Shown one piece after another: positions 1 through 64,000 of a DNA stretch of 64,000 nt. Every line of letters starts with the position of its first letter. Position 1 is the stretch's first letter. The stretch comes from Halioglobus sp. (GTDB taxonomy: Bacteria; Pseudomonadota; Gammaproteobacteria; Pseudomonadales; Halieaceae). Both the position numbers and the translations under genes were made by a program. The notes beneath the pieces were generated by a model. The model had not been told where the DNA came from, did no database searches, and saw nothing but the letters and a program-made list of their open reading frames with translations. The DNA lies in the NCBI GenBank assembly GCA_002699145.1, contig PABK01000058.1, forward strand, positions 52,203 through 116,202, given 5' to 3'.

Positions 1-251
1 CAGGTGTTTTCGCAAAGCGGGGCGGGGGGCCGGCGGACCCGGGCCCGGGCGGGCGGTCTCCCTCCTGGAACGGCCGCAAGGGCGGACGGCGCCGAGGGCT
101 GCTGCGCAACGCAACGGTTTATCGCTGCGCGAAAAACCCGGATTCGCACAGTGCTCGCAGAAAGCCCCCTCGACGGCGCCGACCCTTGGGCAGCGGCCTG
201 GTTGTTCCTGCAGGGAGACCGCCCGCCCGGGCCCTGTTACCGCGCTCGCCG
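1..251. other. Intergenic stretch downstream of glyA
   Basis: The ORFs reported here are Arg/Gly/Ala-rich GC shadows with no recognisable protein. I see no convincing RNA gene or a clean stem followed by a T-run that would end glyA. nrdR, which follows glyA in many gammaproteobacteria, is not visible; it may lie further left or elsewhere. Confidence 0.4.
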
Positions 252-1514
252 CTAGCGGTACACCGGGAAGCGCGCGCAGATTTCCAGCACCTTCGCCTTG
301 ACCTCGGCGATGACCGGCGCCGCGTCGCCCGCTTCCAGGGCCTCCAGCACGTCGCACATCCAGCCGGTCAGCTGCACGGTCTCGGCCTCGCCGAAGCCGC
401 GCGTGGTGATCGCCGGGGTGCCGACGCGCAGGCCCGAGGTGATGAACGGCGAGCGCGGGTCGCCCGGCACGGCGTTCTTGTTCACCGTGATGTTCGCCTC
501 GCCCAGGGCCGCGTCCGCGTCCTTGCCCGTGTAGGGCTTGCCGATCAGGTCGACCAGCATGAGGTGGTTCTCGGTGCCGCCGGAGACGATGTTGATACCG
601 CGCTCGATGAAGGTGGCCGCCATGGCCTTGGCGTTTTTCACCACCTGTTTCTGGTACTCGACGAACTCGGGGCTCGCCGCCTCCTTGAAGGAGACCGCCT
701 TGGCGGCGATGACATGCATCAGCGGCCCGCCCTGGCCACCAGGGAACACCGCGGAGTTGAACTTCTTCTCCAGTTCCTCGTTGGCGCGCGCCAGGATGAT
801 ACCGCCGCGTGGGCCGCGCAGCGTCTTGTGGGTGGTGGAGGTGACGACGTCGGCGTGGGGCACCGGGTTGGGATAGACACCCGCCGCCACGAGTCCCGCC
901 ACGTGGGCCATGTCGACCATCAGGTAGGCGCCCACCTTATCGGCGATGACGCGAAAGCGCGCCCAGTCCATGACCTGTGAATAGGCGGAGAAGCCCGCCA
1001 CGATCATGCGCGGCTTGTGCTCCAGGGCCAACGCCTCCACCTGGTCGTAATCCACCTCTCCGGTCGCGGCGTCCAGGCCGTACTGCACGGCGTGGTACAG
1101 CTTGCCGGAGAAATTCGGCGCGGCGCCATGGGTGAGGTGGCCGCCGTCGGCCAGGCTCATGCCCAGGACGGTGTCCCCGGGCGCGCACAGGGCCATGTAC
1201 ACGGCCGAGTTGGCCTGGGAGCCGGAGTGGGGCTGGACGTTGGCGTAATCCGCCCCGAACAGCGCCTTGACCCGCTCAATGGCCAGCTGTTCCGCCTTGT
1301 CGACGTACTCGCAGCCACCGTAGTAGCGCTTGCCGGGATAGCCCTCGGCATACTTGTTGGTGAGCACCGTACCCTGGGCCTGCATGACCCGCGGGCTGGT
1401 GTAGTTCTCCGAGGCAATCAGCTCGATATGTTCTTCCTGGCGACGCTCTTCCTCGCCGATAGCGGCGAAAATGTCGTCGTCGAAGCCCTCGATGGTCATG
1501 GTCTTGTCAAACAC
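252..1514 (-). CDS. glyA: Serine hydroxymethyltransferase
   Basis: Cytosolic PLP enzyme that interconverts serine and glycine while charging tetrahydrofolate with a one-carbon unit. The 420-residue length is normal for the bacterial enzyme. Visible family motifs are ELIASENY near residue 31, the [13 protein letters not shown] block near 55-67, and [13 protein letters not shown], in which Lys230 would form the Schiff base with PLP. The start is probably GTG: a strong purine-rich ribosome site (GGGGGGCAA) sits just before it, while the internal ATG five codons later has none. It is monocistronic here and diverges from the ATP-grasp cluster, sharing a roughly 150-bp intergenic region with it. 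Identification is very secure. Confidence 0.97.
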
Positions 1515-1664
1515 GGCTTGCCCCCCGTCGGAAAGCGCGAGATTCTATCCTAAACCGCGCTTGCGCATAAGGGGGCGCCGCCGCGAGCGCCAGCGCCTGG
1601 GGATATGAAACCAGTGCGCTACACTAGGAACTTGAGGGACGACCCCGGGCGGGAAGGTAGAGGT

Positions 1665-3110
1665 ATGCAACGGAGCTGGAATTCCTATAGCAGCGGCAAG
1701 TTTTTCGACGAACTGATCACCCCTCACGGCCGCCCCCGCGTGGCCGCGCGGCGTGCGGTCAACCTGCTCAAGGGCCTGTCGCCGGAGGACCTCGCCGCGC
1801 GCCGCGCCGAGGCCGAGCTGGCCATCAAGGACATGGGCATCACCTTCACCATCTACAGTGAAGGCAAAAACATCGACAGAACCTGGCCGTTCGACATCAT
1901 TCCACGGGTCATCCCGGCACGCGACTGGCGCAAGATCAGCCGCGGCCTGGCGCAGCGCTGCCGGGCGCTGAACGCCTTTATCGACGACATCTACAACAAG
2001 CAGAAGATCCTCAAGGACGGCGTGGTGCCGGCGGAAGTCATCCTGGAATCGGGCAACTACCTGCCCCAGTGCACGGGCGTCTCGCCCCTGTTCGGCGTCT
2101 GGGCGCACATCTGCGGCTCCGACCTGATCCGCGACAAGGACGGCCGCTTCTACGTGCTGGAGGACAACCTGCGGGTGCCCTCGGGCGTCTCCTACATGCT
2201 GGAAAACCGCGAGATCACCAAGCGGGTACTGCCCGAGCTGTTCGAGAACTACAGTATCCTGCCGGTGGACGACTACCCCTCGCGCCTGTACGCCACGCTG
2301 GCCTCCCTGTCACCACGAACGACACGCCGGCCGTGCATCGTCGTCCTCACCCCGGGCATCTACAACTCGGCCTATTTCGAGCACTCCTTTCTCGCCCGCG
2401 GCATGGGCGCGGAACTGGTGGAGGGCCCGGACCTGTTCGTCGAGGATGACTGCGTGTACATGCGCACCGTCGACGGGCCCGCGCGCGTCGACGTCATCTA
2501 CCGCCGCATCGACGACACCTTTCTCGACCCGGAGGCGTTCCGCGAGGACTCGGTGCTGGGTGTGCCGGGCATCATGCGCGCGTGGAAGGCCGGCAATGTC
2601 GCCATCGCCAACGCCCCGGGCAGCGGGGTCGCGGACGACAAGGTGGTGTACGCCTTCGTGCCGGACATGATCCGCTACTACCTGAAGGAAGAACCCAGCC
2701 TGGCCAGCGTCAAGACCTACCTGTGCATGCGCCCCAGGGAGCGCGACTACGTGCTGCAGAACCTGGACAAACTGGTGGTCAAGCCGGCCAACGAATCCGG
2801 CGGCTACGGCATGCTGGTCGGCCCCCACGCCACCAGGGCCAAGCGCGCCGAATTCGCGCGGCTCATCGAGAAAAACCCGCGCAACTACATCGCCCAGCCC
2901 ACCCTGGCCCTGTCCACAGCGCCGACCTTTATCGACGGGCGGGTGGAGCCCCGGCACCTGGACCTGCGCCCGTTCATTCTCAGCGCCAGGGACACCTGGG
3001 TGACCCCCGGCGGCCTGACGCGGGTCGCCATGGTCAAGGGGTCGCTGGTGGTCAACTCGTCCCAGGGCGGCGGCAGCAAGGACACCTGGATCGTGGAGGC
3101 TTCGTCATGA
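1665..3110 (+). CDS. Circularly permuted ATP-grasp protein
   Basis: Stand-alone protein of 481 residues of the circularly permuted ATP-grasp family (DUF404/DUF407, CP_ATPgrasp). Such enzymes are predicted to form amide or peptide bonds using ATP; the substrate is unknown. Visible features are the VLEDNLRVPSG segment, the YRRIDD segment, and the lysine-containing VVKPANESGGYGM nucleotide-binding stretch in the second half. I start at 1665 rather than the ORF start at 1605 because GGAAGGTAGAGGT lies directly before this ATG and family members begin close to this point. The stop overlaps the next start as ATGA, so it is translationally coupled to the alpha-E gene. It is the first of two ATP-grasp units in the cluster. 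Confidence 0.9.
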   Translation: MQRSWNSYSSGKFFDELITPHGRPRVAARRAVNLLKGLSPEDLAARRAEAELAIKDMGITFTIYSEGKNIDRTWPFDIIPRVIPARDWRKISRGLAQRCRALNAFIDDIYNKQKILKDGVVPAEVILESGNYLPQCTGVSPLFGVWAHICGSDLIRDKDGRFYVLEDNLRVPSGVSYMLENREITKRVLPELFENYSILPVDDYPSRLYATLASLSPRTTRRPCIVVLTPGIYNSAYFEHSFLARGMGAELVEGPDLFVEDDCVYMRTVDGPARVDVIYRRIDDTFLDPEAFREDSVLGVPGIMRAWKAGNVAIANAPGSGVADDKVVYAFVPDMIRYYLKEEPSLASVKTYLCMRPRERDYVLQNLDKLVVKPANESGGYGMLVGPHATRAKRAEFARLIEKNPRNYIAQPTLALSTAPTFIDGRVEPRHLDLRPFILSARDTWVTPGGLTRVAMVKGSLVVNSSQGGGSKDTWIVEASS

Positions 3111-4045
3111 CCATGCTCTCGCGAGTGGCCGAGCGCCTGTACTGGATGGCGCGCTACCTGGAACGCGCCGAGGACACCGCGCGCCTGACCCTGGCCTACA
3201 GCCACCTGGTGATGGACATCCCGGAAAACACCGCGCCGGACTGGGATATCCTGGTGCGCATCCAGGACGCCGAGCCACTCTTCACGGAGCGCCACCGGGC
3301 CTTCAACGAACTCAACGTGCTGGGTTTTCTCATCGCCGAACCGGACAACCCCGGCAGCATCCACCGCTCCATTGTCGCGGCGCGTGAAAACGTCCGCACC
3401 ACCCGGGACGTCCTGCCCAGGGAGGCCTGGGAGCACGTCAATGAGCTGTACCTGTACACGCGTGAATTCGCCGAGGCCTCGGTGCGGCGCAGAAACCGCC
3501 AGCAGTTCCTCGACCAGGTGGTGGCGCGCTGCCAGATGATCAACGGCCTGCTCATGACCACGCTGTGCCGCGACCACGCCTATCGCTTCACCAAGGTCGG
3601 GTACCTGCTGGAGCGCGCAGACATGACGACACGCGTCATCGACGTCGGCGCCGGGGTGATGCTGCGCGAGGAACGCCACCACACGGCGGTGGACCCGTTG
3701 ATCTGGGGCAGCCTGCTGCAATCCCTCTCCGCCATGGGAACCTACCGCCGGACCATCGGCCCACTGGTCGAGGGGGAGGCCGTGGTAGACTTCGTACTGC
3801 GCGACCGCACGCTGCCGCGCTCGGTGCGTTTCTGCCTCGACGGCATCCGCCGCGAACTGCACCCGCTGCACAACCACGGGGGCGCCCTGCGGGTACTGGA
3901 CGGCGCTCGCCGCAGCCTGTCACGCTTCCAGGTGGAGGGCGCCAGCCGCGAAGAACTGCACAATTTTATCGATCGATTCCAGCTCAGGCTCAACTCGCTA
4001 AGCGCAGAGATTGTCGAAAGCTGGTTCCTGCCCGCTGAGAGGTAA
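3107..4045 (+). CDS. Alpha-E domain protein
   Basis: Alpha-helical protein of 312 residues of the alpha-E family (DUF403), which almost always travels with circularly permuted ATP-grasp and transglutaminase genes and is presumed to work with them in making a peptide-like product. The N-terminus, with RVAERLYWMARYLERAEDTAR, is the family signature. The ORF track begins this frame at 2582, but that extension lies inside the ATP-grasp gene and is a GC shadow; the real ATG at 3107 forms ATGA with the upstream stop. The downstream gene begins 8 bases after its stop. Its biochemical activity is not established. Confidence 0.9.
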   Translation: MTMLSRVAERLYWMARYLERAEDTARLTLAYSHLVMDIPENTAPDWDILVRIQDAEPLFTERHRAFNELNVLGFLIAEPDNPGSIHRSIVAARENVRTTRDVLPREAWEHVNELYLYTREFAEASVRRRNRQQFLDQVVARCQMINGLLMTTLCRDHAYRFTKVGYLLERADMTTRVIDVGAGVMLREERHHTAVDPLIWGSLLQSLSAMGTYRRTIGPLVEGEAVVDFVLRDRTLPRSVRFCLDGIRRELHPLHNHGGALRVLDGARRSLSRFQVEGASREELHNFIDRFQLRLNSLSAEIVESWFLPAER

Positions 4046-4053
4046 ACAGTTCC

Positions 4054-7000
4054 GTGGCTATTCGTGTCGCCGTCAGGCACAACACCCTGTACGAGTTCGA
4101 TCGTGCGGTGAACATTGCGCCGCATGTGCTGCGCATGCGTCCCGCCCCCCACTGCCGCAACCGCATCTACAGTTACTCCCTGCGCGTGGAGCCCGAGGAG
4201 CACTTCATCAACTGGCAGCAGGACCCCTTCGGCAACTTCCTGGCCAGGCTGGTATTCCCGGAGAAAGCCACCAGCCTGCGCGTGGAGGTCGAGATCATCA
4301 CCGACATGACGGTGATCAACCCCTTCGATTTCTTCGTCGAGGAATACGCCGAGCACTACCCCTTTACCTACGAACCGCAGCTGCGCCAGGAGCTGGGACC
4401 CTACCTGGAGGTCAGTGAAAACGGGCCGCTGCTGCAGGCCTGGCTGGACCAGGTCGACCGGGAAAAGCGCCCGATCAACGACTTCCTGGTGGAGATCAAC
4501 CAGCGCCTGGAACGCGACATCGAGTACAACGTGCGCATGGAGCCGGGCGTGCAGGACTGCGACGAGACCCTGCGCCTGGCGCGCGGCTCCTGCCGCGACA
4601 GCGGCTGGCTGCTGGTGCAGGTGCTGCGCCATCTGGGCCTGGCCGCGCGCTTCTGCTCGGGCTACCTGGTGCAACTGGCCCCGGATGTGAAGTCGCTGGA
4701 GGGCCCCTCGGGGCCGGCGCAGGACTTCACCGACCTGCACGCCTGGTGCGAGGTCTACCTGCCCGGCGCCGGCTGGGTCGGCCTGGACCCCACCTCCGGC
4801 CTGTTCGCCGGCGAGAGCCACATCCCCCTGGCCTGCACCCCCAGCCCGATCTCGGCCGCGCCGATCACCGGCGCCACCGGGCCCTGCGAGGTCACGTTCA
4901 GCTTCAGCAACGAAGTGGAACGCATACACGAGGACCCACGGGTCACCCTGCCCTACAGCGAGGAGCAGTGGTCGGCGATCAACGCCCTGGGCGAGGCGGT
5001 GGACGCCGAGCTGGAACGCGGCGACATGCGCCTGACCATGGGCGGCGAACCGACCTTCGTGTCGATCGACGACATGGACTCGGCGCAGTGGAATATCGAC
5101 GCGCTGGGTGAACACAAGCTCAAGCTGGCCAAGGACCTGCTGATCCGCCTGCGCGAGCGCTTCGCCCCGGGCGGCCTGCTGCACTACGGCCAGGGCAAGT
5201 GGTACCCGGGGGAGCCCACCCCGCGCTGGGCACTGGGCTGCTTCTGGCGCGCCGACGGTGAGCCATTGTGGCAGCAGCCGGAACTGCTGGCGCGGGTGGA
5301 CAGGGACTACGGCCATGACCTGGAGGCGGCACAGCGCTTTATCGGAGCCCTGGCGCACAGGCTGGGCATCGACGGGACATTCAGCCTCCCGGCCTGGGAA
5401 GATCCGCTGTACTACCTGTGGCAAGAGCAGCAGCTGCCCGACAACGTCGACCCGCTAGCGGCCGACCTGAAAGATCCGGCCGAACGCCGCCGCCTGGCGC
5501 GACTGCTGGCGCGCGGGCTGGACCAGCCCAGCGGCTACCTGCTGCCCCTGGAACGCGTGGATGAGGGACCCTGGCACAGCGGACACTGGCGCCTGCGCGG
5601 CGAGCGCGTGCTGCTGATACCCGGGGATTCGCCGATGGGCCTGCGCCTGCCGCTGGACTCCCTGCTGCAGCCCGAACGCGCGACCGACACGGTGCGCCAC
5701 GAACTGGACCCCTTCGCGCCGCGCGGACCGCTGCCCGCGGCCGGGGCGGCCGGGGCGGCAGCCGCGCCCACGCCGCGCGGGCAGGCGCCCGCACGAGACG
5801 CGGAAGACGCCGCCGGAGTCGTGCGCACCACCCTGTGCGTGGAGCCGCGGGAGGGCAAACTGCACGTCTTCCTGCCCCCGGTGACACGCCTGGAGCACTA
5901 TATCGACCTGGTGGCCGCGGTGGAGGCGGTGGCCGCACAGCTGTCACTGCCGGTCGTGGTGGAGGGCTACGAGCCGCCACGGGACCACCGCCTGGTGCGC
6001 CTGCTGGTGACGCCGGACCCGGGGGTCATCGAGGTGAATATCCACCCGGCGGCCAACTGGCGCGACCTGGTGGCGAATACCGAGGGGCTCTACGAAGAGG
6101 CGCGGCTGGCGCGGCTGGGCACCGAGAAATTCATGCTCGACGGCCGCCACTCGGGCACCGGCGGCGGCAACCATGTCACTCTTGGCGCCGCCAGGCCCGA
6201 GGACAGCCCGCTGCTGCGCCGCCCGGACTTGCTGCGCAGCCTGGTCACGTTCTGGCAGCACCACCCGGGCTTGTCCTACCTCTTCTCCGGGCTGTTCCTT
6301 GGCCCCACCAGCCAGGCCCCGCGGGTGGACGAGGGGCGCGACGAGGCGCTGTATGAACTGGAGATCGCCTTCTCCCAGATCGAGTCGGGACACACCCCGG
6401 CGCCCTGGGTGGTGGACCGCCTGTTGCGCAACCTGCTCATCGACATCACCGGCAACACCCACCGCGCCGAGTTCTGTATCGACAAGCTGTACTCACCGGG
6501 TTCTCCCACGGGCCGCCTGGGCATCCTCGAGTTCCGCGGTTTCGAGATGCCGCCCCACGCGCGCATGGCGCTGGTGCAGGTCCTGCTGCTGCGCTGCCTG
6601 GTGGCGCGTTTCTGGCACCAGCCCTACAGCGGCAAACTGGTGCGCTGGGGAACGCTACTGCACGACCGGTTCATGCTGCCGCACTACGTCTGGGCCGATA
6701 TCCGCGATGTCGTCAGCGACCTGAACGAACACGGCTTCCCCTTCCAGCTCGACTGGCTGGCGCCTTTCGAGGAGTTCCGTTTCCCGCATTACGGCAATGT
6801 CGATATCGGCGACATCAACCTCGAGCTGCGCTGGGCGATCGAGCCCTGGCATGTACTGGGCGAAGAGATCAGCAGCTTCGGCACCTCGCGCTACGTCGAC
6901 TCCTCGGTGGAGCGGCTGCAGGTCAAACTGAGCGGGCTGACACCGGAACGCTACGTGCTGTCCTGCAACGGGCGCCGTGTGCCGCTGCGCTCCACCGGGC

Positions 7001-7392
7001 GCCACGGGGAATTCGTCGCCGGCGTGCGCTACCGCGCCTGGCAGCCGCCCTCGGCGCTGCACCCACTGATCGGCGTGCCCCCGCCGCTGGTATTCGACCT
7101 GATCGACACCTGGAACGGGCGCTCCATCGGCGGCTGCACTTACCACGTCAGCCATCCCGGCGGACGCAGCTACGAGACACTGCCGGTCAACGCCTTCGAG
7201 GCCGAGTCGCGCCGGGTCAACCGCTTCTGGGACTTCGGGCACACGCCCAGCGTCATCGCGCCGCTGGCCGACTACGACAGCATCCGCGAGTTCTTCCCCA
7301 ACCAGCACCCGCCGCGGCCGATGGCGCCGCCGGCGGAAGAGTCGCACCTGGAGTACCCGCACACACTGGACCTCAGGCGCCCGATGGCCTGA
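4054..7392 (+). CDS. Transglutaminase-like protein fused to DUF2126
   Basis: Large protein of 1112 residues. The N-terminal third carries a bacterial transglutaminase N-domain and a transglutaminase-like core with a plausible catalytic triad: Cys180 in GSCRDSGW, His229 in LHAWCEVY and Asp245 in GLDPTSG. The rest is DUF2126, starting around MGGEPTFVSIDD, a family always found with alpha-E and ATP-grasp proteins. The fold suggests peptidase or amide-transfer chemistry; no signal peptide is seen, so it is likely cytoplasmic. GTG start with GAGAGG just upstream. An Ala/Gly/Pro-rich linker lies near residues 560-580. The gene is third in a tight operon. Confidence 0.92.
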   Translation: MAIRVAVRHNTLYEFDRAVNIAPHVLRMRPAPHCRNRIYSYSLRVEPEEHFINWQQDPFGNFLARLVFPEKATSLRVEVEIITDMTVINPFDFFVEEYAEHYPFTYEPQLRQELGPYLEVSENGPLLQAWLDQVDREKRPINDFLVEINQRLERDIEYNVRMEPGVQDCDETLRLARGSCRDSGWLLVQVLRHLGLAARFCSGYLVQLAPDVKSLEGPSGPAQDFTDLHAWCEVYLPGAGWVGLDPTSGLFAGESHIPLACTPSPISAAPITGATGPCEVTFSFSNEVERIHEDPRVTLPYSEEQWSAINALGEAVDAELERGDMRLTMGGEPTFVSIDDMDSAQWNIDALGEHKLKLAKDLLIRLRERFAPGGLLHYGQGKWYPGEPTPRWALGCFWRADGEPLWQQPELLARVDRDYGHDLEAAQRFIGALAHRLGIDGTFSLPAWEDPLYYLWQEQQLPDNVDPLAADLKDPAERRRLARLLARGLDQPSGYLLPLERVDEGPWHSGHWRLRGERVLLIPGDSPMGLRLPLDSLLQPERATDTVRHELDPFAPRGPLPAAGAAGAAAAPTPRGQAPARDAEDAAGVVRTTLCVEPREGKLHVFLPPVTRLEHYIDLVAAVEAVAAQLSLPVVVEGYEPPRDHRLVRLLVTPDPGVIEVNIHPAANWRDLVANTEGLYEEARLARLGTEKFMLDGRHSGTGGGNHVTLGAARPEDSPLLRRPDLLRSLVTFWQHHPGLSYLFSGLFLGPTSQAPRVDEGRDEALYELEIAFSQIESGHTPAPWVVDRLLRNLLIDITGNTHRAEFCIDKLYSPGSPTGRLGILEFRGFEMPPHARMALVQVLLLRCLVARFWHQPYSGKLVRWGTLLHDRFMLPHYVWADIRDVVSDLNEHGFPFQLDWLAPFEEFRFPHYGNVDIGDINLELRWAIEPWHVLGEEISSFGTSRYVDSSVERLQVKLSGLTPERYVLSCNGRRVPLRSTGRHGEFVAGVRYRAWQPPSALHPLIGVPPPLVFDLIDTWNGRSIGGCTYHVSHPGGRSYETLPVNAFEAESRRVNRFWDFGHTPSVIAPLADYDSIREFFPNQHPPRPMAPPAEESHLEYPHTLDLRRPMA

Positions 7393-7401
7393 CGCCGACA
7401 A

Positions 7402-10017
7402 ATGCGCAATAATCGCCAGTCGGCCTTCGCCCAGACAACCCGCATGTCATCCCAGGACCAGACCTACCAGACCAGCGCGCCCCGGGCAGCGGCCTACGAC
7501 GAGGCCTACGCCCCCGACGGCGCCGTGCGCGAGCACTGGCAGTACCTGCTGGGCAGCCTGGAGGAACTGGGGGCGGAGGAGTTCAATCGCCGCCGCGAGA
7601 CCGCCGAGCGCATCCTGCGCGACGACGGCGCCACCTACAACGACTACGGCGCCGGGCTCGTCGCGCGGCCGTGGTTGCTGGACCCGATCCCGCTGCTCAT
7701 CGACAGCGCCGAGTGGAGCCATATCGAGTCGGGCATGCGCGAACGCGCCGAACTGCTCAACCTGGTGCTGCGCGACCTGTACGGTGCGCGCACGCTGCTG
7801 CGGCACGGCGTGATCCCGGCGGAGCTGATCTATGCGCACCCGGGCTTCCTGCGCGAGTGCCAGGGACTGCAGCTGCCCGGGGAGCAGCAGCTCATCCAGT
7901 ACGCCGCGGACATGGTGCGCACCCCCGACGGCAGCATCAAGGTCATGTCGGACCGCGCCCAGACGCCCAGCGGCGCCGGCTACGCGCTGGAAAACCGGCT
8001 GGTGATGAGCCGCGTCCTGCCCAGCCTGTTCCGCGACAGCCACGTGCACCGGCTGTCGCTGTACTTCAACAGCCTGCGCCAGAAGCTCAGCGAACTGAAC
8101 CCCAACGGCGATGCCGGCCGGGTGGCGGTGCTCACGCCGGGCAATTACAACGAGACCTATTTCGAACACGCCTTCCTGGCCAACTTCCTCGGTTACCAGC
8201 TGGTGCAGGGCGGCGACCTGACCGTGCGCGACGGCTACCTGTGGATGAAGACCCTGAACGGACTGAGCCGCATCGACGTGCTGCTGCGACGCGTGGACGA
8301 CATCTACTGCGACCCGGTAGAGCTAAAAAGCGACTCCCAGCTGGGCGTGCCGGGTCTGCTCGAGGCGATGCGCCTGGGCAATGTCGCGGTGGTCAACCCG
8401 CCGGGCTCGGGCGTACTGGAGAACCGCGGCCTGGCGCGCTTCCTGCCCGCCGCCGCGCGGCATTTCCTCGGCCGTGACCTGCGCCTGGACTCGGCGCGCT
8501 CCTACTGGTGCGGCGACCCGTCGGACCGCGCCTTCGTACTGGACAACCTGCCCGACCTGGTGATCAAGAGCTGTTTCCGCGACCCGACATTGCCCAGCGT
8601 CCTGGGCAGCAGCCTGGGCGAGAAGGAAACCCGCGAGCTGCGCGCGGCGATCGACGCCCGGCCCCGCGACTACGTGGCCCAGGAATTCCTGCAGCCCTCG
8701 GGCTCGCCGGTGTGGAACGACGACGAGCACATCTCCCTGCCCTGCGTACTGCGCGGTTTCGCCGTGGCCGGCGAGTCCTCCTACACGATCATGCCCGGCG
8801 GCCTGACGCGGGTCGGCAAGCAACCGGGCATGTTCGAAATCTCCAACCGCCTCGGCTCGCTGAGCAAGGACACCTGGATACTGGCCTCCGAGCCGGAGCG
8901 GCAGGCCGCCCCCGAGCCGGCGGCGCCGGCAGGTGCGGCGGAATTCCGGGCCGGTGGTATGCAGCTGCCCAGCCGGGTCATCGAGAACCTGTTCTGGGTC
9001 GGCCGCTACATGGAGCGGGCGGAGGCCTCCCTGCGCCTGCTGCGCACCGTGTTCACCCTGCTGCACGGCGAGGAGCCGATCGCCACGGAGTCGCGCTCGC
9101 TATTGCTGCGCGCGGTAACCCACCTGACCTGCACCTATCCCGGCTTCCTCGACGAGGAGGCGCCACTCGCCGCGCCGGAGCAGGAACTGCTGGCGGTGGT
9201 GATAGACGGCGAGCGCGCCGGCAGCGTGCTCTACTCGCTGCGCGGCATGCTCGACGCCGTGAGCCAGGTCAAGGACTACATGTCCGCCGATACGCAGCGC
9301 ATCCTCAACGACCTCGAGGACGCCAGGGCCAGCCTGCCGGGCAAGCTGGTGCAGGGTTTCCACTCGGCGCCGGAGGAGGAACTGGGCTCGCTGGTCACCA
9401 CCTTGCTGGCGCTGTCCGGACTGGCCAAGGAATCCATGATGCGCGGCCAGGGCTGGCACTTCATGGACATGGGCCGGCGCATCGAACGCGGCCTGCAAAC
9501 AGTCTCCCTGCTGCGCTCGCTGTGGGTGCCGGTGCTGAGCGGCGAGGAGGAGTACCTGGTACTGGAAGCCGTGCTGCTCAGCACCGATTCGCTGATGACC
9601 TATCGCCGCAACTACCTCGGCGACCTGAATATCGTCAACGCGCTGGACCTGCTGTTGCTGGAACCGGCCAACCCCCGCGCGCTGGCCTTCCAGGTAGACC
9701 GGGTGAGCGAGGCCCTGGCGACCCTGCGCCCGGGCGATTCACGCCGGCCGAGCAGCGAGGAACAGTTCGTACTGGAGGCCTCGACGCGACTGCGCCTGGC
9801 GGACACCGGGCTACTGGCCGGCGCCGCTGACGGCGATTTCCTACGCGGCGAGCTTGACCAGTTGCTGGCGCGCGTCGCGCACCTGCTGGGGCAGGCCGCC
9901 GAGACGCTGAACGACCGCTACTTCGACCACACCGCGGGCCCGCACCCGATGACACCGCGCGAGCCGGGGCTGGAGCCGGAGCCGGAGCCGGGGCTGGAAC
10001 CGGAGCCGGAGTCATGA
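7402..10017 (+). CDS. Fused circularly permuted ATP-grasp/alpha-E protein
   Basis: Single 871-residue polypeptide that repeats in fused form what the first two genes of the operon encode separately. Residues roughly 30-490 are a circularly permuted ATP-grasp domain (LTPGNYNETYFEHAFLA, LLRRVDDIYCDP); after an Ala/Pro linker the alpha-E domain begins at LPSRVIENLFWVGRYMERAE near residue 520. The C-terminus ends in a short acidic-proline repeat, EPGLEPEPEPGLEPEPES, encoded by a near-perfect DNA repeat. The start is uncertain: ATG 7402 and ATG 7444 are both possible and neither has a good ribosome site. The stop overlaps the next start as ATGA. Confidence 0.9.
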   Translation: MRNNRQSAFAQTTRMSSQDQTYQTSAPRAAAYDEAYAPDGAVREHWQYLLGSLEELGAEEFNRRRETAERILRDDGATYNDYGAGLVARPWLLDPIPLLIDSAEWSHIESGMRERAELLNLVLRDLYGARTLLRHGVIPAELIYAHPGFLRECQGLQLPGEQQLIQYAADMVRTPDGSIKVMSDRAQTPSGAGYALENRLVMSRVLPSLFRDSHVHRLSLYFNSLRQKLSELNPNGDAGRVAVLTPGNYNETYFEHAFLANFLGYQLVQGGDLTVRDGYLWMKTLNGLSRIDVLLRRVDDIYCDPVELKSDSQLGVPGLLEAMRLGNVAVVNPPGSGVLENRGLARFLPAAARHFLGRDLRLDSARSYWCGDPSDRAFVLDNLPDLVIKSCFRDPTLPSVLGSSLGEKETRELRAAIDARPRDYVAQEFLQPSGSPVWNDDEHISLPCVLRGFAVAGESSYTIMPGGLTRVGKQPGMFEISNRLGSLSKDTWILASEPERQAAPEPAAPAGAAEFRAGGMQLPSRVIENLFWVGRYMERAEASLRLLRTVFTLLHGEEPIATESRSLLLRAVTHLTCTYPGFLDEEAPLAAPEQELLAVVIDGERAGSVLYSLRGMLDAVSQVKDYMSADTQRILNDLEDARASLPGKLVQGFHSAPEEELGSLVTTLLALSGLAKESMMRGQGWHFMDMGRRIERGLQTVSLLRSLWVPVLSGEEEYLVLEAVLLSTDSLMTYRRNYLGDLNIVNALDLLLLEPANPRALAFQVDRVSEALATLRPGDSRRPSSEEQFVLEASTRLRLADTGLLAGAADGDFLRGELDQLLARVAHLLGQAAETLNDRYFDHTAGPHPMTPREPGLEPEPEPGLEPEPES

Positions 10018-10904
10018 TCTACCGTATCCGACACAACACCCGCTACCTGTACTCGGACAGCGTGGCGCAGTGCTACAGCCTGGCCCACCTGCTGCCGCGC
10101 AACACGTTCTTCCAGCGCTGCAGGACAGCGGCCATCCACGTGGACCCGGCGCCGGTCACGGCGGCCGAGCGCACCGATTATTTCGGCAACCACAGCTACC
10201 ACTTTTCGGTGCAATTCCCGCACACCGTGCTGGAGGTCACCGCCGAGAGCGAGGTCGAGATACTGGCCCAGCGGCAGAGCCTGAGTCTGGATTTCGGCGC
10301 CAACTGCGCCGATGTGCGCAGCCTGATGAGCGACCTGGGCAACGAGGAGAATGTGGTGGCGCGGGAGTTCGCGCTGGACTCCGACATGGTGCAGGCGGGC
10401 GCGGAGCTGGCGGAGTACGCACAGCCCTCATTCAGCGACGAGCGGCCGTTCTTCTCCTGCGTGCGCGAACTCACCGAACGCATCTACCAGGACTTCACCT
10501 ACGACCCGCGCTTCACCGAGGTCGCCACGCCGCTGGCCGAGGTGTTGCAGCACCGCCGCGGCGTGTGCCAGGACTTCGCCCACCTGGCGATCGGCTGTCT
10601 GCGCTCCCTCGGGTATGCGGCGCGCTACGTCAGCGGTTACCTGGAGACCGCACCGCCGCCGGGCGGCACCAAACTGCAGGGTGCCGACGAGAGTCACGCG
10701 TGGTTTTCCGCCTACTCCCCCGCGGAGGGCTGGGCGGACTTCGACCCCACCAACAACCTCATGGCCCTGGAACAGCACATCACCACCGCCTGGGGCAGGG
10801 ATTACGCCGACGTCACCCCGCTCAAGGGCTCGGTGATCGGCGGCGGCAGCGGGCACTCACTGGAAGTCGCCGTGGATGTGGTACGCCTGGAGGGCGCCGG
10901 CTAA
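10014..10904 (+). CDS. Transglutaminase family protein
   Basis: Stand-alone 296-residue transglutaminase-like protein, second of its kind in the operon. The N-terminal bacterial transglutaminase domain (YRIRHNTRYLYSD) is followed by the core with Cys185 in GVCQDFAH, His228 in ESHAWFSAY and Asp244 in FDPTNN. These are typical papain-fold catalytic residues, so it could be a protease or amide transferase acting on whatever the ATP-grasp ligases make. It is coupled by ATGA to the fusion gene and ends three bases from the end of the convergent Anbu gene. Confidence 0.92.
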   Translation: MIYRIRHNTRYLYSDSVAQCYSLAHLLPRNTFFQRCRTAAIHVDPAPVTAAERTDYFGNHSYHFSVQFPHTVLEVTAESEVEILAQRQSLSLDFGANCADVRSLMSDLGNEENVVAREFALDSDMVQAGAELAEYAQPSFSDERPFFSCVRELTERIYQDFTYDPRFTEVATPLAEVLQHRRGVCQDFAHLAIGCLRSLGYAARYVSGYLETAPPPGGTKLQGADESHAWFSAYSPAEGWADFDPTNNLMALEQHITTAWGRDYADVTPLKGSVIGGGSGHSLEVAVDVVRLEGAG

Positions 10905-10907
10905 GCC

Positions 10908-11657
10908 TCAGTCGTGCGCGGCGGTGAAGACACCGTCCAGCGACGGCAGGTCGTCGAAGGCGCGGCGGATGTTCTCGTCCCAGCTGCGACGCAACTCCAC
11001 CAGGTAGGGGTCGATCTCCTCCAGTTTCGCGTATAGAGCGGGTTCGTCCAGGGCGTCCCGGCGGTAAAACAGTAACTCGATGGGCGGTCCCACCGTGGCG
11101 TTGCTGCGCATGGTCGAGTCCATGGACACCAGGGCGCAGCGCATCGCCGTCTCGTGAGGGGTGTCGGGGCGGATGATGCGGTCGAGTATGGGTTTGCCGT
11201 ACTTGGTCTCGCCGATCTGCAGGAAGGGGTACTGGTCGGATACCGTAATGTGATTGCCCTCGGGGTAGATCAGGTACATCTCCGGGTCATGACCCTTGAT
11301 CTGGCCACCGAGGATGAACGTCGCCTCCGCATTGAAACCCGCCGTGGGCCCGCCTTCCTTGAACCGCCCCAGCTCCTGCAGGCCGAGCTCACCGATGTAG
11401 TCGGCCACCTCGGAGACGTACTGCGCCTTGGCGATACTCTGCGGCGCATCCTCCTTCAGGTCGCGCTCCATACGCGCCAGCACCGCCTGGCTGGTCGCCA
11501 GGTTACCCGCGGTCACCACCATGAGCTGGCGCTCGCCGGCCACCGAGAAGCGGTGCAGCTTGCTGTAGGTGCTGACCCGGTCGGCACCGGCGTTGGTGCG
11601 CGAGTCGGAGCAGAATACCAGCCCCTCGTCCAGCTTGATCCCGATACAATACGTCAT
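10908..11657 (-). CDS. Anbu-type proteasome-like peptidase
   Basis: HslV/proteasome beta-like Ntn-hydrolase of 249 residues. The N-terminus MTYCIGIKLDEGLVFCSDSRTNAG matches the Anbu family (ancestral beta subunit), in which Thr2 becomes the N-terminal nucleophile after methionine removal. Anbu proteins form self-assembled rings in the cytoplasm; substrates are unknown. The ORF track starts 47 codons earlier, but the family start is exactly this ATG, and a longer N-terminus would block the nucleophile. It faces the ATP-grasp/alpha-E/transglutaminase operon convergently, with a 3-base gap, which matches the conserved association of these families. Confidence 0.9.
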   Translation of the reverse strand: MTYCIGIKLDEGLVFCSDSRTNAGADRVSTYSKLHRFSVAGERQLMVVTAGNLATSQAVLARMERDLKEDAPQSIAKAQYVSEVADYIGELGLQELGRFKEGGPTAGFNAEATFILGGQIKGHDPEMYLIYPEGNHITVSDQYPFLQIGETKYGKPILDRIIRPDTPHETAMRCALVSMDSTMRSNATVGPPIELLFYRRDALDEPALYAKLEEIDPYLVELRRSWDENIRRAFDDLPSLDGVFTAAHD

Positions 11658-11796
11658 GGTGTTCCTGTGCTGCCCCCATTGCCGACACGGCGGGAGTGGA
11701 GCATAAGTCCTGCGCCGGGGAAAAGCCAATACAGCAAATCCGGCGCAACATCTGCTAGAATCCGCGCCTCCCAACTGCGAACGAAACCGCTCTACC

Positions 11797-13461
11797 ATGG
11801 CCCAGTACGTCTACACCATGAACAGGGTCGGCAAGATAGTGCCGCCCAAGAAAACCATCCTGGAAGACATCTCCCTGTCGTTCTTCCCCGGCGCCAAGAT
11901 CGGCGTGCTGGGCCTGAACGGTGCGGGCAAGTCCACCCTGCTGCGCATCATGGCCGGCATCGACACGGACATCCTCGGCGAGGCGCGCCCGCAGCCGGGC
12001 ATCAAGATCGGCTACCTGCCGCAGGAGCCGCAGCTCAATCCCGACAAGGACGTGCGCGGCAACGTCGAGGAGGGCGTACAGGAAGCCATCGACGCCCTCG
12101 CCGGCCTGGAGCAGGTCTACGCGGACTACGCCGAGCCGGACGCCGACTTCGACGCCCTGGCCAAGGAGCAGGCGCGCCTGGAGGACATCATCCAGGCCAG
12201 CGACGCGCACAACCTGGACCACCGCCTGGAGGTCGCGGCCGACGCCCTGCGCCTGCCCCCCTGGGACGCCGACGTGAGCACCCTGTCCGGGGGCGAGAGG
12301 CGGCGCGTGGCCCTGTGCCGCCTGCTGCTGTCCAGCCCGGACATGTTGTTGCTGGATGAGCCGACCAACCACCTGGACGCCGAGAGCGTGGGTTGGCTGG
12401 AACGCTTCCTGCACGATTTTCCCGGCACCGTGGTGGCGATCACGCACGACCGTTATTTCCTCGACAACGCCGCCGGCTGGATTCTCGAACTGGACCGCGG
12501 CCGCGGCATTCCCTACGAGGGCAATTACTCCACCTGGCTGGACGCCAAGGAGCAGCGCCTGGAACAGGAACAGCGCCAGGAAGCCTCCCACCAGAAAGCG
12601 ATCAAGGCCGAACTGGAGTGGGTGCGCAGTAATCCCAAGGGACGCCAGGCGAAGAGCAAGGCGCGCCTGCAGCGCTTCGAGGAACTGCAGTCGCAGGAGT
12701 TCCAGCAGCGCAACGAGACCAACGAGATCTACATCCCCCCGGGCGAGCGCCTGGGTGACAAGGTCATCGAGGTACAGGACCTGAAAAAAACCTTTGGCGA
12801 GCGCCTGCTGTTCGACGGCGTCTCCTTCTCCGTGCCCAAGGGCAGCATCGTCGGCATCATCGGCGCCAACGGCATGGGCAAGTCCACCCTGTTCAAGATT
12901 CTCACCGGCGCCGAGCAGGCCGACGGCGGCCAGGTGGAGCTGGGCGAGACCGTGCAGCTGGGTTACGTGGACCAGTCCCGCGACGACCTAGACGGCAGCA
13001 AAACGGTGTGGGAGGAGGTGTCCGACGGCCAGGACATCCTGCGCATCGGCAGCTACGAGGTGCCCTCGCGCAGCTACCTCGGGCGCTTCAATTTCAAGGG
13101 CTCGGACCAGCAGAAATACGTCAGGGACCTGTCCGGCGGCGAGCGCAACCGCCTGCACCTGGCAAAACTGCTCAAGCAGGGTGCCAACGTGTTGCTGCTC
13201 GACGAACCGACCAACGACCTCGACGTGGAAACCCTGCGCGCCCTGGAGGAGGCCCTGCTGGCCTTTCCCGGCGCGGCGCTGGTCATCTCCCACGACCGCT
13301 GGTTTCTCGACCGTATCGCCACGCACATCCTGGCCTACGAGGACGACGGCGGGGTGGTCTTCCACGAGGGCAATTTCTCCGACTACGAGGAGGCGCGCAA
13401 GGCGCGCCTCGGCGCGGCAGCCGAGCAGCCGCAGCGCGTCAAGTACCGCAAGCTCAAGTAG
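11797..13461 (+). CDS. ettA: Energy-dependent translational throttle protein EttA
   Basis: ABC-F ATPase of 554 residues that binds the ribosomal E site and gates entry into elongation according to ATP/ADP. Two complete ABC cassettes are visible: first Walker A GLNGAGKS at residues 39-46, signature LSGGE and DEPTNHLD; second Walker [15 protein letters not shown] and DEPTNDLD. No membrane segments. The N-terminal [19 protein letters not shown] and total length are characteristic of EttA rather than other ABC-F members. The thioesterase gene starts 5 bases after its stop. Confidence 0.97.
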
Positions 13462-13466
13462 TCGCC

Positions 13467-14279
13467 GTGCTGGATACGGACGCGTTCTACGCCCTGCTGC
13501 GCCCGCGCGCCGCGGGCGAGGACCGGTTTATCGCGCAATCCCTGCCCCTGCCCGCGCCGAATATCTTCGGCGGCCAGTTGCTGGCGCAGGTGCTGGCCGC
13601 GGCGGCGGCGACGCTGCAGGAGCCGCGCCCGGTGCACTACCTGCAGGCCAGCTTCGTCGCCCCCGGGGACCCGGCGGCCGAGCTGGCATTCCACGTGACG
13701 CGCACCCGCGACGGACGCAGCACCAGCCACCGCGTGGTGGAAGTGCGCCAGTCCGGGCGCGTACTGCTGACCGCGACGCTCTCCTTCCAGGCGCCCTCGC
13801 CGGGTTACCGGCACCAGGTGGACATGCCCGCGGTGGAGACAGCGGAGACGCTGCTGCGCGACCCCGCCAATGTGGTCGACTACGCCGGCGAGGTGGAGAA
13901 CTTCCCGTTCATCGTGCTAGAGCAGCCGGGCGACAGCGAGCCCGTCGCCGCGGTCTGGTCACGGCCGCGACAGGAGGCGCCGGCGGACCCGCTGTTGCAC
14001 CAGATGCTGTTTGCCTTCCAGTCCGACCTGGCCATTCTGCAGGCGGCCCTGCGCCCACACAGCCTGGACTGGGACGAGCCGGGCCTGGCCATAGCCACCA
14101 TGAACCACTCCATCTGGTTTCACGCCGCGCTGGATATCAACAACTGGCTGCTCACGCACAGCGTGTCGCCGGCCACCGCGGGCGGGCGCGGCCTGTGCTT
14201 GGCGAACGCCTTCGGCGCCGACGGCGAGCTGCTCGCCACCCTGGCGCAGGAGGGGATCATCCGGCACAAACCCGGTTGA
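13467..14279 (+). CDS. Acyl-CoA thioesterase (TesB-like)
   Basis: Double-hotdog thioesterase of 270 residues, predicted to hydrolyse acyl-CoA to free fatty acid and CoA. The first hotdog domain has [13 protein letters not shown]; the second has [18 protein letters not shown] and ends with the family pattern [11 protein letters not shown]...LATLAQEG, which holds the conserved Thr/Ser and Gln region. Length is close to TesB (about 286). The ORF track frame runs far upstream inside ettA; the likely start is the GTG five bases after the ettA stop. It probably shares the ettA transcript. Confidence 0.88.
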
Positions 14280-14359
14280 ACTGCACTGCGCGCGCACTCG
14301 CATTGCAGGCTGGGCCGCTGGTATAGTGACGCCTGAACCAGGCATGCAAGAGTACACCC

Positions 14360-14722
14360 ATGGCCGAACTCCACAGCGAAAGGCGCCGCTTCACGCGCGT
14401 CGAACTCGCCCTGCCGGTTGAAGTACACCAGGGCGGCAGCGTCTGGCACCAGAGCCTGATCGACATCTCCCTGTCCGGCGTCGCCACGGACCAGCCACAG
14501 GACTGGGACGCGCAATATAACGAGCCTTTCACCCTGATCATCAAGCTGGACGAAGACAGCTCACTGGAGCTGCACGCCTACCTGCAGCACGTGAACGCAG
14601 GCCGCCTGGGCTTCTCTGTGGAACATGTGGACCGGGAGAATATCGAACCGTTGCGCGCGGTGCTCGAGGCGCACATGGACCTGGCCACGCTGCAGGAAGA
14701 ACTCACCCTGCTCGGCGACTAG
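14360..14722 (+). CDS. PilZ domain protein
   Basis: Small 120-residue single-domain protein. It has both halves of the PilZ cyclic-di-GMP site: RRRFTR near residues 8-13 and DISLSG near 33-39. It is likely a c-di-GMP receptor acting on motility, attachment or secretion; the target cannot be told from context. The gene ends 11 bases before the convergent end of radA, and 80 bases separate it from the thioesterase gene, so it may have its own promoter. Confidence 0.88.
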   Translation: MAELHSERRRFTRVELALPVEVHQGGSVWHQSLIDISLSGVATDQPQDWDAQYNEPFTLIIKLDEDSSLELHAYLQHVNAGRLGFSVEHVDRENIEPLRAVLEAHMDLATLQEELTLLGD

Positions 14723-14733
14723 CCAGCCGCCGC

Positions 14734-16119
14734 TCAGCTGTCCAGCGCCGCCAGCGCCTCCCCCAGTTTCGCCACCGCCAGCACCTGCATACCCGGGATG
14801 TCGCCTTTCGGGGCGTTGCCGCGCGGCACGATGGCGCGGCCGAAACCATGCTTGGCGCCCTCGGCCAGGCGCTCCTGGCCGCTGGGTACGGGGCGGATCT
14901 CGCCGGACAGGCCGACCTCGCCGAAGATCACCATGTCCGGGGGCAGCGGCCGGTCGCGGAAGCTGGAGACAATGGCCAGCAGCAGGGCCAGGTCGGCGCT
15001 GGTCTCCAGCACCTTGACGCCGCCGACCACATTGGCGAACACGTCCTGGTCGCCCACCTGCAGGCCGCCGTGGCGGTGCAGCACCGCCAGCAGCATCGCC
15101 AGGCGGTTCTGTTCCAGGCCCACCGCCACGCGGCGCGGGTTGCCCAGCTGGCTGTCGTCCACCAGCGCCTGGATTTCCACCAGCAGCGGCCGCGTACCCT
15201 CCCAGACCACCATCACCGCGCTGCCGGAGGCGGGTTCGGAGCCGCGCTCGAGGAAGATGGCCGAGGGATTCTTCACCTCGCGCATGCCGCCGTCGGTCAT
15301 GGCAAACACGCCCAGTTCGTTGACCGCGCCGAAGCGGTTCTTCTGCCCGCGCAGGGTGCGAAAGCGCGCGTCATCGGTGCCCTCGAGCAGGATGGAACAG
15401 TCGATCATGTGCTCCAGCACCTTGGGGCCGGCCAGGGAGCCGTCCTTGGTGACGTGCCCGACCAGGAACAGCACGGTGCCGGTCTGCTTGGCATGCCGGA
15501 TGAGGTAGGCGGCGCACTCGCGCACCTGGGACACGCTGCCCGGCGCGGAGCTCAGTTCGTCGCTGTGTACCACCTGGATGGAGTCGACCACCAGCACGCG
15601 CGGGTGGAATTCCTGCGTCGCGGCGACGATGGCCTCGACATTGGTCTCGGCCATCAGGCGCAGCCGGTCGGTGGGCAGCTGCAGGCGCGCGGCGCGCATC
15701 GCCACCTGCTGCAGCGACTCCTCGCCGGTGATGTACAGCGCCTCCATGTTCGCGGCCAGGTGGCACATCGTCTGCAGCAGCAGGGTGCTCTTGCCGGCGC
15801 CGGGGTTGCCGCCGACGAGGATCGCGCTGCCCGGCACCAGGCCGCCGCCGAGCACGCGGTCGAACTCCCCGGCGCCGGAGGAAAAGCGCGGCAGGTCCTG
15901 CAGGTCGATGTCGCGCAGGACGCGCGCGCTGTCCAGGCTGCCGGCGAAGCCGGCGCGCTTGCTCGCCGCGGAGGGCGCCGCCCGCGCCGCGCCCCGGGCG
16001 GGACCCAGCTTGATCTCCACCAGGGAGTTCCAGGCGCCGCAGTCACTGCACTGGCCCTGCCACTTGACGTAGTCGGAGCCGCAGTCGTTGCAGACGAAGG
16101 CGGTTTTCTGTTTGGCCAT
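14734..16119 (-). CDS. radA: DNA repair protein RadA
   Basis: RecA-related, DnaB-like helicase that drives branch migration in homologous recombination. The 461 residues show an N-terminal C4 zinc finger (Cys10, Cys13, Cys24, Cys27), Walker A GGNPGAGKS at 103-111, the RadA-specific KNRFG motif at 260-264 and a C-terminal Lon-like domain (PPDMVIFGEVGLSGEIRPV). Length is typical. It diverges from the dnaT-like gene, and a short palindromic repeat lies in the shared intergenic space. Confidence 0.97.
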   Translation of the reverse strand: MAKQKTAFVCNDCGSDYVKWQGQCSDCGAWNSLVEIKLGPARGAARAAPSAASKRAGFAGSLDSARVLRDIDLQDLPRFSSGAGEFDRVLGGGLVPGSAILVGGNPGAGKSTLLLQTMCHLAANMEALYITGEESLQQVAMRAARLQLPTDRLRLMAETNVEAIVAATQEFHPRVLVVDSIQVVHSDELSSAPGSVSQVRECAAYLIRHAKQTGTVLFLVGHVTKDGSLAGPKVLEHMIDCSILLEGTDDARFRTLRGQKNRFGAVNELGVFAMTDGGMREVKNPSAIFLERGSEPASGSAVMVVWEGTRPLLVEIQALVDDSQLGNPRRVAVGLEQNRLAMLLAVLHRHGGLQVGDQDVFANVVGGVKVLETSADLALLLAIVSSFRDRPLPPDMVIFGEVGLSGEIRPVPSGQERLAEGAKHGFGRAIVPRGNAPKGDIPGMQVLAVAKLGEALAALDS

Positions 16120-16210
16120 GCGTACCCCGGTTGTTTACCTGCAGCGGTGTTTGCGCGCTGCCCACGTGGCTGCCGTCGCGCGGAGACGGCGGTTGGCGAA
16201 AAAAACCGCT

Positions 16211-16233
16211 TTCCCGCGCGCGCGGGAATGACG
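16211..16233. repeat. GGGAATGACG-type palindromic repeat, copy 1
   Basis: Short palindrome TTCCCGCG/CGCGGGAA followed by TGACG. A related sequence in opposite orientation occurs upstream of rnr at 25205-25230. It resembles the ATTCCC...GGGAAT (dRS3-like) repeats that are scattered in many proteobacterial genomes. It sits between the divergent radA and dnaT-like genes. Confidence 0.6.
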
Positions 16234-16287
16234 GCGCGGCGCAAAGGGGAGTATCCTAACAGCCTTACCCGAACCACCGGTACCACC

Positions 16288-17457
16288 ATGTCTGAATCCT
16301 CCCTGGTCCCCGAACGCCAGCTGGTGTTCTCGCCCACTCTGGCGGCGACCATCGGGCTGGAGGAGGCGGTGCTGCTGCAACACCTGCAGCAGGTCTTCGA
16401 GCACCAGGCAGCCAGCGAGCGCGGCGGCTACGCCTGGTACCGCGTCTCCCGCGAGCACCTGCTGCGCACGCTGCCTTTCTGGGACGTGGAGGCCCTGCAC
16501 CGCGTCAGCCGCAGCCTGGCGGACAAGGGCGTGCTGCGCATCGAGTCGCCGCCGCTGCTGTCCTGCGAGGAGCTGGTGTTCGCGGTGAACGAAAGCACGC
16601 AGCGCGCGCCTGCCGCGCTCTCCTCCGGCGCGCCCTTCGCCCCGTCCTCCGCCCCGTCCTCCGCCCCGCCGCCGAGCCCTGCAACGCCCGGCCGGCGCAG
16701 CGCGGGGCTGCTGCCGGTGCACTGGGCGCCCAGTGAGGACCTGCTGCAACTGCTGAGCCTGAACCACAACATACCGCGGCAGTTCGCCCTGGACCAACTG
16801 GAGGATTTCGTCTTTTACTGGCGCGAGCGCGGCGAGACCAGCCACGCCTGGGAGAACAAGTTCCGCCAGCACGTGCTCAGCCGCTGGCGGCACGAGCAAC
16901 AGTCCCGGGCGGAGGCGTTCCAGGCGCCCCAGGTGGCGCTGGACAAGCACTGGCAACCCAGCGCTGACGCCATGGACATCATGACCCGCGGCGGCATCGA
17001 GCGCGATTTCATCGAGCAGGCGATACCCGAGTTCGTGCTCTACTGGCGCGAGCGCGGCGCGCCGCCGAAAGAGCTCAACTCGAAATTCATCCAGCACATC
17101 CGCATGCAGTGGGCGCGCTACACCTCCAGCCTGCAGCACAGCACCGAGCCGCGGCGCATCAGCGACGACTGGCAGCCCTCGGCGGATGTCTTCGACATCC
17201 TGCAGCTGTCGCATATCGACGCCGACTTCGCGCGCTCGCTGCTGCCCGAGTTCATCGTATACTGGAAGGACAGCAACCAGGCGCACACGTCCTGGAACAG
17301 CAAGTTCCTGCAGCACGTGAAATACCACTGGGCCAGGCGCCACCAGCTCGCACAAACGGACAACACCCATGCCGGATACAAGGGACCTGGTCAATCAGGT
17401 CGCACAAGGGATAAGAGCCTCGAAGAGCACCTCAGCGACACCTCCTGGGCAAAATGA
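16288..17457 (+). CDS. DnaT-like primosomal protein with three DnaT repeats
   Basis: Protein of 389 residues, about twice the length of E. coli DnaT. The N-terminal 100 residues look like a helical/winged-helix replication domain. A Ser/Ala/Pro-rich linker (near residues 115-135) leads to three tandem DnaT-type repeats, each of the form WxPSxD...I...F...YWxxR..KFxQHV...W (for example WQPSADAMDIM, WQPSADVFDIL). DnaT repeats bind single-stranded DNA during replication restart. The ORF track frame starts far upstream antisense to radA; the real start is the ATG at 16288. Its last 89 bases overlap the next gene in another frame. Confidence 0.85.
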   Translation: MSESSLVPERQLVFSPTLAATIGLEEAVLLQHLQQVFEHQAASERGGYAWYRVSREHLLRTLPFWDVEALHRVSRSLADKGVLRIESPPLLSCEELVFAVNESTQRAPAALSSGAPFAPSSAPSSAPPPSPATPGRRSAGLLPVHWAPSEDLLQLLSLNHNIPRQFALDQLEDFVFYWRERGETSHAWENKFRQHVLSRWRHEQQSRAEAFQAPQVALDKHWQPSADAMDIMTRGGIERDFIEQAIPEFVLYWRERGAPPKELNSKFIQHIRMQWARYTSSLQHSTEPRRISDDWQPSADVFDILQLSHIDADFARSLLPEFIVYWKDSNQAHTSWNSKFLQHVKYHWARRHQLAQTDNTHAGYKGPGQSGRTRDKSLEEHLSDTSWAK

Positions 17458-18034
17458 GGGTCGCGGGGCCGGCGACGGCCTGGTCGATGCGATCAACCAG
17501 GTCTTCACCCTGTTCATGCTGAACTACCACAACCAGTTCTACGCCGCCTACCCCAACGACGCCCAGCTGAACCAGGTGAAACGGCTGTGGCTGGACGCCC
17601 TGGCGGACTTCAGCGTCGAGCAGGTGCTGCGCGGGGCCAAGCGCGCCATCGAACAGAGCGAGTATTTGCCCACCCTGCACCGCATGCTGGAGTGCTGCCG
17701 CCAGCGCCTGACCGCGGCCGGCCTGCCGCCCGCCCGCGACGCCTACATCGAGGCCTGCGCCGCCGGCTCGCCGAAATCCGCCCAGGCCTGGAGCCACCCC
17801 GCGGTGTACCTGGCGGGCCGCGACAGCGACTGGTACTTCCTCGCCAACAACCCGGAACGGGTCGCCCTGCCGGTGTTCACGCGGCACTACGACAACTACT
17901 GCGCGCGGGTGATGCGCGGGGAGAGCCTGGACATACCGGCGCCGGAAGCGCTGGAAACCAAACCCGCGGAACCCCTGTCACGGGAGGAGCAACTGGCGCA
18001 ACTGCAAAAGCTGCGCGAAGAGACCGGCCTCTAA
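17369..18034 (+). CDS. Lambda P-like replication protein
   Basis: Protein of 221 residues resembling the phage lambda replication protein P family (INQVFTLFMLNYHNQFYAAYPN...LAQVKRLW-like core, then YLPTLHRML). Lambda P loads host DnaB at origins; a chromosomal copy next to a DnaT-like gene and convergent to dnaB may act as a helicase loader or restart factor. That role is inferred. The gene overlaps the dnaT-like gene by 89 bases in a different frame, so translation is probably coupled. I verified the core pattern only by eye; phage P proteins are divergent. Confidence 0.75.
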   Translation: MPDTRDLVNQVAQGIRASKSTSATPPGQNEGRGAGDGLVDAINQVFTLFMLNYHNQFYAAYPNDAQLNQVKRLWLDALADFSVEQVLRGAKRAIEQSEYLPTLHRMLECCRQRLTAAGLPPARDAYIEACAAGSPKSAQAWSHPAVYLAGRDSDWYFLANNPERVALPVFTRHYDNYCARVMRGESLDIPAPEALETKPAEPLSREEQLAQLQKLREETGL

Positions 18035-18047
18035 CGATGTAACCGAC

Positions 18048-18120
18048 GGCGCGGCGGGGACAGCCCTCCGGGGCTCGGACGGCCAGGATACTCACCCCGG
18101 AGGACTGTCCCCGCCGCGCC
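18048..18120. terminator. Long inverted repeat between convergent genes, REP-like
   Basis: Two arms of about 26 bases (left begins GGCGCGGCGGGGACAG) form an inverted repeat with one mismatch and a 21-base loop. It lies between the convergent lambda P-like gene and dnaB and could end transcription from both sides. There is no T-run, so a REP-like mobile palindrome is an equally good reading. Confidence 0.6.
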
Positions 18121-18144
18121 CGACAACGCTATAAGCCCGGGCCC

Positions 18145-18174
18145 GGGTCCGGGTCCGGGTCCGGGTCCGGGTCC
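18145..18174. repeat. GGGTCC hexamer array (5 units)
   Basis: Five exact tandem copies of GGGTCC, flanked by related GC-rich sequence, finish one base before the dnaB stop codon. It is non-coding on both strands and could vary in copy number by slippage. Confidence 0.85.
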
Positions 18175-18175
18175 G

Positions 18176-19585
18176 CTATGAATACTCGTCGTAAGCACCG
18201 CGCGCCAGGTTCTCGAAGCGCGTGTGCTGGCCCATGAAGGCCAGGCGGCAGGTGCCGATGGGGCCGTTACGCTGCTTGCCGATGATGATTTCGGCGACAC
18301 CCTTGTCCGGGGACTCCTCGTTGTACACCTCGTCGCGGTAGATGAACATGATGACGTCGGCGTCCTGCTCGATGGCGCCGGATTCGCGCAGGTCGGAATT
18401 CACCGGGCGCTTGTTCGGACGCTGCTCCAGCGAGCGGTTGAGCTGTGACAGCGCCACCATCGGCACGCGAAATTCCTTGGCGATGGCCTTGAGGCTGCGC
18501 GAGATCTCCGAGATCTCCGCGGTGCGCCCCTCGGAGGCGCCGGCGACGCGCATCAGCTGCAGGTAGTCGACCATGATCATGCCCAGGCCGTCGTTCTCAC
18601 GGAACACGCGGCGCGCGCGGCTGCGCACCTCGGTCGGCGTCAGCGCGGGGGTATCGTCGATGTACAGGGGCACGTCCTTGAGCTTGTTCACCGCGGCGCT
18701 GAGCTTGGGCCAGTCCTCCTGTTCCAGCTTGCCGTTGCGGATGCGCGTCTGGTCGATGCGGCCGACCGAGGACAACATACGCACGATGAGCTGGTCGGCG
18801 GGCATTTCCATGCTGAATACGAGGATGGGCTTGTCCTGGTTGAGCACCGCGTGCTCCACCAGGTTCATGGCGAAACTGGTCTTGCCCATGGAGGGACGGC
18901 CGGCGACGATCACCAGGTCGGAGGGCTGCAGCCCGGAGGTCATGCCGTCCAGTTCGAGGAAGCCGGTGCTCAGGCCGGTTATATCGCCGCCGGAGTTGAA
19001 CAACTCCTCGATACGCCCCACCGCGGACTTGAGCAGCGGGTTGACGTCGATGGGGCCGCCGGCTTTCGGGCCCTCCTCGGAGATCTGCATGATGCGCCGC
19101 TCGGCCTCGTCGATGAGTTCGACGGCGCTGCGCCCCTCGGGGCTGAAACCGCTCTCGGCGATCTCCTGGGCGGCGGCGATGAGCCGGCGCAGGCTGGCGC
19201 GCTCGCGCACCACCTGGGCGTAGGCGCGGATGTTCGAGGCGCTGGGCGTATTCTGCGCCAGCTCGGCCAGGTAGGGCAGCCCCCCCGCGGATTCCAGCTC
19301 GCCGGCGGCCTCCAGTTTGTCCGCCACGGTGATCACGTCGATCGGCTGCAGCGCCTCGGCGAGCTGGGCGACCTGGCGGAAGATCAGGCGGTGGCCGGGG
19401 CGATAGAAATCGCTCGCCGTGACCTCTTCGGCGACCGCGTCCCAGCCCTCCGCGGACAGCAGCAGGCCGCCGAGCACGGACTGCTCGGCCTCCACCGAGT
19501 GGGGCTGCATCTTGATGCGCGCGATGTCGCCGTCGGGCTGGAACGGGAGCTCGGAGACGTTGTCGGGGTAGTCCGGGTCGGCCAT
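18176..19585 (-). CDS. dnaB: Replicative DNA helicase DnaB
   Basis: Hexameric 5'-3' helicase of the replication fork, 469 residues, standard length. The N-terminal domain starts at PHSVEAEQSVLGGLL; the RecA-like ATPase domain has Walker A GRPSMGKT at 229-236 and MVDYLQLM as Walker B; the C-terminal RSLEQRPNKRPVNSDLRESG segment is characteristic. It lies downstream of rplI on the same strand, the usual order in gammaproteobacteria, with a 174-base gap. Confidence 0.98.
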   Translation of the reverse strand: MADPDYPDNVSELPFQPDGDIARIKMQPHSVEAEQSVLGGLLLSAEGWDAVAEEVTASDFYRPGHRLIFRQVAQLAEALQPIDVITVADKLEAAGELESAGGLPYLAELAQNTPSASNIRAYAQVVRERASLRRLIAAAQEIAESGFSPEGRSAVELIDEAERRIMQISEEGPKAGGPIDVNPLLKSAVGRIEELFNSGGDITGLSTGFLELDGMTSGLQPSDLVIVAGRPSMGKTSFAMNLVEHAVLNQDKPILVFSMEMPADQLIVRMLSSVGRIDQTRIRNGKLEQEDWPKLSAAVNKLKDVPLYIDDTPALTPTEVRSRARRVFRENDGLGMIMVDYLQLMRVAGASEGRTAEISEISRSLKAIAKEFRVPMVALSQLNRSLEQRPNKRPVNSDLRESGAIEQDADVIMFIYRDEVYNEESPDKGVAEIIIGKQRNGPIGTCRLAFMGQHTRFENLARGAYDEYS

Positions 19586-19759
19586 GGTGGGAGCTTATCG
19601 CATCGGGCCGTTCAGGTTAACGGAATTGCCCGGCGAGCAAAAGGGATACCCGGCGCAGAAGCCGTGTCGTGTCGGGGCGCCGCGAACCCGCGGCGGGTGA
19701 GCGCCGCGCCCCGCTCGCCAACGCGGGCAGGGCGCGCCTGGTCACTGCGGGACGGTCGC

Positions 19760-20209
19760 TTACTCGGGGACGACCGCGAGTTGCACGTGCGCGGTGACGT
19801 CGCCGTGCACCTGGATGGCAATCTCGTAATCGCCCAGTTCGCGCAGGGCGCCCTCGGGCAGGCGCACTTCGGACTTGTCCACGATACAGCCCACCGCTTC
19901 GAGTGCGTCGGCGATGTCGCGGGTGCCGACGGAACCGAACAGCTTGCCTTCCTCGCCGGCGTTGGCCTTGATCTCGATCGGCTCCAGGGCATCGATGGCC
20001 TCGCCGCGGGCCTGCGCCTCGGCCAGGGTCTGCGCCGCGGCCGCCTCCAGTTCCGCGCGCCGCGCCTCGAACTCGGCCGTATTCGCGTCGGTGGCGGGTA
20101 CCGCCTTGCCCTGGGGAATGAGGTAGTTGCGGCCGAACCCGGCCTTCACGTCCACGGTGTCGCCGAGGTTACCCAGGTTGTTGATGTTTTCCAGCAGAAT
20201 GACTTGCAT
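19760..20209 (-). CDS. rplI: 50S ribosomal protein L9
   Basis: 149-residue ribosomal protein at the base of the L1 stalk. The N-terminal [36 protein letters not shown] is the family signature, followed by the long linker helix and C-terminal domain. Downstream of the DUF2232 membrane protein gene in the rpsF-rpsR block. Confidence 0.98.
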
Positions 20210-20261
20210 CGTTCCTTCCTCTTTTGCAGGGGTCGCCCCCTCGCGTCGTGTCTCGAATTCC

Positions 20262-21128
20262 TTACTGCCCGCTTTCCCCGGGCTCCCAGCGCCGGCGTAA
20301 ATCCAGCGCGCTATCCGCTACCGCCAGGCCCACCATCACCAGCTGCATGGGCACGAGCAGCCAGGCGCCGTAAAACAGCCACATGGCGCCGCGGCTCCAG
20401 CCGCGCAGCCTGGCGCGGGCATGCACCAGCCCCAGGCCGGCGAAGGTCAGCGGCACCACCGCCACCATCGCCCAGATACTCCAGGTCATCCCCTGCCCGG
20501 ACAGTACCAGCAGGGCCACCACCAGGCCGGCGCTCACAGCGAGCGGGTAGCGCAGCGCGCGGAACTCCGCGCCAAACCCTCCCGGGTTGTACAGGGCCGC
20601 CTGCCAGTAGCGGCCGAGCATCAGGCACAACAGCGACATGACCGCCACACCGCTGCCCATTAATCCGGCGATGGCCGCACTGCCGGGCCTGGGTAATTCC
20701 ATCGGGTTACCCGCCGCGGCCAGGGCCTCCTCGCGCAATACCATATATGGCTCGACGACCCGTTCCGACACCAGCGCCAGGTACTGCTCGCCCAGCGCCA
20801 GCATCAGGCCGCCGGCCAGCAGGGCGACGCCCACGCTGGCCAGGATCGCCGTCGCCAGGCTGACCGTGACACGCAGCACCATCGCCAGGGCGGCGGTGCC
20901 ACCGAGCAGGGCGAGGTAACTGCCGTCGCCCAGGGACCAGGCGATTACCGCCGCCGGCAGCAGCGCCCACAACAACACAAAGGCGCCTTCCGCCGCGCCG
21001 CGCCGCAGGGTAACCAGCGCAATCGCCGCCGCACTCACCCAGCTGAACAACAGGCTGGCCGACCCCAGCACCGCCACCAGCAGTGCCTGCGGGCGGCCGC
21101 GCATGATGAAACGGGCCAGGCCTTGCAC
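20262..21128 (-). CDS. DUF2232 family membrane protein
   Basis: Integral membrane protein of 288 residues with repeated hydrophobic stretches along its whole length. A DUF2232 (YybS-like) membrane protein between rpsR and rplI is found in Pseudomonas and relatives at exactly this place. Function unknown; position suggests co-transcription with the ribosomal genes. It ends with a charged tail ([13 protein letters not shown]). Confidence 0.8.
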
Positions 21129-21158
21129 GGCGTGTCTGTCTTGCCGCCGGGCGGCGCC

Positions 21159-21386
21159 TTACTTGTGCGCGTCCGAGTAGGGCAGCAGGGCCAGGAAACG
21201 CGCGCGCTTGATGGCGGTCGCCAGCTGGCGCTGGTAGCGGGCCTTGGTGCCTGTGATACGGCTGGGAACGATCTTGCCGGTTTCGGATACATAGGCCTTG
21301 AGGGTATCGAGATCCTTGTAATCGATCTCCTTGGTGCCCTCGGCGGTGAAGCGGCAGAACTTACGGCGACGGAAAAAACGTGCCAT
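21159..21386 (-). CDS. rpsR: 30S ribosomal protein S18
   Basis: 75-residue small-subunit protein that pairs with S6 on the platform. [17 protein letters not shown] start and [29 protein letters not shown] are diagnostic. It follows rpsF by 47 bases on the same strand. Confidence 0.98.
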
Positions 21387-21433
21387 GGCAATTACTCCTT
21401 ACGAATTCGATGCAGGTGGACGCGGGGGCGGCG

Positions 21434-21895
21434 CTACTCTTCGGTAGCGGCGGCCTCTTGCTGCGCCGGCTCCTCGCTCTTCTCCGCCTTTTCGGACTTC
21501 TCGGCGGCGCCCTGGTTGCGCGAGGCCTCGGCGGCCTGGCGCTCCTCGTAACGGCTCTTGCGCTCGCGGTTTTCCTTCTCGGCCTTCATGATGAAGGACT
21601 CATCGACTACCGGCTCGTCGCGGCGGATCACCAGGTTGCGAATGACCGCGTCGTTGTAGCGGAAGGTCGTGGTCAACTCGTCCATGGCCTCGGCGCTGGC
21701 CTCGACATTCATCAGCACGTAGTGCGCCTTGTGGATCTTGTTGATGGGGTAGGCAAGCTGGCGACGGCCCCAGTCTTCCAGACGGTGCACGCTGCCACCG
21801 TCTTTCTGGATGGTCGCCGAATAGCGCTCGATCATGCCGGGCACCTGCTCGGACTGGTCCGGATGGACCATGAATACGATCTCGTAGTGTCGCAT
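21434..21895 (-). CDS. rpsF: 30S ribosomal protein S6
   Basis: 153-residue S6, starting [21 protein letters not shown]. The ORF track extends the frame upstream, but family members begin at this ATG, and AAAGGAG-like sequence precedes it. The C-terminus carries a Glu/Lys/Ala-rich tail ([12 protein letters not shown]...) about 20 residues longer than E. coli S6; S6 tails are variable and can be glutamylated in some bacteria. First ribosomal gene of the rpsF-rpsR-DUF2232-rplI group. Confidence 0.97.
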
Positions 21896-22052
21896 ACGAA
21901 AGGCTCCTTTCGGGGTTATGCCACCCGTCGGCCCAGGGCGCGCGGTGTGGCAAGGAGAATCGGCCGCCGGACACTCCGTGCGGCCGGGCAAATTTTGAGG
22001 TGGCGGATTCTACAGGCTTTACAGGGCCTTAACAAGAGCGCCGCGGCGGCCT

Positions 22053-22802
22053 TCAGCGGCGCTGCCGCACCGCCTCGAACAGGCACACGCCGGCCGCCAC
22101 CGAGACGTTGAGGCTGCTCACCGCGCCGGCCATGGGCAGGTGCACCAGCACGTCGCAGGCCTCGCGCGTGAGGCGCCGCAGACCGGCCCCCTCGGCGCCC
22201 AGCACCAGCGCCAGCGACCCCTTCAAGTCATTGTCGTATAAGGATATTTCCGCCTCCCCGGCGGCGCCGTACAACCACACGCCGCGCGCCTTGAGGGCGT
22301 CCAGGGTGCGTCGCAGGTTGGTCACCTGGACGAAGGGCACGGTGTCGGCGGCGCCACAGGCGACCTTGCGCGCGACCGGCGTCAGCGAAGCGGAGCGGTC
22401 CTTCGGCGCGATCACCGCGTCCACCCCCGCCGCGTCCGCGCTGCGCAGGCAGGCGCCGAGGTTGTGCGGGTCGGTGACCCCGTCCAGCACCAGCAGCAAC
22501 ACCGGCGCTGCACTCTGCTCGACATGCGCCAGCAGGTCCGCCTCGCGCCAGCCGAGGCCGGTGTCCGTGCCGTCCGTCGCGGGGTTCGTTTCCGCCACCA
22601 CCCCCTGGTGCCGCCCCTCGACCAGTTCGTCCAGGGTCTCGCGAGGGGCGAACTCCACGCTGACATTCTGTTCCCGGGCCAGGCCGACCAGGGCGGCGCG
22701 GCGCCGGTCGTTGCGGCCCTTCTGCACCAGCAGGCGGGTGATGGCGCCGGGGTCGCGCCGCAACAGGCTCTCGACCGCGTGGATGCCGTAGATGCGCTGC
22801 AT
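22053..22802 (-). CDS. rlmB: 23S rRNA (guanosine-2'-O)-methyltransferase RlmB
   Basis: SPOUT-class methyltransferase for Gm2251 in the 23S rRNA P loop. The 249 residues include an N-terminal substrate-binding domain (MQRIYGIHAVESLL) and SPOUT motifs LDGVTDPHNLGACLRSADAAG, LVLGAEGAGLRRL and SSLNVSVAAGVCLFEA. The ORF track uses an upstream TTG; the ATG two codons later is preferred because E. coli RlmB begins at the equivalent residue. It follows rnr with only a few bases between, the standard rnr-rlmB pair. Confidence 0.96.
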   Translation of the reverse strand: MQRIYGIHAVESLLRRDPGAITRLLVQKGRNDRRRAALVGLAREQNVSVEFAPRETLDELVEGRHQGVVAETNPATDGTDTGLGWREADLLAHVEQSAAPVLLLVLDGVTDPHNLGACLRSADAAGVDAVIAPKDRSASLTPVARKVACGAADTVPFVQVTNLRRTLDALKARGVWLYGAAGEAEISLYDNDLKGSLALVLGAEGAGLRRLTREACDVLVHLPMAGAVSSLNVSVAAGVCLFEAVRQRR

Positions 22803-22804
22803 GC

Positions 22805-25174
22805 TCAACGCCGGCGCCGCTGTCCCGTCCTGCGCGGCGCCTTGCCGCGGCTCTTGCCGCCGGACTTGCGCCCGCCGCCCTTGCCGTCACCCTGCGCCTT
22901 GCCCTCGCTCTTGCCTTCACTCCTGTCCGCGCCCCTGGCGCCGCGCTTGCCCGACGTTTTTTCCTCCACCAGCGCCAGGTCGATCTTGCGGTCGTCCAGG
23001 TCCACCCGCGCGACCTGCACGCGCACACCGCCGCCAAGGCGGAAACTGCGCCCGCTGCGCTCGCCGCTCAGGCGCTGTTTCGCCGCGTCGAAGTGGTAGT
23101 AATCCCCGGGCAGCGCGGTGACATGCACCAGCCCTTCTATATACAGGCCGCTCAGCTCCACGAACAGGCCGAAACCGGTGACCGCGCTGATCACCCCGTC
23201 AAACTCGTCCCCCACGTGTTCCTGCAGGTACTCGCACTTGAGCCAGGCGTCCACCTCGCGGGTGGCGTCGTCGGCGCGCCGCTCGGTCATGGAGCAATGC
23301 TCGCCGAACGCCGCCATGGCCTGCACGTTGTAGGGGAAAATACGCTTCGCCGGCAGCGTGCCGGCGCCCTCTACACGGCGCACGCCAGTGACCTGGCGCT
23401 CGCTGCGCACCAGGTGGCGGATGCCGCGGTGCACCAGCAGGTCGGGGTAGCGGCGGATGGGCGAGGTAAAATGGGCGTAGGCGTCGTAGTGCAGGCCGAA
23501 GTGGCCGCGGTTGTCGGGCTGGTACACCGCCTGGCTCAGGGAGCGCAGCAGCATGGTCTGGATGACATGGGCGTCGTCGCGCCCCTGCACCTGTGACAGC
23601 AGGTGCTGGTAGTCCAGCGGCGAGGGCCTGGCGCCGCCGGGCAGCTCCAGGCCCAGTTCGCCGAGGAACTTGCGCAGGCCCTCGAGTTTCTCCTCCGACG
23701 GCCCGTCGTGCACGCGGTAGAGGATGGGCAGTTCGTTCTCCTGGTAGAAGCGCGCGGTGGCCACGTTGGCGCAGAGCATGCACTCCTCGATCAGCTTGTG
23801 GGCGTCGTTGCGCACCACCGGCACGATGGCCTCGATCTTGCGCTGCGCGTCGAACACGATGCGCGTTTCCTGCGTGTCGAAATCGATGGCGCCGCGGCGT
23901 TCGCGGGCCTCGCGCAGGGCGCGGTAGAGGCCGTACAGGCGCCCCAGGTCGTCGACGCGCGCATCGTCCACGTCGGGGTGGCTGCCGGTTTCCAGCACCT
24001 CGCCCACCTGGGTGTAGGTCAGGCGCGCCGCCGAGTGGATCACCGCCTCGTAGAACTGGTACCTGGACAGGTTGCCGGCGCGGCTCAGCTCCATCTCGCA
24101 GACCATGGCCAGCCGGTCCACCCGCGGGCGCAGCGAACACAGGCCGTTGGACAGGGCCTCGGGCAGCATGGGCACCACGCGCCCGGGGAAATACACCGAG
24201 TTGCCGCGGTCAGCCGCCTCCTCGTCCAGCGCCGACCCCGGCCGCACGTAGTGGGAGACATCGGCGATGGCCACGAACAGGCGCCAGCCCTGGCCGTTGC
24301 GCTCGCAGTAGACCGCGTCGTCGAAATCCTTCGCGTCCTCGCCGTCGATGGTCACGAAAGGCAGCTTGCGCAGGTCCACCCGGTGCGCCTTGTCGGCCTC
24401 GCGCGGCTCGGCCTCCAGCGCCGCGGCCTCGGCCTGCACCGCCTCGGGCCACTCCCAGGGAATGTCGTGGGCGCGGATCGCCACGTCGATTTCCAGCCCC
24501 GGGTCGAGGTGGTCGCCGAGTATCTCGGCGATGCGCCCCTTCGCACCCAGTTGCCGCGTGGGGTAATCGGTGATGTCAGCGGTGACAATCTGCCCCGACT
24601 GAGCCTCGCCCCTGGCGTTGGGCGGAATGAGGATGTGCTGGGTGAGGCGGCCGTTGTCGGGGATGACAAAGCCGATACCGCTGTCCTCCTGGTAGCGGCC
24701 GACCACCTGGCTGTGCTTGCGCTGCAGCACCTCCACCACCTTGCCCTCCAGGCGCCCGCGGCGGTCCTCGCCGGTGACCTGCACCAGCACCTCGTCGCCG
24801 TCGAAGACAAAGTGCATCTGCCGCGCGTTGAGGTAGATGTCGTCGCCCTCCTCCGCCGGCATGGCGAAGCCGTAGCCGTCGCGATGCCCCTGCACGCGGC
24901 AGCGCACCAGGTCCAGGCGGTCGACCACGGCGAAGGCGCCGCGCCGGTCCTGCATGAGCTGGCCGTCGCGCAGCATGGCGCGCAGGCGCTTGCCCAGGGC
25001 GTCGAGCTGCTCGTCGCTGCCCAGTTCGAGCTTTTTCGCCAGCTTGTTGTGATTGAGGGGCTTTTTCGCCTCCGTCAGCACCTCCATGATCAGCTCGCGG
25101 CTGGGGATGGGGTTGTCGTAGCGGGAAGCCTCGCGCTCGGCATGGGGGTCGGCAATTTTGCCATTTTTGGGCAT
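22805..25174 (-). CDS. rnr: Ribonuclease R
   Basis: Processive 3'-5' exoribonuclease that degrades structured RNA and takes part in rRNA quality control. About 789 residues: N-terminal helix-turn-helix and cold-shock domains, RNB catalytic domain with the aspartate cluster DGEDAKDFDDAV near 278-288, S1 domain near residue 650, and a strongly basic Lys/Gly/Arg C-terminal tail. I use ATG 25174 (MPKNGKIADPH) since the longer ORF begins inside a palindromic repeat. A TATAAT-like -10 on this strand lies near 25277-25282. Confidence 0.96.
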   Translation of the reverse strand: MPKNGKIADPHAEREASRYDNPIPSRELIMEVLTEAKKPLNHNKLAKKLELGSDEQLDALGKRLRAMLRDGQLMQDRRGAFAVVDRLDLVRCRVQGHRDGYGFAMPAEEGDDIYLNARQMHFVFDGDEVLVQVTGEDRRGRLEGKVVEVLQRKHSQVVGRYQEDSGIGFVIPDNGRLTQHILIPPNARGEAQSGQIVTADITDYPTRQLGAKGRIAEILGDHLDPGLEIDVAIRAHDIPWEWPEAVQAEAAALEAEPREADKAHRVDLRKLPFVTIDGEDAKDFDDAVYCERNGQGWRLFVAIADVSHYVRPGSALDEEAADRGNSVYFPGRVVPMLPEALSNGLCSLRPRVDRLAMVCEMELSRAGNLSRYQFYEAVIHSAARLTYTQVGEVLETGSHPDVDDARVDDLGRLYGLYRALREARERRGAIDFDTQETRIVFDAQRKIEAIVPVVRNDAHKLIEECMLCANVATARFYQENELPILYRVHDGPSEEKLEGLRKFLGELGLELPGGARPSPLDYQHLLSQVQGRDDAHVIQTMLLRSLSQAVYQPDNRGHFGLHYDAYAHFTSPIRRYPDLLVHRGIRHLVRSERQVTGVRRVEGAGTLPAKRIFPYNVQAMAAFGEHCSMTERRADDATREVDAWLKCEYLQEHVGDEFDGVISAVTGFGLFVELSGLYIEGLVHVTALPGDYYHFDAAKQRLSGERSGRSFRLGGGVRVQVARVDLDDRKIDLALVEEKTSGKRGARGADRSEGKSEGKAQGDGKGGGRKSGGKSRGKAPRRTGQRRRR

Positions 25175-25204
25175 AGGGCTGGGCGCCTGTTGTGGGAAGC
25201 TGTA

Positions 25205-25230
25205 CGTCATTCCCGCGGCAGCGGGAATCC
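25205..25230. repeat. GTCATTCCCGCG palindromic repeat, copy 2
   Basis: CGTCATTCCCGCG-GCA-GCGGGAATCC, a dRS3-like palindrome. It matches the copy at 16211-16233 in inverted orientation and sits in the rnr leader. Confidence 0.65.
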
Positions 25231-25312
25231 AGGTTTAGAACGACCCGGCCGACGGGCTGTCGCCAGGTCAGCGCCGATTATACGCGAGTAATGCCCGCGC
25301 CGCCTCCAGGCA

Positions 25313-25341
25313 TTGACAACAGGGCGCGGTAAAAGTAATCT
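25313..25341 (+). promoter_or_regulatory. Sigma-70 promoter of tRNA-Leu
   Basis: TTGACA followed after exactly 17 bases by TAATCT and then a GC-rich discriminator. The expected start point is about 40 bases upstream of the mature tRNA. The consensus-like spacing and position make this a strong stable-RNA promoter call. Confidence 0.8.
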
Positions 25342-25388
25342 GCGCGCCCTCGGATACCTGGTGGGTCAACCACCATACGTTTCCCGCT

Positions 25389-25475
25389 GCCCAGGTGGTG
25401 AAATTGGTAGACACGCTAGCTTCAGGTGCTAGTGCTCGCAAGGGCGTGGAGGTTCAAGTCCTCTCCTGGGCACCA
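25389..25475 (+). tRNA. tRNA-Leu (CAG)
   Basis: 87 bases with CCA encoded. Acceptor stem GCCCAGG/CCTGGGC, D-loop GTGGTGAAATTGGTAGAC, anticodon stem CTAGC/GCTAG around loop TTCAGGT with anticodon CAG at 25423-25425, a long variable arm (class II, expected for leucine) and T-arm GAGGTTCAAGTCCTC. The ICE begins immediately after its 3' end. Confidence 0.95.
25449..25475 (+). other. Probable attL core in tRNA 3' end
   Basis: The GC-rich core genome stops at the tRNA 3' end and lower-GC mobile DNA starts directly after it, so the T-arm/acceptor end is the likely recombination site. The exact core cannot be set without the attR copy, which is beyond the window. Confidence 0.55.
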
Positions 25476-25504
25476 TTTTGAAAAACATCGAAAGACCACG
25501 ATAG

Positions 25505-25539
25505 ACCATTTAAGATGCTGATTCTTAAATGGTTTTTTT
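25505..25539 (+). terminator. Rho-independent terminator after tRNA-Leu
   Basis: Perfect 11-bp stem ACCATTTAAGA/TCTTAAATGGT with a 7-base loop, followed by seven T. It lies within element DNA, so the element supplies the tRNA terminator at this junction. Confidence 0.85.
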
Positions 25540-25590
25540 GTTTATAGCGACTCGGCCACTTGTCTCTCATCGTCTCAAATTGTCCCTTCT

Positions 25591-25620
25591 GTGGAACGCC
25601 AGTGGAACGTGAGTGGAACG
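25591..25620. repeat. Three GTGGAACG repeats with 11-bp period
   Basis: GTGGAACG occurs at 25591, 25602 and 25613, one helical turn apart, about 120 bp from the tRNA end. Phased direct repeats next to an att site are typical arm-type sites for a tyrosine integrase or its directionality factor; that function is inferred. Confidence 0.6.
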
Positions 25621-25696
25621 CAGAATCGAAAATTCAGCGTCCGTTTCGGGCTCTCACACCGCCGTTCTGTTAGCCTTTCCACCTCTTTCTGCATCA

Positions 25697-26997
25697 TCAT
25701 AATCTGCGCGCCAGGGACTGCCTGACGAACGCGTTCCCGGCGCCCTTCGTCTGGTCGAGCAGAACACCAATCCGGTCTAACACATTATCTATGTGTGCCC
25801 TGTCAGCGGCTGCCACCGCCAGGTCAAAGGCGTCCACCACATCAATGGTGGTCACCTCGTAACCCCAACCTTCGTTCAACCAGCGAAGCGCGGCCATTGC
25901 CGCACCCATAGCGAACGCGGGCTCCGACTCAAGAAAATCTCTCGCCGCCCGGGTCAGCGTCTTCGGCTCGCATGGGCTCTGGTCAGCGAGCTGCAACGCG
26001 AGGTCATAGAGCTTCAAATCCTTGGCCGTCGCAAACCACTTACCTTCTTCCCCCGGCGTGGTCTTGATCAGATCCGCGAGAATGTCTCGCCGGCGCCATC
26101 ATGGGATAGCGTTTTGCCACGGCGCGAAAACGCGCAAGATACGAATTACCTTGGGCTGCACTCAGTCCATAGCGCCGATAGGCCTCGTCATGGAGGCCCG
26201 AGGAGATCAGGATCTCTTCGCAGGCCTGGTCAATCGTCAAATCCGGTTGATTCAACCCTCTGGAGGCCTCGGCGTATTTCACGGCTTCTGACTTCCTGCC
26301 CATCGCCAGTAACGCTTCGACACCGTAGCGGCGGTAATGCCAAAATGGTTTGCGGTCCAGCGCCAACAGATCAAGCAGCTCCTGATAGCGCCCCGCCACC
26401 AGCAGACAGGACAGGCAAGCCGTTGTGCCGTGAAAATAGTTACCAGGATTGGGATGAGTCCAGCATGACCGCAGTGTCGGCATCAACTCCTCCGCCCACT
26501 GATTGGCCGTTTCCACCGAACCGCATAACTCACCCCAGCGATCGCCCACCGGCCCCAGATAGTCGACGCCATCATCTTCCATGGCCTGCCACAGGCGTTC
26601 GAGCCATTTGTTACGAGTTTTGGCATCGGCCGGGGCTTTGATGATCAGCGGAATAAGATCATCGAGTGTTTTGTTCACCGCGGAACCCAGGGCGCCACTG
26701 GAACTGTCGACATGCTCCAGCGCGGGCCAGAGCTTTTCCATTAGTCGAACAGCGCCTTCGGCGGCAACGACTGGTTCTTTCTTTGCCACCTTCTTTATCT
26801 CGGAGACGGCTTCACGAAGGCGCTGACAAGCCAACTTGGAAGATTTCCAGCCATAGGTGCCTGCACGAAAACGTGCGGGGAAACACCATTTGTGCACAGC
26901 CACCTTCGTCATCCCAACACCCAGAACGCCCTTCGGCTCATTACCTAGCTCAGCGAACAACCAGATCTCACTACTGGGTGTCTTCTTTGGTTGCCAT
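25697..26997 (-). pseudogene. Broken conserved hypothetical gene at operon end
   Basis: Two ORFs (26040-26960 and 25697-26017) read as one protein when a single extra base is removed near 26085: APAR is then followed by ILADLIKTTPGEEGKWFATAKDLKLYDLALQLA. A second indel seems to lie after codon 4: ATG 26997 is one base after the previous stop, and dropping one A joins MATK to KTPSSEIWLFAEL. The intact product would be about 430 residues of a conserved family without known function (Ala/Glu-rich, helical, no obvious catalytic motif). It closes the defence operon next to attL. The lesions could be true decay or sequencing indels. Confidence 0.75.
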
Positions 26998-26998
26998 A

Positions 26999-28069
26999 CT
27001 ACGCCCCCTCGGTCGTAATACCCTGTAAATGTAACTTCAGAAATTTAATGAACAGCGCCTGAACATTTTCAACCGGCAGGTGGTTGGGAATTGAATCGAA
27101 TTTGTGGAACATATTGTCGCGGATTTCCTTTAAGGACTTAAAGGACTTCACATCGTCATTTGCTTCGTCAGGGTCAAGGATCGCAGAGATAACCAAAAAC
27201 TTATCGACGATCCTGTACTTGTCCTTCATAACATCTTTGAGTCGCTCGAAAATCGGCGTCGAAGATTCCGGAGCCCCCTGCTCCATGACCGCAAACCACT
27301 GTCGTTCATAGAGAGACTTGAAGGTCGCATTTACAAAGATTTCAAGGGCGGACCATGCAGAGATAAATGCCGGAAGGGAATCCATACCAGCCTGCAGTGA
27401 TGACAGCAGCAGCCTGACTGGCCGCTCAAGGGCCGGGGCAGCGGCCAGAGGAGCTGCCAAAGCAGCAACTTCTGCCGCAAATTCCTCCCCTATCGGGCTG
27501 GAGACATAAGCGCCAACCCTGCCCGCCTCAAAATTGAACGGATAGATCGGTATCCCTTTATCCGGATCAACCAGATATAGAACGCTACCGATCTCTTCTA
27601 GTTTTTTGTCCGCCTGGGTGGGCAAACCAAGTGCCGCACCAACGAGGACACATTCAATTGAAGCTTTGAACGGTTTTCGCAGCTCGCCTTTTGGCACATC
27701 ATCCAACGAAACTGCAAAGCCGTCCCTATCCTTACGCGTCTTGAAGTCCGGCGGATCGATTTCATCGGAGCCCTCGAATATGAGATACACACCCGCTGAT
27801 TGCTTTTCTTGCCGCTCTGTCTGAATCCGCGCAAGTTCAACTGTGAGCCGCTCCTCTGGCGAGCCGTCCGTACTGTCACCAAACAAACCTCTGAAAAGCA
27901 AAGAGACCAGCGCGTGCGAACGATCAATGTGCTCAAAATATGGATCTGGATTAGCAGTCAGAGAAGCAGTGATGTTCGGATTCTCACCTTCGCAGAGACC
28001 CAATGGATCATCACCCGATAATCCGTTCGCGCCACGGAGCTTGTAAACAGCTACGTATCTTACTTCCAT
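26999..28069 (-). CDS. Hypothetical protein with C-terminal HEPN-like Rx4H motif
   Basis: Protein of 356 residues that I do not recognise as a named family. Residues about 230-356 form a helical region with FISAWSALEIFVN and EIRDNMFHKFD; Arg317 and His322 make an Rx4H motif as in HEPN RNases (Apea-like HEPN proteins look similar). An RNA-cleaving, abortive-infection role is therefore plausible but inferred. The N-terminal 200 residues look alpha/beta and have no known motif. Its ATG overlaps the DUF2779 stop as TAATG, so it is translationally coupled to the defence operon. Confidence 0.7.
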   Translation of the reverse strand: MEVRYVAVYKLRGANGLSGDDPLGLCEGENPNITASLTANPDPYFEHIDRSHALVSLLFRGLFGDSTDGSPEERLTVELARIQTERQEKQSAGVYLIFEGSDEIDPPDFKTRKDRDGFAVSLDDVPKGELRKPFKASIECVLVGAALGLPTQADKKLEEIGSVLYLVDPDKGIPIYPFNFEAGRVGAYVSSPIGEEFAAEVAALAAPLAAAPALERPVRLLLSSLQAGMDSLPAFISAWSALEIFVNATFKSLYERQWFAVMEQGAPESSTPIFERLKDVMKDKYRIVDKFLVISAILDPDEANDDVKSFKSLKEIRDNMFHKFDSIPNHLPVENVQALFIKFLKLHLQGITTEGA

Positions 28070-29478
28070 TATATCGACTCAAGAAAACGATAAATTTCAA
28101 CCATCGCAAAAGTGTCTAGCCTGCAATAGCTCAACAGATCTGATGCAATCTTTTCGGCCTCATCAGGGGGCGCATCGATCATGCGCCGCCACGCTTCCAT
28201 AGCGGAAGCTCCATCCTGCACTACGAGTTCCTTGTAATCGAGGTGCGGACAAACAACGGGAAGCACTTTCTTGATGGATGTCGAACCGTCAAATCGTGCA
28301 TCAACATAATCGGACTTGAACACGTCCTCCAGATCGACCATCCGGTCGTTGAGGTCATTCAAAAAATCGGTCTTGTCCGGGTAACGCTTCGCTAGCTCCC
28401 TGTTTCGGGTTTCCTCGAAGGATTTGTGCCAGGAAACAATACTGCCGGTCGGGCCGATGTCTTCCTGCATCCGCGCGACCAGCCGATCAGGCAATCGCGC
28501 TTCCCTTTCCAGATATTCCTTGTGATCGAGTGAACCATCGGCTTCCAGCACATGCAGGGAATACTGCACCGGAAAATGCTTGTGCGGGCCGGTGCCGTCG
28601 AGATACGGCACAGCGGCGGAATAGGTTTCATAGTCAAAGAAGTACAGCGGGAAGCTGAGCCCTGACAGGAACCTTTGGATAGCCGCTTCGTTGATCTTTG
28701 GTGCATTGTGCTGAAAGGACTCGACCACAAGACGCTGATTGTCAGACAACGTAAATTCGCCCGGAACCTCATCGAGCCCGACAACTTTCATAGCACGAAG
28801 ATCGCGTATCTTGTTTTGTCGTATGAAGGGCAGACTGTAGATCGACGGCGTCGGTACAGTGGGGTTGAACAGTGAAAACGCATCGCAATGATTCGCACGC
28901 GTTTTTTCGGTACAGGAACACCCGTTCATGTCGTGATCGCTTGCCAGAAAAGCCAGCGCGGCGTCGATCTCCGCGCTTGTCTCTGCCAAAACATCATCAA
29001 CCGCCTCGGTAATATCGGCAAAGACGAGCATTGCGCTCGGGTCGATTTCACCGTCTCGAACATATTCCCCGTTCAAGTGAACAAGGAACACGCCGTCGAT
29101 ACTCTGCCCGGCGCGTTCCGCGCAAATCTTCTGAAAGCAGGCATCCTTGAGGTGGTTATGTTTGGCGTCAGTTTTGACGCTGGTCGAAGACTTGACCTCA
29201 TAGAGCGCGGTCGTCCCGCCGCTCATCTTCTCCAAAACGTCCACCCGTGCAAACAGGCCGTCGTCCGTCTCGAACACGGCCTGAAAACTCGCATCCCGAT
29301 CACCAGCGCTCTCAAAAAGCTGCTTAACGTAATGCTCGACTTCATAGCCTTCACGGACGAGCTTCTGCATGAAGGTGGAGAATTCCCCATGCGGATAATG
29401 ATCCGGGGCCGTCTTTAGGAGCCAGAGGGATTTCGGGCAGTTCAGATACTGGATGAAATCGGTTTTAGTGAGTTGCAT
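28069..29478 (-). CDS. DUF2779 protein: Cas4-like nuclease plus RNase H-fold domain
   Basis: 469 residues. The N-terminal part looks like a PD-(D/E)XK nuclease: Asp80 in FARVDVL and Glu94/Lys96 in YEVKSS. Cys14, Cys187, Cys189 and Cys198 could hold an iron-sulphur cluster as in Cas4/AddB. The C-terminal DUF2779 has DEDD-like residues, FFDYETYS (Asp282, Glu284) and YCRLDTFAMVEI. Such proteins should degrade DNA or RNA ends. The ORF track extends upstream; ATG 29478 (MQLTKTDFIQYLNCPKSLWLL) is the family start. It follows herA by 52 bases and overlaps the HEPN-like gene. Confidence 0.8.
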   Translation of the reverse strand: MQLTKTDFIQYLNCPKSLWLLKTAPDHYPHGEFSTFMQKLVREGYEVEHYVKQLFESAGDRDASFQAVFETDDGLFARVDVLEKMSGGTTALYEVKSSTSVKTDAKHNHLKDACFQKICAERAGQSIDGVFLVHLNGEYVRDGEIDPSAMLVFADITEAVDDVLAETSAEIDAALAFLASDHDMNGCSCTEKTRANHCDAFSLFNPTVPTPSIYSLPFIRQNKIRDLRAMKVVGLDEVPGEFTLSDNQRLVVESFQHNAPKINEAAIQRFLSGLSFPLYFFDYETYSAAVPYLDGTGPHKHFPVQYSLHVLEADGSLDHKEYLEREARLPDRLVARMQEDIGPTGSIVSWHKSFEETRNRELAKRYPDKTDFLNDLNDRMVDLEDVFKSDYVDARFDGSTSIKKVLPVVCPHLDYKELVVQDGASAMEAWRRMIDAPPDEAEKIASDLLSYCRLDTFAMVEIYRFLESI

Positions 29479-29530
29479 ATAGCTTAAACAAAGTATGTGA
29501 CCCCACAGATTAAGCAAACTGTCTCTAGCG

Positions 29531-31582
29531 TTAGGGTTTCCAGCAGACGTCTGGGTCCGCAGGAACATACCATATATCTCGAACCTGGGTGTCGTTGCTA
29601 TATGGTGTGGGATTGGCATCACGCACGCGGAACGTTGTTGGGATATTCACCGAGTTGCCGAAGATTAACGCGTGTTGCTTGGGCAAAGACGGTAAGCGCC
29701 TGAGCACTGTTTCGGAAATAAACGGCGTCATCTGTCTAATCTGCGACAAATCATCGGGGTTCTGGATGCGGTGAATAATGAAGTTGTTGCACTGAGAAAG
29801 GACAGTCTTTGAGAGTTCACTTGGTCTTTGGGAAGCCACAATCAGAAAAGCACCGTATTTCCTTCCTTCTTTCGCGATTCTTTGGAACGTGATGCCTGCA
29901 TCAATTGCAAATCGGCTTGGCTTCTCGGAAATATAGCGGTGTGCCTCCTCCAAAAGCAGGTGAACCGGCATGGCATTGCGCGGATCGGCGCGGCGCATGC
30001 GATCAAAGATGAGTCGAGCAACAACCGCTGAAGCAAGTTCTACGATCTCGTCAGAGGCATCATTTAGATCGATTATGCAGATTTGGCGCTCCTTTTTGTA
30101 ACGCTCGTTTTGGACTGCAATCCCGAGCAGGCGATCTACATAATGCGTCGGTTCACGGTCATGGTCTTGTAGATCACCGACATCTGCCCGTAGAAACTCA
30201 TAATCAGGGTTATCTATCACGGACTTGAGACGTGTAACCAACTGCGAGCAGTATTCGCGGATCTGCTTGTTACCGTTGGCTTCCTCATAGAAAAGAGCAA
30301 GATCAAGTGCGGCTTGAAGCCTATCGAATGAAAACGGCATGTTCCCATAGCTTGGCAGAACGGGTTCATCCTTTACATGCCCTTCCAGAAAAATAAGAAG
30401 ATTGTCATAGTTGTTGGATGTATTTGAGTTCTTCCCGTCCTTGAACTGACCAAAGTCGTTGTATAGGCCTTGTGAGACAGTGTTTTTTGATATCTCATTA
30501 GTCGAGAATGTATTTAGAAGGGCAAGAATACGGTCTGCTTTGCTCGGAGTGCTAGCATCGCTGTGCAAGATCGAAAGAATGATCTTGGCTAGGACGTGAT
30601 TGCGGATGATTTTCAGGCTCTCATCGGTGTCGCCGCCTAGGTTCGCTACTTGCGCAGGCGTTTCCTGAAATAGCGTAGTCAAGCCAAGAGCGGTGCGGAG
30701 AGCAGGAATTTGCGACTTTTCGCTAGCTCTCAAAAGCAACGCCCATTCGTCGACACTCATGAACCAGTGGGGAAGCTTGAATCTATCCTTGATCTCCGCG
30801 CCTTGCCTTTTTTGGGAAACGTCAGGAATTGGCATATCCGGCTCTGTCGCCTTGAGGTAGCAGGACCGAATCCAGCCAGGTACATTGTCGAGCGCTCGCC
30901 GATATTCACCGTTCACGTCGAAAATCACGAAGGCTGAACCAAGTGCAGCGAAAGCCTCGGGCTTCATAAACACGGACTGGAAGATTGATGCAACAGTGCA
31001 TGATTTTCCGCTTCCGGTGTTTCCAAGCACGGCAACATGACCGCCAAACAATTCATCAAGCCGTGACTTGACGGGATAGCCTTTGAAGACTGCAGAAGTG
31101 CCAATTTCTATGGTATAGGGAACATTACCCTGTTGGTCTGTACCCCCAGCGTCTTTTTTTGTTTCGAGCTCAGATGGCTGTTCGACATTAAAAATACGAT
31201 CAAGATCTTCATCGCGCGCATAGAGGGCGTCCGCGTAAAGCGGTGGAAACGTGGAGACTCCAAACCGAAAGCTACCACCCTGCATCGGCATCGAACCTAC
31301 AGGCACGACGTCAAGAAATTTGGCGGATGAGGCTTTGTCCATTTCTGTCTGGGACGCGTCCGAGGATGCGCTGTCTTTTTCGCGCAGGCCTATAATCTCA
31401 AGAACAATATGCTCGGCCTGCATTGGGACCATTAAATAGGAACCAAGTGTCGCGACATAGTGGATATCGTCAAAACCGACGATAGTGAAGTTATCGCTGC
31501 CCCTATGCAGCTCAACAATTAACCGGTCAGCCGATACACTGACAATTTTTCCTATAGCGCGGCTAGCATCATCCCTCGCCAT
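29531..31582 (-). CDS. HerA-like DNA translocase ATPase
   Basis: 683 residues of the HerA/DUF87 FtsK-type ATPase family. N-terminal HAS-barrel-like domain (IGKIVSVSADRLIVEL), Walker A LGNTGSGKSC near residues 184-193, Walker B VHLLLEEAHRYI and the sensor stretch ASQRPSELSKTVLSQCNNF. In SIR2-HerA (Nezha) systems a HerA hexamer assembles with SIR2 and senses or processes phage DNA. The start is ATG 31582 (MARDDASRAIGK), which overlaps the SIR2 stop by 14 bases; the ORF track start is 8 codons earlier. Overlap and order support a joint complex. Confidence 0.9.
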   Translation of the reverse strand: MARDDASRAIGKIVSVSADRLIVELHRGSDNFTIVGFDDIHYVATLGSYLMVPMQAEHIVLEIIGLREKDSASSDASQTEMDKASSAKFLDVVPVGSMPMQGGSFRFGVSTFPPLYADALYARDEDLDRIFNVEQPSELETKKDAGGTDQQGNVPYTIEIGTSAVFKGYPVKSRLDELFGGHVAVLGNTGSGKSCTVASIFQSVFMKPEAFAALGSAFVIFDVNGEYRRALDNVPGWIRSCYLKATEPDMPIPDVSQKRQGAEIKDRFKLPHWFMSVDEWALLLRASEKSQIPALRTALGLTTLFQETPAQVANLGGDTDESLKIIRNHVLAKIILSILHSDASTPSKADRILALLNTFSTNEISKNTVSQGLYNDFGQFKDGKNSNTSNNYDNLLIFLEGHVKDEPVLPSYGNMPFSFDRLQAALDLALFYEEANGNKQIREYCSQLVTRLKSVIDNPDYEFLRADVGDLQDHDREPTHYVDRLLGIAVQNERYKKERQICIIDLNDASDEIVELASAVVARLIFDRMRRADPRNAMPVHLLLEEAHRYISEKPSRFAIDAGITFQRIAKEGRKYGAFLIVASQRPSELSKTVLSQCNNFIIHRIQNPDDLSQIRQMTPFISETVLRRLPSLPKQHALIFGNSVNIPTTFRVRDANPTPYSNDTQVRDIWYVPADPDVCWKP

Positions 31583-32849
31583 TTTCTTTGTCCTGCTGCT
31601 TGGCAAGAAGCGTCTGCAATGCTTTTTCTATGGTCTGGTCGATCTCTTGATCAGCACTAGTGGGCAGAAGATGATTGACGATGCCGTCGAAGTAATGAGC
31701 TTTTTGGCCAGCTTGCTTGCCATCGCCCCAGACGAACCAAATGCGGGGATCACCGAGCGCTGAAAGCTCTCGAGTAATGTCGTTCATCTCGGGGTCGATG
31801 AAGGCTACAAGTCTGAAGCCGGGCAAGGCCAGCCCTTGAAAAATGATGTTATTGACGTGCTCGTCTGCGAAGCTGTATCCCATGACAATCAGGACGCTCT
31901 GATCCTGAACAACCTGCCTTTGAAATTCGCGGAACATATCAGAGTACGGCGAACCAAAGCTTGCCGTCTGTTTAGACGGTGTCGGGTAAATCATGACTCG
32001 ATCTGTGGACGGATCAAGCGGGCTATGCGACTCACGAATCGGGAAGAGACCTTTTTCCTCTTCAGTCCAATTGACGGAACCGTGCAACTTGCAGAAGTGT
32101 ACAAATCCTCCGACGGCAGCCCAACGGCGCGAGGTGATATCCAGCTGTTCCGCCAGTGCTAGTCTGTAAGTGGCAGGATTAAACCTCCGCTCTACAGTTC
32201 CTGAAAAGCCGTTAGAGTACGGAATTCCTGAGCGATCCATAGCGCGTTCATTGAAAAGATCGTAATTGGTCGTGAACACCCAAGGCGGTGCGAGACCACG
32301 GGAACGCGTAGCCAGGGACTGGTAAAATCGCCGATATTGCGCGACGACGCTCTCATCTCCATTGGAAAAGGGGCCTGTTGTGCACTTGTACAGGACGAAC
32401 TTTTTGATACCCGCAATAATCTGATCAACCAGGGTAGCAACAGAACTCAGTTCTCCTTTCCCACTTGCTTTGCAGAATTGATGGGCGTTGATAAGAACCT
32501 CCATCATCCGCTCAAGATTGCCCTTCACGTCATCGGCAGAAAGATCAATGCCGAGCTTGTCGTGAAGTTCGTCCTTTTGCGCGGGGCAGACAAAGACCTC
32601 TCCACCATTATCGGCGGGCTCCGCAGCGAGCAACGTCTGAAATTCTTCTGCCAGAAATCTCATAGTTGAAATTCCTAGCTCATCGTCGCCAATTCTCAGC
32701 GAAGAACAACCCGAGCCCAATAAAAAGGACAGATTCTTGGCTCCAAATACTTCCGCCATCTGACGCTGGATGATGTCCGCTTTGTCTTCCCAAGAACTTT
32801 CACCCTTGAGCTTTTGGAATTCGTCGCGGCTTCCCTTTAAAAATTTCAT
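31569..32849 (-). CDS. SIR2-family defence NADase
   Basis: 426 residues. SIR2 fold motifs: FLLGSGCSS at 42-50 (nucleotide-binding loop), VFTTNYD around 191-197 and KLHGSVNW at 254-261, then GYSFADEHVN. Defence SIR2 proteins deplete NAD+ after phage sensing. The catalytic Asn and His (TTN, LHGS) are both present. The C-terminus ends in a Lys/Gln-rich tail. ATG 32849 is 4 bases after the Res stop; the longer ORF would overlap Res. Paired with HerA, it forms a Nezha-like module. Confidence 0.88.
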   Translation of the reverse strand: MKFLKGSRDEFQKLKGESSWEDKADIIQRQMAEVFGAKNLSFLLGSGCSSLRIGDDELGISTMRFLAEEFQTLLAAEPADNGGEVFVCPAQKDELHDKLGIDLSADDVKGNLERMMEVLINAHQFCKASGKGELSSVATLVDQIIAGIKKFVLYKCTTGPFSNGDESVVAQYRRFYQSLATRSRGLAPPWVFTTNYDLFNERAMDRSGIPYSNGFSGTVERRFNPATYRLALAEQLDITSRRWAAVGGFVHFCKLHGSVNWTEEEKGLFPIRESHSPLDPSTDRVMIYPTPSKQTASFGSPYSDMFREFQRQVVQDQSVLIVMGYSFADEHVNNIIFQGLALPGFRLVAFIDPEMNDITRELSALGDPRIWFVWGDGKQAGQKAHYFDGIVNHLLPTSADQEIDQTIEKALQTLLAKQQDKENGEG

Positions 32850-32853
32850 ATCA

Positions 32854-35800
32854 CTACGCCGCCACCCCGTTAACCACATCCATCAGTTTTGAATAATCGG
32901 TAACAACATCATATTTAACTTTGTCAGCATCAATCCGATCATTTAGCTCGGCGAAGAATTTCCGTGCGCACTCAATCTTAGTTTTCTCTATCTCGCGCAA
33001 CTTCATTGAGGACATGGAGCCCTTTGTCTCAGCGACGAAGTAAATATGTTTCACACTACCTTGCTTGAACGATATGGCCCAGTCAGGGTTGTAGTCCCCT
33101 ACTGGCGTCGGGATCAGGAAACCTCGTGGAAGCTTGGCATAGACCACTATTTCAGTGCTGGTGTCTAACTCATCTACGAAATGACGTTCTACATCAGAAT
33201 CCGTTATGCAGTAGTCGTAGATATGATTGTTCAGCTTACCTGTGGCGCGAGAAAAATCCTGTCCGGTCTGCGCAGCGGTGAAAATATCCGCGTCATACCG
33301 GTCCTCGACCTCGTCGTAGCAGAGCTGCTCAATGATGACAGTCGCCTTCTGTTCCTTAATCAGGCGCGACGCTTCGGCAATGAAGTGTTCCGGATTACTA
33401 CGGAACTGATCGAAAACCACAGGCTGAATGCCTGACAGAATTTCGGCGACAGTCTTGCGCGTAAGCTGCACGTTTTCAGCAACTTTGCCAATCAGGTCAT
33501 AGGTGACGTCCGAGTGAACAGCCCCCCCGTACTCCGTAGTGGTCTCGGTGACCTTGAAGCTCTCGCCAGACTTAAGCTGGTCATCAGTTATTGCCGCTGC
33601 TTGCTCGCCCGCATGGACAGTGTACTGTAGCGGCGTAACGCGTAGATGGCTGTCGAGAGCTCCAGTAGCTTTCCTGATCAGTTCATCGGATTCAAAGTCA
33701 ACACGATAGACCGCCTTACGATTGATGCGCGACCAGAGTGCCTGGAATTCCTTTTTGTGGAAATTGTCGTTGAGTGGATTGGTTTTTGGCTTCCGACCGT
33801 CTTCGATCTTCGGCAACTTGCTGTCATCGAAAACGCTGTCAATCAGATCGATGATCTGGTCTGCGTAAGGTTTTAAATCATCAGGGAGGGCGGCGAGCTT
33901 CCCGGCCTCTTTATCTGCGTGATAGCTGTCCGTGATTGCGTCGCTATCGTCAGTGTAGTCGTTCTTGATCAAGTAGCGATAGATCTGCTTCGCCATTTGT
34001 GGCGTGATCTCGACAGTGCCGCCCTCAGTTTCCATCACTTTACCGGTGAAATACTCTTCAGTAGCTTTGCGCGGGCGTGCCGAGAGCGTCTCAGCAATTT
34101 CCGTCTGCAAGCCTTTAACAAAGTCTTTATAACTCTCGCTTGCTACAACCGTTAGGACGTTGATCTCATGAACAACTGCGGGAAGATCCATACGCTCACC
34201 GTGCTGGTCCACGGACAGACGCAACCCCCTGCCGACCTCCTGGCGACGGGAGATGGTGTTGTCGCTATGCTTGAGCATACACATGACAAAAACATTCGGG
34301 TTATCCCACCCTTCCCGCAGCGCAGAGTGGGAGAAAATGAAACGGGTCGGCTCTATGAACGAGAGAAGCCGTTCCTTGTCCTTCAGGATCAGGTCGTAGG
34401 CGTCCACATCGTCGGATAGGCCTGCTTGTTCGCCAGTCTTCTTGGCCGCCGGGTCCTTCAAGCGATTGGTTTTCTTATCAATCGAGAAATAGCCGTTGTG
34501 TGTCGAACCGGGACCAATTCCGGAGAGATACTTGCGGTAATCCTCATTGTCGATTGCCAGCTCTGAGAGGTACTCATCTCTGAGACGGGTGTATTCCTCT
34601 TCGAAGACTCGAGCATAAATGCCCTTTTCATCATCCTGGTCGTAGTCGCGGTACTTGACCACCTCATCGATAAAAAAGAGGGACAGGACCTTGATGCCCT
34701 GGGCGAAGTGCTGCTTTTCTTTGTCTAGGTGCGCCTTGATCGTCTCGCGTATTTGAATACGGCGAATGTCGTTCTCGTTGACGTCTCCTGTTGCTTCCCC
34801 GGCAGATAGCACGACGCCATTGGTGAACTCGACAGTATCGTTGTTGTAGTCGATCTGAGACATAGTGAAACCGCGATACTGATCCAACTCGCCAGATGCG
34901 ACAAAGAGGTCGTCACCAAATTCAAGGCGCTTTAGCAGCCGTTTGATCTCACCCGACTTGAGCTTGACCTCCAACTCGATACGGGCCACGGGCGCTTTCT
35001 TCGAAATATCGATGCCTTCGAGGTACAAATAGGCATTGGTGCCTGCCAAGCCGCGCGTCTGAATGCCGCGCACCGCGATTTTCTTAACGAGCTTCTGGTT
35101 ATAGGCGTCAAGTGCGTCGAGACGATGCACTTTCAGGTGGTTAGTCCTGTGTGTTGCTGAGTACCGTAAGATCATTAGCGGATTGAACTTCGGGAGCGCG
35201 TCCAGTGTGGCCTTGCCTTCCATTTTCTGGGGTTCGTCCAGGATAAGGATGGGCCGGTTACTGCTGATCACGTCAATTGGTCGGCGAGATTGAAAATCAT
35301 CCAGCTCGTCGTAAATCCGTCGGTTGTCGGCTCCGCGTGCATTGAAGGCCTGGATGTTAATGATCATGACGTTGATGCCCGCATCTGAAGAAAAGCCTTC
35401 CAGTTCGTGCAGTCGTTTTGAGTTATAAATGAAAAAGCGGGCTTTCTTGCGGTAGGTCTCGGCGAAATGGTCGCCGGTGATCTGGAAGGATTTGGAGACG
35501 CCTTCCCGAATGGCGATACTCGGCACCATGATGATGAACTTTGACCAGCCGTATCGCTTGTTCATCTCAAAAATTGATTTGATGTAGCAGTAAGTCTTTC
35601 CGGTGCCAGTCTCCATCTCGATATCGAGATTAACTTTGGCTCCTGGCTTGTACGTCCTAGGCTTGGTCTTGCTATTTCCGGACTTATCCACTTCACTGAA
35701 ATCGTCCAAAGTTTTCGAAACTGGCAAATTCTGGTGTTTTTGGACGGTCTGGATGTTGGTGAGCAGTTGGACGTCGGTCAGGCGGATATCTTCGTTCTTG

Positions 35801-35949
35801 AACCCCTCGTCAAACGCACTTGCCTGGGCAGCTTTGCCTGGGTCGATCCGGTAGCGAAGCCCATTACTTTTTGGCTGGCCCGCAAAGCACTCGACCACTG
35901 CATCGACTGCATTTGTCTGATACTCCTGAACTTTAAACTTAAGCTTCAT
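32854..35949 (-). CDS. Type III restriction-like helicase-nuclease (Res)
   Basis: 1031 residues. SF2 helicase: Walker [10 protein letters not shown] near 112-120, DEPQ box ([10 protein letters not shown]) and LRYSATHRT; the helicase C-terminal half has [15 protein letters not shown] and [13 protein letters not shown]-terminal PD-(D/E)XK nuclease is seen in YNPDWAI...FVAETKG near 945-975. This is the layout of type III restriction subunits, which cleave after ATP-dependent movement when two sites lack methylation. Follows mod by 17 bases. In this setting it may act with the SNF2 and DUF4391 proteins rather than as a simple type III enzyme. Confidence 0.9.
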
Positions 35950-35966
35950 TTCAGCCGTCTCTTTTG

Positions 35967-37859
35967 TTAAATCGACTTAACGTCGGTTGCGGGAGAGAGC
36001 TGGCGGAAGATCTGATCCACGTTGATCTTTACCGCATCTGAGACAAATCCGTTGTCACGGAAGACGACGCGCATCGGTTCGTATTTCGCAAGGTACTTGA
36101 CAAGATCTTCGGTGATCCCCTCCTCGAAGCAAGCAATGAGGTCGTAGGGCTCCTCGTTGACGAAGAATACCGTCTTTCCTCGAATCTCTTCGCTGCGAAT
36201 GGGGAGGGTTAAATCGACGCCCCAGTCCACCAAGACCTGGAACAGCAGGTCTTCCGGATTATCGCGACCGGGTTTGATGTTGTCGACGGCGCCGAGCAAA
36301 TCTTCTTGTTTTAACTTGTTCGGTGTGTAGTAGACGTCCGCCATATTGGATGTGTCAATCTTCAGAACGCGAAAACCGACGTCGTTATTCCAATCCTCGT
36401 GGCTTGAACCGCCTAGTACATTTTTGCCCGCGCGGCGGACACGTTCCTTGGATAGCTCAGAGATAGTGTTGAACCCTGCTTTTTTTGCTTCAGATTTTTC
36501 GTTTACCGGCTCAGGCGACTGAACCATTACAAATCGCCTATTCCCACCGTCGAGTGCATTGGACTTAAAAACACTATGTGCAGTCGTCGAAGAGCCTGCG
36601 AAGAAATCTAAAACAATGTCATGGTCGTTTCTCCGGGTGCATATCTCAAGCAACCTACCTATCAACTTGGTTGGTTTTGGGGTGTCAAATACTTTTGGTT
36701 TTTCAAACAAGGAAAGAAGTTCATCAGATGCATCTTCGTTGCTACCAACTTCTTCGTATCCCCAGTAGGAAGGAACCGTTTGCCCCTCTACTTCAGAAAG
36801 GAAGCGCTTAATTCGAGGGACGTTGTCGCCTGATCCACCAAACCAAATCCGATTATCGTTCTTAAGTTCTATAAATGTCTTTTCGATCAGGCCCCAAGAG
36901 CGACCTTCGGGCGGCCCAATGACTCTCCCGCTAGGCAATTCCACATCGAAAAACTGGTCCTTTGTCGCTCGACCAATCATTCCAGTCATGTCAACAGACG
37001 CCCAAGGACCTCTTGGATCATTATCAGGATTAGTAAACGATGCTTTCCTTTTCTCGCTTAAGGCCATTTTCCCAATAGCCTTCTTAGGTTGTTCAGAGTT
37101 CTTTACGTAGCAAAGCAAATAGTCATGCACACTACCAATCGTAGATCGGGCATCAGGGGATGCTTTCTTTCTCCATACCACCGCGGCCAGAAAGCTATTT
37201 TCTCCAAATATTTCGTCTACTACTTTTTTCAGATTATCGCGTTCATGGTCATCTGTAGATATAAACAAAGCACCGTCATCGGAAAGTAGGTTTCTAGCCA
37301 ACCTAATTCGGGCAGCAATCATTGAGAGCCAATCGGAGTGAAAACGCCCATTGCTCTCTGTGTTTGAAATTAGGTTATTCCCAAGTTCATCTTGTTGATT
37401 CGATTTAATGAGAAAACTGAGGTTGTCCTCAGTAAAATCATCGTCATACACAAAGTCACTGCCAGTGTTATAAGGTGGGTCGATATAGATCAACTTCACT
37501 TTGCCAAGATAGGTCTCCTGAAGCAGTTTGAGTGCTTCAAGGTTGTCTCCCTCAATGAAGAGATTTTTTGTCGTATCGAAATTGACGCTTTCTTCCCTAC
37601 ACGGACGGAGCGTTTTAGCGATAGGAGCATTGGCGGCGAGAAGCGCTTCTCGCTTGCCGGGCCAATTCAGTTGATAACGTTCTTTTGGGCCTTCGATAAT
37701 ATGGTCTGAAAGCTCCTGGCGTAGTTGATCAAAATCGATGGCGAGGCGTAGGTCACCGTTTTCGTCGATTGCCTCCGTCACACAGCCCGGGAACAACTCG
37801 CGGATTTTGACGATGTTATCGTCTGTGAGGTTAGGGCTGTGCATTTTTAGCTTTTCCAT
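35967..37859 (-). CDS. Type III-like adenine DNA methyltransferase (Mod)
   Basis: 630 residues. Amino-methyltransferase motif [14 protein letters not shown] near 120-131 precedes motif I-type [12 protein letters not shown] near 417, the beta-class order of type III Mod proteins; the DPPY form fits N6-adenine. It would mark host DNA and give Res its target sequence. Start taken at ATG 37859 ([15 protein letters not shown]), 16 bases after the DUF4391 stop; the ORF track start 15 codons earlier overlaps DUF4391. Recognition sequence cannot be read from the protein. Confidence 0.9.
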
Positions 37860-37875
37860 CTCGATTTTGGCCTCT

Positions 37876-38556
37876 TCATTCCTTGGCTGAAGCTGCGCCG
37901 CCAAGGCGTTTCAGTTCTTTGGTTACGTCACGTAGCTCTGCGTTGATCGCAACGCGCTTGTTGAATTGTTTCTCTTTAGCCAGGCGCGCCTTGATGCGCT
38001 CGGCTTCACGCTGTTTAGCTCGTATCGTCTCCATCCGCAGAACGCGAGAAGCGATAGGCTCATCTGATTTTTTCGTTGCCGGAAGCAGAGGGCGCAATAA
38101 CGCCTCATAAAGACTATTGAGATTGAGGGCCTGGGGAAGAGGTTGTCTGGGGCTATCCTCAGCTTCCCAGTCGGTGCCGAAATACTCACTTACTACCCAT
38201 TTTGTGCTGTCCGCTTCGCTAGGACGCTTGTAGGCCGCTATGATTTTCCGTTTCCCGGCGTGGGTAAGCTCGAAGATAATCGGAAACGGTATCGCCTTGT
38301 CGATCGCGCGGAGAACCTCTTCGCTAATCTTGGAGGTTCGCAGGTTGATCTTGAAGACCTGTATCTCGGATACGGATTTCGTTGCGCCAAGGTTAATCGT
38401 CTCTGGCGCGAGCTTGTACTGCCAGATGATCTGGTCGACCTGGTCAACGAAAAGCTGCTTCAGCTTCGCCCCGGCACTGGCGTGGGCATAAATCTTGCTC
38501 TTCGGTAGAACCCTTCCGAACAAGGCCGCTTTGGGGTATTCGAAGAAGACGGTCAT
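37876..38556 (-). CDS. DUF4391 family protein
   Basis: 226 residues. The pattern MTVFFEYPKAALFGRVLPKSKIYAHA at the N-terminus and the INLGAT...EIQVFKINLR segment are typical of DUF4391, a family found beside type III-like methyltransferases and SNF2 helicases. The last 50 residues form a charged coiled coil (KQREAERIKARLAKEKQF). No catalytic motif is evident; an adaptor between the helicase and Mod is a reasonable guess. Its ATG overlaps the helicase stop as ATGA. Confidence 0.82.
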   Translation of the reverse strand: MTVFFEYPKAALFGRVLPKSKIYAHASAGAKLKQLFVDQVDQIIWQYKLAPETINLGATKSVSEIQVFKINLRTSKISEEVLRAIDKAIPFPIIFELTHAGKRKIIAAYKRPSEADSTKWVVSEYFGTDWEAEDSPRQPLPQALNLNSLYEALLRPLLPATKKSDEPIASRVLRMETIRAKQREAERIKARLAKEKQFNKRVAINAELRDVTKELKRLGGAASAKE

Positions 38557-41500
38557 GAACCAGCCTCCTCGATTACCAAGAACGCTACAAGCTCGAAGTC
38601 GTCGAGCCCCACAATGGTGTTGACCAGCGCCGTTGTGCGACCTCCAGAGAACAGGCTGTCGAGATCCTTCTCTTCCTTGACGTCAATCATTGACCGAATT
38701 GCGGAGCTGAGTAGCTCCGACTGTCGGTTCATCTTCCGGCCATCTTCGGTGCGCTCGTTGAACAGGCGGCAAACGGCTTGTATCGGCTCGGATTGACCCT
38801 TGCAGCTTGTCCGCACCAAATCCAGTAGGCGCTTCACCTCCGTATGATCAGCGATGATCTCTCCATCTGCGGAGATGTAGACGAGGTAATAAGGGTGCAG
38901 GCGGTTTTGCTGGTTTACATTCACGCTATCGTGGATGTTTTTAAGGGCAAAGATGATGCCCGGCGGCAGGCCTTTGTCAGGGTCGGCGGGCACGACGGCG
39001 TGTAACCCATTTGGCACACGCTCAAGATCGCCATTCTCCTTAACGTAGTTAAGGAGGTCCATGCGGAAATCATTGAGACCCAAATCGGTAATCGAAACAC
39101 CGGTCTTCACGTCCTCCAGTTCGATGACCTCTTCCTGGAGGCGCTTGAGCTGTTCCTTCCTGTAGGCAATTTCGCTGCTCTTGGCGGTCAGAACATTATC
39201 ATCGCCGGTTGCCGTTACGTCGGCGATCATCATCCGGTTTTCGACGCGCTCCTTCAGATTGATGTATTCATCAAGCGAAATATCAGGCCAGTAATTGACG
39301 AGCTGGATTTGCGCGTTTGGTGAGCCGATACGGTCGATCCGCCCGAAACGCTGGATAATCCGTACCGGGTTCCAATGAATGTCGTAGTTAACCAGATAGT
39401 CGCAGTCCTGAAGGTTCTGTCCTTCCGAAATGCAGTCTGTTCCAATCAGAATGTCGATCTCATTGTCTTCGTTCGGAAGGATCAGGTGCTTTTCCTTCGA
39501 GCGCGGCGAGAACAGTGTGAGAATGGACTGGAAGTCATAGGTCTTCTTCAGAGTGGTTTTGGGCGCGTCAGAGCCAGTGACCTTCGCGCAATGCAGGCCT
39601 TTGGTCTTGAGGTTCTCATTGGCCAGGTTGGCGTAAAGGTAGTTCGCCGTATCAGCGAAGGCGGTGAAGATCAGGACTTTTCGATTACCACTGTTGATGG
39701 GATTCGCGACCTTCCCGCTGATGTGTTCTTTGAGGTGCTGAAGCTTGGCGTCATCATCGGGACGAATCATATCCATCGAGGCCAAGAGTGCATCGATGAT
39801 TGCCAGGTCGCCTTTCAGTTCGTGCTGCCAGGACTGAACATCCATGTCTGCCAGGCTGATCTGGACCTTTTTACCAACGGTAAATTCACCTAATCCGGCC
39901 AGGTCGTCATCATCCGGGTCAAATGCGGACGCATTGGCTGTGTAATCCGAGACCTGTAACGTACCCCCGGATCGCTCAAAGTCCGCGATTGCGTCGAGCG
40001 TGCCGGTGAGGTTCTGTTTAAGCGACCCCAATGTGAGACGGAAGGCCTCCACTGAGCTTTCCAGGCGCTTAAGCAGGTTTGTAGTCATGAGCGCTTGCAG
40101 GCTGCGTTCCCGGTCTACTTGCTTGAGGCGACCTCTGCCGCCGCCGACTTCGGTATCGTAAAGAGACTCGTACTTCGCAACCCGGCTCGGAAGGATGTAG
40201 CTGAGTGGCGCATAGACTGCCAACTTGAGCAACGAGAGCTGGCCGACAATCTCATTGAGATCCATTACATCGGTGCGTGTTGTCAGCGGGCAATGAAAGG
40301 AAAGCGGCTTCCGGCGCTCTGGAAATTTCCCGATATCGGCTGTGTCGTAGAAGGTCTCGATGTGTTTTCGCGAGCGAGCGATAGTCACGCTGTCGAGAAG
40401 CTCGAAGAAATCGAAATCCAGCATCTTCAGGATTGAGGAAGCTGTCCGCTCTTCCGGGGGCAGCTTCGACCAGGTGTTAAAGGCCGTTTGGGCGCGCCGG
40501 AATATCTCCTCAACACTGGAGGCGATTTTCAGCTTTTCGCTGAGGGCTTCTGACTCTCCCTCATAGGCGAGGGCAAGCTGGTTCCGAAGGTCATTGAACC
40601 GGTTGTTGACCGGGGTGGCCGACAACATCAGGACCTTTGTCTTCACACCCTCACGGATGACCTGGTTCATCAACTTCTGATAACGAGTCTCTTTGTCTTT
40701 GTAGATATCGTTGTTGCGGAAATTATGAGACTCGTCGATCACGACCAGATCGTAGTTACCCCAGTTAACGCGGTTTAAGGGGATGCCGAAGGAGTCGCCG
40801 CTGGTGCGTGACAGATCGGTGTGGCAAAGAACATCGTAGTTGAACCGGTCTTTGGCAAAGAGGTTCGTTTTCAGATTTGTATTGTAGTTCAGCCAGTTAT
40901 CCGCGAGCTTCTTCGGGCATAAGACAAGGACCGCCCGGTTGCGAAGCTCGTAGTATTTAATAACCGCTAACGCCGTGAATGTTTTTCCGAGGCCGACGCT
41001 GTCGGCGAGAATGCAACCATTGTAGGTTTCCAGCTTGTTTATGATGCCGGTCGCGGCGTCACGCTGAAAGTTGAATAGCTTTTTCCAGACCTCGCTCTCC
41101 AGATAGCCCGTCCTGTCATTGGGCAAGACATCTTCATCAACCTCCTCCAGGAACTCGCTGAAGATGTTGTAGAGGATCAAGAAGTAGATCTTTTCCGGGG
41201 AGTTCTCCTGGTAGACAGACTCAATGTGGCTGCATATTGCTTCGGTGACATCCTCTAACTTATCTGGATCGGCCCAGATTTGGTTAAAGAGGTCGAGGTA
41301 GGTATTGGTGTAAGGTGCGCCGTCGAAGCGATTGACGATGTTGGAGACTGCATCACCTTTCTGGAGACCGAGATCAACTGCGGTAAAACCGTTTACCGGC
41401 ATATAGGCGATTTGTTCTGAGCCATTCTCCATACAAATGAACTGCTGCATCGGTGCCTTTGTTTTATTGGAATGGAACGTCGCTTTCTTGCGTATCCAGG

Positions 41501-41828
41501 CTGCACATTCCCGAGCGATCGCCTTTTGGGTCAGCTTATTGCGTAGTTGAATTTCGAACTCTGATCCGTACAGGCTTCTTTCACGCTGAGTTTTTGGAAT
41601 GAAGAACTCGCGGCGTTCTTTCTTGAAGCGATCGGTTGCGCCTTCGGGAACAAATGTGGGAGCGGTAAAAATGAATTGAATGCTGTCGATGTTCTCCAGT
41701 TCTTTTTTCAGTGATTCAAATGCATAGATAGAAAAGCAGGACGCGGCGATCTTCAATTTCGTTTGCGGTCGGATAGACGCTTTAAGATCGTCACCGAGCA
41801 AATAATTAATATTGTCGATTACTTGCAT
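38553..41828 (-). CDS. SNF2/RapA-type helicase with N-terminal PLD-like region
   Basis: 1091 residues. Walker A LADSVGLGKTF near 275-285, DESHNFRN box, LSATPVNNRFNDLRNQL, and the C-terminal helicase motifs GTDCISEGQNLQ and RIIQRFGRIDRIGSPN near 830. The first 180 residues (LKIAASCFSIYAFESLKKEL) resemble the phospholipase D-like domain attached to many defence helicases, but I do not see an intact HxK(x)4D motif, so it may be inactive. Likely an ATP-dependent DNA translocase. First large gene of the operon, 59 bases after the HTH gene. Confidence 0.88.
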   Translation of the reverse strand: MQVIDNINYLLGDDLKASIRPQTKLKIAASCFSIYAFESLKKELENIDSIQFIFTAPTFVPEGATDRFKKERREFFIPKTQRERSLYGSEFEIQLRNKLTQKAIARECAAWIRKKATFHSNKTKAPMQQFICMENGSEQIAYMPVNGFTAVDLGLQKGDAVSNIVNRFDGAPYTNTYLDLFNQIWADPDKLEDVTEAICSHIESVYQENSPEKIYFLILYNIFSEFLEEVDEDVLPNDRTGYLESEVWKKLFNFQRDAATGIINKLETYNGCILADSVGLGKTFTALAVIKYYELRNRAVLVLCPKKLADNWLNYNTNLKTNLFAKDRFNYDVLCHTDLSRTSGDSFGIPLNRVNWGNYDLVVIDESHNFRNNDIYKDKETRYQKLMNQVIREGVKTKVLMLSATPVNNRFNDLRNQLALAYEGESEALSEKLKIASSVEEIFRRAQTAFNTWSKLPPEERTASSILKMLDFDFFELLDSVTIARSRKHIETFYDTADIGKFPERRKPLSFHCPLTTRTDVMDLNEIVGQLSLLKLAVYAPLSYILPSRVAKYESLYDTEVGGGRGRLKQVDRERSLQALMTTNLLKRLESSVEAFRLTLGSLKQNLTGTLDAIADFERSGGTLQVSDYTANASAFDPDDDDLAGLGEFTVGKKVQISLADMDVQSWQHELKGDLAIIDALLASMDMIRPDDDAKLQHLKEHISGKVANPINSGNRKVLIFTAFADTANYLYANLANENLKTKGLHCAKVTGSDAPKTTLKKTYDFQSILTLFSPRSKEKHLILPNEDNEIDILIGTDCISEGQNLQDCDYLVNYDIHWNPVRIIQRFGRIDRIGSPNAQIQLVNYWPDISLDEYINLKERVENRMMIADVTATGDDNVLTAKSSEIAYRKEQLKRLQEEVIELEDVKTGVSITDLGLNDFRMDLLNYVKENGDLERVPNGLHAVVPADPDKGLPPGIIFALKNIHDSVNVNQQNRLHPYYLVYISADGEIIADHTEVKRLLDLVRTSCKGQSEPIQAVCRLFNERTEDGRKMNRQSELLSSAIRSMIDVKEEKDLDSLFSGGRTTALVNTIVGLDDFELVAFLVIEEAGS

Positions 41829-41887
41829 ATATTCGCCGTTATCATTTACCGAAAGTCCCTAAACTCGCTTCGCGAGTGGTGGTCTTG

Positions 41888-42082
41888 CTAACTACCGCGA
41901 TCCTGCTTTCTCAGTTTTTTCTGGTTTTCTATCCAGACGGCTACGTCTTCTTTTTTAAATCGCCAACTGCCTCCAACCTTAAAACCAGGCAATTTTCCCT
42001 CAGCCGCTAGCCTGTAAGCCGTTTTTTCAGCCAATTTCAGGTACTCGGCAACTTCTTTTAAGGTCATGATCTCGTCGTTCAT
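41888..42082 (-). CDS. Small HTH protein, excisionase/AlpA-like
   Basis: 64 residues, almost entirely one MerR-like/HTH_17 DNA-binding domain: MTLKEVAEYLKLAEKTAYRLAAEGKLPGFKVGGSWRFKKEDVAVWI. Such proteins act as excisionases or transcription regulators. At the head of the defence operon it most likely controls the operon; given its ICE setting, an excision role cannot be excluded. The start is ATG 42082 with GGGTGGG upstream; the longer ORF is not credible. Confidence 0.82.
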   Translation of the reverse strand: MNDEIMTLKEVAEYLKLAEKTAYRLAAEGKLPGFKVGGSWRFKKEDVAVWIENQKKLRKQDRGS

Positions 42083-42480
42083 GTGCCTACCCACCCAGAC
42101 GAAGATGAGAGAATAAGGGAATATTAAGGAATCGACAACAATAAAGCATCGTTGCCTCGATAGCGTCATAGAAAGCCACAATATTGATCGTTTATTAGGC
42201 AGGCCGATGCAACTGCCTGGGCATCCTGCATTCGGTGGGCTTATCTGGATCACCGGCACGACAGAGCCCCTGAAACGCCGCTGGTGTAATTCAAGCGACT
42301 GGTAATGGATTTCACCAGGCTAGAATTCTGAGCAAGTCACGGAGCGAAAAGGATGTAAGGGTTGCCCGATCAGCAAGCCATACTGCTGGGTTGATGACCG
42401 CAAGGACGGAGGGGATATACCACTTGAATTTGCTATACCCTTTTACTGTTGGCTACAGACACACAATACGATATGGTTAA
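42083..42480. other. Divergent intergenic region between defence operon and transfer operon
   Basis: About 400 bases without a recognisable gene. It must hold the promoter of the minus-strand defence operon and of the small plus-strand ORF. Near 42421-42450 there is a TTGAAT and TATACC-rich patch, but the spacing is poor. I see no RNA gene. An oriT could lie here, but nothing in the sequence proves it. Confidence 0.4.
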
Positions 42481-42711
42481 TTGGCTATGGTCAGAAAAAA
42501 CTTCATCAAGAGTTCTTGGAACTTTCTCACAATTGTGGCTACTACGCTGTGGGCGCTATTTGTAGAAATGATCTCTCTTCTTGGTAAAGGCGTTGAAACT
42601 TCCAATCACGAAAAGTCCTTGAGCAATTCCGATCGGACGGGAGCTTTGAACTACAGAACTGGCCAACTTGACGACGGTACCGACCCATATGGCTGGTATG
42701 ACAACGATTGA
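42481..42711 (+). CDS. Small conserved ICE-type hypothetical protein
   Basis: 76 residues, with one hydrophobic stretch (FLTIVATTLWALFVEMISLLG) near residues 15-35 and a polar tail ending in LNYRTGQLDDGTDPYGWYDND. It is convergent with the traG-like gene, ending 11 bases before it. The tail pattern looks like small proteins found beside MPF_G transfer genes, but I cannot name a family. Start could also be the ATG two codons in. Confidence 0.6.
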   Translation: MAMVRKNFIKSSWNFLTIVATTLWALFVEMISLLGKGVETSNHEKSLSNSDRTGALNYRTGQLDDGTDPYGWYDND

Positions 42712-42722
42712 AGCCTTGGGAT

Positions 42723-44291
42723 TTATTTATTCTTGATTCCCTTGCTTATCGCGGCACTTCCTAAAGCCCCGCCTTTCTGACCCGCATCGTTCGCTGGTCT
42801 AATTAATGGATTGGAAGAATGATCAAGCGAACGTCCAACCTTCACCCCCGCCCACGCCATCATCCCGCTCCAGAGTAGCGGCAATCCCAGATAGAGACTG
42901 GTGGTGATCATGTTCAGCAGCATGCGCTTGGCATCGTGTTCGCCTGGGTTGGCGAAGAGCTGAAGGAAGACATTAACGTCGGGATACATGGACAGAATCA
43001 GGTTCTGATCCACCCACATGGCCAGGTACCAGAGTACCGTCCAGAATTTGATGGTGAAGATCGCCATGCCGGCTACCACCATCATGGCGATGGAGTAGCG
43101 GGATAGCACGACCACCAGCGGCAGCAGTGCATAGATACCCAGCAGCATAATGGCCTGAACCATGGGCAGTGACTGCAGTACGGCGGTCATGGTGACGGAA
43201 AACAAGGCTGATGCCGTAATCACGCCACCGGCGGCGAGTCCCCCTTTGACGATATTCCCTGCGGTATTGAACAAGCCCGAACCGGAGGCGTTGTTGGCGA
43301 TCAGTTCATTGCTCGACCAGGAAGGCGGGGCGTTGGTAAGCACGGTTTTGGCGACGGCATCGTTTTGCTGCTCACCGGCCAGCGCCGGAGCGATGGCGAC
43401 CACCAGACCGGAGAAACCTGCGGATGTCGCATCGGCTTCAGTGATCAGCTTCTCTCGTAGGCCGATCGCGGCATCTTCCCACCACTGTTTGCAGTAGGGT
43501 TTACCCCAGGCCGGCGGCGCTGTCGGATCGTATTCCGTATCCCTGGCCGCGTTATAGGCCCAGCCGGTAATTTGGTTGGCCGGGCGCAAGGCATCGTAGA
43601 AGCCTGCGGTATCCCGGTAGACGTGCGAGCCCATCCAGTCCGGGTCATCGGCGCCATAGGTAGCAAGAATACCGCTGATCGCCGCGGTATCCGGTCGCTC
43701 TGCCTGATACTTGGAGCGGGCCGGAATATAACACTGGCTGAAGAAATCGCTGACCTCCTGCCGAAGGCGAGGATCCGCAATGGTGGCCAGATGAGCCTGC
43801 TGCTCGAAGGTACGCATATCCGCGACCGTCGGCAGGCCTTCAACGATGGCATGATTCAAGCCCGAACTCAGCGCGATGACACCGTACCACCACACCGGTA
43901 CGTTGACGGTCGCGGCGGAGCCCGTAAAACCGGTGGTGCCGTAGGAACTCTGTGGCGCAGCCACGGTTGCGGCAGCCGGGGCTGGATCTACCAAAGTCGG
44001 CGGTGGCGAATACGACAGGGTTGCGGCGCTGAGGGGAGTGAGCGCAGCGGGTTGCCCTGCGAGCACGACCACCAACAGTGCGATGAACAGTTCGATCTCC
44101 ATACGCCGCAGTGACAGGCCGCTGGCATGGCCCACTTCCCCGCCCTGGGCGGGTTCGCGCCAGTTATCGATCAGGATGCCCAGAAACGGGAGATAGACGA
44201 TCCCGGTACTGACCAGCACATCCCACAGAATGCCGTAGAAGGCCCAGCCGAACAGGGAGGTAAAGAGCTCCAGGTAACTGTCGACACTCAT
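42723..44291 (-). CDS. TraG N-terminal-like conjugation membrane protein
   Basis: 522 residues with several membrane segments at both ends and a large periplasmic central region, typical of the TraG_N family that closes MPF_G operons and helps mating-pair stabilisation and pilus assembly. Start MSVDSYLELFTSLFGWAFYGILWDVLVSTGIVYLP fits the family. It overlaps the upstream small membrane gene by one base (TGATG-type junction). It is the last conserved gene of the transfer operon in this window. Confidence 0.85.
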   Translation of the reverse strand: MSVDSYLELFTSLFGWAFYGILWDVLVSTGIVYLPFLGILIDNWREPAQGGEVGHASGLSLRRMEIELFIALLVVVLAGQPAALTPLSAATLSYSPPPTLVDPAPAAATVAAPQSSYGTTGFTGSAATVNVPVWWYGVIALSSGLNHAIVEGLPTVADMRTFEQQAHLATIADPRLRQEVSDFFSQCYIPARSKYQAERPDTAAISGILATYGADDPDWMGSHVYRDTAGFYDALRPANQITGWAYNAARDTEYDPTAPPAWGKPYCKQWWEDAAIGLREKLITEADATSAGFSGLVVAIAPALAGEQQNDAVAKTVLTNAPPSWSSNELIANNASGSGLFNTAGNIVKGGLAAGGVITASALFSVTMTAVLQSLPMVQAIMLLGIYALLPLVVVLSRYSIAMMVVAGMAIFTIKFWTVLWYLAMWVDQNLILSMYPDVNVFLQLFANPGEHDAKRMLLNMITTSLYLGLPLLWSGMMAWAGVKVGRSLDHSSNPLIRPANDAGQKGGALGSAAISKGIKNK

Positions 44292-44671
44292 CAGACGATC
44301 TGTCCTGCGGTGATGCCGAGAAACTTCACGACCAGCCCCTGACCCAGCACCCCTTCGAGGATGACCAGCCAGGTGACGGCGCGCCAGCGATACCGGTGAA
44401 GCTGATCTGCCAGTGCGGAATGGATTTTTCCGGTTTTGGCGAGGTGTTCAATGCCGACATTCCAACCGAACGCCACCACCGCGATCACTGTCCACCGGCA
44501 TAGCATGAGTGTTTGACGCCAGGAGTCGATACCCTGCTGGATGGACTGCACAGAGTCGGTCTGTAATCGATGCATCAGCCAATAGCGCACCAGTGCCGTC
44601 AGCAGCGCGGCAAGCAATGTAGCGATCAAGAAGCCCTTGCGTGTTGCCCCACGGTTATTGAACACGACCAC
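44291..44671 (-). CDS. Small membrane protein in ICE transfer operon
   Basis: About 126 residues if translation starts at the GTG near 44671 or 44665. It has two hydrophobic stretches (GFLIATLLAALLTALVRYWL and LCRWTVIAVVAFGWNVGI) and a C-terminal one. It lies between the TIGR03755 and TraG-like genes, where related ICEs carry a small uncharacterised membrane protein. The ORF track start lies deep in the previous gene; the GAGG-containing site before the GTG supports the shorter form. The start remains uncertain. Confidence 0.65.
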   Translation of the reverse strand: MVVFNNRGATRKGFLIATLLAALLTALVRYWLMHRLQTDSVQSIQQGIDSWRQTLMLCRWTVIAVVAFGWNVGIEHLAKTGKIHSALADQLHRYRWRAVTWLVILEGVLGQGLVVKFLGITAGQIV

Positions 44672-45995
44672 CTCGCAACGGGTTCGGATCGAGGGTCGGC
44701 ACTTCGGGTACGGTGAGCGAGCTTTGCCTTCTGGCTGCTGCGCGTTCGAGTAAGGTGGCAACGGTGTCGGAGACCACTTCTTTGCGCACACGGGTTTCAA
44801 ACAGCAGGTTTTCGATCTCTTTGTCGAGCTCGGCAATAGAAGTGTCTGCATGCTCGCGTGCGACTTCTGTGGCGTAGACCTCGGGAACCTGTCGGCCCGA
44901 CAATAACAGTCGCCGTGCGAACAATGCTTTCTCGACCGTGCGCGCGGTGCTGATTTCAGAGACCAGGCGACCCATGATCAGACTCTGCTCCGAGGGCGGC
45001 ATCTCACGGATCGCTTCGATCACCTGGCGGGTGATGGCCACGCCAGGCGCGGTGATCTGGTCGAGATTGGCCAAGGTAGGCGGTGTCGCACCACTGACCA
45101 GGTTCTGAATCTCGGTGGTGACGGTGGCGGATTCCTGGTACAGCTTGGGTAACAGCCCAGTGCCGGGAATACTGTCCTTGCGGCAGGTGTCGCAGGTGGT
45201 GACGATATTCTCGCCCACTACATCGACGGTCCAGTCGCGGGCCTCCGCCGGTGAAGACCAGATTTCAGACAGGCGCGTGGCCGATGCGGCCGGCACCGGC
45301 GTGGTATCCGTGACGGCCCGATTCATATTGATGTTGTAACCGGCCTCGACGATGTCGCCGGTGAACTCCAGCACCGGCTGCCCACTGCCCCCGGCCTGTC
45401 CACCGATCCAGGGCACACCGTTATCGCCATTGGAGGTTTCCACCGTGTCTTTGGCAGTGACGGCATCGTTGCCGCCAATTCCCATCTGTACCTTCCAGTC
45501 GTTGCCTTTGGATAAGGTGATCAGATCAGCATAGGGGTTCTTGCCCTGGGCAATCTCGGCCTCCATCTGCTCGCAGGATTTGGTGGCCAGCTGCATGGTT
45601 TCTTCGGCCTTGATCAGGGCATTCTGAAACAGATCGTACAAGCCGGGGTTGGCGCGCTGCAGGATCAATGCCGGCAACGCCGCAATGGCACTGGTAGCCG
45701 CTGCGGTCATCGCGTTCATCATGTTATCGACGCCGGAGCCGATGTCATTCAGGGTATTGGTCACCGCTGCCACCGGGTCAAACTTGCCGCAGCTGTAGCC
45801 GAGCCCCAATTGAGCGGATCCGCCCAGGGTGACGGAGACTACTGCGGGGTTGGCAGGTACAGAGACCGGTTCTGCTCCGCCGATTTCGTAGTACCACAAA
45901 CTGTCCTCGGTGGGACCCTGAGCCGCGTGAACGACGTGACTCACACTCAGGGCGCCAATCAACAACACGGTGCGAACAGACACTTTCATGCTCAT
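44655..45995 (-). CDS. ICE conjugation protein, PFL_4711/TIGR03755 family
   Basis: 446 residues with a signal peptide (VLLIGALSVSHVVHA) and a mature part beginning AQGPTEDSLWYYEIGGAEPVS, characteristic of TIGR03755. Probably periplasmic, with a TraH-like role in the MPF_G system; that mapping is by position. Two cysteines in TCDTC near residue 270 may bind metal or form a disulphide. ATGA overlap with the upstream TIGR03756 gene decides the start. Confidence 0.85.
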   Translation of the reverse strand: MSMKVSVRTVLLIGALSVSHVVHAAQGPTEDSLWYYEIGGAEPVSVPANPAVVSVTLGGSAQLGLGYSCGKFDPVAAVTNTLNDIGSGVDNMMNAMTAAATSAIAALPALILQRANPGLYDLFQNALIKAEETMQLATKSCEQMEAEIAQGKNPYADLITLSKGNDWKVQMGIGGNDAVTAKDTVETSNGDNGVPWIGGQAGGSGQPVLEFTGDIVEAGYNINMNRAVTDTTPVPAASATRLSEIWSSPAEARDWTVDVVGENIVTTCDTCRKDSIPGTGLLPKLYQESATVTTEIQNLVSGATPPTLANLDQITAPGVAITRQVIEAIREMPPSEQSLIMGRLVSEISTARTVEKALFARRLLLSGRQVPEVYATEVAREHADTSIAELDKEIENLLFETRVRKEVVSDTVATLLERAAARRQSSLTVPEVPTLDPNPLRGGRVQ

Positions 45996-47014
45996 GGTGG
46001 GTAATTGATCCAGTCGACGTTGAACAGGAAGATGCCGCGATCGCGGCAACAGCTGTAGGGGCGCCACAGATTCCAGGCATAGTCGCCCTGGGCATCGACT
46101 CGACCACCGCCCCAGCCGGTGAAACTGGCCAGGTCATTGGTGCCAAATACCTTGCAGGTCGACTCCGCTCTGGGCAGCAGCATCTGCCACACACCGGTGG
46201 CGGGGTTATCTTCAACCAGAGGCCCTGGGGGCCAGACGCGTTGCCGCGAACTCGAACCGCCGGTGATGGGCACGTAGATATGGGGTTGCCCCCAACGGGT
46301 CACGATGTCGCCAGCGCGCTGGGCATTGATGGCGGCCGCCTTGGGTTCCTCCGCCTGGGTCGTCCAGCCAGTGCGAGGGTAAACGCCGCCCCAGGTCTGC
46401 AGTGGCCAGGTGCCGATCTCCCGCAAACCGGGTATCAGGCTTGCCGGGTAGAACATCTCCGGTATTTCCATCCGCCAGGAGAGTGCGTCCAGTCCCGACT
46501 GGAAATACGGAAAGAAGGAAGTCGTTTGTGAATTACAGAGGTAGCCGGTGCTGGCGACGATGCTTGACAGGGAGCTAACCGGATGGCCGATGACATCCGT
46601 TTCCCGGAACACCAGGTTGCGATGATCCTTGTTGCCCTGCCCGCCTTCGGTTCTATTCCCGGCACTGTCAATCGGCACTGCCAGCAAGCTGCCGAGTAGC
46701 CCATTGGCGGCGGTTCGTTGTGCCACACCCAGCGTGCTGCGAATCTCGACCCAGGGATTGCCACCGAGTTCGTTGTAGGCACTCACCACCGCATCGGGTT
46801 GGTAATGCCCTACTTTGATCGAGGTGCGCACGCTGCACCCGGACAGGGAGCAACGCAACCAAAAGCACATCCCCACCGGCATCCAACGCATACAGCTGAG
46901 CGCTGCACGGGTGGTCTGAGCAACAATTTCCGGTGTGGTAATGGTGCCGGTGTGGCCGCCCAACGGCGTTAACAGCAACAAAATCAGCCAACCGCGATAC
47001 AGGTTGGCTTTCAT
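45992..47014 (-). CDS. ICE conjugation protein, TraU-like (TIGR03756)
   Basis: 340 residues with a signal peptide and a cysteine-rich body, CMRWMPVGMCFWLRC...HYQPDAVVSAYNELGGNPWVE, which is the TraU pattern. TraU proteins are periplasmic and needed for DNA transfer. The start is ATG 47014, in an ATGA overlap with the TIGR03757 gene; the ORF track form is 8 codons longer. Confidence 0.87.
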   Translation of the reverse strand: MKANLYRGWLILLLLTPLGGHTGTITTPEIVAQTTRAALSCMRWMPVGMCFWLRCSLSGCSVRTSIKVGHYQPDAVVSAYNELGGNPWVEIRSTLGVAQRTAANGLLGSLLAVPIDSAGNRTEGGQGNKDHRNLVFRETDVIGHPVSSLSSIVASTGYLCNSQTTSFFPYFQSGLDALSWRMEIPEMFYPASLIPGLREIGTWPLQTWGGVYPRTGWTTQAEEPKAAAINAQRAGDIVTRWGQPHIYVPITGGSSSRQRVWPPGPLVEDNPATGVWQMLLPRAESTCKVFGTNDLASFTGWGGGRVDAQGDYAWNLWRPYSCCRDRGIFLFNVDWINYPP

Positions 47015-47523
47015 TGTTCTGCGCTCTCTGCTTGCCACCGCTGATGAAGCTGGGTGGCAGCGCGGATGTCAGTAAGGCCATACACCACGGCCTGGCCATC
47101 AAAGACAATGGCCGGGTACCGATCGATACCGTACTGCGTTGCCTGCACCAGGCCTTTGGCGGCATTTTCCAGTTCGCTGCTGAGTTGAGTGTTCTCTTGC
47201 TGCTGACGCTGGAATCGTTGCAACGTCAGTGTTCTGGCGGACTCTGGATCCGCTGGTAACTCGTTGGAGAGCGCTTGCTGCAGCCTGTTGATCCGATCGA
47301 TTACATAAACGGTCGTATGGTCATTTGCAGACACAATCTGAAGGCTCGAATCGATGAACACCTCGATCGTCGGGTCCTGCCCAATGGCCTGCTCGATTGC
47401 AATCTCGCTGGCTTGCACAGACGCACAGAGGGTTCCTGTTAGGAGCAACGAGATAATGAATTGAGCGTTTGGGACATTCACCGACGATCGTCCAACCCGG
47501 GATGGTTTTGAGGAAGTCACCAT
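47011..47523 (-). CDS. ICE conjugation protein, TIGR03757 family
   Basis: 170 residues with a hydrophobic leader (FIISLLLTGTLCASVQA) and a small thioredoxin-like body ending YPAIVFDGQAVVYGLTDIRAA, the TrbC/TraW-like part of these ICEs. Periplasmic. First gene of a block that follows the inserted NERD gene; it may need a promoter in the 122 bases upstream. Start codon uncertain (ATG 47523 or GTG 47481). Confidence 0.8.
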   Translation of the reverse strand: MVTSSKPSRVGRSSVNVPNAQFIISLLLTGTLCASVQASEIAIEQAIGQDPTIEVFIDSSLQIVSANDHTTVYVIDRINRLQQALSNELPADPESARTLTLQRFQRQQQENTQLSSELENAAKGLVQATQYGIDRYPAIVFDGQAVVYGLTDIRAATQLHQRWQAESAEQ

Positions 47524-47645
47524 CCTGAGTGATTACGGATTTGGGAAACACGGTTTATTCAGACAAAAGCGGTCGAAGTTTCTGGAACAGAAACAGCACG
47601 GTTTTTATAATCAAGGGAAATCGACTTCGGAAACAAAATACGGAA

Positions 47646-48485
47646 ATGGACTTCAGCCCCATCATCCAGCAAGTCTACGGCGCACTGTGGTATCTCATTC
47701 CACTTGCCATGCTGGCTGGCATTCTCAAGTCGCCCTGGTTCAAAGGGATTACTGGAGAGTTCTTGGTGAACACAGCCGCTCGGCTATTTCTCCCCAATGC
47801 CGAGTACCACCTGATCAAGGATGTGACATTACCGACCGAGGATGGCACCACACAGGTCGACCATATCATCGTGTCGCGCTATGGCGTGTTCGTAATTGAA
47901 ACCAAGAACATGAGGGGATGGATATTCGGCTCGGCCAACCAGAAGACCTGGACGCAGAAGATCTATAAACACACCAACAAGTTTCAAAACCCGCTGCATC
48001 AGAACTACAAACACGTCAAAACGCTTGAAGCCCAATTGGATATTCCGTCTTCCGCCATTCACTCGCTGGTGGTGTTTGTCGGTGACTCCACGTTCAAGAC
48101 AGAGATGCCCGATAACGTGACCTATGCCGGTGGCTATATTCGCCACATTAAAGCAAAGCGCGAGGTGGTACTCAGTCAGGCCGACATCGATGCCGTGATC
48201 AGACAGATCGAGCAGCTGCGATTGCAGCGCGGGCTGACCACCAACCGCCAACACATCCGCCATCTGCGTCAGAAGCAGACTGTCGCATCTCCAGTCACGC
48301 CCTCCACCACGCCACTCACCACGCCATCAGCCACTCCCTCGGCTAATCCTAAAAGTCCAAAACAGTGCCCGAAGTGCGGCAGCGAGATGGTGCTTCGTAC
48401 CACCAAGAATGGAAAAAATGCGGGCAATCAGTTTTGGGGATGTGCGACGTTTCCGGTCTGCCGTGGCGTGGTACAGCTGCGCTGA
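47646..48485 (+). CDS. NERD domain protein with C-terminal topoisomerase-type zinc finger
   Basis: 279 residues from ATG 47646. A membrane segment near the N-terminus (WYLIPLAMLAGIL) precedes a NERD nuclease-related domain (GEFLVNTAAR...DGTTQVDHIIVSRYGVFVIETKN, with the Asp and E-x-K restriction-fold residues). A Thr/Pro linker follows, then a C4 zinc finger CPKCGSEMVLR...FWGCATFPVC as in topoisomerase I. It is oriented against the transfer genes on both sides, so it is cargo. Likely acts on DNA at the membrane, perhaps as element defence or DNA processing. Confidence 0.85.
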   Translation: MDFSPIIQQVYGALWYLIPLAMLAGILKSPWFKGITGEFLVNTAARLFLPNAEYHLIKDVTLPTEDGTTQVDHIIVSRYGVFVIETKNMRGWIFGSANQKTWTQKIYKHTNKFQNPLHQNYKHVKTLEAQLDIPSSAIHSLVVFVGDSTFKTEMPDNVTYAGGYIRHIKAKREVVLSQADIDAVIRQIEQLRLQRGLTTNRQHIRHLRQKQTVASPVTPSTTPLTTPSATPSANPKSPKQCPKCGSEMVLRTTKNGKNAGNQFWGCATFPVCRGVVQLR

Positions 48486-48504
48486 ACCGCCAGCCTGAAT
48501 GAGA

Positions 48505-51225
48505 CTAACGCGACTGCTCAATACGCCGGGCAACCTCGTAAACGGCTTCGAGCTCAGAGCAATGCTTTTCACGCATAATGGCGGCGCGTTCGGCCTTCTC
48601 GTGCTTTTCGGTCATGGCCAGTGCCAACGACAAGGCGGGAGGGACGTTACGGAACAGGGCTTCGACCTTGTCGGCCAGCACAACGCCTTCCACGTATTTG
48701 CCCGGCTCCTTGCGGGCCGACAGCAGCAGGTTACGCTGTTCGTCGTTCAGATCCTTGAAGCGCGCGATCTGCTCAACTTCCTCTTTCGGCATCACCAGGC
48801 ACAGCCACCACTCCATCATATTGAGCATCTTGCGGCTGGCATCGGGAAAGTCTTCCAGATTTTGGGTGGCGATCCAGAACCAGGCCCCGAGCTTGCGCCA
48901 CATCTTGGTGATCTTGACCACGTAACGCGCCAGCAGTGGATTGGTGGTAATGATGTGCCCCTCGTCGGTGACCACCAGTGTGGGGCGATCATCGTGTTGG
49001 TGGCGTTCCACCAGATCGTTGATGTGGCTCATCATCGACAGGTAAGCGACAGTCAGTTGGTCCTCGTAGCCCTCCCGGGCCAGCATGCCCATTTCGAGGA
49101 TGGTGACATCGGCCTCCGGCCAGGACTGACCGGGACGGTTGAAGAAATGACCGGCCAGGCCCGAACAGAACAACGCCATACCATCACCCATCTCCAGTGC
49201 GCGATTGCGCCGGTGCTCGGGCAGTTCCGTGTTGGTGGCGATAGCCTGAAACGCGTGAACCACGTCCTGGGTGATCACTTGGGTACTGCCGGATTCTTTG
49301 ACCGTTTTGGCCGCCAGGAATATGGCATTGCGAATCAGCAGCCGGTCGGCACGGGTCAAGCGGGCGTCCTCGCGCTCATCGCCGCCGGTGATCATGATGC
49401 GCGCGGCAATCTCCATTTCACCGAGAATATCGCGCCCGCCGCCCTCGTCCTCGATCTCGTCGTCTTCGTCCAGCGCCTCCTCCAACGAGGGGTTATCGGC
49501 ATCGAGCGGATTCAGCGCATGACGCCGATCGAGCAAGCGCAGCGCATCGGCAAAGGGAGGCAGACTGACATCGACATTCGGGTTCAACGTGATCTGGTTG
49601 ACTGCCAAGCCATGGTGCGCAAAATGCTGCCCCAGCAGGGAAAACGACGCGCCCGCTTCGATAATGAAAATGCGGGGACGGTGGCGCGCCATCATCTGCT
49701 GCAGCAGATACACCAGCAGTGCGGATTTGCCTGCACCCGTTGGCCCCAGGATCAGCATATGGGCGTTCTTTTTGCGATCCTCCCGATGCAAGGGGTCGAA
49801 CACCAGCGGCTCGGCACCGCGGTTATAGAACACCAGCCCCGGATGGCCGGTTCCACGCGAACGGCCATAGAACGGCAACAGATTCGCAATATGGCGCGAG
49901 AAAACTAGCCGCGAACGGCGCCGTGACTTATCCAGATCCGCGTCATAAGCCATGGGCAGGTTGCGGATGTAGCTATCGAGCGCCAGCAGGTCGGCTTCCT
50001 GGGTAATCGGTTGTAATCCGTTGGGAAGGAGCAGCGCGTTCAGGCGATTCAAATTGTGACGCAGGGACTTTTGATTTTCGCCACGCACATAGAACGCCAG
50101 GCTGACAGGATAGAGCTTGTTGCCCTGCGCCATCTCCCGTTCCACTTGCTCTGCATCTTCTCGGGTGATCGACGCCTCCGCCGAGTCGCCTACCGATGCG
50201 CGTTTGATTTGCGCGATGTGATTGCGAGTGGTGTCCTGTGGCTTGAGCGTGAGCGTTATCGCCATGATGGTGTGCTCGGGCAGACGATCAAAGAGTGAGA
50301 AAACCTGATCCCCGGCCTGGCGCTCCGCCGTGAAGTGGCCGATGTCCGGCACTCTTCGCAAGCTTTGAATCGTCACGACCGTGTGCGGCAAATTATCGAA
50401 GTGCCAGCTCGCCGTTGCCTCGTCTGAGCGAGGCATCGACAACGTCAACTGTTCCGCAAAGTCGTAACCAAAGGGTAAATTGTCATCGCCCGGATAGGGC
50501 GCCATCTGCAGCAACGATTCTGGGCTTTCTTCGGCAAATGCTGGCTTGGGGTTAAACCAGCTCAGCAACCAGTGATAAAACGCCTTGCCATCCGCGCGCT
50601 GGACGCGGATCCCAGCTGAAGCCAGCGCCGCAATCCATTTGGTGACCACATCATTGAGCGCTTCCTCCACCTCGATGGCTGCCGGAGCTTTGCCGTTGTG
50701 CTTCAAACGCCGGTAAAGCACTACCCGGATCCGACGCTGCTGGCCCTGCCAGCGCGAACCGGTGACCGTGGTATCGTCAAACAAGCCGCCCGGGCGGGAG
50801 ATCGCCTGCAAATGCGCCGACATGACCGCCTGATAGTGTTGCGAGTAATCCGATGCGCGAACTTTCGGCATCGGATAACGGGCCAGTAATGCATCGAACT
50901 GATTGAGCCGCGGTTCATCCTGCACATAGACCTGTAGTACCCAGGGCGCATCGTCGCGTTCAGGAATAGCCTCATTGATCGCGGTCTGGATGGTATCGCG
51001 CAGCTGCGTCATAAACGCCGGCGTGCGTGCTTCACAGCCGACCGGTGTGACCTCGAACAGCGCCCCCAGGCTGACACCGTCCTCCAACACAAAGGCGTTG
51101 CACTCAGGGATGTATTCCATCCAGGGCAACAGGTCGGTAAACGAGGGTGGACGGTCGTAGTGCCGCTTGATGGTCGCGTTAGTGAGCGGGGATGCATCCA
51201 AGTTTTCGGGTTGATTGATTGCCAT
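48505..51225 (-). CDS. Conjugative transfer ATPase, VirB4/TraC type (TIGR03744)
   Basis: 906 residues. Cytoplasmic ATPase that powers pilus assembly and substrate transfer. Walker A ILGPTGAGKS near residues 491-500; later Walker B VVTDEGHIIT and WIATQN. Length matches the PFL_4706 family. N-terminal VirB4 domain begins PPSFTDLLPWMEYIPE. It follows the lipoprotein gene by 8 bases. Confidence 0.93.
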   Translation of the reverse strand: MAINQPENLDASPLTNATIKRHYDRPPSFTDLLPWMEYIPECNAFVLEDGVSLGALFEVTPVGCEARTPAFMTQLRDTIQTAINEAIPERDDAPWVLQVYVQDEPRLNQFDALLARYPMPKVRASDYSQHYQAVMSAHLQAISRPGGLFDDTTVTGSRWQGQQRRIRVVLYRRLKHNGKAPAAIEVEEALNDVVTKWIAALASAGIRVQRADGKAFYHWLLSWFNPKPAFAEESPESLLQMAPYPGDDNLPFGYDFAEQLTLSMPRSDEATASWHFDNLPHTVVTIQSLRRVPDIGHFTAERQAGDQVFSLFDRLPEHTIMAITLTLKPQDTTRNHIAQIKRASVGDSAEASITREDAEQVEREMAQGNKLYPVSLAFYVRGENQKSLRHNLNRLNALLLPNGLQPITQEADLLALDSYIRNLPMAYDADLDKSRRRSRLVFSRHIANLLPFYGRSRGTGHPGLVFYNRGAEPLVFDPLHREDRKKNAHMLILGPTGAGKSALLVYLLQQMMARHRPRIFIIEAGASFSLLGQHFAHHGLAVNQITLNPNVDVSLPPFADALRLLDRRHALNPLDADNPSLEEALDEDDEIEDEGGGRDILGEMEIAARIMITGGDEREDARLTRADRLLIRNAIFLAAKTVKESGSTQVITQDVVHAFQAIATNTELPEHRRNRALEMGDGMALFCSGLAGHFFNRPGQSWPEADVTILEMGMLAREGYEDQLTVAYLSMMSHINDLVERHQHDDRPTLVVTDEGHIITTNPLLARYVVKITKMWRKLGAWFWIATQNLEDFPDASRKMLNMMEWWLCLVMPKEEVEQIARFKDLNDEQRNLLLSARKEPGKYVEGVVLADKVEALFRNVPPALSLALAMTEKHEKAERAAIMREKHCSELEAVYEVARRIEQSR

Positions 51226-51233
51226 GGGTACCC

Positions 51234-51692
51234 CTACTGGCCTGATAGCGACTGATAGTTGTCAGATGGCATCTCGCCCGACACCTCCCCCGACACTTCC
51301 CCGGGCAGGGCGTACTCCACCGTTTCATAGAAGGTAAAGGTGGTCACATAACCCGGTACCGGTGTGCGCTCACTGCCTGACAGGTGAGGAAAGATGTACA
51401 TCACCAGGGTGGGATTGGGCAGGCGGGGAAATACCGTATCGATCTCGTTGGCCGCTTCCCGCACGAAGCCGCGGTAGTGCTCAATACCCGATTGCGGTAA
51501 CGACTGACCACCGATCACGCGACGATGGTCCGGCTTTTGAACGTCCACCATGTGCTGGTCGTAAATGGACTTCATGGTCGGGCCGTCCTGGGGCAACACC
51601 GTCTCTTTGGTGCTGGCGCAGCCGACCATCAACAGGCTAGTCCAGACCAGAACCAGTGGCAATCGTCGCTTGTTGGAATAGATTCGCGTCAT
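51234..51692 (-). CDS. Conjugative transfer lipoprotein (TIGR03751)
   Basis: 152 residues with a clear lipobox, LLMVGCAS, after a basic N-terminus (MTRIYSNKRR). The mature part TMKSIYDQHMVDVQKPDHRRVIGG is typical of the family. It would be an outer-membrane lipoprotein of the core complex, VirB7/TraV-like. Its start lies within the end of the TIGR03752 gene (56-base overlap); the ORF track start is much further upstream and wrong. Confidence 0.88.
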   Translation of the reverse strand: MTRIYSNKRRLPLVLVWTSLLMVGCASTKETVLPQDGPTMKSIYDQHMVDVQKPDHRRVIGGQSLPQSGIEHYRGFVREAANEIDTVFPRLPNPTLVMYIFPHLSGSERTPVPGYVTTFTFYETVEYALPGEVSGEVSGEMPSDNYQSLSGQ

Positions 51693-53073
51693 GATGAAGT
51701 TTCCTGCCGTTGGAATGGAAATCAATGGGAAGTTCGTGATCGACGTGGATTGCCAGTTCGACGCCGGCAGGGACAAAGACCGCATCGAAACTCTGCGCCT
51801 GGCGCTCTCGCAGCCACTGGGCCACTTCGTCACTGCCGCCGCTCAAGGTTTTGCCCAACACGTATTTGCCGGTCTCACCGGAAACCACGCTCGTTGCCGT
51901 ACCGGCATCGTTGATCAAGGTGGTGGTTTCCGCCTGCGCGGCAGCTTCGCCCGCTGCTTCGAGCGCCATCACGCCAATGCGCTGAGTGAGGAAGGCCGGC
52001 GCGTTGGTCTTGCGTTCGCCGGTGATACAGGGAATACCGCGAGCATCGGAAATCCAACCCAGCGGCCGGTTATTGCCTCCCCCGGCGCTGTTTCCACTGG
52101 AACCACCCCGTTGATTGTCATCACTGGCGAGGGTCTGAATGGTGCCGTCCTCGAACACGAAGGTCACCGATTCCAATTTTCCGGTCACACAGGAGAGGGT
52201 CCAGTCGCCAATCGCGGTGCCACTCCAGATCATGCCTTCGATTCCCGGAATGCGCAGGCCATTGGCGGCCAGATTTTCCTTACCGGTAATCACCTTGAAC
52301 GGCATGGGGTCACGCACCTGCCCCTGAATAGGCACCCTGCCGACCAGGGCGGTCATGCCGGTGGAACCAATCAGGGTGGCATTGCGAGGCACCGTGTAGA
52401 CCGGCACAGTGCTGTTGAGGGCATCAGTGCCTTTGGCGACCAGCGATTGCACCGGCGGACCCGCGCTGTCGAGCGCGTTGCGACCGGTGCGACTGAATCG
52501 ATTGAGTAGCGTCTCTTTATCCTCGCCGGTCGATGGCGAGAGCTCCAAAGGATTGACCCACACCAGAGACTCAGAGTTCGCAGAGGGTGCGCTGACTCCA
52601 TCCAGCCCGAGCCCGACGGGAATGTCAGAACCCACAGCCGATGAAGGTGTTGCCGACTGGCCGTAGCGGTTGGTCAGGGAATCCACCCTGGCGGTTAAGG
52701 CCGCAATGGCGGAGGTCGTCTCCGGTGACGCGGTGTCGGTTCGTTTGGCTGCCAGGGATTGCTGCACTCGGGTCAGCACGTTGTTTTCGATCTGTTTGCG
52801 GTCCTCGATTAAGTCGCGGTTTTCTTGTTTGAGCGCCGTGTTATCCCGACGCAGGGCATTCAGCTCCGAGGTCATGGCGCTGACATTGGCGGTTAGCGTC
52901 TTGATGGTGTCTGCCGGCGAATCGGCATCCGGTTTTGGCGCCTGCGGCACCGCCTCCAAGACTTGAGCCTGCTCTTCATCCGGCGAGCAGGACTTCACGG
53001 CAACCAGCGCCGCCATCAAGACAACAGAGCCTGCAAGCAGAGGTAATAAGCGATTACTGGTGACCATCGACAT
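51637..53073 (-). CDS. ICE conjugation protein, TraB/VirB10-like (TIGR03752)
   Basis: 478 residues: one N-terminal membrane segment (LLPLLAGSVVLMAALVAV), a long coiled coil (TIKTLTANVSAMTSELNALRRDNTALKQEN region) and a C-terminal VirB10-like beta domain with VPRNATLIGSTGMTALVGRVP. It spans the periplasm and links the inner and outer membrane parts of the channel. It sits between the TIGR03749 and lipoprotein genes, the expected order. Confidence 0.9.
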   Translation of the reverse strand: MSMVTSNRLLPLLAGSVVLMAALVAVKSCSPDEEQAQVLEAVPQAPKPDADSPADTIKTLTANVSAMTSELNALRRDNTALKQENRDLIEDRKQIENNVLTRVQQSLAAKRTDTASPETTSAIAALTARVDSLTNRYGQSATPSSAVGSDIPVGLGLDGVSAPSANSESLVWVNPLELSPSTGEDKETLLNRFSRTGRNALDSAGPPVQSLVAKGTDALNSTVPVYTVPRNATLIGSTGMTALVGRVPIQGQVRDPMPFKVITGKENLAANGLRIPGIEGMIWSGTAIGDWTLSCVTGKLESVTFVFEDGTIQTLASDDNQRGGSSGNSAGGGNNRPLGWISDARGIPCITGERKTNAPAFLTQRIGVMALEAAGEAAAQAETTTLINDAGTATSVVSGETGKYVLGKTLSGGSDEVAQWLRERQAQSFDAVFVPAGVELAIHVDHELPIDFHSNGRKLHHDANLFQQATIATGSGLD

Positions 53074-53094
53074 GGGGTAGATTCCACTCCTCTC

Positions 53095-53901
53095 TCAAAG
53101 CGCCACATCGAATGGCCGATCCGAGATCAGGTAGACCGCGGTGGTATCGGCTTCATCGCCAGCAGGTAGCAAGCGGTTGTGCTGAAACGTTGCTGCTAAC
53201 CAGGCCCCGCGCAGTTCTCGTGGATCCAGCACCACCGGCCTTTGGGTTCGATTGGTCAACTTGACGGCGGTGACATAACGTAAACCCGCCTTCCAGGCGG
53301 CGACGGGGACCGCTTCGATCCGTGCGCCATGCACCAGCTCGACCGGTTGGGCGCTGACGGGAATGGCGACCACACCGGGCTGACGAGGAATCAGTCGTGT
53401 CGGAGCATAGAGTTGTTGCGCGGCATACCGGGTCAAAGCGGCATATCCCCAGGACAGGGATTGCTTGTTTGGTTGCGACTCGGCAGCATCCTTGTCAGGT
53501 TCCAAATCCAGCAGTATCTGCACATCGGGTAACGTGTAGCTGTCGGCCTCGGAAGGTTCTGCTGACACATCGAGGACATACATCGGCCCCTCTGATTCCG
53601 ATCGCACCATGATGCGGGTGGTGTCGAATGGCTCTCTGGCCAATAGGTACAGGGTGCCGTTGATGCTTTGGCTGCGCAGCTGCGCTGTCAGTGACTGCGG
53701 CAGGCCGATACTCACCGAGCCTGGGAAATGCACCAGACGTTCTTCACCGACAACCAAGGGAATCGCGATGGGCGTTTTATTCCATATCACACGTTCGGGG
53801 GCATTTGACGCTGCATCGACTTGTGCAAAGGGCAGCAGCGGAATACAGAAACCGAGCAAGGCGATCCATCTAATTGGCGCGACGAAATGATGGCGATTCA
53901 T
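53095..53901 (-). CDS. ICE conjugation protein, TraK-like (TIGR03749)
   Basis: 268 residues with a signal peptide (WIALLGFCIPLLPFAQVDA) and a beta-rich mature part (IPLVVGEERLVHFPGSVSIGLP). By family and place it is the VirB9/TraK-like periplasmic component. ATGA overlap with the upstream TIGR03746 gene. Confidence 0.88.
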   Translation of the reverse strand: MNRHHFVAPIRWIALLGFCIPLLPFAQVDAASNAPERVIWNKTPIAIPLVVGEERLVHFPGSVSIGLPQSLTAQLRSQSINGTLYLLAREPFDTTRIMVRSESEGPMYVLDVSAEPSEADSYTLPDVQILLDLEPDKDAAESQPNKQSLSWGYAALTRYAAQQLYAPTRLIPRQPGVVAIPVSAQPVELVHGARIEAVPVAAWKAGLRYVTAVKLTNRTQRPVVLDPRELRGAWLAATFQHNRLLPAGDEADTTAVYLISDRPFDVAL

Positions 53902-54575
53902 GGGGATGATTCCTTAGTTGCATTGGCGCCAGTCACGCCAGGTTCAGCCAGCTCGGCATCCGTCAGTCGACGCGGGCCATCGTTGGCGTAGCCGTCGAGC
54001 GCCAGCCCCCAGGGATTCGATTCCGGGTCGATGGCCTGGCGCACCACGCGAATTGGGTAGCGAATCGTGGTTTGCTTCACAGTCATGCCTTTTACTGACT
54101 CCAACAGGTCGAGATCCAGCCAGACGACCCAGACATCGGGTGACAGCACATCGACGCGACGCTCTTCATAACCGTGCCCTGGCACTTCATGAACACCGCG
54201 TACCCGGTAGGTCAATTCGCCACGGCGAGCTTTGAGCTCCATGTCGGCGATCAGATCATTGCGATAGCGCGGGGTCAGATAGGGTGAGATGCGGAAAATC
54301 GCGCTGCCGTAGTCCGTTGCACCGTTGTCGGGCCAACGATTGAGTTGCTGGAAAATGTAGAACGCGAAGGCGTAGACATTGGCCGGAGGCACCTCCTCGG
54401 CCGCCAGGACCGCACCCGAGCGCAGATCCGGCGGCACGTAGACTCGCAATTGCTTGGGCGCCTGGCTCCAGCCGATCCAGAGCGCGAGGATGATCAGCCC
54501 TTGCAGACCAATGACGATCCACAAGGAACGCAAATGGGCGCGCACGTTATCGATTTCGAGACGGTAGCGGCGCAT
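53898..54575 (-). CDS. ICE conjugation protein, VirB8/TraE-like (TIGR03746)
   Basis: 225 residues starting MRRYRLEIDNVRAHLRSLWIVIGLQGLIILALW: one inner-membrane anchor and a periplasmic domain with SPYLTPRYRNDL and IRYPIRVVR. Matches PFL_4703 family length and gene order. The start, preceded by GGGAGG, overlaps the end of the TIGR03750 gene by 29 bases. Confidence 0.88.
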   Translation of the reverse strand: MRRYRLEIDNVRAHLRSLWIVIGLQGLIILALWIGWSQAPKQLRVYVPPDLRSGAVLAAEEVPPANVYAFAFYIFQQLNRWPDNGATDYGSAIFRISPYLTPRYRNDLIADMELKARRGELTYRVRGVHEVPGHGYEERRVDVLSPDVWVVWLDLDLLESVKGMTVKQTTIRYPIRVVRQAIDPESNPWGLALDGYANDGPRRLTDAELAEPGVTGANATKESSP

Positions 54576-54927
54576 GCGGCGTCCTCCCGATATCCCAGGC
54601 GCCCGTGCGTAACACCCAGGGCGCGCGATAGAGACCCGTCGATTGCAGGCGGATGCGCAACCATTGCTGGTAGTACCCGTCAGGTCGCCCACGCTTGATG
54701 CGCTGAAAGACCGTCGCCATCACCACGACGGTGGCGACCACGCCGACACCGGCAATACCGAAACCCATGGTGATGGCGCCGAGTAGCCAGGCCAGGAGCA
54801 GACTGAGGGGCAGCCAGATCACAATGGCCAACCCCACAATCATGCCGAGCTCTGAGGATGAGCAACCTTTAAAGATGACAGGCTCGGCATTGAGCCGGTC
54901 CGCCAGGATTTCATGGTCTTTCGACAT
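54547..54927 (-). CDS. Conjugative transfer region protein TIGR03750
   Basis: 126 residues; two hydrophobic stretches and the family start LNAEPVIFKGCSSSELG. The C-terminus (YYQQWLRIRLQ) is basic and cytosolic. It probably corresponds to TraL/VirB3-type inner-membrane components. Confidence 0.88.
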   Translation of the reverse strand: MSKDHEILADRLNAEPVIFKGCSSSELGMIVGLAIVIWLPLSLLLAWLLGAITMGFGIAGVGVVATVVVMATVFQRIKRGRPDGYYQQWLRIRLQSTGLYRAPWVLRTGAWDIGRTPHAPLPSRNR

Positions 54928-54965
54928 TCACACCTCCTGCCACATGCTGCTCTTGATGTCAGGGT

Positions 54966-55343
54966 TCAGATGACACCGGCCGCTTCGGTCAGCAGATAGC
55001 TGGCGAAGATCAGGACGATGGCGCCAACGATGCCCAAGACTCCCACTTCCGCCCATTCCGCTTTACCCTGGCGGGCTTCATTGAATTTCGCGAAGCCCAG
55101 ATAGGCGATCCAGAGAAAACCCAGAACCGCGATGGCCAGTCCGAGCACCAGGCCACCATCTTTGATATAGCCCTGGATCAGTCCGATCCAGTCACCCGCA
55201 CCTGGTGCGGTACTCGGCGCGACTGGCGTCGGCAACGCTGCCCAGAGCGGCAGTGGAAAAAACACCGCGGCCGTTGCCCAAAGCGGCCTGCGAATGGCAA
55301 TGGACGCTTTGCTGAACCCGCTTTCTGTAGTTGATGTACCCAT
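54966..55343 (-). CDS. ICE membrane protein TIGR03745 (PFL_4702 family)
   Basis: 125 residues with a leader (LWATAAVFFPLPLWA), then two hydrophobic helices separated by FAKFNEARQGKAEW. The size and two-helix form resemble pilin subunits (VirB2/TraA-like), which I infer is its role. A GAGGA site precedes the ATG. Confidence 0.85.
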   Translation of the reverse strand: MGTSTTESGFSKASIAIRRPLWATAAVFFPLPLWAALPTPVAPSTAPGAGDWIGLIQGYIKDGGLVLGLAIAVLGFLWIAYLGFAKFNEARQGKAEWAEVGVLGIVGAIVLIFASYLLTEAAGVI

Positions 55344-55443
55344 AGGAAATGTCCTCTTCTGTAACGCTGATAAAAATGGGGCCTATCCCCGCATCCCACT
55401 GCGATGCGCCGCCGCTTGCCCTTACCGGGCTTTCTCGATTGAC

Positions 55444-55674
55444 TCACCGCAAATAGAAACCCAACACCATCAACACAATGCTTGCCCGCAAGGTGCTCCA
55501 GGTCAGGTCGAAGACCGTGGCCTGACCTTCCTGCCAGGCCCGAAAGGTGCCGAAGGTGACCCAGATCACCCAGACAAACGCCAGCACCAGGACCATCGAC
55601 GCGATCGATGTCAGCATCGTGGCTGGGGTAATACCGGAACCGGCCTGGAAAGCGGCTTGTTGTGCCCCTGTCAT
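55444..55674 (-). CDS. ICE membrane protein TIGR03758 (PFL_4701 family)
   Basis: 76 residues, two membrane helices: MLTSIASMVLVLAFVWVIWV and TLRASIVLMVLGFYLR with the family segment TFRAWQEGQATVFDL between. Starts 8 bases after the RAQPRD gene. Confidence 0.85.
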   Translation of the reverse strand: MTGAQQAAFQAGSGITPATMLTSIASMVLVLAFVWVIWVTFGTFRAWQEGQATVFDLTWSTLRASIVLMVLGFYLR

Positions 55675-55682
55675 CGCGCAAC

Positions 55683-55985
55683 CTAGCGACGGTAATCGCC
55701 GCGCTGGGGCGGGAAGGAACGTGGTTGGGCGCGAGGCGCGTCGATGTGCGACTGAATGCCTTCCCTGACTTGCTTCAAATCCTGACGCAGCCAGTCATGA
55801 CGAAAACGGACACGGGCATCCTGATCGGCGTTTGCCTCGGCCTGCTTGATCAGGGGCTCGAGGGCATTCAGCTCATGGATGATTTTTGCCAGCGCGTCGC
55901 GCTCGGCATCTGCATCGGCAAAGGCCACCGGCGTGATGAACGAGCCGATGATCAGAAAAGAAGATAGCCAGAGATGGCGTTGCAT
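55683..55985 (-). CDS. RAQPRD family ICE protein
   Basis: 100 residues with a signal peptide (LWLSSFLIIGSFITPVAFA), a heptad-rich helix (ERDALAKIIHELNALEPLI) and the C-terminal RAQPRSFPPQRGDYRR that marks this family. Periplasmic accessory protein of MPF_G systems; exact job unknown. Confidence 0.9.
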   Translation of the reverse strand: MQRHLWLSSFLIIGSFITPVAFADADAERDALAKIIHELNALEPLIKQAEANADQDARVRFRHDWLRQDLKQVREGIQSHIDAPRAQPRSFPPQRGDYRR

Positions 55986-56135
55986 GGCACTGCTGCTCCC
56001 GTGTGTTGTTACGGGGCATAGTGCGAGAATCAGGGGTGAGGAACGATGGAATATCTATTCGGTGGGTGGGGTGGTTTATCCGACCTGGATGCAAGTTTCC
56101 TCAGCAGGAGGCATGCATCCGAGCAGACGATTTGA

Positions 56136-56537
56136 TCATGAAAGCTGGCTATCGAGATGCTCTCGAACAAACGCCAAGTCGACGACTAACCCTTCCAACA
56201 TCTTATCCAATGGTGCCGTGCCACCGAACAGCGGATTATCGTTCGGGGCATGAAGCCATTGATCGCTTTGCGCTTCATCAGGAAAAAGAACCTGTAACGC
56301 CCGGTAAATGCCCAAAATATAACTGGCCCGCTCCAGACAGTCCCGGGTCAACTTTGCTTTCTCCGGCTGGTTTTTCCAGTTGTAGAGCGTCTTTTCATTA
56401 CTCAACCCCAGCAGCGTCATCTGCTGCTGCCCGGTCAGATGCCAGAGCGAGAAGATGTTGAAGATCGCCGGCAACAGGGAACCCGGATCTATGGAGTAGG
56501 GCTGTAACAGTTGCTCGAAGTTTGCTCTCATCGCCAT
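56136..56537 (-). CDS. Orphan ParS/Xre/MbcA-like antitoxin
   Basis: About 133 residues. SIDPGSLLPAIFNIFSLWHLTGQQQMTLLGLSNEKTLYNWKN looks like the Xre-HTH part, and the C-terminal LFPDEAQSDQWLHAPNDNPLFGGTAPLDKM is the ParS toxin-binding domain (DUF2384). These usually precede a RES-domain toxin, but none is found downstream, so it may be an orphan regulator. The ORF track uses a TTG inside the operator; ATG 56537 or 56531 is more likely. A 16-bp operator lies immediately upstream. Confidence 0.8.
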   Translation of the reverse strand: MAMRANFEQLLQPYSIDPGSLLPAIFNIFSLWHLTGQQQMTLLGLSNEKTLYNWKNQPEKAKLTRDCLERASYILGIYRALQVLFPDEAQSDQWLHAPNDNPLFGGTAPLDKMLEGLVVDLAFVREHLDSQLS

Positions 56538-56545
56538 CCATTCGC

Positions 56546-56593
56546 ACTGTAACAATACAGTGTCGCCAGACTCTTATACTGTATTGTTACAGT
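56546..56593. promoter_or_regulatory. Mirrored operators of the ParS/Xre gene
   Basis: ACTGTAACAATACAGT at 56546-56561 and its exact reverse complement at 56578-56593, with centres 32 bp apart, about three helical turns. Each half is itself an imperfect palindrome (ACTGTA/TACAGT). Placed at the start of the ParS/Xre-like gene, they are likely autoregulatory sites. Confidence 0.75.
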
Positions 56594-56637
56594 CAATAAG
56601 TGAGCCGGATGATCTCCTGAACACTCCCGCTTGCCTT

Positions 56638-56685
56638 TACGGATAAATTCCGTAATAATTTACATTGTTACGGAGTTATTCCGTA
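56638..56685. promoter_or_regulatory. Two palindromic operators of the DUF1778-GNAT pair
   Basis: TACGGATAAATTCCGTA (56638-56654) and TACGGAGTTATTCCGTA (56669-56685) share arms TACGGA/TCCGTA, 31 bp centre to centre. They end 20 bases before the antitoxin ATG, matching binding by a ribbon-helix-helix antitoxin dimer pair. Confidence 0.8.
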
Positions 56686-56705
56686 GAGAATTTTCGGAGA
56701 TGACC

Positions 56706-56993
56706 ATGCCCAAAGTTGTACGTTATGAAATGCAGTGGGATGAAGAAACCTATGCACTGGCCGAGCGCGCCGCGCGCGCGGCGGGCTTAACCAGTATCAA
56801 GGCCTATGTCACCCAGCTGGTGAAGCAACATGCGCCTGAAGTATTGGAAGCCTACAGCAGTATTCAACTGACCAACGCGCAGTTCGACGCCTTTTGCGAG
56901 GCGTGTGACAACCCCCCTGCGCCAACTGCCAAGCTTCGTAAGGCAGCACAGGCACTCGATCAAGAGGGCTTCGTGCTGAATGCCGACCGTTGA
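56706..56993 (+). CDS. DUF1778-type antitoxin
   Basis: 95 residues. An N-terminal helix-rich RHH-like region is followed by the toxin-wrapping segment IQLTNAQFDAFCEACDNPPAPTAKLRKAA, typical of TacA/AtaR antitoxins. The start is ATG 56706 with CGGAGA upstream. It overlaps the GNAT toxin gene by 14 bases, so synthesis is coupled. The antitoxin neutralises the acetyltransferase and represses its own promoter through the upstream palindromes. Confidence 0.85.
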   Translation: MPKVVRYEMQWDEETYALAERAARAAGLTSIKAYVTQLVKQHAPEVLEAYSSIQLTNAQFDAFCEACDNPPAPTAKLRKAAQALDQEGFVLNADR

Positions 56994-57501
56994 GTTCTTG
57001 CCACTGGATCCACGCACGATCAATGTCAGAACATTTGATTGCGGCAAGGAAGCCATCAACGTGTATCTTCGCCGCTACGCGGCGAAGAACATGGCATTGA
57101 ACCTGAATCGAACCTTTGTACTTCCCTATACCACCGAAGACAGTTCAGAAAAGTCCCAGGTAGCTGCGTACTACACGCTGGCCCATCAGACATTGGTGCG
57201 AGATGAACTGCCAGACCCGTCTCGCCTGCCACGCTACCCCGTTCCCGTCATTCTGCTGGCGCAACTCGGCATCGACCAACGATTCCGTCGACAAGGCCTC
57301 GGCGCAAAAACACTGGTCTATGCGCTCAGACATGCCTACCAGATTGCCAACAACCCGAAAGGCTTGCCTGCCATGGGCGTGGTTCTCGATGTGCTCGACC
57401 ACGACGCACTGGCCTTCTACCAATCGTTCGATTTCTTCCTGCCGTTGACCGACAACCCGATGAAGCTGTTTGTTCCCATGGCCTCACTGGAGACACTGTA
57501 A
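56980..57501 (+). CDS. GNAT acetyltransferase toxin, TacT/AtaT-like
   Basis: 173 residues. GNAT acetyl-CoA site LGIDQRFRRQGLGAKTL near residues 88-104 and the active-site region HDALAFYQSFDF with a tyrosine; FDCGKEAINVYLRRYA at the N-terminus is typical of TacT-like toxins. These acetylate the amino group of charged tRNAs and stop translation. Second gene of the TA pair, inserted between transfer genes as cargo that can stabilise the ICE. Confidence 0.88.
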   Translation: MPTVEFLPLDPRTINVRTFDCGKEAINVYLRRYAAKNMALNLNRTFVLPYTTEDSSEKSQVAAYYTLAHQTLVRDELPDPSRLPRYPVPVILLAQLGIDQRFRRQGLGAKTLVYALRHAYQIANNPKGLPAMGVVLDVLDHDALAFYQSFDFFLPLTDNPMKLFVPMASLETL

Positions 57502-57532
57502 CCACCCTTCTCCGAACCCGTCCGGTTCGAAA

Positions 57533-58264
57533 TCAGAGATACTTTTTGAAGGTGCTGGCTGTGATGGTGACGGCAAAGGCAAAGGCCAGAGCAAACGGCA
57601 GGATGATCCAGGACGGATGAAGGCTGAATGGCAGCGCCAGGTAGAGTACCCAGGCCATGATGATCAGCGGAATAGCGGCTTTCTTGGCGTAGTGATAGAC
57701 GAAGGAGCTCTCGCGGCCCCCGCCCCAGCGCCTCAAGTCCCGCCGCACCAGACCATCCACCAGTGCCACCAGGGTGAAAAGCCCAAATACCGGCGTGGCC
57801 AGTGCCAAAATGGCCAGTCTCACCGCAAATACCTGGGTGATCTGCATCCCCGCCAACACATAGTCAGCCACAGGGCGATAAATCCGGTGCAGCAGGGGGC
57901 GCACACCTGACTCTTCGGTGGAGGGAACCGGCGTGACCCACTGAATGAGATCGACAAAACCGGTCCATTCGAAGGCGATGGAATAGAATCGTTCCGATAA
58001 GTCTCTGGCGAACTGCATGGGCTGCGCGGTCAACCAACTGCGATGAAAATCTGCCCCGAGGAACTGCAGCTCATTCACCAGCATCTGTCGGCTGTGCGCT
58101 ACGCCCTGCTCCTCCCACCAGAATGCCATACCGATCCATTCGATCAGGATGGAAAAGACCAGGGAGAGGATCAACCATTTCAGACACTGGGCGAGCCCCG
58201 TCAAACCCTGGGAGATCGCTCCGGGACGGGCAACTGTTCGGCGAGGATCGGTCGGTTCCGCCAT
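57533..58264 (-). CDS. ICE membrane protein TIGR03747 (PFL_4697 family)
   Basis: 243 residues with an N-terminal helix (WLILSLVFSILIEWIGMAFWW) and three hydrophobic stretches in the C-terminal half. WWEEQGVAHSRQMLVNELQFLG fits the family. It follows traD by 2 bases and is thought to assist the coupling protein. Confidence 0.88.
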   Translation of the reverse strand: MAEPTDPRRTVARPGAISQGLTGLAQCLKWLILSLVFSILIEWIGMAFWWEEQGVAHSRQMLVNELQFLGADFHRSWLTAQPMQFARDLSERFYSIAFEWTGFVDLIQWVTPVPSTEESGVRPLLHRIYRPVADYVLAGMQITQVFAVRLAILALATPVFGLFTLVALVDGLVRRDLRRWGGGRESSFVYHYAKKAAIPLIIMAWVLYLALPFSLHPSWIILPFALAFAFAVTITASTFKKYL

Positions 58265-58266
58265 AC

Positions 58267-60396
58267 TCAGGCTGAGCCACTCGATTCTGCAGGCTCAACC
58301 GTCGCCTCAGAGACGCCGTGCCACCAGTGCTCAGTCACCCGATACCAGTGATCGTTGGTGATGTAGCTGCGCCGCATGGCCTCAGCCATTTCTTCGAAAT
58401 TTCCTGGCATGGCGGCATCGGCGCGATCATCCGGCAACGGAATACGAATTTTCCAGAGCTGCCCTCCTTCCAATAGCGCGAAAGCCTGCCCCTTGGGCAA
58501 CGTGACCATATCGGCCGCGGTCAGCATCGGCACTTCCGAGACGCTGATCCGATCCTCATTGCGGGATTTGAAATCGACGCCAGAACCGGGATCCGAGGAA
58601 TCATCGACACCGGAGACGCTCATCAGGGTGAACACCTCCACACGGGGCAACTGCTCGGTCAGCATCTCGGCGGTATCCAGCTCTTTCACCCTCAGCATCA
58701 GCATCGTATTGAAGTTACCCGCGACCTGCCCGGCTTTGGCGCGACTGCCGATCCGCGCCTCCACGTCCGACCAGGTCTGGGTATAGGCCGTGACCTGGAA
58801 GCCGGCGCCACCGGCCTTATTCAACAGCGGTACGAACTCGTCCCCGATCAGTTCGTTAAACTCGTCCGCGTGCAATGAGATGGTGGGCAGCGACTGTCGC
58901 GCGTTTTCCGGGAGTGACGTATCGGAACCCGGCGCCACGACACCGTGCTTGTAGATCGTGCCCGCGACGGATACCAGGTCCGCGAACATGGAGTTGCCCA
59001 CTGCACTGGCGACCGTGGTATCGGTGAGTGCATCAAGCCCGACAAACACGATGCCCTTGCGCCGCACCACCTCCATCCATTCGAAGATTGGCCTCGCATC
59101 CTGCTCGTCCTGGTAGTCCGGCGAGATCAGCGCGGCGATGGTGCCAGTCGTCAGCTTTTCCATCAGCGGGCCGACGGAACTGACGATCTTGTCGAAATAG
59201 GTCTTGTCGTATTTGAACGCCGAAATCAGGCCATCCAGAACGGGGTCGTAAATGGACCTCTCCTGCAATAACCGCATACAGGCGATGGCTTCCATCGACC
59301 GGCCACGCAGCGCATTGGGCAGGTTGCGCTCCTTGATATCGGCGGCGCGCTCTTCCACCAGCGATGCCCAGGCGTCGATGCCGGCCACCTCGGCGCAATG
59401 ACCGGCATACTCGACAAACAGGGGCTCGATGTCGTTGATGTAGCGGCGAATCTGTTGATAGTCCGGTCTACGCTTCAAGGCCACCAGTGCCCGCGCAATG
59501 ATATTGACGAAGCGCCAGGCGAATTCCTTGAATGCCGCGGAGTTCCCCTCGTTCGGTAACTGGTTGGCGATACGGGTCGCGACCTCGGTGATACGCGAGA
59601 AGTTGCCAATGGCGTTATAACGCGCTGACAGTTCGGGAAAGCCGAGATGGAACAGATAGAAGTCGTCCAGTCGACCGGCGCGCTTGGCTTCGGCGTGGAT
59701 GCGGCGCAACAGATCGGCATCGCCCTTGGGATCGAAAACGATGACGACATCGCCCCGGCGAATATCCTGGGTGATCAGCAGTTCGGCCAAGCGAGTCTTG
59801 CCGACGCGGGTGGTGCCGAGCACCAGGGTGTGCCCGACGCGTTCCCCGAGATCCATCCACACGGATTGCTCAAGGGGTTCAACGGCATGCAGTGCTGGCT
59901 TGCCGCCGACGGCGGGTAAAGGCGCCAACGGATTCCAGCGGGAACGGCTGCGCAAGCCTTTGGCCAGTACTGAGAGTACGGGGATCGACTCCCAGGCCAC
60001 TTCCTTTTGTCTCGCCCACTGATAGAGCCTGCCCGGTTGCACGTAACGCTGCACCTCGGGCTTCAGCGTATCGCGCAACCGCTGCGTGTGTTGCTGTGTC
60101 CAGCGAAAGCCTTTACCTAAAAACAGCTTATGCCGGCTGACGGGGATCTGCGCTGCCCGCACGCGATACTCCGGCAGGCGCTTCATGTGATGCTGGTAGC
60201 GCAATACGCGCCAGGCCTGACGGCCCCGCCACACGCCAAACCCGAAGAAGGTCAACCCGGTGGCCGCCGCAATACCCGGTGGCATCATCAAGGCCCAGGG
60301 CGCCAACCAGGCCAGTATCCCCGCCGCAAACGCGGTGGCGGTGGACCACAACTCGACGGGAGGCCGCAACAATGCCTCCATCGGATGCGTGCTCAC
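58267..60396 (-). CDS. traD: Conjugative coupling protein TraD, SXT/TOL family
   Basis: 709 residues. Type IV coupling ATPase that brings the relaxase-DNA complex to the channel. Two N-terminal membrane segments (residues about 20-55), Walker A LGTTRVGKT near 193-201, VIVFDPKGDADLL, and VGLDALTD. The C-terminal STAATV-like tail is Ser/Glu-rich. ATGA overlap with the TIGR03765 gene. Having TraD but no relaxase in the window implies the relaxase lies elsewhere or is lost. Confidence 0.93.
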   Translation of the reverse strand: MSTHPMEALLRPPVELWSTATAFAAGILAWLAPWALMMPPGIAAATGLTFFGFGVWRGRQAWRVLRYQHHMKRLPEYRVRAAQIPVSRHKLFLGKGFRWTQQHTQRLRDTLKPEVQRYVQPGRLYQWARQKEVAWESIPVLSVLAKGLRSRSRWNPLAPLPAVGGKPALHAVEPLEQSVWMDLGERVGHTLVLGTTRVGKTRLAELLITQDIRRGDVVIVFDPKGDADLLRRIHAEAKRAGRLDDFYLFHLGFPELSARYNAIGNFSRITEVATRIANQLPNEGNSAAFKEFAWRFVNIIARALVALKRRPDYQQIRRYINDIEPLFVEYAGHCAEVAGIDAWASLVEERAADIKERNLPNALRGRSMEAIACMRLLQERSIYDPVLDGLISAFKYDKTYFDKIVSSVGPLMEKLTTGTIAALISPDYQDEQDARPIFEWMEVVRRKGIVFVGLDALTDTTVASAVGNSMFADLVSVAGTIYKHGVVAPGSDTSLPENARQSLPTISLHADEFNELIGDEFVPLLNKAGGAGFQVTAYTQTWSDVEARIGSRAKAGQVAGNFNTMLMLRVKELDTAEMLTEQLPRVEVFTLMSVSGVDDSSDPGSGVDFKSRNEDRISVSEVPMLTAADMVTLPKGQAFALLEGGQLWKIRIPLPDDRADAAMPGNFEEMAEAMRRSYITNDHWYRVTEHWWHGVSEATVEPAESSGSA

Positions 60397-60977
60397 TGCC
60401 GGATACCGTCAGGGGTGATTAATACGGGGTAACGATCGATGCCCAGGGCTGCGGCCAGGTCACTCCCGGATCCCAGGGTGATAGACAAGCCTTGCGCCAT
60501 CTCCGCGACTCGTCGCACATCGTTTTCGGTCTCGGCTTGGACCAGCATGCCCACGGCACCAAGATCTTCCAGGACGTCTCGGTGCGAGGCCAACCACCGC
60601 AACGACATGGCATCCGATCCGATCAAAAAAAACGGCCGTGGATTGCCTTGTGCCAGTCGCGCCAGCGCCTCGGGACGCAAGGCACTGCCAGCGATATCGC
60701 CGACAATCAGACCGGGTGAGCGCACTGGCAAAAGATTGCGAAGGTCTGCCGGACCATCACTGGACAAGGGGCTGGACGAGGGATCGAGGGTGGCGCTTTC
60801 GGCTGGCTCGGACGATGGCGAGTCATCCGCCAGTAGCGGCTCAAGCAACGGCGCCAGTGGCCGCGTTTGACCATTGTCGTAAATGATCTTCAACTCGGCG
60901 AGCGCGTTAGCACTCACGCCGAAGGAGAATAAAAGTCCAAGCCCAATGATCGGCAATAGAGATCGATTACTTTGCAT
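60393..60977 (-). CDS. ICE protein TIGR03765 (PFL_4695 family)
   Basis: 194 residues with a signal peptide (LLPIIGLGLLFSFGVSANALA) then LKIIYDNGQTRPLAPLLEPLL, the family hallmark. Periplasmic. The start ATG 60977 has an excellent GAGGAGGT site and overlaps the transglycosylase gene by 11 bases; the longer ORF of the track is not real. Confidence 0.88.
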   Translation of the reverse strand: MQSNRSLLPIIGLGLLFSFGVSANALAELKIIYDNGQTRPLAPLLEPLLADDSPSSEPAESATLDPSSSPLSSDGPADLRNLLPVRSPGLIVGDIAGSALRPEALARLAQGNPRPFFLIGSDAMSLRWLASHRDVLEDLGAVGMLVQAETENDVRRVAEMAQGLSITLGSGSDLAAALGIDRYPVLITPDGIRQ

Positions 60978-61527
60978 CAACGGGAACCTCCTCGGTCGCA
61001 TCGAGCACTTGCGTCCAGCGTTCCTGTACACGTCGGCCATAGCGGTTTGCGCGGGCTGGGTCATTGGGCGCGTGGTAACAACCGGCGCTCTCGATCCAGT
61101 TACTGTGCTCACTGAAACAATCGCGCAGCAGCGCAGCCGCCACCCGCAGATTGTGATAGGGATCGAGCGCCTGCCAGGATGAACCCAGGGATGACTGGTG
61201 ATAGCGCCAGCTGACCTGCATCAGCCCGATATCCACGGACGCATCGGCTTCCGCCAGTGCCGTCTGCAAAGCCCGCCACGCGCTCTGGCGGGACGGAAAA
61301 TACCGCCCCTTGCCGTCGATATTCAGCGCCCACGGCCAGGGACGAAACACTCCATGACTCAGCGCACTTTGACCGCTCTCGGTGAGGGCTACCGCATAGA
61401 GCAGCGCAGGCGGCAGACCGTATTCATGCGCGACCTGCTGATACCCGACAGGGACCGGTTGCGACTGCGCCGTCATCGGCCCACACAATAGGCCGACCAC
61501 ACAGACGATGATCGAACGACTTGCCAT
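60967..61527 (-). CDS. Lytic transglycosylase, VirB1-like
   Basis: 186 residues with a leader peptide (ending TAQSQP) and an SLT fold: Glu50 in YAVALTESGQSAL is the expected catalytic acid, and DIGLMQVSWRYH plus LDPYHNLRVAAALLRD complete the pattern. It opens peptidoglycan so the transfer channel can be assembled. Confidence 0.88.
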   Translation of the reverse strand: MASRSIIVCVVGLLCGPMTAQSQPVPVGYQQVAHEYGLPPALLYAVALTESGQSALSHGVFRPWPWALNIDGKGRYFPSRQSAWRALQTALAEADASVDIGLMQVSWRYHQSSLGSSWQALDPYHNLRVAAALLRDCFSEHSNWIESAGCYHAPNDPARANRYGRRVQERWTQVLDATEEVPVDAK

Positions 61528-61539
61528 AACCGGCGCTCG

Positions 61540-62358
61540 TCAAAACCGTGATACCGGCAAGGGTGCCAACCGACCCTCCCGGCGCAGTATCAGTACCGGC
61601 AGCTCCTGACCCTGCTGGCCCGTGTGGCCAGCGACCTGGTCGAACGCGCCGGCATCGATGTTCAGCGTCATTCGGTGCTCGCTGACCCACTGCGGATCGA
61701 TCTGTTTCGCTGACGCCCAGTCGCGTATGCGGGATTCCTCGCCGACCGACACATCGATCAGGTACAGATCAATGCCGGCGAATTGTTTGATATGACTGAT
61801 CAGTCGCTCCAATACGGCGTCGCAGCGCGGGCACTGCGTTTCGGTGAAGAACAACACCCGGTCATCGGGTTTCCAGGTCAGTTTTTCGGTTGCCGTTTGA
61901 TGCGTTGCGGCTGACGCCAGGGCACTGGCATTGATCAACAGTCCATTGGGGAACAGGCGCTGCTGGGCATCGTCGTAAGCACGTTGAAACGCCAGGATCC
62001 GCTCGGCGTCGTCACGCATCATCACGGCCCACTGTTCAGCGTAGCGACGGCGCTCATCCGCAGTGCGTGCATGTATGCCCAGGACTTCCAGAGGTGACAA
62101 CGTCGCCGGGCTTACGCTGCCGCGAATCCCCTGCATCAGGGATTCATAACGCTGCCACTCGGTCGGGTCCAATCCCCACTGCTCTGCGCGGGAAGTCCGG
62201 GACTCGATCTGTTGGGTCGTCGACTGCTCGACAGCCTGGAGCTTCGAAGCTTCCGATACCGTTCCACTATCCGCGATGACTGGCAACGAGATGCACAACC
62301 AGAATCCGAGAATCACGATGCGGGAGGGTCGCACTCTGAGCTCAGCGGACATGGTCAT
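61540..62358 (-). CDS. ICE protein TIGR03759 (PFL_4693 family), thioredoxin-like
   Basis: 272 residues: leader (IVILGFWLCISLPVIA), helical middle (RYESLMQGIRGSVSP... LEVLGIHARTADERRRYAE) and a thioredoxin-like C-terminal part with CPRC at 176-179. The redox motif suggests a disulphide role for periplasmic transfer proteins. Start may be ATG 62358 or two codons later. Confidence 0.87.
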   Translation of the reverse strand: MTMSAELRVRPSRIVILGFWLCISLPVIADSGTVSEASKLQAVEQSTTQQIESRTSRAEQWGLDPTEWQRYESLMQGIRGSVSPATLSPLEVLGIHARTADERRRYAEQWAVMMRDDAERILAFQRAYDDAQQRLFPNGLLINASALASAATHQTATEKLTWKPDDRVLFFTETQCPRCDAVLERLISHIKQFAGIDLYLIDVSVGEESRIRDWASAKQIDPQWVSEHRMTLNIDAGAFDQVAGHTGQQGQELPVLILRREGRLAPLPVSRF

Positions 62359-62569
62359 TGACCTGCTGATCGACCGGTACGGTCAAATCGCGTTGAACGA
62401 TAGTTTGATGCGTCGGATCGCAAAGGTGCGCTGGGGATTGACCGGTGACACCCTGCTCACTCGTCAGCGTCGCCTTATGGACAGAACGCGGCTCCTGATC
62501 CGGTCGCTCAGACTCGACGCCCACCAGCAATGCAGTGACCAACACAATAATCAGAAAGAACCCTTCCAT
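62342..62569 (-). CDS. Small membrane-anchored hypothetical protein
   Basis: 75 residues from ATG 62569, beginning with one hydrophobic segment, MEGFFLIIVLVTALLVGVES, followed by a polar tail. The ATG overlaps the PilL_N stop (TAATG), and its end overlaps the TIGR03759 start. No family recognised; the coupling on both sides suggests it is translated. Confidence 0.6.
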   Translation of the reverse strand: MEGFFLIIVLVTALLVGVESERPDQEPRSVHKATLTSEQGVTGQSPAHLCDPTHQTIVQRDLTVPVDQQVNDHVR

Positions 62570-63063
62570 TAGCGTGCGCCTCCGGTCGCTGTGGGGTTGG
62601 ATGCATCGGCGCAACGCTCGAAGGCAATGAGGCGATGCACGGGATCCTGAACCAGGTGAAACGCGGGTCCCACTATCAGCCCAATCACCGCCTTGAGCGG
62701 CATCGGCTCGAAAGAGCGATGTGCATTTGGCAACGGCAGATCGAGCATAGCGATGGCGTCTTCCGACAGAACAGCATGATCTGCCAGGCGATAGCCGGAA
62801 TCGCGTAATAGCAAGTGCAAGGCATCACCGACAGTCTTGATGTCGTCCGGAATGGTGATCGACCTGATGACCGCCAAAAGGTCTTGCTGTCCGGCCGTTG
62901 GCGCGACAGCGATGACGGAATAGCGGCCAATCTGGGTCTGCGCGCCGATCGCTGAAATGAGTTGCTGGTCCGCCCATACCGATTGGCCCGCGATGGCCAC
63001 GCCAGTGCAGCACAACCAACTCGTTAGGCGTCGCGGGATTGCGGAATGCTTTGACAAAGACAT
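62569..63063 (-). CDS. PilL N-terminal-like conjugation protein (TIGR03748)
   Basis: 164 residues with a leader peptide (SWLCCTGVAIAGQSVWA), then GRYSVIAVAPTAGQQDLLAVI and GDALHLLLRDSGYRL, which match the PilL_N family found at the head of MPF_G clusters. Resembles secretin-associated N-domains. ATG 63063 has GAGAG upstream; the track start is longer. First transfer gene in this window. Confidence 0.87.
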   Translation of the reverse strand: MSLSKHSAIPRRLTSWLCCTGVAIAGQSVWADQQLISAIGAQTQIGRYSVIAVAPTAGQQDLLAVIRSITIPDDIKTVGDALHLLLRDSGYRLADHAVLSEDAIAMLDLPLPNAHRSFEPMPLKAVIGLIVGPAFHLVQDPVHRLIAFERCADASNPTATGGAR

Positions 63064-63074
63064 ATTTGGCTCTC

Positions 63075-63099
63075 GATCATGATGATTGTCTTCATGATC
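63075..63099. promoter_or_regulatory. Dyad upstream of the transfer operon
   Basis: GATCATGA and TCATGATC form an 8-bp inverted repeat separated by 9 bases, 12 bases upstream of the PilL_N start. It could be a repressor site or a hairpin in the leader; no clear -35/-10 pair is visible beside it. Confidence 0.4.
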
Positions 63100-63178
63100 G
63101 CCAACCGATCCCCACCCGTGAACGATCAATCCGTTCCGTGGGTGTCGGACTTTCTGTCAAACGGCTCTCTGCTACTGA

Positions 63179-64000
63179 CTATCGACCTAAATAAACTGCG
63201 CTGATCTGCTCGCGGGCATGGCCGAGTTCGCGGCTGATAATGAGTCGTGCCTGGAGATCCAGCTTGCGTTGATCGGCGCTAAGACTGGCGGCGGTCGGTC
63301 CACCGGCGGCCGGACAGGCCCAGCCGGTCAATTGTTCAAAGCGTGCCTGGGCGTAGGCATGGCGCAGGCCATGCAGCTTCGACAGTCCCGCTTGTGTGGT
63401 ATGGCGCTCGTAGGTTCTCAACTGCTGGATGTAGTTTTTCTGGGAAGGAATCAGGGATCCATTCCCGGCCAAACGGTGCGCCCGATCCAGGACGGCTCGC
63501 TGGTCCTGACGGAGGATCGGCACGACGCGTGCCTTACCGCCCTTGGTCCAGGCCGCCTTGAGCCGGATATGATCACCCTGATCGGCGAACCCCGGCATGA
63601 ATTTGATTGCCTCCTCTCTTCGCAAACCGAAGGCGCGTTGCAGCTCCAGGCTCATACGCACGTGGTCATCCTGGATACTCGACAGTGCCTGGCTATCGAC
63701 CGCGACCGCCTTGGACTCGTTACTAACGAATTGCCGATCGGGGATGCCGTAGAACTCGTTCGAGCGGGCAATGACATTGCGCCGGTCCACTTTCGCGGCC
63801 CACCACCGCAAGCAGTTCATGCGGTTTTTGATGGTACCGGCCGCCATACCCTCACCGAGCCAGCGTTTTACGAGGGCATCGACATGCTTTGGCTTCAGGG
63901 ATCGAGTGGTCATGCGCCGATACCCCATTTCCTGCAACTGATTCGCAATCTGGTTGAGCATACGCGCACGGTTGGCTTGCGTGCTGTAACTGCCATCGCG
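63179..64000 (-). CDS. Tyrosine recombinase-type integrase domain protein (5' end off window)
   Basis: At least 260 residues; the frame stays open to the right edge (RDGSYSTQANRAR precedes the first ATG at 63961), so the N-terminus is probably outside. SAM-like core-binding domain with LKPKHVDALVKRWL; catalytic residues visible are Arg in FGLRREEA, Lys in TKGGKARVV, HGLRH, GHAREQ and the Tyr in AVYLGR at the C-terminus. PFGI-1-like ICEs carry such an integrase-domain protein near pilL. Whether it integrates the ICE at tRNA-Leu is not known; it is about 38 kb from attL. Confidence 0.85.
   Translation of the reverse strand, partial: RDGSYSTQANRARMLNQIANQLQEMGYRRMTTRSLKPKHVDALVKRWLGEGMAAGTIKNRMNCLRWWAAKVDRRNVIARSNEFYGIPDRQFVSNESKAVAVDSQALSSIQDDHVRMSLELQRAFGLRREEAIKFMPGFADQGDHIRLKAAWTKGGKARVVPILRQDQRAVLDRAHRLAGNGSLIPSQKNYIQQLRTYERHTTQAGLSKLHGLRHAYAQARFEQLTGWACPAAGGPTAASLSADQRKLDLQARLIISRELGHAREQISAVYLGR

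Follow-up and report, generated by a model that had tools for sequence, protein, structure and literature searches.

The gene examined here lies in a window of 64,000 nucleotides from Halioglobus sp., by which we mean the whole stretch of DNA that was analysed, and it occupies positions 28069-29478 of the minus strand. Its limits are exact (ATG at 29478, stop codon at 28069-28071), as the preliminary description had given them, and the open reading frame, together with profile matches and conservation, defines a DUF2779 protein of 469 aa. It belongs to a run of minus-strand genes that reads SNF2-like helicase, DUF4391, type III Mod, Res, SIR2, HerA, DUF2779 and a 356-aa ORF. A gap of 52 bp separates it from the gene for a HerA ATPase (29531-31606, minus strand; PADLOC PDLC04102, 1.7e-284; DUF87), which is overlapped by that for a SIR2 protein (31569-32879, minus strand; PADLOC PDLC04084, 3.5e-171; SIR2_2). 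Both match the PADLOC SIR2-HerA models at nearly full length and form the adjacent pair expected of that system. Positions 32854-41828 hold a compact four-gene RM-like unit, co-oriented with SIR2-HerA and composed of type III Mod and Res, DUF4391 and the SNF2-like helicase (38553-41828, minus strand, named from sequence). No cas1 or cas2 context was found, the neighbours in the window being SIR2-HerA, the type III RM genes and the 356-aa ORF.

The 356-aa ORF (26999-28069, minus strand) begins within the stop codon of the DUF2779 gene, its ATG overlapping that codon as TAATG. It gave no Pfam or NCBIfam match and one marginal PADLOC match, and its C-terminal R-x4-H motif (RDNMFH here; RDGLLH in one 45% relative, from Sinorhizobium chiapasense), of the kind seen in HEPN RNases, makes it a possible candidate for such an RNase. 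A tRNA-Leu gene (CAG) at 25389-25475 borders the defence cargo and genes of conjugation type lie on the other side, with conjugation-type ATPases within 42723-63961 and a tyrosine recombinase-like ORF at 63179-63961. The whole is probably an integrative conjugative element that bears the type III RM genes together with SIR2-HerA-DUF2779.

The DUF2779 protein is almost certainly a dual nuclease. Its C-terminal part (approximately residues 273-469; 28072-28662, minus strand) is an RNase H-like domain of the DEDD-type (DEDDy) 3'-5' exonucleases, matched by PF11074 (DUF2779) over residues 279-401 (7.5e-36 in Pfam; 123.6 bits, above the curated threshold of 23.3) and by RNase_H_2 (PF13482) over residues 294-464 (1.4e-4 in Pfam). 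The N-terminal part (approximately residues 1-205; 28864-29478, minus strand) is a Cas4-like PD-(D/E)XK domain, and weak Cas4 matches cover residues 3-166 (PADLOC, 9.8e-6; TIGR00372, 2.6e-4), the TIGR00372 score of 20.9 bits lying below the equivalog cut-off of 65. Beyond weak Cas4 and marginal Cas1, PADLOC yielded no match. No NurA-family match was obtained in Pfam or NCBIfam, no TM0106-family NCBIfam model matched at E 0.01, and a search by sequence for relatives with solved structures found none.

Conservation and modelling also support the two domains. The window protein was aligned with 36 relatives (28-67% identity), and D80, E94, K96, D112, Q116, D282, E284, E355, Y451 and D455 are invariant in all 37 sequences; mean column identity is 48% in a 31-row alignment. 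These residues include the active-site set of the Cas4 family, D80, E94-x-K96 and Q116 (minus-strand codons at 29239-29241 for D80, 29197-29199 for E94 and 29191-29193 for K96), and the DEDDy set D282-x-E284, E355 and Y451-x3-D455, in which E355 stands for the D of motif II. An AlphaFold2 model built from 31 sequences reached a pLDDT of 93.5 and a pTM of 0.88. In Foldseek searches against the PDB, its N-terminal domain matched Cas4 (7mi4, E 4e-6; 8d3l), human EXO5 (7lw9, E 1e-4) and SSO0001 (4ic1), and its C-terminal domain matched, weakly, E. coli ExoI and the exonuclease domain of PolC (E 0.26-0.3). When predicted structures of viral proteins were compared, giant-virus proteins gave the best matches over the full length, the top one being YprB-like. 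The joining of a PD-(D/E)XK nuclease to a DEDD exonuclease fold, as the preliminary description had proposed, thus agrees with both conservation and model, and we predict that the protein degrades DNA as an exonuclease and carries two active sites, one Cas4/EXO5-like and one DEDDy 3'-5'.

The same description had pointed to four cysteines, C14 (29437-29439), C187 (28918-28920), C189 (28912-28914) and C198 (28885-28887, all minus strand), and these, like D80, E94 and K96, are where it placed them. C14 is kept in 35 of the 37 sequences, one of the two exceptions being cut by a contig end, and C187 and C198 in 36 each; C189 is present in 13/13 members of the close clade described below and is displaced or absent in some distant DUF2779 proteins. 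The full set, one N-terminal and three distal, occurs in each of the 12 close-clade members whose N-terminus is complete, so that close homologues retain both the catalytic set (37/37) and the cysteines (12/12), but it does not extend to the whole DUF2779 family. At least four cysteines are found in 29 of the 37 proteins; the other eight comprise one truncated sequence, six patescibacterial proteins with three, and L035. The set is common to the close clade and many other DUF2779 proteins, and a putative Fe-S cluster is probably present in the Cas4/EXO5-like domain. In the protein of L035 (7998-9404), C14 is gone, as are the conserved distal cysteines, and D/E/K is kept; it is a natural variant, probably without the cluster. 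Because D/E/K persists even there, the nuclease residues are more strictly kept than the cysteines.

A genome scan for DUF2779 relatives gave 35 loci, and the window protein falls into a clade of 13 members (support 100/100) from Alpha- and Gammaproteobacteria, Acidobacteriota and Verrucomicrobiota. Upstream sequence is visible for 11 of the 13, and these were used in the neighbour counts. In 8/11 the immediate upstream neighbour on the same strand is a known defence system: SIR2-HerA, in two subtypes by PADLOC, in the window and L007; DRT3 with its ncRNA in L012, L013, L014 and L016; a short pAgo with a SMEK REase in L011; and SoFic in L008. The gaps to the upstream system are 3-10 bp in L008 and L011. 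Among the others, L018 carries a Shango system placed divergently to the DUF2779 gene, and L009 and L015 have no recognised defence partner beside it. Upstream of the gene in L034, a partial relative, lie RT_UG19, HsdM/HsdS and an HNH gene. RNase_T exonuclease genes also lie near DUF2779 in two clade members, at 1788-2663 in L010 and, directly downstream, at 9501-10205 in L009. The clade is linked to at least four types of defence system; it is horizontally mobile and attaches directly behind several unrelated anti-phage systems.

Under a simple model of random placement, 8/11 has a probability of 1.5e-9, or about 4e-7 when near-identical loci are collapsed. For comparison, among distant DUF2779 genes, most of them patescibacterial, 0/11 have an upstream neighbour with a PADLOC match, a difference with p of about 5e-4 in Fisher's test, the control being imperfect in that existing models may cover the defence genes of Patescibacteria less well. 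Distant members of the family have AAA, NACHT, PLD and helicase genes around them on plasmids, or ordinary genes in Patescibacteria; the plasmid neighbours labelled 'ATP-binding' were considered as possible HerAs and rejected, as they proved to be AAA, NACHT or HATPase proteins. For the close clade, a phage origin was also rejected, since a single-protein query of 2.9 million viral contigs returned no close relative; an alignment query of the contigs recovered only distant relatives (23-39%), and the protein has no PHROG match.

The HerA proteins of the window and L007 are 26% identical and belong to two unrelated SIR2-HerA subtypes, and a single DUF2779 origin for the linkage was rejected, the two DUF2779 genes not being sisters (p-AU 0.001). 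Because they do not form a clade, the link arose repeatedly or was widely lost. DUF2779 is not a constant component of SIR2-HerA systems, as it is missing from L041, L044 and L058; in L041, the nearest SIR2-HerA relative of the window (HerA 77%), the third gene is an unrelated ORF of 274 aa. In alphaproteobacterial loci, herA is overlapped, or followed at a short distance, by the gene for a 297-aa DEDD RNase_T exonuclease (L042, 8024-8917; L053, 8018-8908; L054/L059, 8039-8929 in L054; L057, 507-1397), and the HerA proteins of these loci are 52-57% identical to that of the window and 79-95% among themselves. In L043 the exonuclease is degraded to an N-terminal remnant. The same third slot is therefore filled by genes of two unrelated kinds, which have nothing but a DEDD-type exonuclease domain in common.

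An ncRNA with a ACACACAC template lies 41 bases past drt3b in 4/4 DRT3 loci (L012, L013, L014 from Kiloniella, and L016), the position that it also has in DRT3 systems without DUF2779, that of E. coli among them, and the DUF2779 gene starts downstream of it, 187-247 bases past drt3b. Between L012 and L014, Drt3a, Drt3b and DUF2779 are 50%, 52% and 52% identical, a parallel divergence expected if the three were inherited jointly, and the tree allows a single origin of the linkage (p-AU 0.30). In L013 and L016 (8001-9410 in each; Sneathiella and Henriciella MAGs), the DUF2779 proteins are 97% and the DRT3 proteins 99% identical, a sign that the DRT3-ncRNA-DUF2779 unit was transferred whole and recently between families. 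Alphaproteobacterial DRT3 loci without DUF2779 also occur (L083, L085). Since many DRT3 and SIR2-HerA systems do without the gene (these two, the three SIR2-HerA loci named above, L055 and L056), it is optional.

We consider it quite likely that the clade protein is an accessory to defence systems, acting, as we would propose, on DNA ends or single strands on behalf of its partner. It might do so as a brake: the nuclease would digest the DNA that arms the partner, namely ends for SIR2-HerA, the repeat-DNA product for DRT3 and, for the short Argonaute, its guide or target DNA, and the lethal effector would fire only once a phage overwhelms the nuclease or blocks it. In E. coli, the repeat-DNA product of DRT3 arrests growth when it accumulates, and RecBCD is thought to hold it down; DRT3 and the loss of RecBCD are synthetically lethal in combination, as are DRT9 and the loss of ExoI, such that host exonucleases keep the product below a threshold (PMC13174585, a preprint). 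We favour the brake over a co-effector or an independent gene because a host dsDNA exonuclease reportedly restrains the DRT3 product in this way, and because DUF2779, which follows DRT3 and other abortive systems, combines a Cas4/EXO5-like with an ExoI-like domain; even so, we put its chance at rather under even. The idea comes from work on DRT3 in E. coli, and its extension to SIR2-HerA, SoFic and pAgo would hold by analogy. SoFic, an AMPylator with no obvious nucleic-acid trigger, fits it least well, and the window's genome contains a RecB-sized UvrD-family ORF, so a substitute nuclease may not be needed there, which counts against a brake. The reading that we prefer as a whole, of a mobile accessory dual nuclease behind anti-phage systems that serves here as the third gene of SIR2-HerA and may act as a brake rather than an effector, is tentative and falls only a little short of an even chance; nuclease activity, substrate, braking and relevance to SIR2-HerA would each have to follow from the features described.

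Nuclease effectors are common in defence islands, and the protein could instead be an effector or co-effector that destroys phage DNA directly, as a second attack beside its upstream system. Its two intact nuclease sites, and its position behind systems whose own effectors differ, suit this explanation, which nevertheless does not account for the plain DEDD exonuclease, a weak effector by itself, that fills the same slot in other SIR2-HerA operons; we regard it as unlikely, if still a serious competitor. That DUF2779 is a stand-alone defence or repair gene that merely resides in defence islands and works independently of the genes beside it seems more doubtful again. The loci without a recognised partner (L009, L015), where the gene may work alone, speak for it, as do the great diversity of partners, the many partner systems without DUF2779 and the settings of the distant members, but the constant downstream position on the same strand, the short gaps in L008 and L011 and the divergence parallel to DRT3 do not fit a gene without ties. 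The preliminary description had coupled the protein to HerA as an end-processing machine like HerA-NurA. The herA gene is indeed directly upstream, and 3'-5' exonuclease domains fused to HerA/FtsK have been reported in other defence operons (PMC10853773). However, HerA here pairs with SIR2, HerA is upstream in only 2/11 clade loci and in subtypes of 26% identity, the closest SIR2-HerA relative is without DUF2779, and no NurA match was found; HerA specificity is rejected by the other 9/11 loci, and such a machine appears very improbable.

Catalogues treat each defence system as a constant set of genes. That one clade recurs behind SIR2-HerA, DRT3, short Argonaute and SoFic points to a common accessory layer that such catalogues miss, and DUF2779 looks like a portable add-on to anti-virus systems, not the partner of one particular motor protein. 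If the brake is real, it would explain the spread of such toxic systems into hosts with differing nucleases, and the guard role reported for RecBCD and ExoI would become directly testable with an operon-encoded enzyme. It would be tempting to go further and see in one mobile dual-nuclease gene a guard, encoded in the operon, of mechanistically unrelated abortive systems, which would clear activating DNA, set the firing threshold and make phage inhibition of the nuclease the trigger, as a portable stand-in for RecBCD or ExoI. This wider idea is speculative, and we think it improbable in its full form.

The fusion of the two domains is not new. DUF2779 was placed in 2014 as clade F.17 of the RNase H-like superfamily, with a DUF83/Cas4-like PD-(D/E)XK domain and a predicted 3'-5' exonuclease (PMC3985635), the same pair as in the window protein, and the DUF2779 text of that paper, in the part available, gives no tested function or partners. 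In the portions accessible, the literature naming DUF2779 has no apparent link to SIR2-HerA, DRT3, pAgo or SoFic, and our literature search found nothing on an Argonaute-associated Cas4 or a third SIR2-HerA gene; as far as the literature searched shows, the recurrent attachment of the clade to unrelated defence systems is undescribed. Cas4, whether CAS-Cas4 or solo-Cas4 (PMC5704561), and human EXO5 share with the window protein the fold, D/E-x-K and one N-terminal plus three distal cysteines, whereas the window protein has an additional nuclease domain, a C-x1-C-x8-C spacing and weak Cas4 model scores under the curated cut-off, and there are no cas genes near its own. The COG2251/TM0106 RecB-like nucleases with PF13482 have an analogous PD-(D/E)XK and RNase_H_2 architecture, although the window protein matches no TM0106 model. 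With the guarding of DRT3 and DRT9 by RecBCD and ExoI (PMC13174585) it would share the idea that an exonuclease limits the build-up of a reverse transcriptase product, but the nuclease there is a housekeeping enzyme of the host, whereas here a dual nuclease is encoded beside the DRT3 operon. The likeness to HerA-NurA is that a nuclease gene adjoins a HerA gene; in contrast, the window nuclease is no NurA relative by profile search, its HerA is linked to SIR2 and it has relatives without HerA. Finally, the SIR2 and HerA of the window are clear members of SIR2-HerA (Nezha) by the PADLOC models, yet that system as described has two genes, and here a third is added, DUF2779 in the window and L007 and an RNase_T exonuclease in the alphaproteobacterial relatives.

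Follow-up and report, generated by a model that had tools for sequence, protein, structure and literature searches.

The SIR2 and HerA genes of the 64,000-nucleotide stretch of Halioglobus sp. DNA analyzed here (the window) quite probably form a self-contained abortive-infection cassette, placed in a cargo slot at the 3' end of a type III restriction operon. The cassette would be expressed together with this operon and would not depend on it for its function. The comparison of homologous loci indicates that SIR2-HerA is a portable cassette joined to several defense modules and not a fixed partner of the type III system.

The first gene of the cassette (31569..32849, minus strand) encodes a predicted NADase effector of the SIR2 family (426 aa; Pfam SIR2_2), and the second (29531..31582, minus strand) encodes HerA, by homology an ATPase/translocase of 683 aa. 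Both proteins matched the corresponding PADLOC profiles over their full length (PDLC04084, E = 1e−170 for SIR2; PDLC04102, E = 1.7e−284 for HerA). The motifs that a preliminary description had reported as intact were confirmed: SIR2 carries the catalytic motifs TTNYD (T193 to D197) and LHGS (L255 to S258), with N195 and H256 invariant among 45 SIR2 relatives, and HerA carries a Walker A motif (GNTGSGKS, residues 187 to 194). In 77 HerA sequences, Walker A and B do not vary, and neither do EEAHRY and KEGRKYG. The structure model of SIR2 was of middling confidence (pLDDT of 74.5), and its best 39 Foldseek matches were all entries of SIR2-HerA complexes or SIR2 dodecamers (E values of 7e−20 to 9e−8), whereas other SIR2 defense proteins (ThsA, DSR2, and Kom) gave far weaker matches. 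The window HerA also matched HerA structures in the PDB, including 8j4u. The adjacency of the two genes, their profile matches, the intact NADase and Walker residues, and the modeled SIR2 fold place the pair in the SIR2-HerA (Nezha) kind, in the broad sense of PADLOC, as first proposed.

Neither protein reached the cut-off of the NCBIfam equivalog for the Escherichia coli type (127 versus 500 bits for SIR2_antiphage and 217 versus 800 bits for HerA_antiphage), which points to a different subgroup. Since the pair is well below these cut-offs, the details of the E. coli mechanism may not transfer to it. The pN/pS ratios of SIR2 and HerA relative to their relatives were 0.10 to 0.14, implying that purifying constraint acts on both genes. 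A search of the genome at E ≤ 1e−5 revealed no second SIR2 of the same kind.

The pair belongs to an operon-like run of minus-strand genes in the order HTH_17, SNF2, DUF4391, Mod, Res, SIR2, HerA, and DUF2779. Res (32854..35949) is a helicase-endonuclease of 1031 aa (PADLOC PDLC03647, 1124 bits; Pfam RE_endonuc and ResIII), and the adjacent Mod (35967..37904) is a DNA methyltransferase with a DPPY motif (PADLOC MTase_III PDLC03634, 752 bits; Pfam N6_N4_Mtase). The two genes, one with an N6/N4 methylase domain and the other with helicase and endonuclease domains, constitute a type III restriction-modification (R-M) system. They are preceded by genes encoding a DUF4391 protein (37876..38556; Pfam PF14335, E = 5e−60) and an SNF2-family helicase (38553..41828; Pfam SNF2-rel_dom and Helicase_C; PADLOC C3a139, 427 bits), and we call these four genes the chassis. 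The model of the DUF4391 protein was confident (pLDDT of 88.6) and had no PDB match at E ≤ 0.001, so that its fold is possibly undescribed; the model thus pointed to no function that would link chassis and cargo, and this lead was dropped. A literature search on DUF4391 found nothing apparently related. A small DNA-binding protein upstream of SNF2 (41888..42082; Pfam HTH_17, E = 1e−17; presumed start at MNDEIM) is a candidate regulator. Among the 39 chassis loci that could be tested, 11 have a homolog of it before SNF2, and the HTH gene was therefore rejected as a constant, required part of the chassis.

On the other side of the cassette, 52 nt past HerA, lies a gene encoding a DUF2779 protein with a Cas4-like N terminus (28069..29478, minus strand; Pfam DUF2779, E = 7.5e−36; weak Cas4 matches), which we regard as further cargo. 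A 75% identical copy follows HerA in one relative, L049, and no such gene was found near SIR2-HerA in the other 79 of the 80 relatives described below. The block from Mod to DUF2779 in L049, a metagenome-assembled genome of Opitutaceae, is 79% identical to that of the window. In this locus, the chassis is cut within DUF4391 (4300 to 4420) and SNF2 is missing, with a flank resembling an inserted mobile element. Because conjugation genes (TraG, TraU, TraC, and TraD-like) are found to the right of the run, at 42.7 to 60.4 kb of the window, and a tRNA-Leu predicted by ARAGORN flanks it to the left (25389..25475, plus strand), the whole run appears to be cargo of an integrated conjugative element. 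A copy of the 3' end of the tRNA-Leu with one mismatch, on another contig (G000:C11:4017-4041), may represent either the distal attachment site of the element or a further tRNA.

The junctions within the run are as tight, to the base, as the preliminary description had stated. On the minus strand, the res stop codon (32856 to 32854) and the SIR2 ATG (32849 to 32847) are separated by 4 nt (32850..32853), and SIR2, whose stop codon ends at 31569, overlaps HerA by 14 nt, with the HerA ATG at 31582 and the end of its stop codon at 29531. An independent promoter between res and SIR2 would have spoken against their coupling, and the 4-nt gap leaves no room for one. At this boundary, a scan for promoters returned no site on the minus strand; overall, it gave 8 promoter-like sites, fewer than the 11.6 found in shuffled sequences. 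The tightness alone, from which selection for joint expression had been deduced, is unremarkable, since junctions of −30 to +10 nt occur in 38% of the neighboring co-directional ORF pairs of the 80 relative loci. The retention of the junction in diverged relatives (+4 nt in the window, +1 in L049, and −4 in L019), in which the res-SIR2-HerA DNA is 74 to 79% identical, is better evidence and indicates that shared expression has been kept.

A scan of GTDB genomes provided 80 SIR2-HerA relatives with their flanks. HerA adjoined SIR2 downstream in all 80 of them, and the genes upstream of SIR2 varied. The same type III chassis was found in five loci (L019, L049, L061, L062, and L091), and another type III-like Mod/Res pair was found in L033. 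In L018 and L021, SIR2 was preceded by an MmeI-type IIG module whose last gene is of the GIY-YIG type, and the junction was just as tight. AbiE toxin-antitoxin genes were located directly upstream in about 22 loci (e.g., L034, 8341 to 9943), and a second AbiE family in L048; AbiE is thus a commoner upstream partner of SIR2-HerA than restriction genes. Other upstream genes encoded Fic (L022 and L029), a PLD protein resembling MkoB (L042), and a GmrSD-type protein (L063), and some relatives had no co-directional upstream gene. We also observed a DEDDh exonuclease gene (cluster c2) in 33 loci, usually directly after HerA (e.g., L042, 13200 to 14180) and before SIR2 in L084, L090, and L096, which could be a third component of SIR2-HerA.

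The DNA alignments locate the limits of the cassette with precision. In relatives with other upstream modules, homology to the window sets in at the start codon of SIR2 (position 0 in L018, L020, and L030 and positions 3 to 4 in L021) and runs out close to the stop codon of HerA. Conversely, when the window was aligned with L202, whose Res groups with that of the window and is followed by other cargo, the homology stopped no more than 18 nt from the end of res, so that the 4-nt junction is a module boundary. A second SIR2-HerA clade, with a SIR2 about 50% identical to that of the window, includes near-copies (DNA 87 to 89% identical; SIR2 in one cluster at ≥95% linkage) placed after Res in L061 and L091 and after AbiE in L085, L070, and L072, and the homology between the Res- and AbiE-linked copies again starts approximately at the SIR2 start. 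In L030, where the upstream module has been lost, a 36-nt relic remains of the end of the GIY-YIG gene seen upstream of SIR2 in L018 and L021 (alignment score of 47, compared with a maximum of 22 in shuffled sequences).

The phylogenies of the two units show that they were reshuffled in evolution. In the Res tree, the bearers of SIR2-HerA fall in two separate clades, forcing at least two changes, and their nearest Res relatives have other 3' cargo: a run including a Schlafen-type gene in L202, DUF4268 in L166, and a gene of the DUF4357 cluster in L190. In the SIR2 tree, the type III label must have changed three times or more. In L019, SIR2 groups with those of L021 and L030, and Res groups with that of the window. 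According to these trees, SIR2-HerA and the chassis became associated separately at least twice.

The relatives of Res in plasmids, genomes, and viral contigs, dereplicated to 49 loci, revealed that the chassis accepts cargo at three positions. Cargo was present in 19 of the 29 loci with all three slots resolved, a rough frequency since the set was sampled, ORFs were called by a simple method, and the dereplicated loci with SIR2, four in all, were the window and finds of the SIR2 search. Slot 1, between DUF4391 and Mod, contained OLD, DUF2130, UvrD-like, GmrSD, or KilA-N genes; slot 2, between Mod and Res, contained Schlafen AlbA_2, RhuM (PDC-S05), HEC-01A/B, GmrSD, Fic, ORF6N, or Bro-N; and slot 3, after Res, contained SIR2-HerA, GajA with a UvrD helicase, Ppl with an SbcD-like gene, PDC-S06, McrBC, DUF4357, or DUF4268. 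In many chassis loci, the other defense genes in slot 3 were within 0 to 80 nt. In slot 3 of L129 (11224 to 16402), the genes after PDC-S06 are one that weakly matches the Cap4 nuclease and one for a further HerA, which together make a second type of HerA effector pair located behind Res. None of the 42 dereplicated loci found through Res and with a resolved slot 3 had SIR2-HerA, suggesting that the chassis is usually without it. The chassis therefore occurs without SIR2-HerA, and its slot 3 can hold other cargo instead, which is the pattern of embedded cargo. Copies of the chassis were few in E. coli (10 of 5,426 genomes), with no cargo in either of the two loci examined (L130 and L184), and the search for DUF4391 in viral contigs gave only 2 loci.

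These observations can be assembled into a model in which the cassette, delimited by the start codon of SIR2 and the stop codon of HerA, is carried in the HTH-SNF2-DUF4391-Mod-Res operon of a conjugative element. To judge by homologous systems, the SIR2 and HerA proteins would form a large complex which, once triggered during phage infection, would hydrolyze NAD+ by means of N195 and H256 and thereby stop the infection. Owing to the junction between the res stop and the SIR2 start, the two genes would be transcribed together and probably also coupled in translation, and expression of the restriction genes would always entail that of SIR2-HerA. Restriction would then act as the first line of defense and NAD depletion as the second. 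The upstream partner is interchangeable, the same cassette occurring behind other modules, even if the local R-M system may still help SIR2-HerA functionally.

The pair and the type III system might instead be one obligate unit, with SIR2-HerA firing, for example, in response to Res-generated DNA ends or to inhibition of Mod/Res by the phage. The retention of the tight junction by three diverged relatives and an association that arose at least twice are in line with such a unit, as is the number of adjacencies: a crude calculation, which takes a genome to have 4,000 genes, counts 13 chassis in 399 genomes, and ignores the clustering of defense genes in islands, predicts about 0.0007 chance adjacencies between chassis and SIR2-HerA, compared with the 5 seen in 80 relatives. 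Yet the pair is also found behind unrelated modules or alone, most chassis lack it, and, according to an extract of PMC11514479, homologous sir2/herA genes cloned without the neighboring R/M genes conferred phage resistance on lactococcal and streptococcal hosts; we thus regard obligate coupling as improbable. The retained junction and the excess over chance adjacency point to a link that is real and recurrent, in agreement with the expected correlation with restriction genes in other genomes, but facultative. The coupling to Res first proposed is therefore upheld as a direct link with a conserved tight junction and not as a specific one, given the MmeI/IIG and AbiE partners elsewhere.

At the other extreme, two defense systems might simply have landed together in a defense island, with a short gap of no regulatory meaning. 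Defense genes generally cluster in islands and equally tight junctions are common, but boundaries precise to the start codon, a junction kept at about 74 to 79% DNA identity, and a slot 3 filled by other defense genes at short distances in many loci make this unlikely. It is more doubtful still that SIR2-HerA is mainly a DNA-processing or nuclease machine for which NAD hydrolysis is secondary, since the NADase-site residues are invariant and, in Nezha of Vibrio cholerae, mutation of the active site abolished immunity (PMC11559045). The co-expressed, functionally independent cassette remains our preferred reading, to which the loss of V. cholerae immunity upon this mutation or upon deletion of herA (PMC11559045) and the protection by the cloned sir2/herA genes lend support. 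We can also conceive, as a long shot, that SNF2-DUF4391-Mod-Res is a dedicated docking chassis whose fixed slots recruit start-to-stop effector cassettes, with DUF4391/SNF2 as the common interface and the activity or failure of restriction gating the effector.

The locus is a clean natural experiment on how defense operons are assembled: the same cassette is placed behind unrelated modules, the switch point being its start codon, and one restriction operon takes many cargoes. It also offers a testable case of whether selection maintains co-expression with R-M rather than a biochemical partnership.

SIR2-HerA is already known, as is the embedding of defense genes in R-M operons, e.g., DarTG2 in a type I R-M island (PMC12255303), PrrC in type I R-M loci (PMC12629846), and the Hma-embedded candidates and PDCs (Payne et al. 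2021; preprint 10.1101/2024.01.29.577857), as cited in PMC12255303 and PMC12629846. In the literature searched, nothing was found on the SNF2-DUF4391 type III operon as a chassis that accepts cargo, but the preprint may cover it. Compared with the described SIR2-HerA/Nezha systems (E. coli 8J4U, 8SU9, and 8UAE; V. cholerae A103; 8WLD; 8YHX), the window has the same order of SIR2 and HerA, fold, catalytic residues, and ATPase motifs, but its SIR2 is only about 16 to 24% identical to the solved SIR2 chains in the fold alignments, and the pair represents a separate subgroup, located behind a type III restriction operon. As in the embedded systems, gaps of a restriction operon hold defense cargo that varies among relatives; here, the host operon is the type III SNF2-DUF4391-Mod-Res chassis and SIR2-HerA is at its 3' end, not between R-M genes. 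A further parallel is the defense island of Streptococcus thermophilus CR3, where, in the same extract of PMC11514479, a SIR2/HerA pair is situated between or downstream of R/M systems and is active when cloned alone. The window shares the adjacency to R/M genes with this island and differs from it in the hosts, in the SIR2-HerA lineage, and in junctions precise to the start codon, a feature not described in that extract.
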